Below are positions 1-50,294 of a DNA stretch of 50,294 bases, one piece after another. The notes beneath the pieces are model-generated. The model was not told the DNA's origin. It did not search any database and saw only the letters and a list, made by a program, of their open reading frames with translations. This DNA comes from Chloroflexota bacterium (GTDB lineage: Bacteria > Chloroflexota > Anaerolineae > UBA2200): the NCBI GenBank assembly GCA_014360905.1, contig JACIWW010000024.1, forward strand, positions 1-50,294, given 5' to 3'. Every line of letters starts with the position of its first letter. Positions within the stretch are counted from its first letter, which is position 1. Position numbers and translations under genes: made by a program.

Positions 1-96
1 ATCGTGCCTGTGGCATTGGAAGCGGGATCACACTTTGCCATCCGCGAGGGTGGGCGCACCGTTGGTGCTGGTGTGGTCACCAAGATTCTGGGGTAG
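1..96 (+). CDS. tuf: Elongation factor Tu, C-terminal end (partial)
   Basis: The first 31 codons read as the end of EF-Tu domain 3, including the typical [20 protein letters not shown] segment, and stop at TAG 94-96. The rest of the gene lies before the window. EF-Tu brings aminoacyl-tRNA to the ribosome. Its position directly before rpsJ is the usual junction between the str operon and the S10 operon. Confidence 0.95.
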
Positions 97-99
97 GAA

Positions 100-152
100 G
101 TGATGGGTAATGAGTGAGGAGTGAGGACCACTCGTCGCTCATTACTCGTCAC
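100..152 (+). promoter_or_regulatory. Long hairpin between tuf and rpsJ built from repeated words
   Basis: Positions 100-117 pair with 135-152 over 18 bases if three G-U pairs are allowed. After one G/G mismatch, 119-123 pairs with 129-133, leaving the loop AGGAC. The rpsJ ribosome binding site GGAGG (157-161) begins five bases past the stem. The arms are made of near-repeats of the words GAGTGAG and GTAATGAG. This could be a leader structure, an RNA processing site or a dispersed repeat. Confidence 0.6.
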
Positions 153-165
153 TCACGGAGGTTTT

Positions 166-477
166 ATGGCCAAGCGACAGCGAATCAGGATCAAGCTCAA
201 AGCATACGATCATCGGCTTTTGGATCAATCAGCGCGGCGTATTGTGGAGACGGCAGAGCAGACGGGGGCTGCAGTAATCGGCCCGGTGCCCTTGCCGACC
301 AAAATCGAAAAGTTCTGCGTGATGCGTTCGACTTTCATTGACAAAGACTCGCGCGAGCAATTTGAGATTCGAACCCATCGGCGTCTGATTGATGTGCTTG
401 AGCCGAATACCAAGACCATTGAGACTTTGATGAAGCTCAATCTGCCGGCTGGTGTGGACATCGAGATCAAGATCTAG
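166..477 (+). CDS. rpsJ: 30S ribosomal protein S10
   Basis: 103 residues, full length for S10, a small-subunit head protein that also acts as NusE in antitermination. The start ATG at 166 gives [20 protein letters not shown] and sits five bases after GGAGG. An upstream in-frame GTG at 121 would add 15 unrelated residues encoded by the intergenic hairpin, so I reject it. This is the first gene of the S10 block, 69 bases after tuf. Confidence 0.97.
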
Positions 478-617
478 CCGAAAGCCTGATTTAGCTGTAG
501 ACAGATCTCGGATCTATGAGAAATGACCTGGATTGCAAGTGATGGCATGTGCGTAAAGTGCCTTAGCATTGGTATGGTTCGAGACGGTAGACCGAGTTTC
601 GTATTTCTGGAGTGAAC

Positions 618-1244
618 ATGGCAACAAGAGAAGGATTATTGGGACGGAAAATCGGCATGAGCCGCATTTTTGATGAGCGTGGCGAGGTCGTGCCCGTGAC
701 CGTGATTGAGGCCGGACCTTGCTATGTGACGCAAATCAAAACTGTGGAAAAAGATGGCTACAATGCCATTCAGTTAGGGTTTGGCACAGCCAAGGGCTTG
801 AACGAGCCAAGCCGTGGCCACCTAAAGAACCTGCCGCCCTTGCGGCACTTGCGCGAATTGCGCACAGATGACATCGCTCGGTATAAGGTTGGTCAGGTGC
901 TGGATGTCAGCTTGTTCAAAGTGGGCGAGCGGGTGGACGTGATTGGCATCTCGAAGGGCCGAGGCTTTGCCGGCGTGATGAAACGCCATGGATTCAAGGG
1001 TGGGCCTGCAACTCGAGGACAATCGGACCGACAGCGTCACCCTGGGGCCATTGGTGCCAGCAATACGCCCGGATGGGTGGAAAAAGGCCGGCGTATGGCT
1101 GGGCACATGGGCAATGCGCGGGTTACGGTGCAGAATCTCCGTGTGGTGATGGTTGACCCGGAGCGCAACGTGTTGGCGGTTGAAGGAGGAGTACCGGGTG
1201 CACCAAAAGGTCTGTTGTTCATCCGAAAGGCTATCAAGCAATAG
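618..1244 (+). CDS. rplC: 50S ribosomal protein L3
   Basis: 208 residues. It opens with [20 protein letters not shown], typical of L3, and contains the central HPGAIG segment that reaches toward the peptidyl-transferase centre. ATG 618 is preferred over the in-frame GTG at 612 because GGAG at 609-612 is then correctly spaced. A 140-base gap separates it from rpsJ, unusually wide for this operon. I see no clear promoter or terminator there, but it could hold a leader element. Confidence 0.97.
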
Positions 1245-1288
1245 GCCATGGCAATTTGACCATGCATCCGTCTTTGAGGAGACACGAA

Positions 1289-1909
1289 ATGCAAGTCAGT
1301 GTGCGCAATATGGCCGGTGAAACGGTCAGTCAAATTGAATTACGGGATGATATTTTTGGTCTAGAGCCGCATGAAGCGGTTATGCACCAAGCAGTGCTGC
1401 GGCAACTGGCCAATGCACGTTTGGGCACTGCGGATACCAAGACCAGGGGAGAGGTCAGCGGCGGTGGCAGGAAGCCATGGCGGCAAAAGCATACGGGTCG
1501 CGCCAGACAGGGCAGCATCCGTGCCCCCCATTGGAAGGGTGGTGGGGTGGTTTTTGGCCCACATCCACGTTCCTATCGCATGCGTATGCCGCGCAAAATG
1601 CGCCGCTTGGCCTTGAAATCGGCTCTCTCGGTCAAGGCAGCGGAGAACAACATTGTCTTGCTGGATGAGTTGGCCATGGAGGCACCCAGCACCAAAGACA
1701 TGCTGGCCCTTCTGGACAATCTGCAAGTTGAATCCAGCGCATTGATTCTGCTGCCGGAACGAGACGAGAACGTGGAAAAATCTGCCCGCAACATCCCTGA
1801 TGTGAAGACTTTGCATGCTGGCTGTCTCAACGTGATGGATATCCTGAAGTACGATACGTTGATCCTGCCAGTAAAGGCCCTCAAGCTCATCGAGCAGCAT
1901 CTGGGCTGA
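1289..1909 (+). CDS. rplD: 50S ribosomal protein L4
   Basis: 206 residues. It has the L4 extended loop (GGGRKPWRQKHTGRARQGS, about residues 64-82) that lines the nascent-peptide exit tunnel. The start at 1289 follows GAGGAG (1277-1282). An upstream TTG extension has no family similarity. In E. coli L4 represses its own S10 operon, but the sequence here does not show whether that occurs. Confidence 0.97.
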   Translation: MQVSVRNMAGETVSQIELRDDIFGLEPHEAVMHQAVLRQLANARLGTADTKTRGEVSGGGRKPWRQKHTGRARQGSIRAPHWKGGGVVFGPHPRSYRMRMPRKMRRLALKSALSVKAAENNIVLLDELAMEAPSTKDMLALLDNLQVESSALILLPERDENVEKSARNIPDVKTLHAGCLNVMDILKYDTLILPVKALKLIEQHLG

Positions 1910-1944
1910 TACGGGCAGAAGCGATAAGGAGAGTTGGAGCCAAG

Positions 1945-2232
1945 ATGGACATTTATGAAGTGCTCAAGCGTCCCATTGTGACAGAGAAATCGGGCAAACA
2001 ATCGGAGTATCACCATCGCTACACCTTTGAAGTGGATGCTCGGGCGAACAAGCAGCAAATCAAGGAAGCGGTGGAGCAGATCTTTAACGTGCAGGTCCTG
2101 GACGTGAATGTCATCAACATCCGCGGCAAACAACGTCGCTGGGGTAGGATTATCGGACGCACGAAGGATTGGAAGAAGGCGATCGTGACCCTGGCTCCGG
2201 GTCAGACCATCCAATTCTTCGAAGGCGTGTAG
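1945..2232 (+). CDS. rplW: 50S ribosomal protein L23
   Basis: 95 residues, normal length. It begins MDIYEVLKRPIVTEKS, the L23 N-terminal signature, and ends in the conserved KKAIVTLAPGQTIQFFEG segment. L23 sits at the exit of the peptide tunnel and is the docking point for trigger factor and SRP. It lies between rplD and rplB as expected; the RBS is TTGGAG at 1934-1939. Confidence 0.96.
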   Translation: MDIYEVLKRPIVTEKSGKQSEYHHRYTFEVDARANKQQIKEAVEQIFNVQVLDVNVINIRGKQRRWGRIIGRTKDWKKAIVTLAPGQTIQFFEGV

Positions 2233-2290
2233 TTGGTTGTGGTAGGAGCGCTGTCTTGAGGTACAGACGAGTTTTGAGGAATGGCGTATC

Positions 2291-3130
2291 ATGGCAATAA
2301 AGACGTATAAACCCACTTCGCCCGGTCGCCGGGGGATGACCGGCTATCTTTTTGAAGAGATTACTTCTACGGAACCAGAGGAGTCGTTGCTTGTTCCGCT
2401 GCGCAAAAAAGCAGGACGCAATGTGCGTGGCGTTGTTACCGTTCGTCACCAAGGCGGCGGACATAAGCGTATGTACCGTATTATTGATTTCAAGCGCGAC
2501 AAGATCAACATACCGGCGCGGGTGGAATCCATTCAATATGACCCGAACCGTTCCGCGCGCATTGCATTGCTCACGTATGCAGATGGCGAGAAGCGTTATA
2601 TCATCGCTCCGCTGGAGGTGAAAGTGGGCGATGTGTTGATGTCTGGGCCATCTGCCGAAATTCGGCCAGGCAATGCCATGCCCATTGAGCGCATCCCGCT
2701 GGGCACGTTGATCCATAACATTGAACTACAACCCGGTCGGGGTGGACAGTTGGTGCGTGCTGCTGGTGCATCCGCGCAGTTACTGGCAAAGGAAGGCGAC
2801 TATGCTCAAGTGCGCATGCCTTCTGGTGAGGTGCGGCTGATTTCCATCCGTTGTATGGCCACAATTGGCCAGGTTGGCAATACAGATCATGGCAATATCA
2901 AACTGGGGAAGGCTGGTCGTTCCCGTTGGTTGGGCATTCGTCCATCCGTGCGGGGTTCGGCGATGACGCCCCGTGACCACCCTCATGGTGGAGGGGAAGG
3001 GAAGGCGCCTATTGGCATGCCTTCGCCCAAGAGTCCATGGGGCAAGCCGACCTTGGGCGCGAAAACCCGCCGCCGCAAACAAACGGATAAGATGATCATC
3101 CGCCACCGGCAGAAGAAGAAACGCCAGTAA
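2291..3130 (+). CDS. rplB: 50S ribosomal protein L2
   Basis: 279 residues, full length. The N-terminal OB-fold region contains [18 protein letters not shown], and the C-terminal part carries the conserved [13 protein letters not shown] loop with the histidine near the peptidyl-transferase centre. ATG 2291 is the L2 start; ATG 2281 is out of frame. The RBS GAGGA (2275-2279) is somewhat distant. Confidence 0.97.
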
Positions 3131-3181
3131 AGTCATGCCGCTGTGGCAGATTATTCATGTGTGAGGTGAGGAGTCTGAGAC

Positions 3182-3460
3182 ATGTCCAGATCACTCAAAA
3201 AAGGACCTTATGTAGATCAGAAGCTTTTGCGGAAGATCGAAGCCATGAACCGCTCTGGAGAGAAGCGCGTTATCAAAACGTGGTCGCGTGCTTCGACCAT
3301 CTTTCCGCAGATGGTTGGGCATACCATTGCCGTGCACGATGGAAGGCGGCATGTGCCTATCTACATTACGGAGAACATGGTTGGGCATAAACTGGGGGAG
3401 TTTGCTCCCACGCGCTATTTCCGCGGGCACACCACTAAGGAGAAAAAAGTCAGAGCATAA
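3182..3460 (+). CDS. rpsS: 30S ribosomal protein S19
   Basis: 92 residues, typical length. [16 protein letters not shown] at the start, [22 protein letters not shown] in the middle and [14 protein letters not shown] near the end are S19 signatures. S19 binds the 16S 3' domain with S13 in the head of the small subunit. An overlapping frame starting at 3157 is a shadow. Confidence 0.97.
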
Positions 3461-3529
3461 GGCAAGAGACGGCACGGTTGCTCTGGGCATTGCTCCATTG
3501 TGGCAAGCATTGTTTGGGGAGAGTTGTGG

Positions 3530-3883
3530 ATGGATCTTCAAGTGAGAGCTGTGGCGAAGTATATCCGTATGTCGCCGCGAAAAGTGAAACTAGTAGTGGA
3601 CTTGGTGCGTGGCAAGCAGGTAGCTGAGGCATTGACCCTGTTGAAGTACTCCACCAAGGCAGCCGCGCGCCCTGTGGCGAAGGCGATCCAATCGGCAGCG
3701 GCCAATGCTGAGGACAAGTTTGGCCTTTCGCCGCAAGAATTGTACATTGCGGAGATCTATGCGGACGAGGGGCCTACTTACAAAAGAGGTCGCTTTGGCG
3801 CGCGAGGCCGGTTCAAACCGATCTTGAAACGGAGCACGCACATTACCGTCGTCCTAGGTGGTCTGGGACAGGGCTCGGAGTAA
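3530..3883 (+). CDS. rplV: 50S ribosomal protein L22
   Basis: 117 residues from ATG 3530, which follows GGGGAGAG (3517-3524). Signatures are the N-terminal VAKYIRMSPRKVKLVVDLVRG and the C-terminal beta-hairpin region KRGRFGARGRFKPILKRSTH that reaches into the exit tunnel. An upstream GTG at 3500 would add ten non-conserved residues and lacks an RBS. Confidence 0.96.
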   Translation: MDLQVRAVAKYIRMSPRKVKLVVDLVRGKQVAEALTLLKYSTKAAARPVAKAIQSAAANAEDKFGLSPQELYIAEIYADEGPTYKRGRFGARGRFKPILKRSTHITVVLGGLGQGSE

Positions 3884-3919
3884 TGTCTGGTAAGAGCGAA
3901 TGGGATCAAGGAGGCATTA

Positions 3920-4597
3920 GTGGGGCGAAAGGTACACCCGTTAGGCTTTAGGCTTGGTTACAACAAAGAATGGTACGCACGCTGGTATGCAGAAGGCAAA
4001 AACTATGTGGATTTGTTGCACGAGGATCTAGCCATTCGGCGCATGATCCACGAAACCCTGGGACAGCAAGCCGCTATCTCGAAGATCGAGATCGAGCGCT
4101 ATCCCAAACAGATCCGCATCACTATTCACTCTGCCAAGCCAGGCGTCGTCATCGGGCACAAAGGTAGAAATGTGGGCATCTTGCGCGACCAATTGGAGGA
4201 ATTGACGAAGAAAAAGGCCTGGGTGGAGGTTTCGGAAATCGAGCACCCAGAGCTAGAAGCAGCATTGATAGCGGATAGCATTGTCGAGCAGTTGGAAAAA
4301 CGCGTTTCGCATAAGCGGGCGATGAAACAGGCCGTCATGCGTGCGATGAGAGCGGGCGCCAAGGGCATTAAGATCCTCTGCTCTGGGCGGTTGGCCGGCG
4401 CGGAAATGGCGCGCAGCGAATGGGTGCGCGAGGGTCGTGTGCCGCTGCAGACACTGCGTGCGGATATTGATTATGCTTGCCGCGAAGCCTTGACTGTGCT
4501 GGGACGCATTGGGGTTAAGGTTTGGGTGTACCGTGGAGACCTACTGCCCGAAGGCAAGGAAAAAGTAGAGGTACCAGCATTTGTCGCTGAGGCCTAA
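3920..4597 (+). CDS. rpsC: 30S ribosomal protein S3
   Basis: 225 residues from a GTG start at 3920, preceded by AAGGAGG (3908-3914). It begins MGRKVHPLGFRLGYNKEWYA and has the KH-domain loop GVVIGHKGRNVGILRDQLE around residues 75-93. S3 sits at the mRNA entry side of the 30S head and contributes to helicase activity. Length and neighbours are standard. Confidence 0.97.
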   Translation: MGRKVHPLGFRLGYNKEWYARWYAEGKNYVDLLHEDLAIRRMIHETLGQQAAISKIEIERYPKQIRITIHSAKPGVVIGHKGRNVGILRDQLEELTKKKAWVEVSEIEHPELEAALIADSIVEQLEKRVSHKRAMKQAVMRAMRAGAKGIKILCSGRLAGAEMARSEWVREGRVPLQTLRADIDYACREALTVLGRIGVKVWVYRGDLLPEGKEKVEVPAFVAEA

Positions 4598-4639
4598 AGG
4601 CTTACACCAGGCAGTCATTTTAGTTCAGGAGATTGCACT

Positions 4640-5074
4640 ATGTTGATGCCCAAGAGGGTGAAATATCGCAAAGCTCAACGAGGCCGGATGAAGGGCCGCG
4701 CAACAAGGGGGAATACCGTAGCCTTTGGTGAATACGGTTTGCAGGCTTTGGAGCCACATTGGATTACCAGCCGCCAACTCGAAGCAGCACGGCGGGCTAT
4801 TGTGCGCTTCGTCCGTCGTGGTGGCAAGTTGTGGATACGCGTTTTCCCGGACAAACCGGTGACTGCCAAGCCGGCAGAGACCCGCATGGGCGGTGGCAAG
4901 GGCGCTTTGTCCCATTGGGTGGCGGTGGTCAAACCTGGCCGCATCCTGTTCGAAATTGCTGGTGTGCGGGAAGAGGTTGCGCGAGAGGCCTTTCGCTTGG
5001 CTGCGAACAAACTTCCCATTCGGACGCAATTTGTCAGCCGGGAGGACCTGGCTACGGGAGGTGAGTCATCGTGA
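4640..5074 (+). CDS. rplP: 50S ribosomal protein L16
   Basis: 144 residues. [19 protein letters not shown] at the start and [22 protein letters not shown] in the middle identify L16, which contacts the A-site tRNA region of the large subunit. ATG 4640 has CAGGAGA at 4627-4633; ATG 4646 is a less likely alternative. The stop overlaps the rpmC GTG start by four bases, implying translational coupling. Confidence 0.97.
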
Positions 5075-5280
5075 TCTCTGCCAAGGATTTGCGGACGCTG
5101 ACGGATGCCGAGCTGAACCAAAAGCTGCGCGAGGCGTATCAAGAACTGTTCAACTTGCGCTTCCGTCACGCAACGAAACAGATTGAGAACACCAGCCGCA
5201 TTCGCATCGTGCGGCGGGATATTGCACGTATCCGAACTATTATGCGCGAGCGCCAACTGCAAGCGGAACAGGAGGGATAG
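5071..5280 (+). CDS. rpmC: 50S ribosomal protein L29
   Basis: 69 residues from GTG 5071, overlapping the rplP stop by four bases (GTGA). Contains the L29 pattern [20 protein letters not shown] followed by the basic helix [19 protein letters not shown]29 lies near the tunnel exit next to L23. The GTG start is supported by the overlap and by an upstream GGGAGG within rplP. Confidence 0.95.
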
Positions 5281-5285
5281 CCTAG

Positions 5286-5537
5286 ATGAAAAGGCAACGG
5301 AAAAGCATGATTGGGCGTGTGGTGAGCGATAAAATGGATAAAACAGTCGTTGTCGCCGTGGAGACGCTCAAGCGTCACCGCTTGTATGGGAAAACGCTCA
5401 GGCAAGTAAAACGTTACAAAGCACATGATGAGAACAACGCCAGCCATAGCGGTGATCTCGTGCGCATTGAAGAGAGCAGACCGCTGAGCAGGGAAAAGCA
5501 CTGGGTTGTGGTGGAAATATTGGAGCGGGCGCAATGA
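5286..5537 (+). CDS. rpsQ: 30S ribosomal protein S17
   Basis: 83 residues, normal length, with the OB-fold signature [17 protein letters not shown] and the later [20 protein letters not shown] segment. A primary 16S binder of the 5' domain. It begins five bases after rpmC; the RBS GGAGG lies inside the rpmC end, and its stop overlaps the rplN start (ATGA). Confidence 0.96.
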
Positions 5538-5902
5538 TTCAGACATTTACCAGGTTGAAAGTTGCCGATAACACCGGCGCACGGGAAATCATGTGTATCA
5601 AAGTGCTTGGGGGCACCCGCAAGCGCTATGCACAGGTGGGCGACATCATTGTGGCTTCCGTTAAGGCAGCCACACCTGATAGTGTGGTCAAAAAGGGCGA
5701 AGTGGTCTATGCGGTGGTCGTGCGCACTGCCAAGGAATATGGTCGCCCGGATGGCTCTTATATCCGCTTTGATGAGAATGCGGCTGTGATTCTCGATAAA
5801 GAACGCAATCCCAGAGGGACGCGCATCTTCGGCCCTGTCGCTCGTGAGTTGCGCGAAAAGGGGTTTATGAAGATTGTTTCCCTTTCACCCGAAGTCCTAT
5901 AG
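5534..5902 (+). CDS. rplN: 50S ribosomal protein L14
   Basis: 122 residues, the usual length. Begins [20 protein letters not shown] and carries the L14 signatures ADNTGA and [15 protein letters not shown]14 contacts 16S h14 in an intersubunit bridge. The ATG overlaps the rpsQ stop by four bases, consistent with coupled translation. Confidence 0.97.
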
Positions 5903-5954
5903 CGGACGAGCCAACAGTGGGATGCGTTGCCTGACTTTGTGAGGTAAGTAGAAG

Positions 5955-6329
5955 ATGAAGATTCGCAAAGGTGATACAGTTGAAGTAATTGCTGGGGATG
6001 ACAAAGGCTTGCGGGGAACGGTACGCCGCGTCATTCCGGGGCGCGAAGTGCTGCGCCGCCGGGCCCAAAAGGGTCAGCGGCGCGCCGGGATGGATCCCAA
6101 TCGCACGCGCGTGTTAGTCTCCGGTATCAATCTGGTGAAAAAACACCAGCGACGCACCGGTGATGTGCGCACGCAAGTGGGGATCATCGAGCGCGAGGCT
6201 CCGATCCATATTTCGAATGTGGCGCTGGTGTGCCCGCACTGCCAGAAAGCAACGCGAGTGGGCTATCAGGTGCTGGAGACCGGTGGCAAAGTTCGTGTCT
6301 GCAAGCGTTGTCACCAGACCATTGATTAA
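5955..6329 (+). CDS. rplX: 50S ribosomal protein L24, zinc-ribbon type
   Basis: 124 residues. The KOW motif is visible at the start (IRKGDTVEVIAGDDKGLRGTVRRV). The C-terminal third has Cys93-x2-Cys96 and Cys116-x2-Cys119, a four-cysteine ribbon found in many L24 proteins and probably binding zinc. L24 starts 50S assembly at the 23S 5' end. An insertion of basic residues (about 34-50) follows the KOW motif. Confidence 0.96.
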   Translation: MKIRKGDTVEVIAGDDKGLRGTVRRVIPGREVLRRRAQKGQRRAGMDPNRTRVLVSGINLVKKHQRRTGDVRTQVGIIEREAPIHISNVALVCPHCQKATRVGYQVLETGGKVRVCKRCHQTID

Positions 6330-6353
6330 TCGGCTTGTGAGGAGAGCAAGCGA

Positions 6354-6905
6354 ATGCCAGAAATGCCGAGATTGAAAGAGCGTTATCTAAACGAAGTGAT
6401 TCCAGCCATGCAGAAAGAATTTGGCTACCAGAACGTGATGCAGGTGCCACGCTTGGTCAAAGTCGTGGTGAATGTCGGCTTGGGCGAGGCTCTGCAAAAC
6501 GCCAAGGCTCTCGATGCCGCAGCAAAGGACATCGCGACTATCACGGGGCAGAAACCCATCATCACCCGAGCCAAAAAATCCATTGCTACTTTCAGGTTGC
6601 GGGCGGGCAATCCCATAGGTGTCAAGGTCACGCTGCGTGGAAAGCGGATGTACGATTTTCTGGATCGCCTGTTCAACATTGCCCTACCACGAGTGCGCGA
6701 TTTTCGTGGCGTCTCTCCGGATTCGTTCGACGGCCGGGGAAGCTATACCCTTGGGCTACGTGAACAGTTGGTCTGGCCGGAAATCCACTATGATTCGATT
6801 GACAAGGTCCGCGGCATGGAGATTACCATCGTGACCACGGCCAAGACCGATGATGAGGCACGCCAATTGTTGCGCTTGTTGGGCATGCCCTTTAGAAAAA
6901 GTTGA
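6354..6905 (+). CDS. rplE: 50S ribosomal protein L5
   Basis: 183 residues, standard length. Signatures are [16 protein letters not shown], the [19 protein letters not shown] stretch and the C-terminal [18 protein letters not shown]5 binds 5S rRNA and the P-site tRNA side of the central protuberance. The ATG 6354 follows GAGGAGAG. It precedes rpsN as in the canonical spc operon. Confidence 0.97.
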
Positions 6906-6944
6906 ATCGCGTGGAAATAGTGAGCATAGTGAGGGAGAACGAAA

Positions 6945-7127
6945 TTGGCTAAAAAGTCCATGATCGCACGAGAAACCAGACGTAAGTATCCAACGCGTGT
7001 CCGCAATCGTTGTCGGAAGTGTGGACGCCCTCATGGCTATATGCGCAGGTTTGGGCTGTGTCGGATTTGCTTCCGCGAGATGGCGGCCAGTGGCCTGATA
7101 CCTGGCATCACCAAATCTAGTTGGTAA
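6945..7127 (+). CDS. rpsN: 30S ribosomal protein S14, zinc-binding type Z
   Basis: 60 residues, the short C+ form. Cys23-x2-Cys26 and Cys39-x2-Cys42 form the zinc ribbon. The start is a TTG at 6945 giving [16 protein letters not shown], preceded by GAGGGAG at 6931-6937. No ATG fits this frame upstream. S14 binds the 16S 3' domain late in 30S assembly. Confidence 0.96.
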
Positions 7128-7167
7128 TATTTAATCGCCTGATTCCAGTTTGGGTAGGAGAGTGTTG

Positions 7168-7566
7168 ATGACCGTAACCGATCCGATTTCCGATATGTTG
7201 ACGCGGATCAACAATGCCATAGCCGTGCGCAAGCGCTATGTCGTGGTCCCGTCCTCGAAATTGAAGGTGGAGATCGCACGTGTATTGAAGGCGGAGGGCT
7301 ACATTGACCATTATGATTTGACCAAGGACCGCCCTCAACCCATGTTGCGCATCCAACTCAAATATACCAAGGATAACGAGCCTGTATTGACGGGTATGCG
7401 ACGCATCAGCAAGCCAGGTCGTCGCGTATATACCAAGCGCGATGACATTCCGCTGGTGCTGAGTGGCATGGGTATTGCCGTGCTCTCTACGCCGCGCGGA
7501 GTCATGACCGGCAAAAGAGCGCATCGGCTAGGGCTCGGTGGCGAAGTGATTTGTTACGTCTGGTAG
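7168..7566 (+). CDS. rpsH: 30S ribosomal protein S8
   Basis: 132 residues from ATG 7168, which follows GGTAGGAGAG. Begins MTVTDPISDMLTRINNA and ends with the S8 signature STPRGVMTGKRAHRLGLGGE. An in-frame GTG-like start at 7150 would add six unconserved residues and lie upstream of the RBS. S8 is a primary binder of the 16S central domain and, in E. coli, the spc operon repressor. Confidence 0.96.
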   Translation: MTVTDPISDMLTRINNAIAVRKRYVVVPSSKLKVEIARVLKAEGYIDHYDLTKDRPQPMLRIQLKYTKDNEPVLTGMRRISKPGRRVYTKRDDIPLVLSGMGIAVLSTPRGVMTGKRAHRLGLGGEVICYVW

Positions 7567-7641
7567 GCTGTGGGGATGCAGACAGGACGGGCCACAGAGC
7601 AGAATCGCATTACTGGTGAGTAGTACTTTGGAGGAAGAGAA

Positions 7642-8193
7642 GTGTCACGCATCGGTCGTTTGCCCATAACTCTACCAAAGGGTGTCCAGGTGACGGTTGA
7701 TGGCCATTCGGTCACCATACGAGGCCCTAAGGGAGAGTTATCTCGTGGATTTGATCCACGCATAGGAATTGAACTGCAGGATGGTAAATTGATTGTGACC
7801 CGTTCCAGTGACCAGCCGAAGGTACGGGCTTTGCACGGTTTGACACGTGCCTTGTTGGCGAACATGGTGGAGGGAGTATCCACCGGCTTTCGCAAGTCAT
7901 TGGAGATAGTAGGCGTTGGCTATCGAGCTGAAGTGCAGGGACAGGATCTAGTGCTGCAGGTTGGGTATTCCCATCCTGTCCGATACACGCCTCCACAGGG
8001 TATTGCCCTCACGGTGGAACAGGGAAACCGCATCATCCACGTGGATGGCATTGACAAAGAGTTGGTTGGTGAAGTGGCAGCCCAGATCAGAGCCGTGCGC
8101 GGCCCAGAACCTTATAAAGGGAAGGGAATCCGTTACCTTGGTGAGCAGGTGCGGCGCAAGGCTGGCAAAGCGGGCAAGGTATCGACAAAATAA
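7642..8193 (+). CDS. rplF: 50S ribosomal protein L6
   Basis: 183 residues from a GTG start at 7642 after TTGGAGGAAG. Begins MSRIGRLPITLPKGVQV; the second L6 repeat ends with the signature GPEPYKGKGIRYLGE near residues 150-164. L6 lies by the sarcin-ricin loop and the factor-binding site. Length and neighbours are canonical. Confidence 0.97.
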   Translation: MSRIGRLPITLPKGVQVTVDGHSVTIRGPKGELSRGFDPRIGIELQDGKLIVTRSSDQPKVRALHGLTRALLANMVEGVSTGFRKSLEIVGVGYRAEVQGQDLVLQVGYSHPVRYTPPQGIALTVEQGNRIIHVDGIDKELVGEVAAQIRAVRGPEPYKGKGIRYLGEQVRRKAGKAGKVSTK

Positions 8194-8235
8194 CTGTTCC
8201 TCGATGCATCTGTTTCAGTGAGGTTAAGGATAAGA

Positions 8236-8604
8236 ATGACGGATAAGAAGGACACGGAAGCAGCGCGTAGAAAAAGACATGAAAGAATTCGAATACGAGT
8301 GCGTGGTACACCAGAGCGACCTCGGCTGAATGTATTTCGCAGCCTGCGGCATATCTATGCTCAGGTAATTGATGATAGCCAGGGCCACACGATTGCCTCT
8401 GCCTGCACACTGGATGCAGAGATTCGCCAGCAGATTGGCGAACTGAACAAAACGGAGCAGGCCAAACTGGTGGGGCAGGTATTGGCAAAACGCGCCCTGG
8501 AAAAGGGTGTGAAGCAGGTGGTATTTGATCGTGGTGGCTACAAATACCACGGGCGTGTCAAAGCGCTTGCCGAAGCAGCCCGAGCAGGTGGGTTGCAATT
8601 CTAG
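8236..8604 (+). CDS. rplR: 50S ribosomal protein L18
   Basis: 122 residues. After a basic N-terminus come [20 protein letters not shown] and the C-terminal [24 protein letters not shown], both L18 signatures. L18 binds 5S rRNA with L5. ATG 8236 is preferred because AAGGA (8226-8230) is spaced correctly; GTG 8218 is upstream of that RBS and adds six residues. Confidence 0.96.
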
Positions 8605-8692
8605 CTGTGTTCAGCAGTATGGGATTTTGTAGCCTGCTGGCTTCAGCGAAGAAATGACGCTGGAAATCGGGTAGGGCAAAGAAGGGGGATGG

Positions 8693-9253
8693 ATGACAGA
8701 CGAGTTTGAGCATGAGTTGACAGAACCCGGAGCGGTGGAAGAAGCCGCAGCGGAACAACTGTTGCAGGAACGGCTCATTCATATAGACCGTGTGGCGAAG
8801 GTGATCAAGGGCGGCCGCCATTTTGGGTTTCGGGCGCTTGTCGTGGTCGGCGATGGCCAAGGCGGTGTAGGTGTTGGACTGGGTAAGGCTCGCGAAGTCC
8901 CAGATGCGATCCGCAAAGGGGTTGAACGGGCCAAGAAGAACATGGTCAAAATCCCGCTGATTGGCACCACGATCCCACATGAAATCGTATCCAAGTTTGG
9001 CGCGGCGCAGGTTTTGCTCAAACCGGCTTCGCCTGGTACGGGGGTGATTGCGGGTGGCAGTGTGCGTGCGGTTCTGGAAGTAGCCGGCATTAAGGATATC
9101 CTGACCAAATCCTTGGGCAGTTCCAACGCACTTAATGTCGCGTATGCGACCTGGCATGGACTGAGGAAACTGAAGGACATCGAGGCCGAAGCGCAACGGC
9201 GTGGCAAGAAAGCAAGCGACCTCACAGCACCATGGAGGAAGTCCGATGTCTAG
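8693..9253 (+). CDS. rpsE: 30S ribosomal protein S5
   Basis: 186 residues. About 25 acidic residues precede the S5 double-stranded RNA-binding domain ([20 protein letters not shown]) and the [19 protein letters not shown] signature. S5 affects decoding fidelity and forms part of the mRNA entry channel. The stop overlaps rpmD by eight bases. Confidence 0.96.
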
Positions 9254-9452
9254 GAAGAAGAAAGTGAGCAGGAAACTGCGTGTCATCTATGTCAAAAGTG
9301 CGATTGGCTACTCGCAGAAGCAGAAGGGCACGATCCGAGCCCTTGGGCTGAAGCAGTTGGGCGATATAGTGGAGCATGAAGACACGCCTGTTATACGTGG
9401 TATGGTGGACAAAGTACGACACCTGGTGCAGGTAGAGGAGATCGAAGCCTAA
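9246..9452 (+). CDS. rpmD: 50S ribosomal protein L30
   Basis: 68 residues from ATG 9246, preceded by GGAGGA (9233-9238) inside rpsE. The L30 core [20 protein letters not shown] and [18 protein letters not shown] are present. A basic eight-residue N-terminal stretch precedes it. An upstream in-frame start at 9201 would overlap rpsE deeply and is not needed. Confidence 0.94.
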
Positions 9453-9476
9453 CAGTTGCTTAGGAGCGTGAACGAG

Positions 9477-9923
9477 ATGAAGTTGCATGAATTGCGACCC
9501 CCGGAGGGGGCTAATAAGAAGAAAAAACGAGTTGGTCGTGGCACTGCCTCCGGGCACGGCAAATCGGCCGGGCGCGGGACGAAGGGGCAGAACGCGCGCA
9601 CGGGTGGTGGCGTCAGGCCGTACTTCGAGGGCGGCCAGTTGCCATTGGTGCGGCGTCTCCCTCACAAGCGCGGCTTTACGAACATTTTCAAAGTACAGTA
9701 TAGCATCGTCAACCTCGATCGCCTGGCTGAATTTGGTCCGGGCAGCAAGGTTGACCCCGAGACGCTGGCAGCGGCGGGCATTATCAAGTCTGCCAAAGAA
9801 CCGGTCAAAATTCTGGGGCGAGGTGAATTGAAATGCGCGCTGACCGTAGCAGCGCACAAGTTCTCGGACAGTGCCAAGCAAAAGATCGAAGCGGCAGGAG
9901 GCACAGTTGTGGAATTGGAGTAG
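9477..9923 (+). CDS. rplO: 50S ribosomal protein L15
   Basis: 148 residues from ATG 9477. The glycine/basic N-terminal part ([20 protein letters not shown]) and the [18 protein letters not shown] signature are clear, and the C-terminal half is a normal L15 globular domain. GTG 9468 is an alternative start three codons upstream; AGGAG at 9462-9466 better supports 9477. Confidence 0.95.
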
Positions 9924-9994
9924 GCTGGCAACGCCTTGTCCTTGCCATTTCTCTGGCGGGCTGAGCCGTTGCAGCAGGATGTGATGGAGGAGCT

Positions 9995-11278
9995 ATGCTG
10001 CGAGCTATATCAAACGCTTGGAAATTACCAGACCTGCGGCGAAAGTTAATTTTCACTTTCGTTATCCTGGTGATCTTTCGTCTGGCAGCGCACGTGCCTG
10101 TTCCTGGCATTGACCCGGAAGGGTTGCGCCGGATTTTCGAAGCCAACCAGTTGCTAGGGCTGTTGGATATGTTTTCAGGTGGAGCCATGTCCAATTTCTC
10201 GGTGATGGCCATGGGCGTTTATCCTTACATTACAGCATCCATTATCTTGCAGTTGCTGCAGCCGTTGATCCCTGCGCTGGATGAACTGAGCAAAGAAGGC
10301 GAAGCTGGCCGCAACAAACTGAATCAATACATGCTCTTGTTGACCATCCCGCTGGCAGCGCTGCAGGGATTTAGTCAGGCAACCCTACTACAACGAGGCG
10401 GGGCTCTGACCAACTTTGGATTTTCCCGTGCCACGTTGCTGCCTTCCCTGGCCACGCTGGCCACACTGACGGCAGGCACCATGTTCGCCATCTGGTTAGG
10501 CGAGTTGATTGATGAGCAGGGCATTGGCAACGGCATATCCTTGATCATCTTCAGCGGAATTGTGGCTGAGATTCCGCAAAGGGTGGGAGCACTGATTCTG
10601 GGCAATTTGCCCGGGCTGTTCTTCTTCCTGGTGATCACAGCGGTGACCATCGTCGTTATCATTTTCATTCAAGAGGGGCAACGGCGCATCCCAGTTCAGT
10701 ATGCCAAGCGGGTACGCGGGACCAAGATCTATGGCGGTCAGAGCACGCACATTCCATTGCAAGTGAACTCCGCCGGCATGATCCCACTCATTTTTGCGGT
10801 TTCGATCATGCTGTTGCCGGGCGTGGTGTCCAGTTACTTTGTGGATTCTCAGATAGCCTGGCTAGCGCGTATTGCCAAGGGCGTTTCCTCGTTGTTCAAT
10901 TCCGAGGGAGCGTTCTACTGGGTCTTGTACTTTATGTTGGTCATAGGCTTTACCTATTTCTATACCGATATCGTTTTTCAGCAGCAGAATCTGGCCGAAC
11001 TGCTGCAACGACAAGGTGGTTTTATCCCCGGCATTCGCCCGGGGAAACGCACTGCGGATTATCTGAATGGTGTGCTACGGCGCATCACTCTAGTCGGTGC
11101 GATCTTCCTAGGCGTGGTAGCCATTTTGCCGTTTTTAACTAGGGGGCTTGTTGGGACGGGGCAAATGCTGGTCACCAGCACAGGCTTGTTGATCGTGGTC
11201 GGTGTGGTCTTGGATACGATGAAACAACTCGAAGCGCAGTTGTTGATGCGTCATTATGAGGGCTTCATCAAGAGGTAA
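9995..11278 (+). CDS. secY: Protein translocase subunit SecY
   Basis: 427 residues with about ten hydrophobic membrane segments. SecY signatures are the first-helix region RLAAHVPVPGIDPEGL and the TM2-TM3 segment ALGV/MGVYPYITASIILQLL-like stretch at about residues 70-88. It forms the SecYEG channel for protein export and membrane insertion. The ATG at 9995 follows GATGGAGGAG. It lies after rplO, its usual place in the spc operon; adk begins 25 bases later. Confidence 0.97.
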   Translation: MLRAISNAWKLPDLRRKLIFTFVILVIFRLAAHVPVPGIDPEGLRRIFEANQLLGLLDMFSGGAMSNFSVMAMGVYPYITASIILQLLQPLIPALDELSKEGEAGRNKLNQYMLLLTIPLAALQGFSQATLLQRGGALTNFGFSRATLLPSLATLATLTAGTMFAIWLGELIDEQGIGNGISLIIFSGIVAEIPQRVGALILGNLPGLFFFLVITAVTIVVIIFIQEGQRRIPVQYAKRVRGTKIYGGQSTHIPLQVNSAGMIPLIFAVSIMLLPGVVSSYFVDSQIAWLARIAKGVSSLFNSEGAFYWVLYFMLVIGFTYFYTDIVFQQQNLAELLQRQGGFIPGIRPGKRTADYLNGVLRRITLVGAIFLGVVAILPFLTRGLVGTGQMLVTSTGLLIVVGVVLDTMKQLEAQLLMRHYEGFIKR

Positions 11279-11303
11279 GAAGGGTAGCAAGGAAGCACAG
11301 CAC

Positions 11304-11954
11304 ATGTTTGTAGTGTTATTGGGGCCTCCTGGAGTGGGGAAAGGGACGCAGGCCGAGTTGCTGGAGAAGGAATTGGGACTGCCCCATGTCTCCAGCGGTG
11401 ATCTCTTCCGAGAGGCGATCAAGAACGAAACCGCGCTGGGAAAGAAAGCCCAGAAGTATATCGATCAGGGCAAGTTGGTGCCCGATAAGATCACTATTGC
11501 GATGGTGGCGGAGCGCTTGAGCCAGCCTGACTGTGCCAAGGGAGCCATATTGGACGGGTTCCCACGCACCATTGGTCAGGCGAAAGCGCTGGACAAAGCG
11601 CTGGCACAAAGGAACACCGCTTTGAACTTGGTCGTCTATATGAACGGCTCTGTTGAGACGTTGATGAAGCGTCTTAGCGGGCGGAGGACTTGCCGCAATT
11701 GTCAGGCTGCTTATCACATCCTGTACAACCCGCCTAGAGAGCCGGGCAAATGCGACATTTGCGGTGGTGAACTGTATCAGCGCGAGGATGATACGGAGGA
11801 GACCCACCGCAAGCGCATCGAAGTGTATCTGGAGCAAACTGCTCCTCTTGTGGAATATTACCGCAAGCGGGGGTTGTTGGTAGAGATCAATGGAGAGCTG
11901 GATATCCAGGGAGTCCGGGCAGAATTGCTGGCAGCGCTGGATCACATAAGGTAG
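11304..11954 (+). CDS. adk: Adenylate kinase, zinc-binding LID form
   Basis: 216 residues, long-form adenylate kinase (AMP + ATP to 2 ADP). The P-loop GPPGVGKGTQ covers residues 7-16; DGFPRT is at 84-89. The LID has Cys130-x2-Cys133 and Cys150-x2-Cys153, the structural zinc site. The start at 11304 fits MFVVLLGPPG; an upstream start at 11256 overlaps secY and adds no conserved sequence. In many genomes map and infA follow adk, but here rpmJ comes next. Confidence 0.96.
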   Translation: MFVVLLGPPGVGKGTQAELLEKELGLPHVSSGDLFREAIKNETALGKKAQKYIDQGKLVPDKITIAMVAERLSQPDCAKGAILDGFPRTIGQAKALDKALAQRNTALNLVVYMNGSVETLMKRLSGRRTCRNCQAAYHILYNPPREPGKCDICGGELYQREDDTEETHRKRIEVYLEQTAPLVEYYRKRGLLVEINGELDIQGVRAELLAALDHIR

Positions 11955-11999
11955 AATGCTGTATCAAGTTTTTACTACAGGTGCGATTGGGAGATTATC

Positions 12000-12113
12000 A
12001 TGAAAGTGAAACCATCTATTAAGAGGCGTTGTGCCAAATGCAAAATTATCAAGCGGCGAGGCGTGGTGCGCGTGATTTGCGAAAATCCGCGTCACAAGCA
12101 GCGTCAGGGCTAA
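12000..12113 (+). CDS. rpmJ: 50S ribosomal protein L36, zinc-binding form
   Basis: 37 codons from ATG 12000, read directly from the DNA: begins [20 protein letters not shown] and ends HKQRQG. Cys11, Cys14, Cys27 and His32 form the zinc knuckle of the C+ type. It follows a weak GGGAG (11989-11993). It lies 45 bases after adk and 49 bases before rpsM, where infA would normally precede it. Confidence 0.95.
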
Positions 12114-12162
12114 CGGCTCGGTTGTGCTGCTATAGGCGATTGTCTGTTAGAGGAGGATGACG

Positions 12163-12546
12163 GTGGCGAGAATTGCGGGAGTAGACCTGCCCAGAGACAA
12201 AAGGGTCGAGGTTGGCTTGACCTATATCTATGGCATTGGCCCGAGCAGAAGCAAGCAGATCCTTCAGGCAACGGGAGTCAATCCCGATACGCGGGTCAAG
12301 GATCTAACGGAGAGCGATATTACCCGCATTCGGGAGTATATCGAACGGGAATTCAAAGTCGAGGGCGATCTGCGACGCGAGGTGGCGATGAACATCAAGC
12401 GCCTGACGGAGATCGGTTGTTACCGAGGTATCCGTCATCGCCGAAACTTGCCTGTGCGTGGTCAACGCACGCGCACCAATGCGCGCACCAAGCGTGGCCC
12501 GCGCAAGACGGTTCCAGGGCGAAAGCGTTCACGGGCCAAGAAGTAG
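12163..12546 (+). CDS. rpsM: 30S ribosomal protein S13
   Basis: 127 residues. I choose GTG 12163 ([19 protein letters not shown]) because AGGAGG at 12151-12156 is six bases away. The in-frame ATG at 12157 directly touches that RBS and adds only two residues. YIYGIG and the basic tail [19 protein letters not shown] are S13 signatures. S13 contacts the P-site tRNA and L5/L31 in intersubunit bridges. Confidence 0.95.
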
Positions 12547-12578
12547 TGAGTGTCTATTCGTAATGAGTTGGAGGTAAG

Positions 12579-12986
12579 ATGCCAGAGGCAAAACGGGCTG
12601 CAAGACGATCTGGACGGCGACGCGAGCGTCGTGTGACGCCGCATGCTCGGGCCTATATCCAAGCGACGTTCAACAATACCATCATTACATTTACCGATCC
12701 TGATGGAAATGTCATACTCTGGGGAAGCCCCGGGTCACTTGATCCCCCATTCAAGGGTTCTCGCCGCAGTACTCCCTACGCTGCCCAGATTGCAGCGCAA
12801 ACCACCGCCAAAAAGGCGATGGATCAGGGGGTGCGGGAGGTAGACATCTATGTCAAGGGACCTGGACCAGGACGGGAAGCAGCAATACGTTCTATCCAAG
12901 CAGTGGGCTTGAAGGTGCGCTCCATCACGGATATCACACCTATCCCACATAATGGCTGCCGTCCACCGAAGAAACGTCGCATCTAG
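12579..12986 (+). CDS. rpsK: 30S ribosomal protein S11
   Basis: 135 residues, with the S11 features [40 protein letters not shown] and the C-terminal [12 protein letters not shown]. An oddity is the loop [10 protein letters not shown] at about residues 52-61, where most S11 proteins have a shorter 'GSLGFKGS'-like loop; two extra residues, both prolines, appear to be inserted. S11 forms the 30S platform near the mRNA exit. Confidence 0.96.
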
Positions 12987-13046
12987 CGTGACGAATGCAC
13001 GGACAGTTGGTCATCTAGATTTGGTCATTGGGATTTTGGAGGGTTA

Positions 13047-13682
13047 ATGGCAAGGTATATTGAGGCAAAGTGCAAATTGTGTCGGCGAGAAGGCGAAAAA
13101 CTCTTCCTAAAAGGAGAGCGTTGCTATTCTCCGAAATGCGCCTTCGAGCGTCGTGCCTACGTTCCAGGCATGCATGGGCGGAAGCGTATCTTTCGCCGTA
13201 AGGCTTCCGACTATGGTTTGCAACTCAGGGAGAAGCAGAAAGCTCGCCGTATCTATGGCATTTTGGAGCGTCAGTTCCGCAGGTATTTTGAAGCCGCGCT
13301 CAAGCACAAAGGAATGACGGGTGCTAACCTGTTGCAGACGCTAGAGCGACGCCTGGACAATGTAGTGTATCGCTTAGGGTTTGCTACTTCACGGGATCAG
13401 GCACGTCAACTGATTTTGCATGGCCACTTTGAACTGAACAACAAAAAAGTTCGCGTGCCTTCTTTGCTGGTGAAACCCAACGATATCATTGCCGTGTCTG
13501 AACCTAGCCGCAAGAAGCCGTATTTCAAGGATTTATCCAAGTCACTGGAACATATCACGACGCCAGAATGGCTTGCGCTTGATTCTGCCGAGCTGAAAGG
13601 GCGCGTGTTAACGCTACCCTCACGGGAGCAGATAGATGTACCGATTCAGGAACAGTTGATTGTGGAGTACTATTCCCGGTAG
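13047..13682 (+). CDS. rpsD: 30S ribosomal protein S4, zinc-binding form
   Basis: 211 residues. The N-terminal zinc site is Cys9-x2-Cys12 and Cys26-x4-Cys31. The S4 RNA-binding domain includes [20 protein letters not shown] and the [18 protein letters not shown] segment. S4 nucleates 30S assembly and represses the alpha operon in E. coli. The start follows TTGGAGGG. Confidence 0.97.
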
Positions 13683-13776
13683 GAACGGGGCATAAGCGGG
13701 AGGTTGCCTATTATGCATCGCTTTACGCGCCCCACTTTGCCCGCTATTGCCTGTTACTCAATTGGAGGGTGTGCCA

Positions 13777-14784
13777 TTGCTAAAATTTGTTTTGCCCAAA
13801 ATTGAATGTGAAGCAACGACAAAGAGCTATGGTCGGTTCATCATCAGCCCACTAGAGACGGGCTATGGCGTGACCATTGGCAATGCTTTGCGCCGAGTGC
13901 TTCTTTCCTCTTTGTCTGGAGCGGCGGTGACCTCTTTGCGTGTCAGTGGCGTATATCATGAGTTCTCGGACATTCCCGGCGCCAAAGAGGATATGACGAC
14001 GCTCATTCTGAACGTAAAGAAACTGCGTCTGCGCTGCTATTCCGGAGAACCGGTGCGCATGCTGCTCAGTGCAAAGGGCAAATCGGAGCTAACTGCTGCC
14101 GATATCGAGGCACCGCCGGATGTGGAGATCATTAACCCAGAACTGCACCTCTTGACACTCGATTCTTCCGACTCAGAACTGGATATCGAGTTCATTGTGG
14201 AGCGGGGCAGGGGTTATTCTCCCGCAGAGGAAAGAGGCAAGTTGCCCATCGGGCAAATCCCTGTAGACGCTATTTTCAGCCCGATTCTGAAGACTAGTTT
14301 CTCTGTCGAACGTACTAGGGTGGGCCAGGTGACCGATTATGATCGCTTGATCTTCGAGATCTGGACGGATGGAACCATCCGTCCAGCAGAGGCATTGAGT
14401 ACGGCGGCACAGATCCTAGTACGGCACATGAACGTCATTGCGGCTTTCAGAGAAGTGCCGCTCGAGGAAATGAAAGAGCCTGAACCGTCGTCCGTGCGCA
14501 TTCCCAGCCAGATTTACGAAACGCCAATCGAAACACTGGGACTGTCCATGCGCGCTTATAACTGCCTCAAACGGGCAGGAATCACCAAAGTTGGTGAGGT
14601 TTTGGAGAAACTAACTAAAGATAATGCAAGCGAGTTGATGAGCATTCGCAACTTTGGGCAAAAGTCCCTGAAGGAACTGAAAGACAAACTGCGTGAAAAG
14701 GGCTATTTGCCCGCAGAAGAGGAAGGCTCTGCTGCCGACCAACTCGATCTGTTGGAAGACTTGGGTGAGGATGAAGATGAGTAG
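13777..14784 (+). CDS. rpoA: DNA-directed RNA polymerase alpha subunit
   Basis: 335 residues from a TTG start at 13777, seven bases after GGAGGG (13764-13769). The N-terminal dimerisation domain has GYGVTIGNALRRVLLSSL, and the C-terminal domain (about 245-312) has the DNA-contacting helix-hairpin-helix region RAYNCLKRAGITKVGEVL and FGQKSLKEL. The acidic tail (about 315-335) is rich in Glu/Asp. The in-frame TTG at 13747 lies upstream of the RBS. Confidence 0.96.
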   Translation: MLKFVLPKIECEATTKSYGRFIISPLETGYGVTIGNALRRVLLSSLSGAAVTSLRVSGVYHEFSDIPGAKEDMTTLILNVKKLRLRCYSGEPVRMLLSAKGKSELTAADIEAPPDVEIINPELHLLTLDSSDSELDIEFIVERGRGYSPAEERGKLPIGQIPVDAIFSPILKTSFSVERTRVGQVTDYDRLIFEIWTDGTIRPAEALSTAAQILVRHMNVIAAFREVPLEEMKEPEPSSVRIPSQIYETPIETLGLSMRAYNCLKRAGITKVGEVLEKLTKDNASELMSIRNFGQKSLKELKDKLREKGYLPAEEEGSAADQLDLLEDLGEDEDE

Positions 14785-14834
14785 TCTTCGCCCGCACCCG
14801 ATGATTATTTTGCATTGAAAGGAGGCCCTCCACC

Positions 14835-15188
14835 ATGAGGCATCGTGTGGCAGGCCGACATCTAAGCCGAGATACCGGCACGCGTCGAGCGCTGTTTCGA
14901 AATCTGCTCAGCGAGTTGATCCGCCATGAGCGGATTCAAACGACGGAAGCGAGGGCGCGTGCTATCCGGGGTGATGCAGAGAAGATGATAACGTTGGCCA
15001 AGCGCGGGGATTTGCATGCCCGGCGGTTGGTCGCGCGCACGATCAGCGACCCAGAACTTGTGAAGAAACTGTTTGATGAGGTCGCTCCGCGTTATGCGGA
15101 TAGGCCAGGAGGCTACACGCGGTTGATCAAGCTGGGGCCAAGGCAGGGCGATGCCGCCCCTTTGGTCTTGCTGGAATTGGTGAAATGA
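14835..15188 (+). CDS. rplQ: 50S ribosomal protein L17
   Basis: 117 residues, the short form typical of bacteria. Begins [21 protein letters not shown] and carries [20 protein letters not shown]. The RBS is AAAGGAGG, ten bases before the ATG. L17 sits at the peptide tunnel exit. The stop overlaps the truA ATG by four bases. Confidence 0.97.
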
Positions 15189-15985
15189 GCATGAGCGAGG
15201 CGCAGGCCATTGAGCCCCCAACCGGGGCCAACGACCAGCGTCACACGCCCAATTCGTATCACCTTATGGCCATTGTCGAATACGATGGCACAGACTACCT
15301 TGGGTTTCAAATACAGCGTCGTGGCCGCACGGTTCAGGGTGAGATTGAGCACGCTCTGGCTGTCGTCACGCAACAGCGGACAAGGATTGTTGGCGCGGGT
15401 CGTACCGATGCCGGTGTCCATGCCAGAGGTCAGGTGATCCATTTCACTGTCTCATGGGGCCATTCTTTGGCTGATTTGCACCGCGCGCTGAATGCTGTTC
15501 TGCCTGCTGATGTGGCGATTGTCGCATTGCGCGAGGCTCCGCCGGGTTTTCATGCCCGCTACGATGCCCGCAGTCGTGAATATGTCTATACCATTTACAA
15601 TGGTGCCGTACGTTCGCCACTTGCTGCGCGCTATGCCTATCACTTTGGCAGGCCCTTGGATGTGCAAGCCATGGACCATGCCTGTGCTTGCCTAGTAGGT
15701 ACGCATGACTTTTTGCCCTTTGGCTGGCCGCCGAAGGGAGAGAATAGCGTGCGCACGGTCTATCGCGCCCGTTGCTGGCGAGAAGGCGACTTTGTCTATG
15801 TGGAACTCGAAGCCGATGCCTTCCTACGCGCTATGATGCGGCGCATCGTCGGCAATCTGCTGCTAGTGGGGATAGGAGATCTGTCGGTCGAGGGTTTTGC
15901 ACGTCTCCTTTCGTTGAGACATCGCCGCACGCCCGCAGTCGCGGCGCCAGCACATGGGCTTTGCCTAGTGCGCGTGAACTATTGA
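15185..15985 (+). CDS. truA: tRNA pseudouridine synthase A
   Basis: 266 residues. TruA converts uridines 38-40 of the tRNA anticodon arm to pseudouridine. The catalytic aspartate is Asp75 in [14 protein letters not shown], and [10 protein letters not shown] lies at about 33-42. The first 27 residues are an extension relative to most TruA proteins; ATG 15266 is a possible internal start but has no RBS. The four-base overlap with rplQ supports 15185. The truA-rplM-rpsI order after the alpha operon is common. Confidence 0.94.
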
Positions 15986-16048
15986 ACTGATTCAACCGGC
16001 TTTTCAAAAGCCTGGTTTCTGAAGGTGGGTTAGGAGGATGTAAGGGAA

Positions 16049-16477
16049 ATGAAGACGTATGCCGTGAAAGCAGGAGAGATCGAGCGACGGTGGTATGTGG
16101 TTGATGCCGAGGGCAAGTCCTTGGGGCGTCTGGCCACACAAATCGCCCGCATCCTGCGTGGGAAACATAAACCTGGCTTCACTCCGCATCTGAATGGCGG
16201 CGATTACGTGGTCGTGATCAATGCGGATAAAATCCAGGTTACCGGACGGAAACTGGATACGAAGTACTATTATCGCTACTCTGGTCATCTGGGCGGACTG
16301 AAGAGCGTGGTCCTGCGAGAGCAGTTGCAAAAGCATCCTGACCGCGTTCTCATTCATGCTGTGCGTGGAATGCTGCCAAAGAACCGTCTGGGTCGTGCGA
16401 TGATAAAGAAACTGAAGGTGTATGCGGGTGGGCAGCATCCTCATCAAGCCCAACAGCCTGAGTTTTTGGAATTATAA
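16049..16477 (+). CDS. rplM: 50S ribosomal protein L13
   Basis: 142 residues, normal length. Signatures are [18 protein letters not shown] and the C-terminal [17 protein letters not shown] followed by [10 protein letters not shown]13 is an early 50S assembly protein. It starts 63 bases after truA, following AGGAGG and AAGGGA. It forms the usual pair with rpsI, but a structured 119-base spacer lies between them. Confidence 0.97.
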
Positions 16478-16490
16478 CGGGTTGGCTGGT

Positions 16491-16549
16491 CAAATGTCTC
16501 AGGGCACTAGCCGATGCACCATCGGCGCTGCCTGACCATTTGGGTCAGG
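16491..16549 (+). promoter_or_regulatory. Two mutually exclusive hairpins between rplM and rpsI
   Basis: Hairpin A covers 16491-16542: CAAATG/CATTTG at the base, TCAGGGCA (16499-16506) against TGCCTGA (16529-16535) with one bulge, and a perfect GCCGATG-CAC-CATCGGC tip at 16510-16526. Hairpin B covers 16531-16549: CCTGACC-ATTTG-GGTCAGG, a perfect 7-bp stem. They share 16531-16542, so only one can form at a time. The placement before rpsI suggests an attenuator or protein-binding switch; no U-run follows, so translation or RNA stability is the likelier target. Confidence 0.55.
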
Positions 16550-16596
16550 AGGCCCAAGAGGACCAGAGGATTACCTGATTAAGGGAGCACAGTGGA

Positions 16597-16989
16597 ATGT
16601 CAAGCAAATATTACTATGGTACCGGAAGACGAAAGAGTGCAGTGGCTCGCGTGCGTCTCTATCCTGGCACGGGTGACATCATTATCAACGAGAAGCCTGC
16701 CGATCAGTACTTTTCCCGCGAAGCGGACCGCCTTCTGATCCGCGCTCCCCTGCGCGCTACGAACATGCTGGGGCAATTCAATGTCGTCGTGAAAGTGGAG
16801 GGCGGAGGCGTCTCTGGACAGGCAGGTGCGGTGTGCCATGGCATTGCGCGTGCGTTGCAGGCAGCGGACCCAGAGCTGCGCCCGACGCTACGCCAACAAG
16901 GCTTTCTTACCCGAGACCCACGTGCTAAGGAGCGCAAAAAGCCTGGCTTAAAGCGAGCGCGCAAGGCCCCGCAGTACACCAAGCGTTAA
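16597..16989 (+). CDS. rpsI: 30S ribosomal protein S9
   Basis: 130 residues with the S9 features [38 protein letters not shown] and the basic tail ending in APQYTKR, which contacts the P-site tRNA. The RBS is AGGGAG at 16582-16587. The gene ends the ribosomal block; a strong terminator follows. Confidence 0.97.
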
Positions 16990-17018
16990 ATTACCTTACA
17001 AACTGAATGTCTTGGATC

Positions 17019-17051
17019 AAAAACCCGGTGGGTTCTGCCTACCGGGTTTTT
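17019..17051 (+). terminator. Rho-independent terminator after rpsI
   Basis: AAAAACCCGGT (17019-17029) pairs perfectly with ACCGGGTTTTT (17041-17051) around an 11-base loop, ending in a T run. It closes the + strand ribosomal transcription unit and may also serve - strand transcription coming from cdaR. Confidence 0.93.
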
Positions 17052-17111
17052 GTATGGGTTGGTGTGCAGGAATGCTATCCTCTTCCAGAATGCAGGACGC
17101 TAGGACTTCAG

Positions 17112-17152
17112 ATCGTCATTGCGAGCGGCCGCAGGCGGCGAAAAATCCCTGG
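17112..17152. repeat. Dispersed-repeat-like 'GTCATTGCGAGC' sequence
   Basis: The stretch around 17115-17150 starts with CGTCATTGCGAGCGG and continues through GCGGCCGC-like palindromic bases to AAAATCCC. It resembles a family of short dispersed repeats seen between genes in many environmental bacteria (GTCATTGCGAGC...GCAATC). The rest of 17052-17227 shows no gene. Confidence 0.4.
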
Positions 17153-17227
17153 CTAAGAGCGATAAACCCCAACATAGCTTCTCACATCCAGCCAGGAAAT
17201 GCGTTGTTCCCCAGATGTTCGTTATGG

Positions 17228-18463
17228 CTACTCAATCGTCACTTCTACAATATCTGGAACAATGCTCTTGACTTCCAGTCCAAACCCTACTGGCAGGATG
17301 ACTTTCGGAGTGACCTTATGCGTGCCCTTGCTCAGGCCAAAGAGATCTAGGACAACTTGCACGTCCTCTGGCTTTAATTCTTGCAGGGCTGGCAGCGGTC
17401 CGGAGAGGATCACGTCCACTGCTGTCGGTGAAGCGATGGCCTGTAACCCTATGCGGAGGTTTTGCAAGGTAAGCTCAGCATGGATGGTCTGTCCGCCCAT
17501 CAGGGGCTGGATGCTGATTTGCACCAGGATTCCTTCTTTGCCTGCACCCTCCCCAAGCACCAGGATCCCCTCGGGCAAGGCCAGCGCAACACGCTGGATG
17601 ACATCCTGTTTAGCCCCGTCCACATCAATGGGTTGCGTGTCCAGGTAACCGGGTAGATCTTCGATCACTGTCGGCTGGCCGTAGACAGTAACCAGCGCGG
17701 GTTCAACGCGGATGTTGCTAATCCAATAGCCTGGCGCCGGCGAACCTTTCATCAGTGCTCTAACCGTTACATCGCGATAGCCTACTTGACGTTCTATGAC
17801 CACTTTCACTGTTACCGTCGCTGGTGACACCGACAATCCCGCGATGCGATTCCCCATTCCATCCACTAAGTTAGGAGCTTCTTGCTTGAGTATTGTCTCC
17901 CGTGCATTTTTGAGGCTTACTTCGATGACCGCTTCAGTCACCTGAGCGACCAAGTTCTTGGGGCCAGTGAGCGTAACTTGTTCAGGCGTCACCTCCGGCA
18001 AGCGTGAAATGTAACCAAGTGGCACGCTCTCTTCATCTAACACCTTCACCTTGACGCGTACCTTGCGCGTTTCCATCTCCTGCAAGTTTATGGTGATGCG
18101 TGAGGGTTCGACCGCGAGGATTACCACACTCTTCTCCAGTGGTTTGACGACCACTGGCACTTCATGTTGCCCGGCCTCCAAGTCCTGCAAATCAGCCGTG
18201 GCTTCGAAGTTCTCCGGCTGTAGTTTGTCCCAGGTACTGGCAAAGGCACGTATTTTGACCTTTGCCTCGGTTACTACTGGGCCAGTAATTGTCAGTTCCG
18301 GACGCAGATTGATGATCTTAATAGGGATGGCTTGCGGAAAAAAGTCCGTGCGCGGTGGAGCTTTCTCGTACACCGCAACTACCCAGACTACCAACCCTAG
18401 GAACAGCGCTAGGAGTGCTGAACTGAAATTCGAGAGTAGGACACGCCACACTTTCCCGTTCAC
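17228..18463 (-). CDS. cdaR: YbbR-domain protein CdaR, regulator of diadenylate cyclase
   Basis: 411 residues: one N-terminal membrane helix (about 10-31) followed by repeated YbbR domains with the recurring pattern 'P..V.V.G....V' (for example LPEVTPEQVTLTGPKNLVAQVTEA split over residues 150-175). In the CdaA-CdaR pair of Firmicutes, CdaR is an extracytoplasmic partner that modulates c-di-AMP synthesis. The GTG start at 18463 overlaps the cdaA stop by four bases, so the two are translationally coupled. Confidence 0.9.
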   Translation of the reverse strand: MNGKVWRVLLSNFSSALLALFLGLVVWVVAVYEKAPPRTDFFPQAIPIKIINLRPELTITGPVVTEAKVKIRAFASTWDKLQPENFEATADLQDLEAGQHEVPVVVKPLEKSVVILAVEPSRITINLQEMETRKVRVKVKVLDEESVPLGYISRLPEVTPEQVTLTGPKNLVAQVTEAVIEVSLKNARETILKQEAPNLVDGMGNRIAGLSVSPATVTVKVVIERQVGYRDVTVRALMKGSPAPGYWISNIRVEPALVTVYGQPTVIEDLPGYLDTQPIDVDGAKQDVIQRVALALPEGILVLGEGAGKEGILVQISIQPLMGGQTIHAELTLQNLRIGLQAIASPTAVDVILSGPLPALQELKPEDVQVVLDLFGLSKGTHKVTPKVILPVGFGLEVKSIVPDIVEVTIE

Positions 18464-19314
18464 AGCTTCAACTCCTTGACCTCTTTCGAGTCGGATCGTT
18501 CGCGCCCTCGCAGGCGTATCCAGGAAGATAGGTCAATTTGCAGATAGGGGCGATATAGCCTTTGTAGGATGTTGCGCAGGCGGGTCTCATCCAGGTAGCG
18601 AACCATGCGCCCATTATGTGCTACGGAAATCGTGCCTGTTTCCTCAGAGACGATGACGGCGATGGCATCGGTCTGTTCACTGATGCCCAGCGCCGCGCGA
18701 TGCCGTGTGCCTAGGTAATGATCTGCCAAGGTGCTGTTGGAAAGAGGCAGGACCACGGCTGCTGCCACGATTTCATCTTCACGAATGATCACGGCCCCGT
18801 CATGTAGCGGAGTATTCGGGTAGAAGATGGTCAACAAGAGTTCGCTCGATACTTGGGCTTTAATCTCTACGCCTGTATCTGCATGATCCTGCAAGCCAGT
18901 ATTGCGTTCCAGGACGATGATGGCTCCATAGCGGGATTCAGACAACAGACGGCAGGCCCGCGCAACCTGGCTAATGGTTCGGTTTACAGCAGCCTCGCGC
19001 ATGGGACGGTCAATCAACCCTCCCGCCCGTCCCAGGCGTTCCAATGCTCGGCGCAGCTCGGGTTGGAAGATGACTGGGATGGCCACCAATAAAGCCGGAA
19101 TGGCGTTGCCGAGCAACCAGCTAAAGGCAGTCAGCCGCAGCACGTTGCTGAGCAGCACGGCCAGGAAGATGAAGATAATCACTCCGCGCAGGAGTTGAAT
19201 GGCCTGCGTGCCCCTAAAGAGTTGCAGCACAGCGAAGAAGATGCTGGACACTAGCAAAATGTCAATGACATCGCTGAAACTGATGTGTGAAAAGACCCAA
19301 AGGATATCCGACAC
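18460..19314 (-). CDS. cdaA: Diadenylate cyclase CdaA
   Basis: 284 residues. Three membrane helices at about 17-33, 43-58 and 63-83 are followed by a DAC domain. The catalytic signature DGA is at 172-174 and the ATP-binding GTRHRAA at 202-208. It makes c-di-AMP from two ATP, a messenger controlling potassium and osmolyte balance. A GTG start at 19314 follows AAGGGG. The C-terminal tail of about 40 residues after the DAC domain is longer than in many CdaA proteins. glmM, often the third gene of this operon, is not adjacent. Confidence 0.94.
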   Translation of the reverse strand: MSDILWVFSHISFSDVIDILLVSSIFFAVLQLFRGTQAIQLLRGVIIFIFLAVLLSNVLRLTAFSWLLGNAIPALLVAIPVIFQPELRRALERLGRAGGLIDRPMREAAVNRTISQVARACRLLSESRYGAIIVLERNTGLQDHADTGVEIKAQVSSELLLTIFYPNTPLHDGAVIIREDEIVAAAVVLPLSNSTLADHYLGTRHRAALGISEQTDAIAVIVSEETGTISVAHNGRMVRYLDETRLRNILQRLYRPYLQIDLSSWIRLRGRERSDSKEVKELKL

Positions 19315-19345
19315 GTGTTTCCCCTTGTCTCACCCAACCAAAACC

Positions 19346-19370
19346 CAGCACGAATAATCTCTCTGTGCTG
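19346..19370 (-). terminator. Probable terminator between argF and cdaA
   Basis: CAGCAC (19346-19351) pairs with GTGCTG (19365-19370). On the - strand the stem is followed by GGTTTTGG. It is a weak 6-bp stem, so partial readthrough from argF into cdaA is possible. Confidence 0.45.
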
Positions 19371-19381
19371 ATTTTCTTCCT

Positions 19382-20308
19382 CTACTTGTTCGCTAGTAAC
19401 ACTGCCAGCAATCCTTTTTGAGCATGCAGGCGATTCTCGGCCTGGTCAAAAAGCACAGAGTTGGGGCCATCAGCCACCTCATCGGTGATCTCTTCCCCCC
19501 TATGTGCTGGCAAGCAATGCATGACGATCACATCTGGCTTGGCCTTGGCTACCAAAGCAGCGTTTACTTGATAAGGCGGAAACACTCTGCGCCGCCGCTC
19601 CTGCTCTGCCTCCTGACCCATGCTTGTCCAGACATCGGTGTAGATGACATCGGCATTGTGCACTGCAGCCTGTGGATCATTCCCGACCTCCACGTTGCTT
19701 CCGCTCTCCTTAGCGAAGCGAAGAGCCAGTTCTAGTACCTCACTCGCGGGTTCATAGCCCGGGGGTGTGGCTACAGCAATCTCCATCCCGAGCTTGGTGC
19801 CGCCAAAGAGCAGAGAAGTCAACACGTTGTTGCCATCTCCCACCCAAGCCAGTTTCAGTCCGTGCAATCCGCCCTTCTTCTCCAGGATGGTGAAGAAATC
19901 TGACAGCCCCTGGCAGGGATGGCTGTAATCGGAGAGTCCATTGATCACGGGAACACGGGAATAAGCCGCCAGCATCTCCACGTCTTTATGGGCAAAGACC
20001 CGTGCCATAATGCAATCCACATAACGACTCAATACGCGGGCTACATCAGCGACGCTTTCGCGCTTGCCAAGCTGGATTTCCTCCGGCGATAAGTACAATG
20101 CCTCCCCACCGAGTTGCAGCATCCCGACTTCGAAGGAAACCCGTGTGCGCAAGGAGGGCTTTTGAAAGATCATGCCCAGGGTCTTGCCCATCAGAATAGG
20201 CTGATTGCCTCCCGCTTGCCATTCCTCTTTCAGTTCCTGGGCCACGTTCAGGATATGCCAAATTTCTTCGGCAGAGAGATCAGCCAGGCTCAGTAGGTCT
20301 TTCTTCAT
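19382..20308 (-). CDS. argF: Ornithine carbamoyltransferase
   Basis: 308 residues. Carbamoyl-phosphate binding SLRTR at 52-56, HPCQ at 130-133 and the ornithine-binding [10 protein letters not shown] at 264-273 identify OTCase rather than aspartate carbamoyltransferase. It makes citrulline in arginine synthesis. The start follows AAGGAGG seven bases upstream. No other arg genes are adjacent. I cannot see an obvious ARG box at its promoter. It matters here because another locus in the window (34719-37722) may respond to arginine. Confidence 0.95.
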
Positions 20309-20339
20309 CGAAGTACCTCCTTGTTGTATTTGCGGTTGA

Positions 20340-20369
20340 ATTATAGCACAAGAAGCCGTAATGAGCCAA
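20340..20369 (-). promoter_or_regulatory. Sigma-70-type promoter for argF
   Basis: On the - strand, TTGGCT (20369-20364) and a perfect TATAAT (20345-20340) are separated by 18 bases. It lies 32 bases upstream of the argF start. Confidence 0.6.
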
Positions 20370-20536
20370 TCAGACAGACGTCAAATAGCCCCCTAAAAGT
20401 TCCAGAGTTGCTATACGAGCCTTTTTCTCTAACCGCCAAGTGGCCGTAATTGCGGCTTTTCTAAGAGAGTCCATTCCCTGGCTGAAGGCGAAAAATCCTT
20501 AAGGAATTGGCCTTTCCACACAGTAACGCACTGCAT

Positions 20537-20565
20537 TTGACAACATGCATCTCCCATGCTACAAT
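20537..20565 (+). promoter_or_regulatory. Sigma-70-type promoter for the serS T-box leader
   Basis: TTGACA (20537-20542) and TACAAT (20560-20565) with a 17-base spacer. Transcription would begin near 20572, just upstream of the T-box stem I. Confidence 0.8.
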
Positions 20566-20571
20566 GATACT

Positions 20572-20835
20572 GTACTGGCTGTGATGGAGGCAAGTAGGCA
20601 CTGCTTCGGCCCAGCAGAGAGCCGCCGCTGGTGGAAAGGTGGCGGGCAACAGCGCTGAAATCCACTCCGGAGCCGCGGGCGAAAACAGAGCTTTGAGCGT
20701 GCGGCACAAAGCATCTGGTTAAGCCATGCCGGGTTGCTCCCGTTAACGAGCCCAGAGGCTTTGGAGCATGGCTCCAAAGCGAAGAAAGGTGGCACCACGA
20801 ATGCCCCCTCGTCCTTTCAGGGCAGGGGGCATTTC
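20572..20835 (+). promoter_or_regulatory. T-box riboswitch, serine specific (UCC)
   Basis: The leader has the T-box order of elements. Stem I contains GATGGAGGCAAGTAGG (from about 20583) and AGAGAGC; the specifier loop reads TGAAATCCACTCCGGAG with the serine codon UCC at 20661-20663. A stem III GCTTTGGAGC-ATG-GCTCCAAAGC covers 20758-20780. The T-box core AGGTGGCACC is at 20787-20796, where UGGC matches the G73 discriminator of tRNA-Ser. The terminator ATGCCCCCT/AGGGGGCAT is at 20801-20832. Uncharged tRNA-Ser should favour readthrough into serS. Confidence 0.93.
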
Positions 20836-20859
20836 TATTCTCATACTGGGAGGTGCATG

Positions 20860-22128
20860 ATGATTGACCTGAAACTCATCCGTGAGAGGCCCGACTATGT
20901 GCGCCAGGCGATTGCGACATTGCAACTCAGCGCACCTATTGATGAGATCCTGGATTTGGACGAGCAGCGCCGCAACCTGCTCAGCCAGGTAGAGGCTTTG
21001 CGTGCCCGTCGCAACGAAGTCTCCAAGGAAATTGGTCGCTTGCGTGGTGCTCCCGAAGCCGAAGCGCTTAAGGAAGAAATGCGCCAAGTCGGAGAGCAGA
21101 TCAAGGCTCTGGACGAGCGGGTAAAAACGATCGAGGAACAACTTAGGCAGGCATTGCTCGAGGTGCCCAACCTGCCTCATGAGAGCGTGCCTGTGGGCAA
21201 AGACGAAAGCGAAAACGTCATTGTGCGCACCGAGGGTGAGCCGCGGCATTTTGATTTTCAACCGCTGACCCATTGGGACCTAGGCCCAACCCTGGACATT
21301 ATTGATTTCGAACGCGGAGTCAAGATGTCGGGCTCCCGTTTCTACATCCTCAAAGGATTGGGCGCGCGGTTGCAACGCGCTTTGATCGCCTGGATGCTTG
21401 ACCTGCATGTTCAGCAGCATGGCTATACCGAGATCTATCCCCCATTCATGGTGCGCGAAGAGTGTCTGTGGGTGGATGGCAAGCTGCCCAAGTTCCGCGA
21501 CAATGTGTACCACGATGCAGAGGAGGATTTCTGCTGGATCGGCACCGCCGAGACGCCGCTGACCAATCTGCATCGCGACGAGATTTTGCCAGTTGAGAAG
21601 CTGCCCTTGAATTACGTGGCCTATTCGGCTTGTTTCCGCCGCGAAAAGATGAGCGCTGGGCGGGATGTGCGCGGCATCAAGCGCGGGCATCAGTTCGACA
21701 AAGTGGAGATGTACAAATTCACCACGCCAGAAACCAGTTATGATGAACTGGAGAAAATGGTCGAACACGCCGAGGATGTCGCGCGCCTGCTGGGCATCCC
21801 CCATCGCGTGGTGCTGATGTGCACCGGAGATTTGGGGTTTGTCGCTGCCAAGAAGTACGATGTCGAGATGTGGGCACCAGGTTGTCAGGAATGGCTGGAG
21901 GTATCGAGCATTTCCAACTGCGAGGATTTCCAGGCGCGCCGTGGCAACATCCGCTTCCGCCGCGAGCGTGGTGCCAAGCCAGAGTACGTACACACGCTCA
22001 ATGGCTCCGGGCTGGGCTTGCCGCGCACGCTCATCGCGGTCATGGAGAACTATCAGCAAGCCGATGGCAGCATCGTCGTTCCCGAGGTGCTGCGCCCGTA
22101 CATGGGCGGCGTAGAGGTCATCCGCTGA
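20860..22128 (+). CDS. serS: Seryl-tRNA synthetase
   Basis: 422 residues, full length. The N-terminal coiled-coil arm (about 28-105) binds the long variable arm of tRNA-Ser. The class II catalytic core has motif 2 ([21 protein letters not shown]) split over about 264-285 and motif 3 [16 protein letters not shown] near the C-terminus. ATG 20860 is six bases from GGAGG; ATG 20857 is the alternative. An open frame extending up to 20734 runs through the T-box leader and is not coding. Followed by tRNA-Ser genes. Confidence 0.96.
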
Positions 22129-22170
22129 GCCAATCAGGAAGAAACCAGTTTTCTCCCTCATGTACTGCGT

Positions 22171-22199
22171 TTGACTTTCGCAGCGCTCTGCGCTATACT
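22171..22199 (+). promoter_or_regulatory. Sigma-70-type promoter for the tRNA cluster
   Basis: TTGACT (22171-22176) and TATACT (22194-22199) with a 17-base spacer, placed about 33 bases upstream of the first tRNA. Confidence 0.75.
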
Positions 22200-22231
22200 A
22201 GAAACACAACGAAATCCTTCATCGCTCTATT

Positions 22232-22318
<87 letters not shown>

Positions 22319-22340
22319 AGTTGAAGCGGTTGTGCCTGCT

Positions 22341-22432
22341 GGGGAGATGCCAGAGTGGACGATCGGAGCCGCCTGCTAAGCGGTTGAGGGGGTTAGAAAC
22401 CTCCTCCCTGGGTTCGAATCCCAGTCTCCCCG
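22341..22432 (+). tRNA. tRNA-Ser, anticodon GCT
   Basis: Acceptor GGGGAGA (22341-22347) pairs with TCTCCCC (22425-22431), with G73 at 22432. The anticodon loop CTGCTAA holds GCT at 22375-22377. It has a long variable arm and the T loop TTCGAAT. CCA is not encoded. It decodes AGC/AGU. Confidence 0.95.
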
Positions 22433-22485
22433 CCTGAAAAAGCCGATCAGCAGCGGCTCCGACGCCGCTAGGTCATATATAACAT

Positions 22486-22561
22486 GCCCCCGTAGCTCAG
22501 GGGATAGAGCGCAGCGCTGCGGACGCTGAGGTCACAGGTTCGAGTCCTGCCGGGGGTGCCA
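22486..22561 (+). tRNA. tRNA-Arg, anticodon GCG, CCA encoded
   Basis: Acceptor GCCCCCG (22486-22492) pairs with CGGGGGT (22551-22557) with a terminal G-T pair. The anticodon stem CAGCG/CGCTG holds GCG at 22519-22521. The encoded 3' CCA is at 22559-22561, unlike the two serine tRNAs. It reads CGC (and CGU by wobble). Confidence 0.92.
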
Positions 22562-22565
22562 GATC

Positions 22566-22600
22566 AAATCCCGCCTCGACACGAGGCGGGATTTGGCTTT
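22566..22600 (+). terminator. Terminator of the tRNA cluster
   Basis: AAATCCCGCCTCG (22566-22578) and CGAGGCGGGATTT (22582-22594) form a perfect 13-bp stem with loop ACA, followed by GGCTTTT. It starts four bases after the tRNA-Arg CCA. Confidence 0.92.
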
Positions 22601-22770
22601 TCCGACGTTGGTCGTGGACAAGAAGCAGTGTCAGCTATTTGTCTGCTCTCTTTCAGGAAAAAGGGCGCGCGTTCGTGTATATTTTTGGATGAGAAATGGA
22701 CAAAAGCAATCGCCGGATAGGCAACGGGAAGGAGCGCTTGAGCGCTGCACTTGTAGCGAGGAGGTGGACA

Positions 22771-22932
22771 ATGTTCTGGTGGTTCAGACCTTGGCGAAGA
22801 CGTTTCTGGCGGCCATATCCTTATCATCGCCCTGTGGGCTGTTGGCCTTGCGGATGCTTGTGGTTTGTGATGGTGCTTATCCTGCTCTTGATGGTTTGGG
22901 CATTCTTCGTGGCCTGTACGCGCATGTATTGA
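22771..22932 (+). CDS. Small Trp/Arg-rich single-pass membrane protein
   Basis: 53 residues, not a family I recognise. The N-terminal 22 residues are dominated by Trp, Arg, Phe, Pro and Tyr (starts MFWWFRPWRRRFWRPYPYHR). Then comes a Cys/Gly/Pro motif CWPCGC at about 24-29 and one membrane helix at 30-48 (WFVMVLILLLMVWAFFVAC), with a short TRMY end. The ATG follows GAGGAGG (22758-22764) at six bases, an excellent RBS, and a good terminator follows (22991-23028), so I believe it is a real gene. The positive face suggests N-in topology and membrane-surface binding; function unknown. Confidence 0.6.
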   Translation: MFWWFRPWRRRFWRPYPYHRPVGCWPCGCLWFVMVLILLLMVWAFFVACTRMY

Positions 22933-22990
22933 CGAGGGCATAGCGAGGGAGCGGACTGCCTGTTTCGACCAAACCAACCGCAAGATTTGT

Positions 22991-23028
22991 GGAGGGAGAC
23001 GTGGATTGCCACAACTCCCTCCGCTTTT
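22991..23028 (+). terminator. Terminator after the small membrane protein
   Basis: GGAGGGAG (22991-22998) pairs with CTCCCTCC (23015-23022), and an inner GTGG-ATTG-CCAC hairpin (23001-23012) caps it; GCTTTTG follows. It lies 58 bases past the small ORF stop. From 23029 to 23177 I see no gene. Confidence 0.7.
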
Positions 23029-23177
23029 GTGCAAAAGAATTTTCAGGGGTGGTTTCCGGTTTTATTTGGTGTTCGCAATATGCGCTGTATGGCTTATGGG
23101 CAGGGAAAAAACCTCCAGTGCGCATGCAGCGCTAAAGCGCTCACTGCGAACTCTTCAGCATCCTTTTGTAGCGCAGT

Positions 23178-23678
23178 TCAGGATACCTCGAAGAAGCGCT
23201 CTTTCTTTGCGCCGCAGACAGGGCATTTGTCCGGCGCCTCGCCGCTGACTGTATAGCCGCATACATCGCAGACAAAGATGGGCGCCTTGGGTAGGTCCTT
23301 GCCTGCCTTGAGCGTCTCTAGAGCCTGCGAGTACAGGTTGTAGTGGACTTTTTCTACTTCCATAGCGTACTTGAAGCTGTTTGCTGCGGCTTTATTGCCT
23401 TCCTTCTCCGCCTCGGCCAGGTATGGAGGGTACATCTCCTTGAATTCAAACCCCTCGCCATCAATAGCAGCCTGCAAGTTCTCGGCTGTAGACTTGATGC
23501 CACCCATCACACGCAAATGCGCATGAGCGTGGACGGTCTCTGCCTCGGCTGCGGCTCGGAAAAGTTTGGCAATTTGAGGATACCCTTCCGCCTCTGCCTT
23601 CTTCGCGAAAGCCAGGTACTTTCGATTCGCCTGACTCTCCCCTGCAAATGCTGCTTTCAGATTGTCCAATGTAGCCAT
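23178..23678 (-). CDS. Rubrerythrin
   Basis: 166 residues. The ferritin-like diiron domain (about 1-130) shows the ligand pattern E14, E47-x2-H50, E89 and E108-x3-H112. The C-terminal rubredoxin-like domain has CDVCG (137-141) and CPVCG (152-156). Rubrerythrins reduce hydrogen peroxide in anaerobes and microaerophiles, so the host likely faces oxygen stress without relying on catalase alone. The start is preceded by AAGGAGAA. It is a single-gene unit. Confidence 0.94.
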
Positions 23679-23791
23679 ACTCCAATTCTCCTTTGGTGTT
23701 ATCTATGAGTTTTCACTGGTGCAAGCATGGCCATTGCTGGAACCTGACACAATGCATGTGGCTCTGTTCCTCTCGCATCAGGCGCTGCTCA

Positions 23792-23818
23792 ATTGTAATT
23801 ATAATATAAGCATGACAA
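23792..23818 (-). promoter_or_regulatory. Possible promoter of rubrerythrin
   Basis: On the - strand, TTGTCA (23818-23813) and TACAAT (23797-23792) are separated by only 15 bases within an AT-rich stretch. The spacing is short, so this is a weak call. A PerR-type operator was looked for and not recognised. Confidence 0.35.
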
Positions 23819-23930
23819 AGCAGCCCAATCGCCATTCTCCACTGATTCCAAAAGCAATTAGATTTTACCAGAGCGTATTCTTTGTAAACTTTGCAATTTG
23901 GGTAGTCGCTATACCCTCTCTCTGAGTATA

Positions 23931-24010
23931 GTTCAGCTTCGGGGGCGAACATGGCCTACGCATATGGACACGAATAAACGAAGGCTCAACAACTTGCCCC
24001 CAAGTTGAAC
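23931..24010. repeat. 80-base inverted-repeat element before the secreted-protein pair
   Basis: GTTCAGCTTCGGGGGC (23931-23946) pairs with GCCCCCAAGTTGAAC (23996-24010) over 15 positions with one G-T and one bulged C. The inner 49 bases hold no gene. The 450-base gap 23679-24130 otherwise contains only the rubrerythrin upstream region and the promoter at 24034. Confidence 0.55.
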
Positions 24011-24033
24011 TACACCTCCTCTCTCCTTCTGAA

Positions 24034-24061
24034 TTGACAGAGCCTGGTTTTAATATATAAT
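24034..24061 (+). promoter_or_regulatory. Consensus sigma-70 promoter for the secreted-protein pair
   Basis: Perfect TTGACA (24034-24039) and perfect TATAAT (24056-24061), 16-base spacer, 70 bases upstream of the start at 24131. It is among the strongest promoter matches in the window. Confidence 0.85.
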
Positions 24062-24130
24062 ATGAGTAAGCCCGCTGCTCTGCTCATCCAGACAGGCCTG
24101 TAGTGGTAGGCTATAACGCTCAAGGAGACT

Positions 24131-25975
24131 ATGATGAGTAATAAAACTGTTTTTTGCATTCGGCTTGCTTTCATCGCGCTTTGTCTCTTGACAGGCCTAT
24201 TGGTCGAGCAACAAAGAATGCCCAGCAAAGCTGACCCCATTTGGAAGGACTCTGCTTCCCTGATAGCCAATGCACACATGGGTCAAAATCCTGCTAATCC
24301 CGCGACGGTGAATGGGCTCTGGTTGCCTTGTGAAGGAACCCCAGAACCAGGTGCAAGCCTGCTGGTTTTTCAACAGGGCATGGATGGCTATGCCGGGGCT
24401 GAGGACACAACGCTCGCCCGATATGAAGGGAATCTCTCCGATAAATGGTTCCTGCGCGTTGGCTACAAAAACCAGAACAGCGCCTTGATCCGCTTCGATG
24501 TATCGAGCATTCCGCCTGGCTCGCGGGTCATTTGCGCTGCCCTGTCATTATACGCGGAGATGTGGGGCGGGCCGCCATTCGAACTGGCTGTTGGAGCCTA
24601 TTACGTGAAGCGTGACTGGGTCGCCTCCGAGGCTACTTGGCATTTGTCCTCCGCTCAGACTCCCTGGCAAGTGGGGGGATGCAACGGGAGTAACGATCGT
24701 GCACAAGTACCCGCATCGGTCATCACCATCAAGAACATCCGTACATGGTATCATTTTGACTTGACGCAGGTGGTAGATGGCTGGGTGAATGGCTCTTTGC
24801 CAAACTATGGCGTATCCCTGCAGCCTATGGATGCGCTCGATTTGGATTTGATCTGGTTTGCTGCTTCGGACGATGTGGACACCTTTGGCTCGATTGCGAA
24901 TCGCCCCAAATTGATCGTGCTGTACGTTCCGCCACCCACTCCTACTCCCACGCCGACGTTCACATCAACCGCGACGCCCACAAGCACTCCTACGGAAACA
25001 GCTATCCCAACCGATACGGCCACGCCGATAGTCCTGCCTACAGAAACGGCCACGCCTACCCTGCCTGTTGTGCCCACAGAGACGGCCACACCAACCCTGC
25101 CTGTCGGGCCCACAGAGACGCCTACCCTGCCTATCGAGCCCACAGAGACGGCCACGCCCACTCTACCGGTTGCACCTACAGAGCCCCCCACGCCTTCGCC
25201 GACAGCTACGCCTATCACCCCTGTCGCGCCCACCGAGACCCCCATGCCCACGCCAACCACGACACTGGTTGCGCCTACCAGCACACCTATGCCTGCTCCA
25301 TACCGTCTTTTTATTCCCGTGCTATGGAGAAACTATTCTATGCGCTGTGTAGCATGGGGCTATAGCTTTGCTGAGGAGTTCAATGACCCTACGCTCAGCA
25401 GTTGGTCAGGGAGTCTGAATGGCGGCCGGCAGGAGGTGAGTGGTGGTGTGCTCCATCAGTGGACACAACCACCCATAGATCGTTTTCCCTTGCTGTGGCA
25501 CAACCACCTCTTCGAAGGCGCGGGCAGCGATTTTGCTTTTGAGGTTCGTTTTCGCTACTCGAATTTCGCCGCCTATGGTACCACGATTGCCTTGAACTCA
25601 GCGCCTGTGGATGGCAATCGAATCATATCGCCACTGCCACTGGCCCCAGGCATGGAAGATGTATTGAATATCCACCATGTTGTGGATACGGCTGGCAATG
25701 TGTACCGTTTTGACATCTCCTTATTCAAAGGCCGCCTCACATGGATTGGCGCCCCAGGGGATACGAGTTGGCACGAGGTGCTCATCACTGTGGAGCGCGG
25801 AGAGATATATACACTGTACGTGGATGGACGACTGGTCGGCTCCATCCGATCAACGACGCGACCGGCAAGCATATACATTGGCAACCCTACTATTCAAACT
25901 TGGCCGGGTGCCTGGACGCAATTGTATGTGGATTACGTACGCATCTCACGCTGCATGAGCTGGGGGCTGGATTAG
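24131..25975 (+). CDS. Secreted DNRLRE-domain protein with Pro/Thr linker and lectin-like C-terminal domain
   Basis: 614 residues. An N-terminal signal segment (about 10-26) is followed by a DNRLRE/CBM96-like domain (about 60-262). Its typical run is SALIRFDVSSIPPGSRVICA, later [23 protein letters not shown] Pro/Thr-rich linker covers about 266-390, with 10-12 residue tandem units such as PTETATPTLPV. Then comes RLFIPVLWRNY and a C-terminal beta-sandwich-like domain (about 405-614) resembling concanavalin/LamG folds ([39 protein letters not shown]). Likely exported and surface-exposed, possibly binding glycans. A paralogue follows at 26108. Start ATG 24131 or 24134 after AAGGAG. Confidence 0.8.
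   Translation: MMSNKTVFCIRLAFIALCLLTGLLVEQQRMPSKADPIWKDSASLIANAHMGQNPANPATVNGLWLPCEGTPEPGASLLVFQQGMDGYAGAEDTTLARYEGNLSDKWFLRVGYKNQNSALIRFDVSSIPPGSRVICAALSLYAEMWGGPPFELAVGAYYVKRDWVASEATWHLSSAQTPWQVGGCNGSNDRAQVPASVITIKNIRTWYHFDLTQVVDGWVNGSLPNYGVSLQPMDALDLDLIWFAASDDVDTFGSIANRPKLIVLYVPPPTPTPTPTFTSTATPTSTPTETAIPTDTATPIVLPTETATPTLPVVPTETATPTLPVGPTETPTLPIEPTETATPTLPVAPTEPPTPSPTATPITPVAPTETPMPTPTTTLVAPTSTPMPAPYRLFIPVLWRNYSMRCVAWGYSFAEEFNDPTLSSWSGSLNGGRQEVSGGVLHQWTQPPIDRFPLLWHNHLFEGAGSDFAFEVRFRYSNFAAYGTTIALNSAPVDGNRIISPLPLAPGMEDVLNIHHVVDTAGNVYRFDISLFKGRLTWIGAPGDTSWHEVLITVERGEIYTLYVDGRLVGSIRSTTRPASIYIGNPTIQTWPGAWTQLYVDYVRISRCMSWGLD
25036..25182 (+). repeat. 36-base-type tandem coding repeat in the linker
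   Basis: Degenerate tandem units of 10-12 codons (PTETATPTLPVV, PTETATPTLPVG, PTETPTLPIE, PTETATPTLPVA) are recognisable at the DNA level as repeats of CCCACAGAGACG...CTGCCTGT. Such repeats change length by slippage or recombination. The paralogue's linker lacks this regular unit. Confidence 0.7.
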
Positions 25976-26107
25976 ACGAGGACAAAACCAGGCAAGGCAG
26001 TTCCCATCCTGCCAGTGTACAGAGCGTGGGGCTGGCTTGCTGAGGTTCGAGCCGTGGGTATGCCGCGGTTCATTCAGGTATTCTAAAAACCACATCGGAG
26101 GACCAAC

Positions 26108-27859
26108 ATGAAAACATTTGCTCCCTGGGTGCGTATACCCTTGACCCTCGCTCTCATTTTAACGGGACTGGCAGCCACATTCCTCGTTGAGCAACAGGAC
26201 CTCCATAGCGAGGCGCAGGCTCATCAAGACATCATGGCCCGCTCCTATAGCGGCCAACATGGCTATCTTGCAGGCGCTCATGCCGGCGTTCCCTGCGCGG
26301 GCACTCCAGAGCCTGGCGCAACTTTGATCGTATTGCAACAGGGTGTTGATGGTTACACTGGTGCCGAAGATACGACACTCCATAGAGATTTCCCCGATGA
26401 CAACTTTGCAGACAAATGGTATCTCCGGGTGGGCATGCGACGTAAAGATAGTGCGTTGATTCGCTTCGATTTGTCGGTCATCCCACCTGGCTCCCGCATC
26501 GTTTGCGCGGTGCTGTCGCTGTATGCGGAACGCTGGAGTGGAGCCCCGTTTGAGCTGGATGTTGGTGTTTACAATGTGAAACGCAATTGGATTGCCAATG
26601 AGGCTACATGGTCATGGGCCCAAGCCTGGACGCCGTGGGAAGTGGGCGGATGCAATGGCCCTAGTGACCGCGAACAGACGCCAGAGTCAGAAGTAACGGT
26701 TACGAACATCTTCACATGGTATGACTTTGACCTGACTCGTGTAGTGGATGGTTGGGTAAATGGCTGGCTGCCCAATTACGGTGTGTCCATACAGGCTGTG
26801 GATGAATGGGATAACGACATCCTCTATTTCGACAGTTCGAACGATGTCAATGATTTTGGTTCGATTGAGCACCGCCCCAAGTTTTTCATCCTGTATGTTC
26901 CACCGCCCACCCCAACGCCGACGGATACCCCAACGGAGACGCCAACGCCTACTGCCACGCAGACAGCCACAGCTACATCTACGGCAACGCCTACAGAGAC
27001 TGCCATACCTACCGAAACACCCACTGCTACGTCTACGGCTACTGCAACCGCCTCCCCAACGCACACCAATACGCCTACCTCCACGCCAACTGATACACCA
27101 ACAGCCACGCCAACGGAAACTGCCACTCCCATAGCGACCCCCACCGCTACAGCTACACCGACGAGTACCCCCACGCCTACCCCACGCCGACTCTACATAC
27201 CCGTACTATTCAATAACTACTCCCAACGCTGCGCAGAGTGGGGATACACGTTCCGGGAGGAGTTCAACGATCCCGCATTGAATGGCTGGGCCGTCAGCCT
27301 GGATGGCGGTCAACAACTAGTAAGCGGGGGCATACTCTACCAATGGACACAACCATTCATAGATCGCTTCCCGCTGCTGTGGCGCAACGATCTCTTTGTG
27401 GGGGCAGGCGATGACTTTGCCTTCGAAGCGCGTTTCCGCTATTCGGATTTCACTGCCTATGGCACGACCATTGCTTTGAACTCGACACCCTTTGATGGCA
27501 GTCGCGTGCCTTCCTCCGAGTTATTGCCACCGGGCGTTGAGAACATCCTGAACATCCATCATGTGGTGGACCCGGCAGGAAATGTATACCGCTTTGACAT
27601 CTCGCTGTTCAAGGGAAGTGTGAAGTGGATGGGCACTCCGGGGGACACGAACTGGCACGAGGTGCGCATCACCTTGGAACAAGGGGATCTCTATACCCTG
27701 TACGTGGATGGTCTATTGGTTGGCTCAGTTAGGTCAGCGATACGTCCGACGAGCGTATACATCGGCAATCCTACTATCCAGAGATGGCCAGGAGCATGGA
27801 CGCGGCTGTATGTGGATTACCTGCGTATCTCACGCTGCTTGAGGTGGGGGCTTGAGTAG
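26108..27859 (+). CDS. Secreted DNRLRE-domain protein, paralogue of the preceding gene
   Basis: 583 residues, same architecture as 24131-25975: signal peptide (about 8-38, ending near SEAQA), DNRLRE domain (about 62-262), a Thr/Pro/Ala linker (about 264-358), [11 protein letters not shown], then the lectin-like domain (about 375-583). Both ends align closely with the first gene (for example [20 protein letters not shown] against the same segment there), while the linkers differ, so this is a tandem duplication with linker divergence. The RBS CGGAGG is six bases before the ATG. The 132-base gap between the genes has no clear promoter or terminator, so they are likely co-transcribed. Confidence 0.8.
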
Positions 27860-27871
27860 ATAGGTTCTAAA

Positions 27872-27902
27872 AGGCCTCTGAGGGTTTGCACCCCAGAGGC
27901 CT
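27872..27902 (+). terminator. Probable terminator of the secreted-protein pair
   Basis: AGGCCTCTG (27872-27880) and CAGAGGCCT (27894-27902) form a perfect 9-bp stem 12 bases after the stop. The T tract is poor (CTGCCTTGT), so efficiency is uncertain. Confidence 0.6.
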
Positions 27903-27973
27903 CTGCCTTGTATTAGGGTCGCTAACCGTTCCGCTTCTCTCACTTGGCGCTGGTTTCGCAGGTTGTGCGCAGA

Positions 27974-28915
27974 TCAGCGCTTTGCCTCGTTGAGAATACG
28001 GGTTATCACCTGCTCATCTGCGTGCAGCAGACCAGAGGCCGGTAGACGCTGTAGCAGCAGTGTCAGATTCGGGTCACGAGCAAACACCTCGCGGAAGATG
28101 GGCAACGCTTCCTCTAAGCAGCCTAAGTCGGCCAAGGTCACGGCGTGCCAGAATGGTAACTCAGGGATGTCAGGTGCCATCTGCGCAGCGAGGCGGTATT
28201 CTGCCAGCGCCTCTTCGGTTCGGTTCTCCCCTAGCAGCGCATCGCCCTGGTTCATGTGCTCGTAAGCCCGATGCAGGTTTAGCAACCGCCGCAATTCCAC
28301 CAAGGGCTCAGGGTGATCTTCCACACGGAGTTCTACGAGCACGCCTGTCCATGGCTCAGGGGTTGGCTCGCCAGCGACGATGAGCAGGGCAGCGCTCTGC
28401 TTGCCGCGCACGTCACCACCAGCATTCTGTGCTGCTTCCAGTGCCGTCAGCATACGCTCAGCCAGGTCTCCCTGCGCCTGTCGGAAGGCATGGGACATAG
28501 CTGGCCAGACCTGATTATTGGCCATCATATTGGCTTGGACGCTGAACCCCTCACCAACCTCATGTCCAGCCTCCGCGATGCACTGTGTACCCGTGTGTGC
28601 CGCCACACGTCCCTGTGCATCCACCATAGCCACCTGGCGCATCTCCCGCCCCTCATCTGCGGATAAGAGTTCAGCTAACGCTTCGGGAGCAGAAAAGCCT
28701 CTGCGCATCCTTTCCAGACCCAGAGGGCCGTAACTTACCTGGACCAAGGCCTGAGTGGCCACTGCTCCCACACCTGCTTCTGCCCAACAGACTAGCCTGC
28801 CCACAGAAAACCAGTGTGATTGCACCGCTACGCCGAGCTGTCCCGTCTGGGCATCACGGGCGACGATGGAAAACGTATGTGCGAAATCCGAAGGGTAAAA
28901 AGCTTTGGTATCCAT
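27974..28915 (-). CDS. DUF1028 family Ntn-hydrolase-like protein with C-terminal TPR region
   Basis: 313 residues. The DUF1028 domain covers about 8-225, with its characteristic FSIVARD...GQLGVAVQSHWFSVG and EAGVGAVATQALVQVSYGPLG segments. Next is LRVEDHPEPLVELRRLL, normal for the family, then about 80 residues of tetratricopeptide-type helices (about 232-300). The function is not established; the fold is related to Ntn hydrolases. ATG 28915 is favoured by GGGAGG just upstream; an extension to 28960 is possible. It is a single gene on the - strand. Confidence 0.85.
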   Translation of the reverse strand: MDTKAFYPSDFAHTFSIVARDAQTGQLGVAVQSHWFSVGRLVCWAEAGVGAVATQALVQVSYGPLGLERMRRGFSAPEALAELLSADEGREMRQVAMVDAQGRVAAHTGTQCIAEAGHEVGEGFSVQANMMANNQVWPAMSHAFRQAQGDLAERMLTALEAAQNAGGDVRGKQSAALLIVAGEPTPEPWTGVLVELRVEDHPEPLVELRRLLNLHRAYEHMNQGDALLGENRTEEALAEYRLAAQMAPDIPELPFWHAVTLADLGCLEEALPIFREVFARDPNLTLLLQRLPASGLLHADEQVITRILNEAKR

Positions 28916-29120
28916 TGAACCTCCCGCGTGATGTTTTTCTCTAGACTCCGATTTTTCCACCCGGCTTTATCCATTAGGGCGGCTAGAGAAGTCGCCATAC
29001 TAGTGTATTCCAAAACCATCCTACGGATTGGTTGATGCCAAAGGAATTTCGGCGATGATTTGCTGGGCGTATTGTACCAAACGTCCTGCAACAAGTTCAA
29101 ATGGCATCATCTAAGCCATT

Positions 29121-29149
29121 TTGCTGCTCGTTCTTTCTTGGGGTACAAT
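29121..29149 (+). promoter_or_regulatory. Sigma-70-type promoter for the MalY-like gene
   Basis: TTGCTG (29121-29126) and TACAAT (29144-29149), 17-base spacer, 46 bases upstream of the start. Confidence 0.65.
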
Positions 29150-29195
29150 GTCCACCGATTTTGTATGCACACGATCACAAAGAGGTGGAGTGAGC

Positions 29196-30353
29196 ATGAC
29201 AACCTGCGACTTTGACCAATTGATTGACCGCTGTGGTACCGACAGCGAAAAGTGGAGCCGTTACCCCCGCGAGGCACTGCCGCTATGGGTAGCGGACATG
29301 GATTTCCGCGTGCCCGAGCCGCTGATTCAGGCTCTGCGCCAGCGTGTGGAGCATGGCATCTTTGGCTACGGGCGTGAGCCACCGGAACTGCGCGAGGTCA
29401 TCACCACGCGCCTGCGCAGGCTATATGGTTGGCAGGTAGAACCGGAGGCGCTGCTCTTCCTGCCTGGTGTGGTCATTGGCTTCAACCTGACTTGTCAGGC
29501 ACTGACCTCACCGGGCGATGGCGTGCTTGTCCAGACTCCGGGCTATCCTCCTATCCTCCAAGCTCCGCTCAATGCGCGATGCACTCGCGATGAAATGGAA
29601 TTGACCTGCGGCGCAGATGGGCGGTACACAGTGGATTTCGACCGTTTCGAGGGAAGCATCACCCCACGAACGCGCGTCTTCATTCTGTGTAACCCACACA
29701 ATCCTGTGGGACGGGCATTTTCGCAGGAAGAACTGGAGCGTATGGCTGAAATCTGCTTGCGGCATAACATCGTGATCTGTTCGGATGAGATTCACTGCGA
29801 TTTTCTCTTTAGTGGCACCCGCCATTTGCCCATCGCTTCATTGGCTCCGGAGATAGCCAAGCGGACTGTTACTTTGATGGCTCCGAGCAAGACGTTCAAC
29901 ATACCGGGCTTGCGCTTCGCAGTGGGCATCGTGCCGGATAAGGAATTGAGAGAGAAGCTGTGCGCAGCCAAGAGGGGTCTGGTAGGCGAGCCAGACATCA
30001 TGAGTTATCTCGCCGCTTTGGTCGCGTACCGTGATTGCCAACCCTGGCTGGAGGAATTGTTGCGTTATCTAGAGGCCAACCGTGACTTTATCCTGCAATA
30101 CGTGCATCAGAACCTGCGTGGGATCAAAATGACCAAGCCGGAGGCTACTTACTTGGCTTGGTTGGACTGCCGTCAGTCGGGAATCCCAGGCAACCCCCAG
30201 CAGTTCTTCCTGGAGAAAGCACGGGTTGCACTGAACGACGGCCTAGATTACGGCCGAGGCGGTGAGGGATTTGTGCGGCTCAACTTTGGCTGTCCGCGCA
30301 GCACCTTGACCGAAGCACTGCATCGCATGGAGGAGGCTCTCACTACACTGTGA
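29196..30353 (+). CDS. MalY/PatB-type PLP aminotransferase, probable cystathionine beta-lyase
   Basis: 385 residues, fold-type I aminotransferase of the MalY/PatB group. PLP lysine lies in SKTFNIPGLR; CNPHNPVGRAFSQEEL and CSDEIHCDF (Asp and Tyr/His region contacting PLP) are present; the N-terminal WSRYPREALPLWVADMDF is typical of MalY. These enzymes usually cleave C-S bonds in cystathionine or cysteine. ATG 29196 follows GAGGTGGAG; an upstream extension to 29121 would include the promoter. The stop overlaps the next gene (GTGA). Confidence 0.88.
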   Translation: MTTCDFDQLIDRCGTDSEKWSRYPREALPLWVADMDFRVPEPLIQALRQRVEHGIFGYGREPPELREVITTRLRRLYGWQVEPEALLFLPGVVIGFNLTCQALTSPGDGVLVQTPGYPPILQAPLNARCTRDEMELTCGADGRYTVDFDRFEGSITPRTRVFILCNPHNPVGRAFSQEELERMAEICLRHNIVICSDEIHCDFLFSGTRHLPIASLAPEIAKRTVTLMAPSKTFNIPGLRFAVGIVPDKELREKLCAAKRGLVGEPDIMSYLAALVAYRDCQPWLEELLRYLEANRDFILQYVHQNLRGIKMTKPEATYLAWLDCRQSGIPGNPQQFFLEKARVALNDGLDYGRGGEGFVRLNFGCPRSTLTEALHRMEEALTTL

Positions 30354-31015
30354 ACTGGCTTCTAGTGGTTAAAAGAGTGAAAGCGGGACCCTGGCTTGCT
30401 CTGCTCACTGTCATTGTGGGCTCTACCCTGGTAGCCTTTCCCACCTGGACGCTGACCGCGCGCTATGAGCAGCGCATCTATCACAGTGTCGAGGAAGTGC
30501 CACCAAAGCCTGTGGCTGTGGTCTTTGGCGCAGGATACTGGCCGGATGGTACGCCCAGCGATGTGATGAAGGATCGCGTCGAGGCAGCCATTGCGCTGTA
30601 CCGCTCCGGACGCGTGCGCAAAATCCTTTTCAGCGGTGACAATCGTTTCGTGCACTACAATGAACCAGCCAAGATGCGGGAATATGCACTGAGCCTAGGG
30701 CTGCCCGATGACGCCATTGTTCTGGACTATGCCGGGCGACGTACCTATGACACCTGCTACCGTGCTCGGGATATCTTTGGCTTGCGCGATGTAGTGCTGG
30801 TGACACAGCGTTACCACCTCCCGCGCGCTTTGTACATCTCCGAGCGCCTGGGTTTACATGCCGTGGGCTACGTTGCGGATCACAGGACTTATCCTCACAT
30901 CCGTGAGTACTGGCTACGTGAGGTTCCTGCGCTCTGGATGGCATGGTGGGATCTGAGTGTGACCTATCCCATCCCTGTATTGGGCGACCCCATTCCCATT
31001 GTCACGGATGGCTAA
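30350..31015 (+). CDS. SanA/YdcF-like DUF218 membrane-anchored protein
   Basis: 221 residues. One N-terminal membrane anchor (about 14-33) and a DUF218 domain: VVFGAGYWPDGTPSDVMKDRV, ILFSGDNRF, and TYDTCYRARDIFGLRDVVLVTQRYHLPRA. In E. coli SanA affects envelope barrier function; the reaction of DUF218 proteins is not settled. The GTG start overlaps the upstream stop by four bases, giving a two-gene operon. Its stop overlaps the convergent permease gene by three bases. Confidence 0.82.
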   Translation: MNWLLVVKRVKAGPWLALLTVIVGSTLVAFPTWTLTARYEQRIYHSVEEVPPKPVAVVFGAGYWPDGTPSDVMKDRVEAAIALYRSGRVRKILFSGDNRFVHYNEPAKMREYALSLGLPDDAIVLDYAGRRTYDTCYRARDIFGLRDVVLVTQRYHLPRALYISERLGLHAVGYVADHRTYPHIREYWLREVPALWMAWWDLSVTYPIPVLGDPIPIVTDG

Positions 31016-31914
31016 ACGCCTCGCAGACGCGGATCAAACGCATCGCGCAATCCATCGCCGAGGAAATTAAAACCCAAGACCACGCTGAGCACAGCCAGGC
31101 CAGGGAATGTAGTCAACCACCATTGGTAGAATTTGAAACGGCCTAGCGAGATCATCGCTCCCCATTCCGGCGTGGGCGGCACGGCTCCCAATCCAATGAA
31201 ACTGAGAGCAGCAATGTTCAGAATTGCGCTGCCGGCATCCAGCGAGGCTTTGATGATAATGGGAGCGCTCGTGTTGGGGATGATGTGTCGGCTCAGAATG
31301 CGCTTCTGAGGCACTCCAATTGCCTGTGCAGCCATCACGTAGTCATTATGCTTCACACTGAGCACTTGTCCACGCATCAGACGTGCGTACTCTGGCCACC
31401 ATACCAAGATCATGGCAATTACAGCATTCTTCAGGCTGGGACCGAGCACTGAAGCGATAGCCAGAGCCAGCACGATGGAGGGAAATGCCAGCGTAATATC
31501 TGCCACGCGCATGACCAGCAGGTCAAAGATGCCGCCAAGGTAACCAGCCAGTGCTCCCACGAAAGCACCCATGAGCATCGAAAACAGGATTACCACCAAA
31601 CCCACTGGTAGCGAGATGCGCGCTCCATAAACTACACGGCTGAACACATCACGACCCAGTTCATCAGTGCCAAAAAGGTGCTGTGCCGAAGGTGGACTCA
31701 GTCGGTCTTCGACCTTCTGTGCCAGGGCGTCGTAAGGGGCAATAAGTGGCGCAGCGATAGCGACAATGGCCCAGATGAAAATCACCGCTGTCCCAAACAT
31801 GGCCATGCGGTTGCGTACAAACATGCGCAGTCCGCTTACCCAAGGCGATTGGGAAGAAAGCCGCTGCCGGAGTCGCTCCGTCATGAACGATGCCCTTTGG
31901 GTGTGCGTATCCAT
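31012..31914 (-). CDS. Peptide/nickel-type ABC transporter permease (DppC-like)
   Basis: 300 residues. Six membrane segments and the family motifs HLFGTDELGRDVFSRVVYGARISL and EYARLMRGQVLSVKHNDYVMAAQAIG (EAA loop) followed by RHIIPNT. It forms the inner-membrane channel with the DppB-like protein encoded upstream. ATG 31914 follows GAGGAG; a longer open frame upstream overlaps dppB in another frame and is a shadow. No ATPase genes follow. Confidence 0.93.
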   Translation of the reverse strand: MDTHTQRASFMTERLRQRLSSQSPWVSGLRMFVRNRMAMFGTAVIFIWAIVAIAAPLIAPYDALAQKVEDRLSPPSAQHLFGTDELGRDVFSRVVYGARISLPVGLVVILFSMLMGAFVGALAGYLGGIFDLLVMRVADITLAFPSIVLALAIASVLGPSLKNAVIAMILVWWPEYARLMRGQVLSVKHNDYVMAAQAIGVPQKRILSRHIIPNTSAPIIIKASLDAGSAILNIAALSFIGLGAVPPTPEWGAMISLGRFKFYQWWLTTFPGLAVLSVVLGFNFLGDGLRDAFDPRLRGV

Positions 31915-31937
31915 GTCACTCCTCACCTTGCACGATC

Positions 31938-32957
31938 TTACGCCTCTCGAATGCGTGGGTCGATCACACCGTACAGGATGTCCACAATGAGGTTGACAAA
32001 GATGTAAATCAGGGCAATAAGCAGGGTTGTCCCCAGCACAGCCGGGTAATCCAAGTTCACTGCCGCCTCCACGGCATAGCGTCCAATGCCGGGCCAGGCG
32101 AAAATGGTCTCGGTCATGATGGCGCCGGTCATCAGCCCGGCAAAAGCTAACCCCATGGTAGTCAGCGTGGGGATGAAGGCATTGCGCAAGGCATGCCGTA
32201 GCAGCACCACACGCTCGTGCAACCCCTTGGCACGAGCGGTGCGGATGTAATCCATGCGCAACACTTCCAGCAGAGAAGAACGGGTGATACGGCAGATGAT
32301 GGCCAAGGTGAACCAACCCAGGATCACCGATGGTAGGATGAGATGACGCAAGGCATCGGCAAAGGCATTCGTGTCGCCGAGCAGGAAGGTATCCAGCAAG
32401 TACAATCCGGTGATTCCATGTGGAGTGGCAGCGCGGGCATCAATACGCCCTGGACCTGGCAGAATGCGCGCTTTGAAATAAAACAAGAACAATGCCATCA
32501 ACCCGGACCAAAATGGGGGCATGGATGCTCCGAGCAGGGAGATAAAGCGAGCCAGGTGGTCTATCCAGCTACCGGCTTTGACTGCCGCTAAAATCCCCAA
32601 CGGCAGCCCCACTGCCGTGGCAAAGAGCAATGAGGCCACAGATAATTCCACGGTGGCTGGCAGGTACTGTGCCAGGTCCTGCGCTACTGGCCTCTTGGTT
32701 TTGAAGGAAACACCCAGATCACCATGTGCTAGGTTCCACACGTAGTACAGGTACTGTTGGGGCAGAGGTTTATCCAATCCCCATTTGCGGATCGCGGCTT
32801 CCACGATGTCTGGGTGGTCCAATGCCTTTTCGCTGACAATGACCACGAGAGGATCCGCTGGCACCACACGCGAAACGAGAAAAGTCAACAAGGTCACGCC
32901 AATCAGCATTGGAATAACCAATAGCAGACGGCGGATGATGTGCGTAGATAGACCCAT
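31938..32957 (-). CDS. Peptide/nickel-type ABC transporter permease (DppB-like)
   Basis: 339 residues. Begins with RRLLLVIPMLIGVTLLTFLVSRVVPADPL, the usual N-terminal helix of the family. The EAA loop is RSSLLEVLRMDYIRTARAKGL; ends with VNLIVDILYGVIDPRIR. Paired with the DppC-like gene 23 bases downstream. Confidence 0.93.
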   Translation of the reverse strand: MGLSTHIIRRLLLVIPMLIGVTLLTFLVSRVVPADPLVVIVSEKALDHPDIVEAAIRKWGLDKPLPQQYLYYVWNLAHGDLGVSFKTKRPVAQDLAQYLPATVELSVASLLFATAVGLPLGILAAVKAGSWIDHLARFISLLGASMPPFWSGLMALFLFYFKARILPGPGRIDARAATPHGITGLYLLDTFLLGDTNAFADALRHLILPSVILGWFTLAIICRITRSSLLEVLRMDYIRTARAKGLHERVVLLRHALRNAFIPTLTTMGLAFAGLMTGAIMTETIFAWPGIGRYAVEAAVNLDYPAVLGTTLLIALIYIFVNLIVDILYGVIDPRIREA

Positions 32958-32988
32958 TGAGCCAATCCTAATGACGAATTGCGATGAG

Positions 32989-33020
32989 CCCTCCCGCAGA
33001 CACTGAAGCCTGCGGGAGGG
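32989..33020 (-). promoter_or_regulatory. Intra-operon hairpin between binding protein and permeases
   Basis: CCCTCCCGCAG (32989-32999) pairs perfectly with CTGCGGGAGGG (33010-33020). On the - strand no U run follows, so it is more likely an RNA-stabilising or partial-termination element that keeps the binding-protein transcript more abundant than the permease transcript, as in other importer operons. Confidence 0.6.
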
Positions 33021-33029
33021 TTTGCTTGG

Positions 33030-34610
33030 TTATTTGCTAAGGTCAAAGAAACTGACAAAGTGCACTGGATGATAGGCAAAGCCCTTCACAGCTTTGTTCA
33101 TCGCCACGATCTGTTGGTTCTGGTAGAGCATAGTGAATGGCATGTCATCCATGAGCACTTTCTGCAGATCTTTGATCGCTTGTTCGCGCTTGGCTGGATC
33201 GAGTTCGGTGCCGACGATTTTGGCATAGCGTTCAGCCTCTGGGTTATTGTACCACATGCGTTTGGCTATGCCGCGGTCGTGGTAGGAGAAATAATCGGTC
33301 CACATGGTGGGGTCAAGGTAATCAGGGGTCCACCCGCCGAAGCAAAAGGCTAGCTTCTGAGCACGCATCTCGCTCAGATAGACACTCTGTTCCATGGGCT
33401 TCAAGTTGACCGTGATGCCTACTTCAGCCAAATCGCTCTTCAATTTGGCAGCGATGGTCTCGCGCACCGGGTTCGAGCCATAGCAGAGCTCCACTTCGAA
33501 GCCCTTCTCATAGCCCGCTTCCTTGAGCAACGCTTTGGCTTTTTCCAGGTTACGGCCTTGGGTCATGGCTGGATCCACACCCAGGATGCCCAGCGGGATA
33601 ATGCTGGGCGCCCGACTGCCGTAGCCACGGAGCAAGGCTTTGATCAACCCGTCGTAATCAACGCTCAGGGCAATAGCCTGTCGCACCCGCTTATCCGATA
33701 ATGGCTTAGATAGCTCTGGATTGGAGGTCATGGCCAAGTAGTTCTGGTTCAAGGTCTGGCCAATGATTACCTGAAGGTTGGGGTCTGCCTTGGCCTGCTC
33801 CACCAGGTCAACGTCCAGGCTCTCCACCATATCGGCATCACCGCGCTGCAGCATTTGCAGGGCGGTAGTGGGATCAGCCACGTGCTTGATAATCACCTTG
33901 CCCAGTTTCGGTTTGCCCCGCCAGTAGTTCGGATTGGCTTCCAGGATGATTTCTGCTTTTGGTGTCCATTTGGTAAGGATGAAAGGGCCACTGCCGGCTG
34001 AATTCTGGTCCAGCCAATCCTTGGCCTTATCGGTTTGATCGGCATCAGCCGCATCTGTTCCGCCATGTTCCTTGACCACTTTGCTGTCCACAATGCACAT
34101 CGCAGGCGCGGCGCAAATGGCCAAGAATGCCGGCGAAGGCTCGGTCAAGATGACTTTCACGGTGGTGTCATTCACCACCTGGACATCAGCGACAATGTCA
34201 GCATAAAAGGCAGGGTTGTCTTTGATGTTCTTCAGGCGCATCCACGAGAAGCGCACATCCTCAGCCGTGACTGGATTGCCTGAAGTGAATTTGACCCCTG
34301 GGTGTAAGTAGAAGGTATAAGTCAGTCCATCTGCAGAGACCTCCCATCTGTCGGCTAGGCGTGGAGCTACTTTGGTCAGGTCGCCGGCGCGGAATTCGAC
34401 TAGGGTGTCGTAGGTGGAGTTATGAATCATCAGGTTAGTTGTTTCATAAGCGTGGTGGGGATCTAGCGTCACGACATCATCCATGTTCATGACCATGACC
34501 AAAGTGGGCAACGGGACAGGAGTAGGGGTTGCTCTGGGGGCACATGCGGCCAGGGTTACGACCAGCGCGGTCACGAGAATAAGAGTTAGGCTCAAGCGTA
34601 CGAATTTCAT
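33030..34610 (-). CDS. ABC transporter substrate-binding lipoprotein, family 5 (peptide type)
   Basis: 526 residues. A lipoprotein signal ends in LAAC with Cys23 as the lipid-modified residue. The family 5 (SBP_bac_5) body includes LDPHHAYETTN, LADRWEVSADGLTYTFYLHPGVKF and TSGNPVTAEDVRFSW. It would bind peptides or similar solutes. ATG 34610 follows GGAGGAGA; the in-frame extension to 34670 is upstream of that RBS. First gene of a three-gene unit running toward 31012. Confidence 0.93.
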   Translation of the reverse strand: MKFVRLSLTLILVTALVVTLAACAPRATPTPVPLPTLVMVMNMDDVVTLDPHHAYETTNLMIHNSTYDTLVEFRAGDLTKVAPRLADRWEVSADGLTYTFYLHPGVKFTSGNPVTAEDVRFSWMRLKNIKDNPAFYADIVADVQVVNDTTVKVILTEPSPAFLAICAAPAMCIVDSKVVKEHGGTDAADADQTDKAKDWLDQNSAGSGPFILTKWTPKAEIILEANPNYWRGKPKLGKVIIKHVADPTTALQMLQRGDADMVESLDVDLVEQAKADPNLQVIIGQTLNQNYLAMTSNPELSKPLSDKRVRQAIALSVDYDGLIKALLRGYGSRAPSIIPLGILGVDPAMTQGRNLEKAKALLKEAGYEKGFEVELCYGSNPVRETIAAKLKSDLAEVGITVNLKPMEQSVYLSEMRAQKLAFCFGGWTPDYLDPTMWTDYFSYHDRGIAKRMWYNNPEAERYAKIVGTELDPAKREQAIKDLQKVLMDDMPFTMLYQNQQIVAMNKAVKGFAYHPVHFVSFFDLSK

Positions 34611-34670
34611 CTTCTCCTCCTTTGGGATCAGGGTAAAAAATGAGAAGGATGAGGGTGTGTTGTTGACCAC

Positions 34671-34699
34671 AGTATACCGAGCATTCCCGTGCTTGTCAA
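34671..34699 (-). promoter_or_regulatory. Consensus promoter for the peptide ABC operon
   Basis: On the - strand, TTGACA (34699-34694) and TATACT (34676-34671) with a 17-base spacer, 60 bases upstream of the binding-protein start. It is back-to-back with the + strand promoter at 34719-34747, only 19 bases apart. Confidence 0.85.
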
Positions 34700-34718
34700 A
34701 TATCCCGTAGCGATTCGT

Positions 34719-34747
34719 TTGACATTTTCACGAAATCTCGTTACAAT
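34719..34747 (+). promoter_or_regulatory. Consensus promoter for the attenuator-controlled operon
   Basis: Perfect TTGACA (34719-34724) and TACAAT (34742-34747) with a 17-base spacer. Transcription should start near 34754, giving an untranslated leader of about 290 bases before 35045. Confidence 0.87.
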
Positions 34748-34790
34748 AGCAATAAATTCTGCAGCCGAATATATTCTGGGAGGTTCCAGA

Positions 34791-34853
34791 GTGCGAAGCA
34801 GAGATGGCTTCTATCGAAGAAGACCAAACCGCGCAGCAGTCCTATGCAAATAG
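34791..34853 (+). CDS. Arginine-rich leader peptide
   Basis: 20 codons from GTG 34791 to TAG 34851-34853: MRSRDGFYRRRPNRAAVLCK. GGGAGG (34778-34783) lies seven bases upstream, an ideal RBS. Six codons are Arg (positions 2, 4, 9, 10, 11, 14), written CGA, AGA, CGA, AGA, AGA, CGC; CGA and AGA look uncommon in the neighbouring genes, which favour CGC, CGT and CGG. Its last eight codons overlap the terminator that follows. This is the layout of an amino-acid attenuator that would sense charged tRNA-Arg. Its translation is an inference. Confidence 0.6.
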   Translation: MRSRDGFYRRRPNRAAVLCK

Positions 34854-34876
34854 GGCTTGTGTTCGTGCGGTTTTTT
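34827..34876 (+). terminator. Leader (attenuator) terminator
   Basis: AACCGCGC (34827-34834) pairs with GTGCGGTT (34865-34872, one G-U). An inner CCTAT-GCAA-ATAGG hairpin (34841-34854) is inside, and six T residues end the structure (34871-34876). It lies within the leader, about 170 bases before the first large gene, so unchecked transcription would stop here. A ribosome held on the Arg codons at 34815-34823 would cover the 5' arm. Confidence 0.8.
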
Positions 34877-35044
34877 GTTGCTTTGCGCATGAGCAGAAGC
34901 CAATCCGTGGTAGAAGGAGGTAGCAAGGAGAGGAGGTGATGCGTATCGGGTAGCGGAAAGCGTGCTTCTAAAAACTTGTTCTGGCTAACTGCAATGGGCG
35001 GTTTGCCGCTCAATCCATTCACATTACTTGAGGAGGGAAACAAA

Positions 35045-35752
35045 ATGGACTGGAAAGCAATAGCCAATGCTCCTTGGCTTTGGTTCTGTGGGTTCGTTCA
35101 GGCTGCCATTGGTGTTGGCCAGGCCTGGTATTTCTTGAGGCTGGCGACCAGGCTTCTGGAAAAGCACGGGGGCTACAAGTCGAAGGACATCACGGCCATC
35201 GTCCGAGGAGCCCTTATTACGGCCTTCGGTCCCATCATGGCGGAGATCTTTGTCATGATGGCCCTAATCATCGCCATCAGCCCGGCCTATGCCTGGCAGC
35301 GCGAAGGAGTGGGGGTTGGTTCAGTCTTCACTGAGTTGGTTCAGGTGTCCAATGCGGCTGTCGGCGTCGGACAGGAGTTTGGACAGCCCAGTTTCAACAT
35401 CATTGGATTCGCTGCAGCCATGGTCGTGGTCAATATCTCCTGTATTGGTTGGTCCCTAGGGGCAGCACTCTTCACTCCTTACCTAGGCAAGGCTCGTGAC
35501 AGGCTATCAGGAGGCGATCCTCGCCTGCTGGCGGTTATCAGCGTTGCCAGCACGCTCGGAATCTTTGGTTACTACGCCGCCAACGAGATAAAGAAAGGAG
35601 GCGGACGCCCTACAGCAGTGGTTGCTGGCGCGCTGCTCTCCATGTTCCTGTTCAAACTGGCTGATTGGCTCAAAGTGCCACGTCTGAAGGAATGGGCACT
35701 GGGCATTGCCATGTTTGGCGGCATGTATATTGCTCATCTTTTGGGAAGCTAA
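35045..35752 (+). CDS. DUF5058-like multi-pass membrane protein, putative transporter subunit
   Basis: 235 residues with about six membrane segments (near 8-31, 51-80, 117-145, 161-181, 188-208, 217-233). The opening MDWKAIANAPWLWFCGFVQA resembles the DUF5058 family as I remember it; I cannot check this. No ATP-binding or known carrier motif is visible. GAGGAGGG lies seven bases before ATG 35045; an upstream start at 34976 is less likely. It is the first gene after the attenuator, followed 14 bases later by a second membrane protein, suggesting a two-part carrier for the substrate hydrolysed by the downstream M20 enzyme. Confidence 0.65.
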   Translation: MDWKAIANAPWLWFCGFVQAAIGVGQAWYFLRLATRLLEKHGGYKSKDITAIVRGALITAFGPIMAEIFVMMALIIAISPAYAWQREGVGVGSVFTELVQVSNAAVGVGQEFGQPSFNIIGFAAAMVVVNISCIGWSLGAALFTPYLGKARDRLSGGDPRLLAVISVASTLGIFGYYAANEIKKGGGRPTAVVAGALLSMFLFKLADWLKVPRLKEWALGIAMFGGMYIAHLLGS

Positions 35753-35766
35753 GGAGGAATGGTCAA

Positions 35767-36468
35767 ATGGCACCGAATGAAGGATTTGTGGATCTCCCTG
35801 CTGAGCCGTTCGAGAAGGAATATCTCGCACCGGTTCATCGGGTAGGGTTCTGGACCTGCATCGCGATTAGTGCAGCCATGTTCTTGCCGCCTATATTACT
35901 CTATTTGCTCTATGGCGCTTCCGCTCCTTGGTCGGGTGTTATGGCCGGCATGGCCCTTGCGTTGACCTATGCGGTTCCCTTCTTTTTCATCGAGCCCATC
36001 AGCTACTACCCCATCTATGGCGATGCCGGCAACTACATGTCCATGACCACCGGCAACGTCTCCAACCTGCGCCTGCCTTGCGCCGCCGTGGCCCAAGCTG
36101 TAGCGGGTGTACCGGAGGGAACACGCAAGGGCGCCGTAATTGCCTGTATTGGTATCGCCGTCTCTGTGATCGCAGGAGTAATCGGCGTGTTCTTCGGCTC
36201 TCTGGCCGGCGGTTGGATCACCGCTCAGTTCCCGAAGTGGTTGACCGATGCGTTCAAGGTCTACTTGCTGCCTGCTGTTTGGGGTGCGGTGTTTGGCCAG
36301 TTTGCCCTGCGCGGACCGATGTACGCCATTCCCGCGCTGATTATTGCATGGATACCACTTGTGCTCGGCTGGAAAGCCTATTTCATCATCCCCACCGCCG
36401 TGTTTGGCACTCTCCTGGTGGGCTATGCGCTGTACAAGTGGCGCAACATTGCTCCTAGGGCTGGCTAA
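35767..36468 (+). CDS. Membrane protein of unknown family, partner of the DUF5058-like protein
   Basis: 233 residues with about six membrane helices (near 27-50, 56-76, 121-147, 165-181, 185-201, 204-223). A polar segment between helices 2 and 3 (about 76-104: EPISYYPIYGDAGNY and TGNVSNLRLP) has the look of a conserved functional loop. ATG 35767 follows AAGGAGGA at eight bases and sits 14 bases after the preceding stop. Similar size, topology and tight spacing suggest the two proteins form a complex. Not a family I can name. Confidence 0.65.
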   Translation: MAPNEGFVDLPAEPFEKEYLAPVHRVGFWTCIAISAAMFLPPILLYLLYGASAPWSGVMAGMALALTYAVPFFFIEPISYYPIYGDAGNYMSMTTGNVSNLRLPCAAVAQAVAGVPEGTRKGAVIACIGIAVSVIAGVIGVFFGSLAGGWITAQFPKWLTDAFKVYLLPAVWGAVFGQFALRGPMYAIPALIIAWIPLVLGWKAYFIIPTAVFGTLLVGYALYKWRNIAPRAG

Positions 36469-36480
36469 CGAACAGGGCTG

Positions 36481-36514
36481 CGACCTCCGAGGTCCGCTGC
36501 GACTTCGGAGGTCG
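36481..36514 (+). terminator. Hairpin between membrane protein and M20 genes
   Basis: CGACCTCCGA (36481-36490) pairs perfectly with TCGGAGGTCG (36505-36514), followed by ACTATTCTTTT. It may give partial termination or protect the upstream transcript. The word GACCTCCGAGGTC also occurs as a dispersed hairpin in some Chloroflexota genomes (recollection, not checked). Confidence 0.5.
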
Positions 36515-36546
36515 ACTATTCTTTTAGAGAGGAGAGGGAAATAAGA

Positions 36547-37722
36547 ATGAAGCAAGACACAGAGCTCCTGACCAAAATCAAGGAGGACGAATTGGTGCGC
36601 CTTTGCCAGGACATGGTGCGCATCAAGACAATCAACCCGCCGGGCAACGAGCGCGAGAACGCTGATTACGTGGCCGATTTCCTGCGCAAGGCTGGCCTTG
36701 AGGTTGAGATATTATCGCACACCGAGACCAGGGCTAGCGTCGTGGCGCGCTTGAAAGGCAGTGGAGAGAAGCCAGGCCTTCTTTATTCTGGCCACCTCGA
36801 CGTGGTGCCTGTGGGGGCGCAGGAGTGGCTGCATGACCCCTTTGGCGGCGAAGTCATCGAAGGCAAGTTGTGGGGCCGTGGTGCTTCGGATATGAAGGGC
36901 GGCGATGCTGCGATCCTGATTGCAGCCAAAGTGCTGGCAGAGTCTGGCATACCGCTGAAGGGCGACCTCATCCTCAACTTCAATGCTGGTGAGGAGGGCG
37001 AGCAACTAGGAGCGAACGCAGCCGCCGCGCACTTGTCCGGTGAGCGGGTACAGGCTGTGGTCATCACCGAACCCAGTTCCAATGATGTCTACATTGCGGA
37101 GAAGGGTGCCTTCTGGCTAGAGTTGACCACGTATGGCAAGACGGCGCATGGCTCCGCGCCTCACCTAGGACAAAACGCGATCATGATGATGGTGGCGCTT
37201 TTAAGCGAACTGGATCGCCAGGTTGTGCCGTACCAAGAGCATCCATTGTTAGGCGGCTTTACCCGCAGCGTTAACACTATCACTGGTGGCGTCAAGACCA
37301 ATGTGGTACCTGATCAGTGTACGGTAACCGTGGACCAGCGCACTGTGCCTGGACAGGATCACCAGGCTATCCTGCGCCAGGTGAAAGAACTCATTGCAGA
37401 CCTGAGCCGCCGCATTCCCAACTTTAAGGCTTCGGTCAAGGTGATCAACGACCGCATCCCAGTAGCCAGTGCGCCGGATGAAGCGACTGTGCAGCACTTT
37501 TTCGATGTCGTGGCCGAGGTAGTTGGCAAGCGCCCTGAACCCAAGGGCGTGGCCTACTATACTGATGCGGTGTCTTTGATACCAGCACTCAAAGCACCGC
37601 TGATCATCTGTGGGCCGGGCGAGGCCAGCTTGGCCCATCAGCCGAATGAATATGTCGAGGTAGCCAAACTGGTTGAATCAGCCAAGATCCTCACCTTGGC
37701 TGCTGTTCGTTTGCTTACCTGA
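36547..37722 (+). CDS. M20 family metallopeptidase/deacylase (ArgE/DapE type)
   Basis: 391 residues. Two-zinc M20 hydrolase: His83 and Asp85 in SGHLDVVP, bridging Asp115 in RGASDMKGG, catalytic Glu149/Glu150 in NAGEEGE, Glu175 in TEPSS, and His364 in LAHQPNEY. The dimerisation domain (about 183-300) is complete. Members release amino acids from N-acyl compounds (ArgE, DapE) or cut dipeptides. The substrate cannot be read from sequence. It lies 78 bases after the membrane pair, so probably acts on the imported compound in the cytoplasm. Confidence 0.88.
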   Translation: MKQDTELLTKIKEDELVRLCQDMVRIKTINPPGNERENADYVADFLRKAGLEVEILSHTETRASVVARLKGSGEKPGLLYSGHLDVVPVGAQEWLHDPFGGEVIEGKLWGRGASDMKGGDAAILIAAKVLAESGIPLKGDLILNFNAGEEGEQLGANAAAAHLSGERVQAVVITEPSSNDVYIAEKGAFWLELTTYGKTAHGSAPHLGQNAIMMMVALLSELDRQVVPYQEHPLLGGFTRSVNTITGGVKTNVVPDQCTVTVDQRTVPGQDHQAILRQVKELIADLSRRIPNFKASVKVINDRIPVASAPDEATVQHFFDVVAEVVGKRPEPKGVAYYTDAVSLIPALKAPLIICGPGEASLAHQPNEYVEVAKLVESAKILTLAAVRLLT

Positions 37723-37747
37723 CAGTCGCCCATTCACAGCATACGAG

Positions 37748-37796
37748 AGATAGGCGGGGTTTTCCCGCTTTCTGGTAGCCCCGCCTATCTTTGTCT
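37748..37796 (+). terminator. Rho-independent terminator after the ArgE/DapE-like gene
   Basis: AGATAGGCGGGG (37748-37759) pairs perfectly with CCCCGCCTATCT (37779-37790), followed by TTGTCTATT. It separates the first M20 gene from the second, which may have its own weak promoter or depend on readthrough. Confidence 0.8.
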
Positions 37797-37851
37797 ATTG
37801 AGGGAGCCTGTGATCCCCCTCTGAGCAATATACCCGATGAAAGGAATAGCG

Positions 37852-39252
37852 ATGACTGCAAAAGAAAACGCGTTGCAGTGCCTGGAAACGAACCAAAACA
37901 AATGGATAGAATTGGCCAAGGATATCTGGGAGCATCCGGAACTAGGCCTGCAAGAAACTCGTTCCTCCAAACTGCTGGCAGACGAACTGGAGCAAGCTGG
38001 TTTCTCCGTCCAGCGCGGCGTGGACCAATTAGCGACTGCTTTTGTGGCTTCGTGGGGGGACGGAAAACCCATCATCGGCATCTTGGGCGAGTATGATGCC
38101 TTGCCTGGGCTTTCGCAAAAAGTCTCTGCGGCCCGCGAGCCGGTGCAGGAGGGAGCTCCAGGGCATGGCTGTGGCCACAACCTCTTCGGCGTTGCTTGCC
38201 TAGCTGCCGCGCTGGCGGTCAAGGAAGCCATGGAAAAGGCAGGCATCAAAGGGACTATCCGCTACTATGGCTGTCCCGCTGAGGAAACCATGGTTGGAAA
38301 ACCCTTTATGGCCAGAGCCGGGGTTTTCGACGATTTGGATGCGGCTATTACCTGGCATCCTTTCTATGTCAACAGCGTATGGTGGAGCTCGTTTCTGGCC
38401 ATGAATTCCTTCAAAGTGAACTTCCATGGCGTCGCGGCCCACGCTGCGGCTGCGCCACACGAAGGACGCAGTGCGTTGGATGCCGTGCTGCTCATGGACA
38501 TTGGTGTCAACTTTATGCGCGAGCACATGCCTGAAAAGGCTCGTGTCCACTGTGTGATCACGAAAGGCGGCGAGGCTCCCAATGTCGTCCCTGCTTATGC
38601 CCAGGTGTGGTATTATGTGCGTGCTCCGTTGCGAGAACAGGTAGAAGCGATTTACGCACGGATAATGGACATCGCCAAGGGGGCCGCGCTCATGACGGGC
38701 ACCACCTATGATGTGGACTTTCTCACTGGCGGCTACGACATGCTGCCCAATGACACCCTCTGCGAACTTTTGCTGGAGAAGTTGAAGGAAGCCGGCCCAC
38801 CCCAGTTCACCGCTGAGGAAAAAGAGTTTGCACGGAAGTTGCAGGCTACCTTGCCGCCCAACGCAATTGAGGATGCCTTGCGTTCTTACGGGCTGACCCG
38901 GGAACAGGTTGGTGACCCGCTGTGCGAAACCATCGTGGAGCCATTTGACAAGGGCAGGGTGTTGCCTGCCTCCACGGATGTGGGCGATGTGAGCCACATC
39001 GCGCCAACAGCGCAGATCACCACCTGTTGTCATGCCCTTGGCACTCCCCTGCATAGTTGGCAGAATACCGCTTTTGCTGGTTCGAGCATTGGCTTCAAAG
39101 GGATGATGGTTGCTGCCAGGACGCTGGCGCTGGCAGCGTTGGACCTGTTGACCAGACCTGACCTCGTCCAGGCGATTCGCGCGGAATTCGAGCAGAAGCG
39201 GGCAGGCAAGAAGTACGTCTCGCCGTTGCCCGAGGGCGCGACGCCGCATTAG
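37852..39252 (+). CDS. M20D amidohydrolase, AbgB-like
   Basis: 466 residues. Starts with LAKDIWEHPELGLQETRSSKLLADEL and contains GEYDALPGLSQ, GHGCGHN (104-110) and CPAEET (141-146), typical of AbgB/p-aminobenzoyl-glutamate hydrolase and related aminoacylases. ATG 37852 has AAGGA (37841-37845) at six bases; ATG 37837 is the alternative. It would hydrolyse an N-acyl amino acid or dipeptide, complementing the other M20 enzyme. Promoter not found. Confidence 0.88.
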   Translation: MTAKENALQCLETNQNKWIELAKDIWEHPELGLQETRSSKLLADELEQAGFSVQRGVDQLATAFVASWGDGKPIIGILGEYDALPGLSQKVSAAREPVQEGAPGHGCGHNLFGVACLAAALAVKEAMEKAGIKGTIRYYGCPAEETMVGKPFMARAGVFDDLDAAITWHPFYVNSVWWSSFLAMNSFKVNFHGVAAHAAAAPHEGRSALDAVLLMDIGVNFMREHMPEKARVHCVITKGGEAPNVVPAYAQVWYYVRAPLREQVEAIYARIMDIAKGAALMTGTTYDVDFLTGGYDMLPNDTLCELLLEKLKEAGPPQFTAEEKEFARKLQATLPPNAIEDALRSYGLTREQVGDPLCETIVEPFDKGRVLPASTDVGDVSHIAPTAQITTCCHALGTPLHSWQNTAFAGSSIGFKGMMVAARTLALAALDLLTRPDLVQAIRAEFEQKRAGKKYVSPLPEGATPH

Positions 39253-39254
39253 CA

Positions 39255-39291
39255 TAAGATCCTAAGGGTTTTCTAAACCCTTAGGGTCTTA
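39255..39291 (+). terminator. Terminator after the AbgB-like gene
   Basis: Positions 39255-39271 and 39275-39291 form a 17-bp stem with one mismatch and loop TCT, starting three bases after the stop codon. It is almost symmetrical and could stop transcription in both directions. Confidence 0.75.
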
Positions 39292-39299
39292 TTCAAGAG

Positions 39300-39494
39300 C
39301 TATCTGCGCAGAATGGGAAGGTGCAATTGCCGGTGCAGATAGACCCAGACATCCGCGTCGCCGGTATAATTCACCGTACCTGCATACAAGTTGCCGTTGT
39401 ACACGGCAACGGAATCGTCGTAGTAGGTCGAGCGGTTGGCTGCGTTGCCAAAGCCATCGAAGCCGACCTGTTCCCATTCGGTTCTGTGTTCTGA
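39300..39494 (-). pseudogene. 3' remnant of a secreted-protein gene
   Basis: A 64-codon open stretch on the - strand without a start codon reads EWEQVGFDGFGNAANRST...YYDDSVAVYNGNLYAGT...DADVWVYLHRQLHLPILRR and then stops. The DGFG...VAVYNGNLYAGT...VW pattern and the end 'R.L.LPIL+' are what I would expect at the C-terminus of exported Chloroflexota proteins. The frame is cut at its 5' end by a TAA (39497-39495) inside an inverted repeat, so it is a truncated leftover. Confidence 0.6.
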
Positions 39495-39633
39495 TTAGTC
39501 AACTAAGTACGACCCGATACCGGTCGCCATCGTGAACAACAAGTTCTGCTATCCCACAGGGACAGCTCCACGGCCGCCCCGGGGCTCAGCCTAGCGCCCT
39601 GGCGCTTGACAGTTGTTGACTAGAACCCAACAC
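39486..39633. repeat. Possible small inverted-repeat element truncating the remnant
   Basis: TAGTCAAC (39496-39503) and GTTGACTA (39615-39622) are perfect inverted copies; flanking GTGTT/AACAC and GTTC/GAAC extend the similarity imperfectly. The inside (about 110 bases) is hairpin-rich, for example AGCGCC-CT-GGCGCT. No transposase. It could be a MITE-like or IS-end remnant. No clear target duplication is visible. Confidence 0.35.
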
Positions 39634-40632
39634 CTATTCCGCTGTTCCGGCAAAATGCACCAGGGTCTCTATTTCTGCTTTTTGGAACTCCGCTTCGAAC
39701 CATTCCTGGAAGTTGTATTCTTGGATTTGCGCCAGTATTTCTGGATCCAACGGACGCACTTCTTTGCCTAACACCCGGATGATATGATAGCCGTAAGAGG
39801 TGGACACCAGGTCGCTGGTTTCCCCTGGGTTCAGGGCGAAAGCAGCATCCTCGAACTCGGACACCATTATACCGCGGGGGAACCAGCCCAGATCGCCGCC
39901 TTGGTCTTTGCTGCCGGTATCAATGGAGTACTCCGCTGCCAAGGCCGCAAAGTCTGCGCCTGCTTTTAGCTTCTCCAGGACCTTTTTGCCTGTTTCCTCG
40001 CTCTCTACCAGGATGTGTGCGGCATGCACCTGTTCCACTTCCTCTGGCCCCCCATGGGCTTTCATGAGCATCTGAAAGAGCAGGTAGGTCGTGAGCTGTT
40101 CGTCCATGGTCTCTGGAGTCCATCCCATCTCAGCTAAAAAGTCCTCCCAAGTCGCGTATTGCCCGCTTTGCATCACATCTTCCTGAATGCTGGCCAGTTC
40201 AGCCGCGTGCTGCTCTTTGTCTACAACCAAGCCTTCGGCAGCGGCTAGTTGCCGCCCCAGTTGCTCCTGGATCATCTGTTGCAGCACCTGATCCTGAAAT
40301 TGGGGGATGAGAGCCTGCATTTGCTCATCGTACCAATCTATGCTGTATTGTGCAGTAACCGCATGCAATTGCTGCAATAGCTCTGCCAAGTATGCCTCTG
40401 CGGTGATGTCTATGCCATTGACGCGTGCCACTACGGCTACTCCTGGCTTAATTACGTGCTCCCAAGCCACGTCTACCCCTCCAATGGGGCGTGGAGTGGC
40501 GGTCGGGATCGCTTCGGTGGGTGGCTCGGCGGTCGGTTCCGGGGTAGGGGTCGGTGTCGCGGGCTGACCACATGCCGTCAACAGCAGGGCCAACAGCAGG
40601 GTTATTGATGTAACCAATCGAAATTTCTTCAA
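39634..40632 (-). CDS. PpiC/PrsA-type peptidyl-prolyl isomerase lipoprotein
   Basis: 332 residues. A lipoprotein signal ends at LLTAC with Cys21, followed by a Pro/Thr linker (about 25-50). A SurA/PrsA N-terminal helical region (about 65-195) leads to the parvulin domain (about 200-295) with [38 protein letters not shown] and [12 protein letters not shown]. It should assist folding of exported proteins outside the membrane. The leader carries a terminator hairpin (40661-40701), so expression may be attenuated. Confidence 0.92.
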
Positions 40633-40650
40633 AAATCACCTCCATTCGTT

Positions 40651-40701
40651 GTAAAAAGAAAAGCGCCCGGTGCTAGATTGTGAATAGAGCACTGGGCGCT
40701 T
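40651..40701 (-). terminator. Terminator hairpin in the leader of the PpiC lipoprotein gene
   Basis: AAGCGCCCGGTGCT (40661-40674) pairs with AGCACTGGGCGCTT (40688-40701) over 14 positions with one G-T pair. On the - strand the stem is followed by TTCTTTTTAC. It lies between the promoter at 40738-40766 and the gene start at 40632. The loop bases AGATTG also match an upstream CAATCT (40719-40724). Confidence 0.75.
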
Positions 40702-40737
40702 GCGAGACCATGCTCAACCAATCTAGAGCTATATATT

Positions 40738-40766
40738 ATTATACTACAATTCGCTCCAAACGTAAA
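40738..40766 (-). promoter_or_regulatory. Promoter of the PpiC lipoprotein gene
   Basis: On the - strand, TTTACG (40766-40761) and a perfect TATAAT (40743-40738) with a 17-base spacer. Transcription would start near 40731, giving a leader of about 100 bases. Confidence 0.65.
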
Positions 40767-40800
40767 ACCGGTCAGTTCTACACACGGAAAGTCTCTTGTC

Positions 40801-40828
40801 TTGACAAATTGCTCAGATTGGATAATAT
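40801..40828 (+). promoter_or_regulatory. Possible promoter of the ABC/GldFG operon
   Basis: Perfect TTGACA (40801-40806), then TAATAT (40823-40828) at 16 bases. The -10 is weak. It lies 41 bases upstream of the ATPase start. Confidence 0.5.
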
Positions 40829-40868
40829 TGTCTGTGCTTCAAATCCATCAGGCTTGGGAGGAAAGCAA

Positions 40869-41795
40869 GTGATTGATGTCGTTGATGTGAAAAAGTCCTA
40901 TGGCCTCATTGAGGCTTTGCGCGGGGTTTCTTTTCATATTGACGAAGGCGAGATTGTGGGCTTGCTCGGTCCCAATGGTGCTGGCAAGACCACGATGATG
41001 AAGATCCTGACCGGCTTCTTGCAACCAGATGAAGGCACCGTGCACATCGCTGGCCTGGATGTCCTGACGCAGCCGCATCAGGTTCAGGCATTGCTCGGCT
41101 ACCTGCCCGAGAATGCCCCGCTCTATCCAGAGTTGTCCGTCCAGAGCTATTTGCGCATGATGGCCGACCTGCGCCAGATCCCGCCGAATGAACAGCAAAC
41201 CCTCCTGTCAGAGGCGATCTACGCCACGGGGTTGCAGGAACACTTGACTCGCCCCATCGGCGAATTGAGCAAAGGCTTCCGACAGCGGGTGGGGCTGGCC
41301 CAGGCCATTCTGCACCGTCCCAGGCTGTTGATCCTAGACGAGCCCACGCTCGGCCTCGACCCCACGCAGGTCGTGGAGATCCGCCGCCTGATCCGTCGTT
41401 TGGCCGAGCAAAGCACGATCCTCTTCTCGACGCATATCCTCTCTGAAGTGGAGGCGCTCTGCGATCGGGTGATTATCTTGATGAACGGCCGCATCAGGGC
41501 CGACGCCCGGCTTTCGGAGCTGGCTGCCACCCCGGATGCAGTACTCGTGCTCTCTGACGCTGCCGCAGATGTGGAGCGCATCCTCCGCGAGTTGCCTGGC
41601 GTGAGAGGCGTGGAGGCCCTGCGTTCGATGGATGGTTTCCCAGCTTACCGCATCCTAGGCAAACGACGTGGTGCGAAAGACCTCTGCCCCGCCATCTACG
41701 ACCTGGCTCGCCAGCACAACTGGCCATTGCGTGAACTGCGACGCGATGTCCGCACGCTGGAGACAGTCTTCAACGAACTGGCTACGACTGCTTGA
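40869..41795 (+). CDS. ABC transporter ATP-binding protein (GldA/CcmA type)
   Basis: 308 residues from GTG 40869, seven bases after GGGAGG (40856-40861). Walker A GPNGAGKTT at 34-42, signature LSKGFRQRVGLAQAI, Walker B LLILDEPTLGLDP and the switch His in FSTHILSE. It powers the ABC-2 type permease encoded next. The family includes GldA and many export ATPases. A longer frame to 40680 runs through the leader and lacks an RBS. Confidence 0.93.
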   Translation: MIDVVDVKKSYGLIEALRGVSFHIDEGEIVGLLGPNGAGKTTMMKILTGFLQPDEGTVHIAGLDVLTQPHQVQALLGYLPENAPLYPELSVQSYLRMMADLRQIPPNEQQTLLSEAIYATGLQEHLTRPIGELSKGFRQRVGLAQAILHRPRLLILDEPTLGLDPTQVVEIRRLIRRLAEQSTILFSTHILSEVEALCDRVIILMNGRIRADARLSELAATPDAVLVLSDAAADVERILRELPGVRGVEALRSMDGFPAYRILGKRRGAKDLCPAIYDLARQHNWPLRELRRDVRTLETVFNELATTA

Positions 41796-41851
41796 GTGCG
41801 CTGGGTAGTCCAGCCTTCCCAACTCCCATCTGAACTAATGCAAGAGGTGTA

Positions 41852-44746
41852 GTGATGAAACAAGCATTGGTAATCACGCGAAAGGAACTGCAAGGTTATT
41901 TCACTTCGCCAATGGCGCTGATCTTCATTGGTACTTTCTTGGCGATCACTCTCTTCTCCTTCTTTTGGGTGGAAACCTTCTTCGCACGCGGAATCGCCGA
42001 CGTCCGGCCGCTATTTCGCTGGATGCCGGTGCTGATGATCTTTCTGGTGTCGGCGCTGACCATGCGCCAGTGGAGCGAGGAACAGCGCTCAGGCACGTTG
42101 GAGATGTTGCTCACCCTGCCTGTTTCGCCAGTGCAGTTGGTGCTGGGCAAATTCCTGGCAGTGCTGACGCTCGTGGTGGTTTCGCTGCTGCTGACCCTTT
42201 TCCTGCCCTTTACCGTCTCCTTACTGGGCAATCTGGATTGGGGCCCAGTGATCGGTGGCTATCTGGCGGCCCTCTTGCTGGCCGCGGCTTATGCCGCGAT
42301 TGGGCTTTTTATCTCTTCGCGCACCGATAACCAGATTGTTGCGCTCATCTCCACTGTAGTGCTCTGCGGCTTGCTCTACCTGCTAGGGTCCGGGGGAATC
42401 ACCAGTTTTTTTGGACGCACCTTAGGCGAGATACTTCGCGCCATGGCACCGGGCAGCCGCTTTGAAAGCATCGAACGCGGTGTGGTGGATTTGCGTGACA
42501 TGCTCTATTACCTCTCCCTCAGTGGTGTTTTCCTCACGCTCAATGTGCTCTCTCTGATCAGCAAGCGCTGGAGCCAGGGCGAAGGCGCGCGTCCGCAGCG
42601 CCGTGCCGCAACACTGACCTCGCTGTTGCTGGTGCTGAACCTAGTAATGGTCAACGTCTGGGTCTATCCCTTGCATGGCTTGCGCTTAGATCTCACTGAA
42701 CAGCGGGAGTACACCCTGTCCCAAACTACGCGCGAGTTGCTCAGCAACTTGCAAGAGCCTCTGCTTATCCGTGGCTATTTCAGCGAGAAGACGCATCCTT
42801 TGCTTGCTCCGCTGGTGCCTACTATCCGCGATATGTTGCAGGAATACCGCGTGGCTTCAGGTGGCAAGGTACAGGTGGAGATCATAGACCCGGCCAAAGA
42901 TCCGGAGAAGGAAGCAGAGGCTAACCAGATTTACGGTATCCGTCCCACACCGTTCCAGATCGCTGGTCGCTATGAGTCCGCCATTATCAATTCGTATTTT
43001 GACATCCTGATCCGCTATGGCGATCAGAGCGAAGCACTGGGCTTTCAGGACCTCATCGAGATCGTAGCCCGCCGCGATGCCATGCCAGATGTGCGTCTGC
43101 GCAACCTGGAGTATGACCTGACCCGCTCCATCAAAAAAGTGGTCTATGGCTTCCAGAGCATAGATGCGGTGCTGTCCGCACTCGATGAGCCAGCCAAATT
43201 GACCGCCTATATCACGCCCAATACTTTGCCGGATGTCCTCGCCGATGCTCCCAAGACCATCGAGAAAGTGGCCAATGACATACAGAAGCAAGCACCGGGC
43301 AAATTCACCTACAGCATGGTGGACCCCGATGCGCCGGGCAGCCCGGTCTCCAGGCAGACGCTGTACGAACGCTACCGCCTGCAACCCATTGCTTTCTCGC
43401 TCTTCTCTCCCGAAACCTACTACCTGTACATGCTCCTGGAGATCGGGGATCAAGCGCAGGTAATCTATCCTACCAGCGATTGGAGCGAAGCCTCCGTGCG
43501 CACGGCCATCGAATCGGCGCTGAAGCGCGCCTCGCCTGGCTTTCTCAAGGTAGTAGGACTGTGGACACCACCACAAGAAGCAACGCAGAACGCATGGGGA
43601 CAGACGCAGCAGCCGCTTTCCACTTGGCAGGAACTCTACAGTTATCTGGCTCAAGAACAGGAGGTACGGACTGTCTATCTGGAAGGCGGCAGTGTGCCAG
43701 CGGACATAGATGTCCTCGTTGTGGTTGCGCCTCAGGATCTGAGCGACAAGGAGCGCTATGCCATTGACCAGTACCTGATGCGTGGTGGGGCAGTCATAGC
43801 AGTGGCGGGCAATTACAAACTGATCGCTGACCCCTATACCGGCGGTTTGGGCATTGAGGCGATCAAGGATGGCATGCAAGAGTTGCTTGCTAGTTACGGC
43901 ATCACGGTGGAGCATTCTATCGTGATGGACATGCAGAACGAGCCATTCCCAGTGCCAGTCGTGCGCAACGTGGGCGGCATTAGCATCCGGGAAATTCAGG
44001 CCTTGAATTACCCGTTCTTCGTGGATGTGCGGACTGATGGTATGGCGCAGGGGCATCCGATCGTTGCCAACCTGTCTGCTGTGACGCTCAATTGGACCTC
44101 GCCCGTCACCATAGATGAGGCCAAGAACGCCAAGAGGCAGGTTACAGTTCTGTTGCGCTCCAGCAAAAACTCTTGGACGCAGACCAGCACCTTCATCCAG
44201 CCGAATTTCGAACAATATCCACAACTGGGCTTTGCTGTGGGCGAGGCGAAGCAGAGCTATCCACTGGCGGTGGCAGTGCAAGGCAGTTTCGAAAGCTACT
44301 TCAAGGGCAAGCCCTCTCCTTTGCTTGAGACTGGTGAAGGAGAGGCAGCAGCCCAGACGGCAGGCGGCACCATCGAAGTGTCACCCGAAACCGCGCGCCT
44401 GGTGGTCATTGGCAGCGCCGCTTTCCTCGATGACATCGTCTTCCAACTCTCTTCGTATCTATCGCAGGATCGCTATTTGAACAGCCTGAAACTGATGCAG
44501 AACGCCGTCGCCTGGTGTACCGAGGACCTAGATTTGTTGAACATCCGCGCGCGTGGCACTACCGCTCGTGTGCTCAACCCGCTGAGCGAACGCGCGCAAT
44601 CCATGTGGGAGGGTTTGAACTATGCTGTGGCTCTGGTGGCACTTCTGGGCGTTGCGGTCGTATGGAATGTGCGCCGCAAGAGCGAGCAGCCAATGGAGTT
44701 GTTGCCCGCAAAAGCACTCGCCAAGGCCAAGGAGGTGAAACCATGA
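41852..44746 (+). CDS. GldF-GldG fusion: ABC-2 permease joined to an ABC auxiliary domain
   Basis: 964 residues. The N-terminal part (about 1-245) is an ABC-2 permease with six membrane helices and ELQGYFTSPMALIF and MRQWSEEQRSGTLEMLLTLPVS. After a linker and another helix (about 255-272), RLDLTEQREYTLSQTTRELL opens the GldG-like ABC_transp_aux region (about 275-900), which is predicted extracytoplasmic, and a last helix lies near 922-940. In Bacteroidetes GldF and GldG are separate and serve gliding; here the context gives no evidence for gliding. Its stop overlaps the next start (ATGA). Confidence 0.88.
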   Translation: MMKQALVITRKELQGYFTSPMALIFIGTFLAITLFSFFWVETFFARGIADVRPLFRWMPVLMIFLVSALTMRQWSEEQRSGTLEMLLTLPVSPVQLVLGKFLAVLTLVVVSLLLTLFLPFTVSLLGNLDWGPVIGGYLAALLLAAAYAAIGLFISSRTDNQIVALISTVVLCGLLYLLGSGGITSFFGRTLGEILRAMAPGSRFESIERGVVDLRDMLYYLSLSGVFLTLNVLSLISKRWSQGEGARPQRRAATLTSLLLVLNLVMVNVWVYPLHGLRLDLTEQREYTLSQTTRELLSNLQEPLLIRGYFSEKTHPLLAPLVPTIRDMLQEYRVASGGKVQVEIIDPAKDPEKEAEANQIYGIRPTPFQIAGRYESAIINSYFDILIRYGDQSEALGFQDLIEIVARRDAMPDVRLRNLEYDLTRSIKKVVYGFQSIDAVLSALDEPAKLTAYITPNTLPDVLADAPKTIEKVANDIQKQAPGKFTYSMVDPDAPGSPVSRQTLYERYRLQPIAFSLFSPETYYLYMLLEIGDQAQVIYPTSDWSEASVRTAIESALKRASPGFLKVVGLWTPPQEATQNAWGQTQQPLSTWQELYSYLAQEQEVRTVYLEGGSVPADIDVLVVVAPQDLSDKERYAIDQYLMRGGAVIAVAGNYKLIADPYTGGLGIEAIKDGMQELLASYGITVEHSIVMDMQNEPFPVPVVRNVGGISIREIQALNYPFFVDVRTDGMAQGHPIVANLSAVTLNWTSPVTIDEAKNAKRQVTVLLRSSKNSWTQTSTFIQPNFEQYPQLGFAVGEAKQSYPLAVAVQGSFESYFKGKPSPLLETGEGEAAAQTAGGTIEVSPETARLVVIGSAAFLDDIVFQLSSYLSQDRYLNSLKLMQNAVAWCTEDLDLLNIRARGTTARVLNPLSERAQSMWEGLNYAVALVALLGVAVVWNVRRKSEQPMELLPAKALAKAKEVKP

Positions 44747-45696
44747 ACCGTACGCATCAAATCCTGGCCGCAGTCCTGGCCATCCAGATCATCCTGACCA
44801 TCGTCCTGTATTGGCCGAAGACGGCAACGACCGGGAGCAGCGGCCCGCTCATCCCCGACTTGCAAACCGCGGACATTGTCGCCATGACCATCACCGAGAT
44901 GGGCGGCGAGACACTGCAACTGCGCCAGGTGACTGGCAACTGGGTCTTGCCCAATGCGGACGATTATCCGGCCAAAGCAGAGCGCATCACACAGGAATTG
45001 GACAAGATTGTGGGACTGAACACCCGTCGGTTGGTGGCGCGCACCGAGGCCAGCCACAAACGCTTGCGCGTCGCAGCCGATGATTTCCTGGTTCGGCTCG
45101 ACCTCGAGACCGCTAGCGGAGCCAAGCACACCCTTTTCCTGGGTTCTTCTCCCAGTTACGGCAATACGCACGTGCGCCTAGATGGCCGGAGCGAGACGTA
45201 CCTCGCCAGCAACCTGACGCCTTGGGAATTCAGCACTGCTCCCGCCACTTGGGTGGACACCTCGTACTTCACCGTGTCGAAGGATGAGGTCACGAAGATC
45301 ACGATCGTGAACCCCAAGGGCACCTATACGCTGCAGAAGGATGCCGCAGGTACCTGGACCTTGGCTGACCTGGCCCCCGGCGAAGAGCCCACCAAGGAGA
45401 CGGTCAACCTGATCGTAACCAGGGCTACCTCCGTGACGATGGTCAGGCCGTTGGGAAGGCAAGAGCGCCCTGAATATGGCATGGACAATCCCATCGCCGT
45501 AGTCACGTTGCAGAAAGGCGAGGAGACCATCATTTTGCGCATCGGTGCGCAGGACACCAGTGACAACACCTACGTAATGAAGGCGTCCACGTTGCCATAC
45601 TACGTCAGGGTGGGTGACTACATGGTCAAACCGCTGGTTGAGTATGGACGCGAGGATTTGTTCCCACCCAAGGGAACACCCACACCGGGCTCATAA
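44743..45696 (+). CDS. DUF4340 domain membrane-anchored protein
   Basis: 317 residues. One N-terminal membrane helix (about 6-24), then repeated beta-rich DUF4340 segments: DIVAMTITEMGGETLQLRQVTGNWVL, LFLGSSPSYGNTHVRLDG, ITIVNPKGTYTLQKDAAGTWTL, and a Pro-rich C-terminus. DUF4340 genes commonly follow GldG-like genes and are thought to work with them outside the membrane. Translationally coupled to the preceding gene. Confidence 0.85.
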   Translation: MNRTHQILAAVLAIQIILTIVLYWPKTATTGSSGPLIPDLQTADIVAMTITEMGGETLQLRQVTGNWVLPNADDYPAKAERITQELDKIVGLNTRRLVARTEASHKRLRVAADDFLVRLDLETASGAKHTLFLGSSPSYGNTHVRLDGRSETYLASNLTPWEFSTAPATWVDTSYFTVSKDEVTKITIVNPKGTYTLQKDAAGTWTLADLAPGEEPTKETVNLIVTRATSVTMVRPLGRQERPEYGMDNPIAVVTLQKGEETIILRIGAQDTSDNTYVMKASTLPYYVRVGDYMVKPLVEYGREDLFPPKGTPTPGS

Positions 45697-45730
45697 ATTG
45701 GTCGGGTAGCCATTGAGAGGAGAATTGAGA

Positions 45731-47008
45731 TTGAAGCGCCGCATGTTTCAGTTCGGGCTGACCATCTTGCTGATGGTCAGCCTGATTGCGGCTTGTCAGC
45801 AGACGGCGGATTTCGATGATCGCCTGAACGAGATTGTCGCTCCCTATCGCTTCCACATCCTGCGTTGGGAATGGCAACACCTGCTGGAGTGGCCTACTTC
45901 AGCAAAAGGCAGCCCCCGTTCGCCGAGCGCCAACCAGAGCGAGGTCGAGATAGTACAGGAGTACTTTCGCCTGAACGACGAGATCCGTTTGGTGCAGTGG
46001 GAGATCAATGCCATCGCCGCAGGGAACAAGCAGGGGGATTTGGCTGCCAAAGAGGAAGAACTAGAGCGGCTGCAGCAGCGCAAAGAGGAACTGAAGAGCG
46101 CCGTCCAATGGATCCTGGGACGGCAGGTGAGGGAAGCGTTCGTGGAGCAGGGGATCTTCAATCCCCTAGACCGCTTTGTCCAGGTGGGGGTTAGTTTTCC
46201 TCCCCTCAATTTCCGCCTAGCCCGTCCGCCCAATCTCCTGGTGATTTCACCCCGCGAGCGCATAGAAAGCCTGCGCGAAATCATGCTGGTGCAAGAACTC
46301 GATTTGGAAACCATCGAGGACATCGAAGCCCGCGTGGATGCGTTGGGCGTTTCTTCATTGGTGACGGAGTTGGGCGGTTTTGGCGCGACCTACCCTGCCT
46401 TTGTCGCGGACGATGCCTCGCTGGGCTGGACGATCGCGACGGTGGCCGAGGAATGGCTGCATCAGTACCTCGTTTTCACTCCACTTGGCTTCATGTACCT
46501 GCTGGATTCCATTCGCGTGGCCCCCAATTACGAGATTGCCACGATGAACGAGACGGTGGCGGGGATGGTCAGCGACGAAATTGCCGAGATGGTGCTCGAT
46601 ACCTATTACCGTCCTCGGCAGGCCATGCCGACGCCGCCACCTGAGACTCGTCCCTCGACAGGCTTTGACTTCAACCGCGAAATGCGCCAAATCAGGCTCA
46701 GGGTGGATGAGTTGCTGGCTAAGGGAGAAGTAGAGCAGGCAGAGCAGTTCATGGAGGAGCGTCGGCAGTACCTAGCATCCCAAGGATACTACATCCGCAA
46801 ACTGAACCAAGCCTACTTTGCCTTTCACGGCACCTATGCCGATGAGCCGACGTCGGTTAGCCCCATCGGCACGGAAATGGCCGCGCTGAGAAAGCGCAGC
46901 ACCTCGCTGAGCGCATTCCTCAACCGTGTGGCTGCGATGACCAGCCGCCAAGACCTCATCGAGGCCCTGTCCACGTCTCGGCTCTCTATGCCCACACTCC
47001 TGGGATGA
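45731..47008 (+). CDS. Putative lipoprotein with a zincin-like EExxH motif, family unknown
   Basis: 425 residues from TTG 45731 (GAGAGGAG upstream); starts at 45725 or ATG 45743 are possible. A signal ends in LIAAC with Cys22. A helical region with Glu/Arg/Gln heptads lies at about 85-135. EEWLHQYL at 240-247 and NETVA at 273-277 recall the HExxH...NE arrangement of gluzincin peptidases, except that the first His is Glu. It comes 34 bases after the DUF4340 gene, so likely works at the same cell-surface site. The 3' end overlaps the convergent radical SAM gene by 23 bases. Not recognised otherwise. Confidence 0.6.
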   Translation: MKRRMFQFGLTILLMVSLIAACQQTADFDDRLNEIVAPYRFHILRWEWQHLLEWPTSAKGSPRSPSANQSEVEIVQEYFRLNDEIRLVQWEINAIAAGNKQGDLAAKEEELERLQQRKEELKSAVQWILGRQVREAFVEQGIFNPLDRFVQVGVSFPPLNFRLARPPNLLVISPRERIESLREIMLVQELDLETIEDIEARVDALGVSSLVTELGGFGATYPAFVADDASLGWTIATVAEEWLHQYLVFTPLGFMYLLDSIRVAPNYEIATMNETVAGMVSDEIAEMVLDTYYRPRQAMPTPPPETRPSTGFDFNREMRQIRLRVDELLAKGEVEQAEQFMEERRQYLASQGYYIRKLNQAYFAFHGTYADEPTSVSPIGTEMAALRKRSTSLSAFLNRVAAMTSRQDLIEALSTSRLSMPTLLG

Positions 47009-48212
47009 CTTGCCCACAGAACTTGCACTTGCCATTCACGATGTGGTTCGCCACCACGGTAAAGCCTTGGCGTTGGATGAGCATTTCGCCACAATGGTGA
47101 CAGTAGGTGTTATCCCCCGGATGCCCCGGCACGTTGCCAATGTAAGCATAGTGGATGCCCTCTTCCAGCGCGATGTTGCGTGCCATTTCCAACGTCTCCA
47201 CCGGCGTCATGGGCAAGTTGGTTAGTTTGTACTGGGGGTAGAAGCGGCTAAAGTGCGTCGGCACGTCGGGTCCCAGTTCGTCCATGATCCAGCGACACAG
47301 GCCACGCAAATGCTCTTCTTCGTCGTTGAGCGTGGGCACCACCAGCGTGACGATCTCCAGGTGAATGCCTTGTTGCCGAATGGTCTTCATCGTCTCCAGC
47401 ACGGGACGCAAGGCGCCTTGGCAAACGCGGATGTAAAAATCGGAACTGTAACCCTTGAAGTCAATCTTGATCGCATCCACTGCTTGGCACAACTCGATGA
47501 GTGGGGCGGTGTTGATGAACCCAGCGCTGACTACCACGCTGCGTATCTGCTTTTCTCGCGCCAGTCGTGCGGTGTCCAGCATGTACTCATAGAAGACGGT
47601 CGGCTCCGTGTAGGTGTAGGCGATGACGGGGCAATCGTACCGCTGAGCCTGAGCCACGACTTGTTCAGGTGGCAAATCCACATAGTCCACTTCCTCCGGA
47701 CGGCGCTGTGAGATCTGCCAGTTCTGGCAATAGAGGCAGTGCAAATTGCAGCCGGCGGTGGCCAGGGAAAAGGCCTGGCTTCCGGGCAGGTAATGGTAGA
47801 AGGGCTTCTTTTCGATGGGGTCTATGTGCACCGCACAAGCGCGTCCGTAGACCATCGTGTAGAGGGTGCCAGCGCGATTTTCGCGCACACCGCATTCGCC
47901 ACGCTGACCATCAGCAATCGCGCAGCGCCTGGGGCAGAGATCGCACATCACTTGCGTTGAGGCTGATTGCCCGCTGGGCTTCTTGTAGTAGAGAGCGGGG
48001 CGCATATAGGATGGAATAGAGATGGGCGTAGGCACAGCAGATGTCGTGAGTGTAGCAACCGCAGCAGGTGCAGTGGACATGGTGGGTGGCAGTGGACTGG
48101 GACTGGGCTGCTCTGTGCCCGGTTGGCAGGCTGTCAGTGCTTCACCCGCAAGCAGGCACACGCCCGTATGCAGCAGCGTGTTCAGAAATTGACGCCTGGT
48201 AATCCGAGCCAT
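46986..48212 (-). CDS. AmmeMemoRadiSam-system radical SAM enzyme with Tat-lipoprotein signal
   Basis: 408 residues. The N-terminus has a twin-arginine-like motif TRRQFLN (5-11), a hydrophobic stretch and a lipobox ALTAC with Cys29, then a Pro/Thr linker to about 70. The enzyme part has four Cys at 90, 93, 97, 107 and the radical SAM cluster Cys155-x3-Cys159-x2-Cys162 (CNLHCLYC). A C-terminal CxxC pair (YCHHCG, CKFCG) probably binds metal. The family resembles pyruvate-formate-lyase-activating enzymes; the reaction is unknown. Memo and AMMECR1 partners are not in the window. Confidence 0.9.
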   Translation of the reverse strand: MARITRRQFLNTLLHTGVCLLAGEALTACQPGTEQPSPSPLPPTMSTAPAAVATLTTSAVPTPISIPSYMRPALYYKKPSGQSASTQVMCDLCPRRCAIADGQRGECGVRENRAGTLYTMVYGRACAVHIDPIEKKPFYHYLPGSQAFSLATAGCNLHCLYCQNWQISQRRPEEVDYVDLPPEQVVAQAQRYDCPVIAYTYTEPTVFYEYMLDTARLAREKQIRSVVVSAGFINTAPLIELCQAVDAIKIDFKGYSSDFYIRVCQGALRPVLETMKTIRQQGIHLEIVTLVVPTLNDEEEHLRGLCRWIMDELGPDVPTHFSRFYPQYKLTNLPMTPVETLEMARNIALEEGIHYAYIGNVPGHPGDNTYCHHCGEMLIQRQGFTVVANHIVNGKCKFCGQVIPGVWA

Positions 48213-48272
48213 AGTTCAATCTCCTAATAGGGCCGTTTCCAATCACGGCATACGCTTCACTGATGATAATAT

Positions 48273-48301
48273 AGTGTAGCACATTTCCCGATAATGCGCA
48301 A
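48273..48301 (-). promoter_or_regulatory. Promoter of the radical SAM gene
   Basis: On the - strand, TTGCGC (48301-48296) and TACACT (48278-48273) with a 17-base spacer, about 60 bases before the start. A second, overlapping TATATT lies just downstream. Confidence 0.55.
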
Positions 48302-48343
48302 AGACCGTTTGTGGCGTCGGGTCATTTCGGGCAACCGCTTCTA

Positions 48344-48382
48344 AAAATGAAAAGCCCGCGGGCCATTCTAGCGCCTGCGGGC
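48344..48382 (-). terminator. Terminator after the small membrane protein at 48422
   Basis: On the - strand, GCCCGCAGG (48382-48374) pairs with CC-GCGGGC (48361-48354, one mismatch), followed by TTTTCATTTTT. An additional hairpin CCGGGG/CCCCGG lies at 48400-48416. Confidence 0.75.
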
Positions 48383-48421
48383 ATCTTTTCGGTTGGAGCC
48401 GGGGAATTGAGCCCCGGATGT

Positions 48422-48775
48422 TCACTTCGTCGCCAAGACGACATATTCACCAGCGCCATGGTATTCGTACACCTGGCCATCGGCCACTAGGCGAATGACA
48501 TAGCCCGGCGTGATGACGGTGAGGTACATCTTGCCTGGCTCGGGCACGCCCAGGCTGCTATCGGAGAACTGCACTGCCTCCACGCTCTGCACGTGGATGT
48601 CGTCAGGCTGTGCGTTCAGGCGCTGTGCTAGATCTGCTTTGGCCAGGTCCACCAACGGCTGCGCTTCCGCCCAGTTCTTCTGCTCCAACCGCGCCCCCGT
48701 GGAGACGAAACCGCTGACCAGCAAGACGCTCACAGCGAGCAAAATCCCCCAGAGAATCAGTTCGCGTCGGTTCAT
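48422..48775 (-). CDS. Small membrane-anchored protein with 'SSLG.P.PG' motif
   Basis: 117 residues. One N-terminal helix (about 7-25), then a small domain with VQFSDSSLGVPEPGKMY and VITPGYVIRLVADGQVYEYH. I recognise the 'SSLG.P.PG...ITPGY...YEYH' pattern as recurring in small domains of Chloroflexota and cyanobacterial proteins but know no function. The start follows AGGAG and it has its own terminator, so it is likely monocistronic. Confidence 0.7.
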   Translation of the reverse strand: MNRRELILWGILLAVSVLLVSGFVSTGARLEQKNWAEAQPLVDLAKADLAQRLNAQPDDIHVQSVEAVQFSDSSLGVPEPGKMYLTVITPGYVIRLVADGQVYEYHGAGEYVVLATK

Positions 48776-48990
48776 TTTGCCTACTCCTTTCTCTTTGTGT
48801 TTCCCTTTTGATCATTCTTGCCTAGTGGCAAGTCCTCTCATAGACGCATTGCCCAGGACAAAAGTTCCCCTTGCTTCGGCACTGGGCGCAGCAAACTGCA
48901 CACTGCGCACTTCTTCCTCCTTTGCCAGGGCTGGCCCCCAATAAAAAAGAGACCAAGTTTCTGGGAGAACCCTGGTTTCTCGCGCTATTA

Positions 48991-49019
48991 TTGACAGCCC
49001 GCTGCGAATATGCTATCCT
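48991..49019 (+). promoter_or_regulatory. Sigma-70-type promoter before the TPR remnant and permease
   Basis: Perfect TTGACA (48991-48996) and TATCCT (49014-49019) with a 17-base spacer. The region 48776-48990 has short hairpins (CTTGCC-TAGT-GGCAAG near 48822) and a GAGA...TTTCTC imperfect palindrome at 48950-48982 but no gene. Confidence 0.7.
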
Positions 49020-49046
49020 TAGCGTGGGTCTGGTAGGAGGGGAGCC

Positions 49047-49457
49047 ATGGCGCGGGACATCGCGCGCGAGATTAACGACCGCGCAGGCGAGGCCAACTGC
49101 CTGAGCAATCTGAGTCGGGTCTATGAGAAACTAGGCAACCTGGCACAGGCAATCGCCTGCCAGCGCCAAGCAGTGGCCACCCTGGAGGAACTGCAATTGC
49201 TGCAACTGGAGGAGGCGCGCAGGCGCCTCACCGAACTCGAACGCGCGCCACTTCCATCGCCCACCGCCAGCCACAACTGCGATAGGAGGGACAAATGGAT
49301 AGCGCTACTTTGGTCATGGCGGCGATTGCCTTGGTCTTGCTGGTGCTGGCTTACCTGCGTGGCAGCAGCGTTTGCGTCGCAGGGGTCAAAGCGGGCGCGC
49401 AGATGCTCTGGAACGTGCTGCTTCTGCTGCTGCTCTCCTTTCTCGTGGCCGGGCTAA
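49047..49457 (+). pseudogene. TPR-protein remnant overlapping the permease gene
   Basis: The first 75 codons read MARDIAREINDRAGEANCLSN...LSRVYEKLGNLAQAIACQRQAVATLEEL, a single TPR unit plus an end typical of large TPR regulators. After about 49275 the frame becomes a shadow of the permease gene (Cys/Trp/Ser-rich), running to 49457 and overlapping it by 163 bases. TAGGAGGGG and a promoter precede it, so a short product may be made, but it looks like a fragment that lost both its N-terminus and its proper stop. Confidence 0.5.
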
Positions 49458-49789
49458 TGCAGGTGCTCCTCCCCAAGGAGCAAATCCGGCGCTGGTTGGG
49501 GACTGAATCTGGACTGCGGGGCATCCTGCTGGGGTGCCTTGCCGGTGGCATCGTGCCTGGCCCGCCCTATGCCGTCTTCCCCATCGTCGCCTCTCTGCAT
49601 CGGGCGGGGGCGGGCATCGGCGCGGTGGTGGGCTTTGTCAGCGCCTGGTCGCTTTGGTCGGCCAGCCGCTTCCCCACCGAATTCGCCATCCTCGGCCCGC
49701 GCGTTGCCCTCATCCGCTTCCTCTCCACGCTGCTCTTTCCGCCCATCGCGGGCTGGCTTGCCCAATTCATCTTGGCCAGGCTCGCTTGA
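49295..49789 (+). CDS. Half-length DUF318-type permease
   Basis: 164 residues, about four membrane helices (near 5-20, 38-57, 72-110, 128-158). GGIVPGPPYAVFPIVASLHRAGAGIGAVVGF is reminiscent of the PF03773 (DUF318/ArsP) permeases, which normally have two such halves in about 300 residues. ATG 49295 follows AGGAGGG. A single-half protein could dimerise. No arsenic or metal genes are nearby. Confidence 0.65.
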   Translation: MDSATLVMAAIALVLLVLAYLRGSSVCVAGVKAGAQMLWNVLLLLLLSFLVAGLMQVLLPKEQIRRWLGTESGLRGILLGCLAGGIVPGPPYAVFPIVASLHRAGAGIGAVVGFVSAWSLWSASRFPTEFAILGPRVALIRFLSTLLFPPIAGWLAQFILARLA

Positions 49790-49844
49790 CAACCCGTTCG
49801 TAGTAGGTGCTTTAGCGCTGAGCACAGTAAACTGCGCTACGCGC

Positions 49845-50183
49845 CTATTCCTCCCCGACAATGCGGAACTCCCGCGGGGCAGCCTCCACCGCATGCGCGT
49901 GGTAAGGCGGCAGGAGTCCATTCGGCGCTGGCGTGCCGCCCTGGATGACCACCACCGGCGGATAGGCGCCGTAGCGGCCACCCTGCCCGTAGGGCGGCTC
50001 CTCCATTTGACGCTCTCTGCGTGTCATGATCACCATCAACAGCACGCTCATGGGAATCCCTGCCGCCACGCCGCACACCACCCCTACCACCACCGCCATC
50101 GCTTCCGCGCTCATGCGCTGCCCCACCACCACTGCCAACGTCACGGCAAAAGCCAACGCCACTGCTATTGCCACTCTACGCAT
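49845..50183 (-). CDS. Small two-helix membrane protein with Pro/Gly-rich tail
   Basis: 112 residues. Helices at about 4-21 and 27-52 are followed by a charged turn (MTRRERQMEEP) and a tail rich in Pro, Gly and Tyr, ending PREFRIVGEE. The start follows GGAGG at six bases. I do not know the family. It is convergent with the permease gene. Confidence 0.55.
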   Translation of the reverse strand: MRRVAIAVALAFAVTLAVVVGQRMSAEAMAVVVGVVCGVAAGIPMSVLLMVIMTRRERQMEEPPYGQGGRYGAYPPVVVIQGGTPAPNGLLPPYHAHAVEAAPREFRIVGEE

Positions 50184-50203
50184 CCTTCACCTCCGACTGA
50201 AAT

Positions 50204-50294
50204 CAAACGTAAAACGGAATACGGAAAACGTAATACGTAATACGGAACACGCAATACGCACCACGCACCACTTCTCCCTCCTCACTCCTCACTC
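50204..50294. repeat. Low-complexity repeats at the window end
   Basis: Near-tandem short words ACGTAATACG / ACGGAATACG / ACGCAATACGC run from about 50208 to 50264, then CACGCACCAC and CTCCTCACTCCTCACTC to the end. The last 14 bases are the reverse complement of GAGTGAGGAGTGAG at 112-125. No gene. Confidence 0.7.

Follow-up and report, generated by a model that had tools for sequence, protein, structure and literature searches.

The regulatory region of the DUF5058-M20 operon

Does the leader ahead of the DUF5058-M20 operon in this window (the whole 50,294-nt stretch analysed) sense arginine, or does it join a premature terminator to translation of whatever kind? A preliminary description had listed a promoter, a ribosome-binding site, an Arg-rich ORF of 20 codons and a terminator, and all of them are present where it placed them, on the plus strand. 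The sigma-70-type promoter (34719-34747) consists of TTGACA (34719-34724), a 17-nt spacer and TACAAT, matching 11 of the 12 consensus positions. A small hairpin (UCUGG/CCAGA) carries the Shine-Dalgarno sequence GGGAGG (34778-34783) in its loop region, 7 nt before the GTG at 34791 that opens the leader ORF (34791-34853; VRSRDGFYRRRPNRAAVLCK, then a stop codon). Arg is found at codons 2, 4, 9, 10, 11 and 14, written as CGA or AGA in five of the six cases. Folding places an intrinsic terminator at 34827-34876 (stem 34827-34872, T6 34871-34876), and the stop codon of the ORF lies in its loop region. For the segment 34790-34885, the folding energy is -37.1 kcal/mol (z -3.5). Promoter, Shine-Dalgarno sequence, GTG ORF and terminator are thus confirmed as an observation, and no Rfam covariance model matched the window leader even at E 10.

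The first gene of the operon encodes a DUF5058 membrane protein (35045-35752; PF16481, 1.2e-38). It is followed on the same strand by a second membrane protein without a Pfam or NCBIfam family (35767-36468), an M20 peptidase of the ArgE/DapE family (36547-37722; TIGR01910, 280 bits vs a cut-off of 218) and an M20 amidohydrolase (37837-39252; TIGR01891). Among solved structures, the best relative of the peptidase is a DapE, and those closest to the amidohydrolase are HmrA (1.5e-53) and Xaa-Arg dipeptidase (1.5e-44). An oligopeptide/dipeptide-type ABC transporter is the divergent neighbour. Judging from these families, peptide scavenging is a fair guess for the role of the operon; substrate specificity is not readable from them. 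We found no papers naming DUF5058 in the open-access literature.

Arginine codons of the leader ORF

CGA and AGA are uncommon in genes, as the preliminary description had it for the neighbouring ones. In 450 kb of the window genome (GC 53%), the sample used for all background statistics, they make up 17% of the Arg codons in long genes (CGA 10%, AGA 7%), and finding them at five of six Arg codons has a P of 0.0008 given this usage. Random Arg codons at intergenic composition would be CGA or AGA in about 34% of cases, so the rarity may mean merely that the ORF is no ordinary gene. For a comparable ORF in random intergenic DNA, the P of six or more Arg is 0.007; when the ORF body was shuffled, at least six Arg appeared in 1.3-2.3% of the open cases and RRR in 2-3%. 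The same 450 kb holds 47 small leader ORFs with a strong Shine-Dalgarno sequence, two of which contain RRR or at least six Arg. By these values, Arg richness is near chance at genome scale. Within the Arg-rich class of these 47 ORFs, the window ORF alone overlaps a premature terminator. The Arg richness is mildly unusual, and its combination with a terminator more so.

Leaders of related genomes

A search for DUF5058 gave three close copies in 396 genomes of the class and five in genome contigs. Beyond the window genome (G000), the close copies are in G001, of the same genus (95% protein identity), and in G005, of the same family (74%); G000-G005 are the six genomes of the family. Three of the five contig copies are remoter (L012-L014, 58-61%) and showed no terminator-bearing leader on inspection, and no DUF5058 was found in viral contigs. 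The comparison therefore rests on three leaders in all collections searched.

The promoter of G001 (TTGACA-17-TATACT) aligns with that of the window, and the promoter of G005 is weaker (TGGACA-17-TAGCAT). Both leaders have a Shine-Dalgarno sequence (GGGAGG in G001, GGAGG in G005) that is followed by a GTG after 5-9 nt, and both have terminators of about -35 kcal/mol in the same position before DUF5058. Since promoter, Shine-Dalgarno/GTG and terminator all recur, premature termination is probably genuine. The GTG ORFs (MLQARRPSSKETKSCERPVRTRPGFARFG... in G001 and MTGTTARRGGPFLDAPCLAVF... in G005, with the GTG start read as M) cross the terminator, and that of G005 extends into the DUF5058 start. 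The three leader ORFs share no common peptide and differ in length.

Conservation of the Arg codons in related genomes had been named as the support to look for. It was not found: the supposedly regulatory codons are not conserved in frame, and all that is shared is an RR at other places (codons 5-6 in G001, 7-8 in G005), with a chance probability of 0.12 and 0.13 respectively and a joint P of about 0.015. In G001, the triplets that spell RRRPNR do not share the frame of the GTG next to the Shine-Dalgarno sequence (25 nt vs 24 in the window), and the only in-frame starts, an ATG and a GTG, are both without one. The nucleotides themselves are kept there, where GAAGGAGACCAAA and TTTGGTCTTTTTT build the outer part of the terminator stem. 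In G001, the purine run GAAGRAGACCAAA serves as the terminator 5' arm and pairs with TTTGGTCTTTTTT; the window has lost 7 nt of that 3' arm. The stem role in G001, together with the loss in the window, gives the AGA-AGA run a non-coding reason.

Two further readings were tried and rejected. RRRPNR as a conserved coding sequence has three synonymous differences to its credit, yet these differences also preserve G-U pairs of the terminator stem, and in G001 that frame is not opened by any start that has a Shine-Dalgarno sequence. A riboswitch was set aside because the 5' part of the leader is unconserved between two species of one genus.

Effect of a leader ribosome on the terminator

In folding the leaders, we masked the stretch that a ribosome would cover, from 15 nt before the A site to 12 nt after it. 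Without a ribosome, terminator pairing is 0.98 in the window, 1.0 in G001 and 0.98 in G005. For a ribosome stalled at successive Arg codons of the window ORF it is predicted to be 0.99 (codon 2), 0.98 (codon 4), 0.89 (codon 9) and 0.46 (codon 10); it falls to 0 at Arg 11 and stays there up to codon 19. Codons 2 and 4 are the same CGA and AGA and are read first, with the terminator intact. In G001, a ribosome on codons 10-19 abolishes the terminator, and pairing is 1.0 at both Arg of the RR; in G005, pairing is near 0 for codons 4-11, whatever the residue. At the window stop codon no stem disruption is predicted, although it would be expected sterically.

In this modelling, a ribosome would come to lie over the terminator arm in all three homologues. 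Whatever codon it reads, a ribosome on the arm blocks the terminator; an Arg-specific logic is not common to the three leaders. An Arg stall, proposed earlier as the switch, fares badly here, as it leaves the terminator intact at codons 2 and 4, has no effect in G001 and is non-specific in G005. The caveat attached to that proposal, that a four-segment switch is not obvious, was well placed: co-transcriptional folding of the window leader with a stall at Arg 10-11 gives no antiterminator, and the 5' arm is left unpaired rather than held in a competing helix.

Putative arginine attenuators ahead of arginine genes in Anaerolineae

The argG leaders of G000, G001, G004 and G005 encode peptides (MSSCWLTVDVVDIRRAREEPDHPSG, MSDCWSVISAGYIRRAREEPDHPSG, MNAYLTSQNSRRARLEPDSHSG and MIAASVVDKQDVRRARVEPDSPPG, respectively), followed by two alternative helices and a terminator. 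That of the window genome lies at L047 2091-2310 (G000:C1:61215-61330, minus strand), and the peptides of the family have the form RRAR-EPD..SG and a stop codon, or variants of it. A covariance model seeded with these four leaders, R1, matches 85 of the 396 class genomes at E up to 1e-3, with false matches in its weak tail; further leaders of the family are L048-L069, L073-L076 and L078-L080. Among 20 non-seed downstream genes examined, seven are argG, six ArgC-type, three LysX/RimK-type and one an amino-acid-type binding protein; three metallophosphatases, with no convincing Arg peptide, were counted as false. Across 26 R1 leaders, 17 of 26 pairs have two-sided changes and none of 500 shuffles reaches any measure, in an alignment that was fitted to the model and is thereby inclined to this outcome. 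The Arg pair is CGACGA in the argG type and AGGAGG in the ArgC type, and its retention across CGN and AGG codons argues for coding.

Co-transcriptional folding predicts that a stall at the third Arg of RRAR brings the terminator 5' arm into the upstream helix (0.98 in both L047 and L048, vs 0.72 and 0.26 without a ribosome). The switch is clear in these two leaders and weak in L049 and L050; thermodynamic folding of complete leaders fails to show it across the four, since the completed terminator prevails every time. Rfam has no match to these leaders, and we found no publication describing the family in the open-access literature. By its anatomy, with four segments and conserved Arg codons, the argG-type leader would be a textbook-type arginine attenuator, apparently undescribed. 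The window leader is not a member of this family (2.4 bits, E 0.4 with filters off), and R1 matches neither the G001 nor the G005 DUF5058 locus.

ArgR was found in none of the 396 genomes of the class (8/14 control genomes). ArgJ and the ArgC-type dimerisation domain are absent from all six family genomes (controls 10/14 and 14/14), which suggests that the usual ornithine route is probably missing and that arginine peptides would be profitable. Four of the six genomes have argG, followed by argH in G000. From this gene content, ornithine auxotrophy with retained conversion of citrulline to arginine is probable in the family.

Elsewhere in the window, a T-box leader (20572-20819) stands before an ORF (20734-22128) that looks, from its translation, like a seryl-tRNA synthetase. 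Next, at 22232-22561, come two tRNA-Ser genes and a single tRNA-Arg gene (anticodon gcg).

The 5' UTR beyond the terminator

Past the terminator, the 5' UTR appears structured (34893-35011), with a long-range stem (34893-34902 / 34982-34992) and a hairpin (34996-35011). Between the window and G001, the stem reads GCAGaAGCCA/UGGCUarCUGC, and each of the two helices has one compensatory pair, that of the hairpin being a G-C to A-U change. The element is absent from the G005 leader, and since only two sequences can be compared, support for the structure is weak.

Within this UTR, the AGGAGGTGATGC element (34932-34953), fully complementary to the anti-Shine-Dalgarno, precedes a 4-5 codon mini-ORF (MRIG and stop). 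The element AGGAGGTGAWGC, complementary to the whole 16S anti-Shine-Dalgarno sequence, recurs 44-105 nt 5' of predicted gene starts: at window 34932-34953, G000:C4:111250 (minus strand), G001:C12:184841, G000:C1 near 126172 (minus strand), G001:C20:151071 and G002:C16:14825. Conserved mini-ORFs of 4-8 codons follow it (MMRIG, MKRIES/MKGIEQ and MMPISTKQ/MMPISVKQ, each with a stop codon).

Explanations for the leader

Tentatively, and with a little less than even confidence, we read the leader as a premature intrinsic terminator coupled to leader translation in a way not specific to arginine, the Arg content being incidental. Near 34876, the terminator would normally end most transcripts. Ribosomes starting at the conserved Shine-Dalgarno/GTG would enter the terminator 5' arm, and polymerase would read through only if the timing put such a ribosome on the arm. 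The AGA-AGA run would largely be the purine arm of a longer ancestral terminator. Coupling is favoured by the retention of promoter, Shine-Dalgarno sequence with GTG, and terminator despite the diverged sequence between them. Work in E. coli showed that terminators close to a stop codon are repressed by ribosomes in the act of translation, and that those lying in the first 100 bp of a coding region are efficient (PMC4824070). With the U-tract 80 nt from the start, the latter result means that coupling would require a putative pause of the polymerase; without one, all ribosome-based models, ours included, face a genuine difficulty. Alternatively, the ORF may be irrelevant and the leader may act as a fixed dampener or through antitermination by a protein or RNA factor, possibly via the 34893-35011 UTR. 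The terminator is better conserved than the peptide, and the post-terminator blocks are strongly conserved between the window and G001, with their compensatory pairs. However, a Shine-Dalgarno sequence plus GTG is present in 3/3 leaders, G005 has no post-terminator element and Rfam gave no match, and we regard this explanation as rather improbable. Promoter and terminator might instead delimit a separate small RNA of about 120 nt, with the operon promoter further down. The unit is compact and a weak promoter-like match exists at 35018-35046, but that match overlaps the DUF5058 start codon and is absent in G001, and little of the leader's own sequence is conserved, making this very unlikely.

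What the preliminary description proposed is an arginine attenuator: with low charged tRNA-Arg, the ribosome would stall on CGA-AGA-AGA (34815-34823), mask the arm and switch the peptide-scavenging operon on. Its part concerning a premature terminator entered by a translatable ORF stands, and is kept in two relatives; arginine as the signal is unproven, and is weakened by the sister species G001. There RRRPNR is out of the GTG frame and Arg stalls leave the terminator intact, as they do at window codons 2, 4 and mostly 9, while nearly any codon blocks it in G005; the window leader also lacks an antiterminator and does not match R1. On the other side are the six Arg codons, mostly rare CGA and AGA, the likeness of the last operon gene to Xaa-Arg dipeptidase and the anatomically true Arg attenuator at argG in the same genome. 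The absence of ArgJ, ArgC-type domains and ArgR also makes arginine salvage and attenuation both plausible. We consider arginine attenuation unlikely, and keep it at that level because of the RR in three ORFs, the missing ornithine route and the lack of ArgR. Just as doubtful is a reading in which the operon belongs, as an outlier, to an arginine attenuation regulon standing in for ArgR in Anaerolineae; its minimal attenuator would have no antiterminator, the arm being occupied by a ribosome stalled at RR/RRR.

The E. coli pyrBI and ampC leaders are comparable systems: an ORF or a ribosome-binding site extends as far as the intrinsic terminator there, so that the position of the ribosome decides termination. 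The window leader would be alike in that a ribosome on its ORF is modelled to reach the terminator arm; unlike them, its ORF varies in length among the three relatives. Classical trp and his attenuators have a short ORF rich in one amino acid before an intrinsic terminator. The window leader shares the translation signals, an Arg-rich short ORF and the terminator, but has no segment 1:2 or antiterminator, its terminator overlaps the ORF and its peptide is unconserved. With the R1 leaders it has in common an Arg run in a short ORF, a strong terminator and the genome, whereas their conserved RR, the argG-type stop codon in segment 2 and the covarying helices set them apart. The Salmonella speF leader orf34 also contains two consecutive rare Arg codons, and its translation prevents premature termination; however, that system is Rho-dependent, without an intrinsic terminator, and has a conserved peptide domain (PMC6386406).

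DUF5058 is a little-known transporter family, and its leader adds one further case of a premature terminator. If the operon did belong to an arginine regulon, an arginine-starved ribosome would switch on the scavenging of arginine-containing peptides. Apart from this locus, the R1 family suggests a testable answer to how arginine synthesis may be controlled in a bacterial class that lacks a detectable ArgR.
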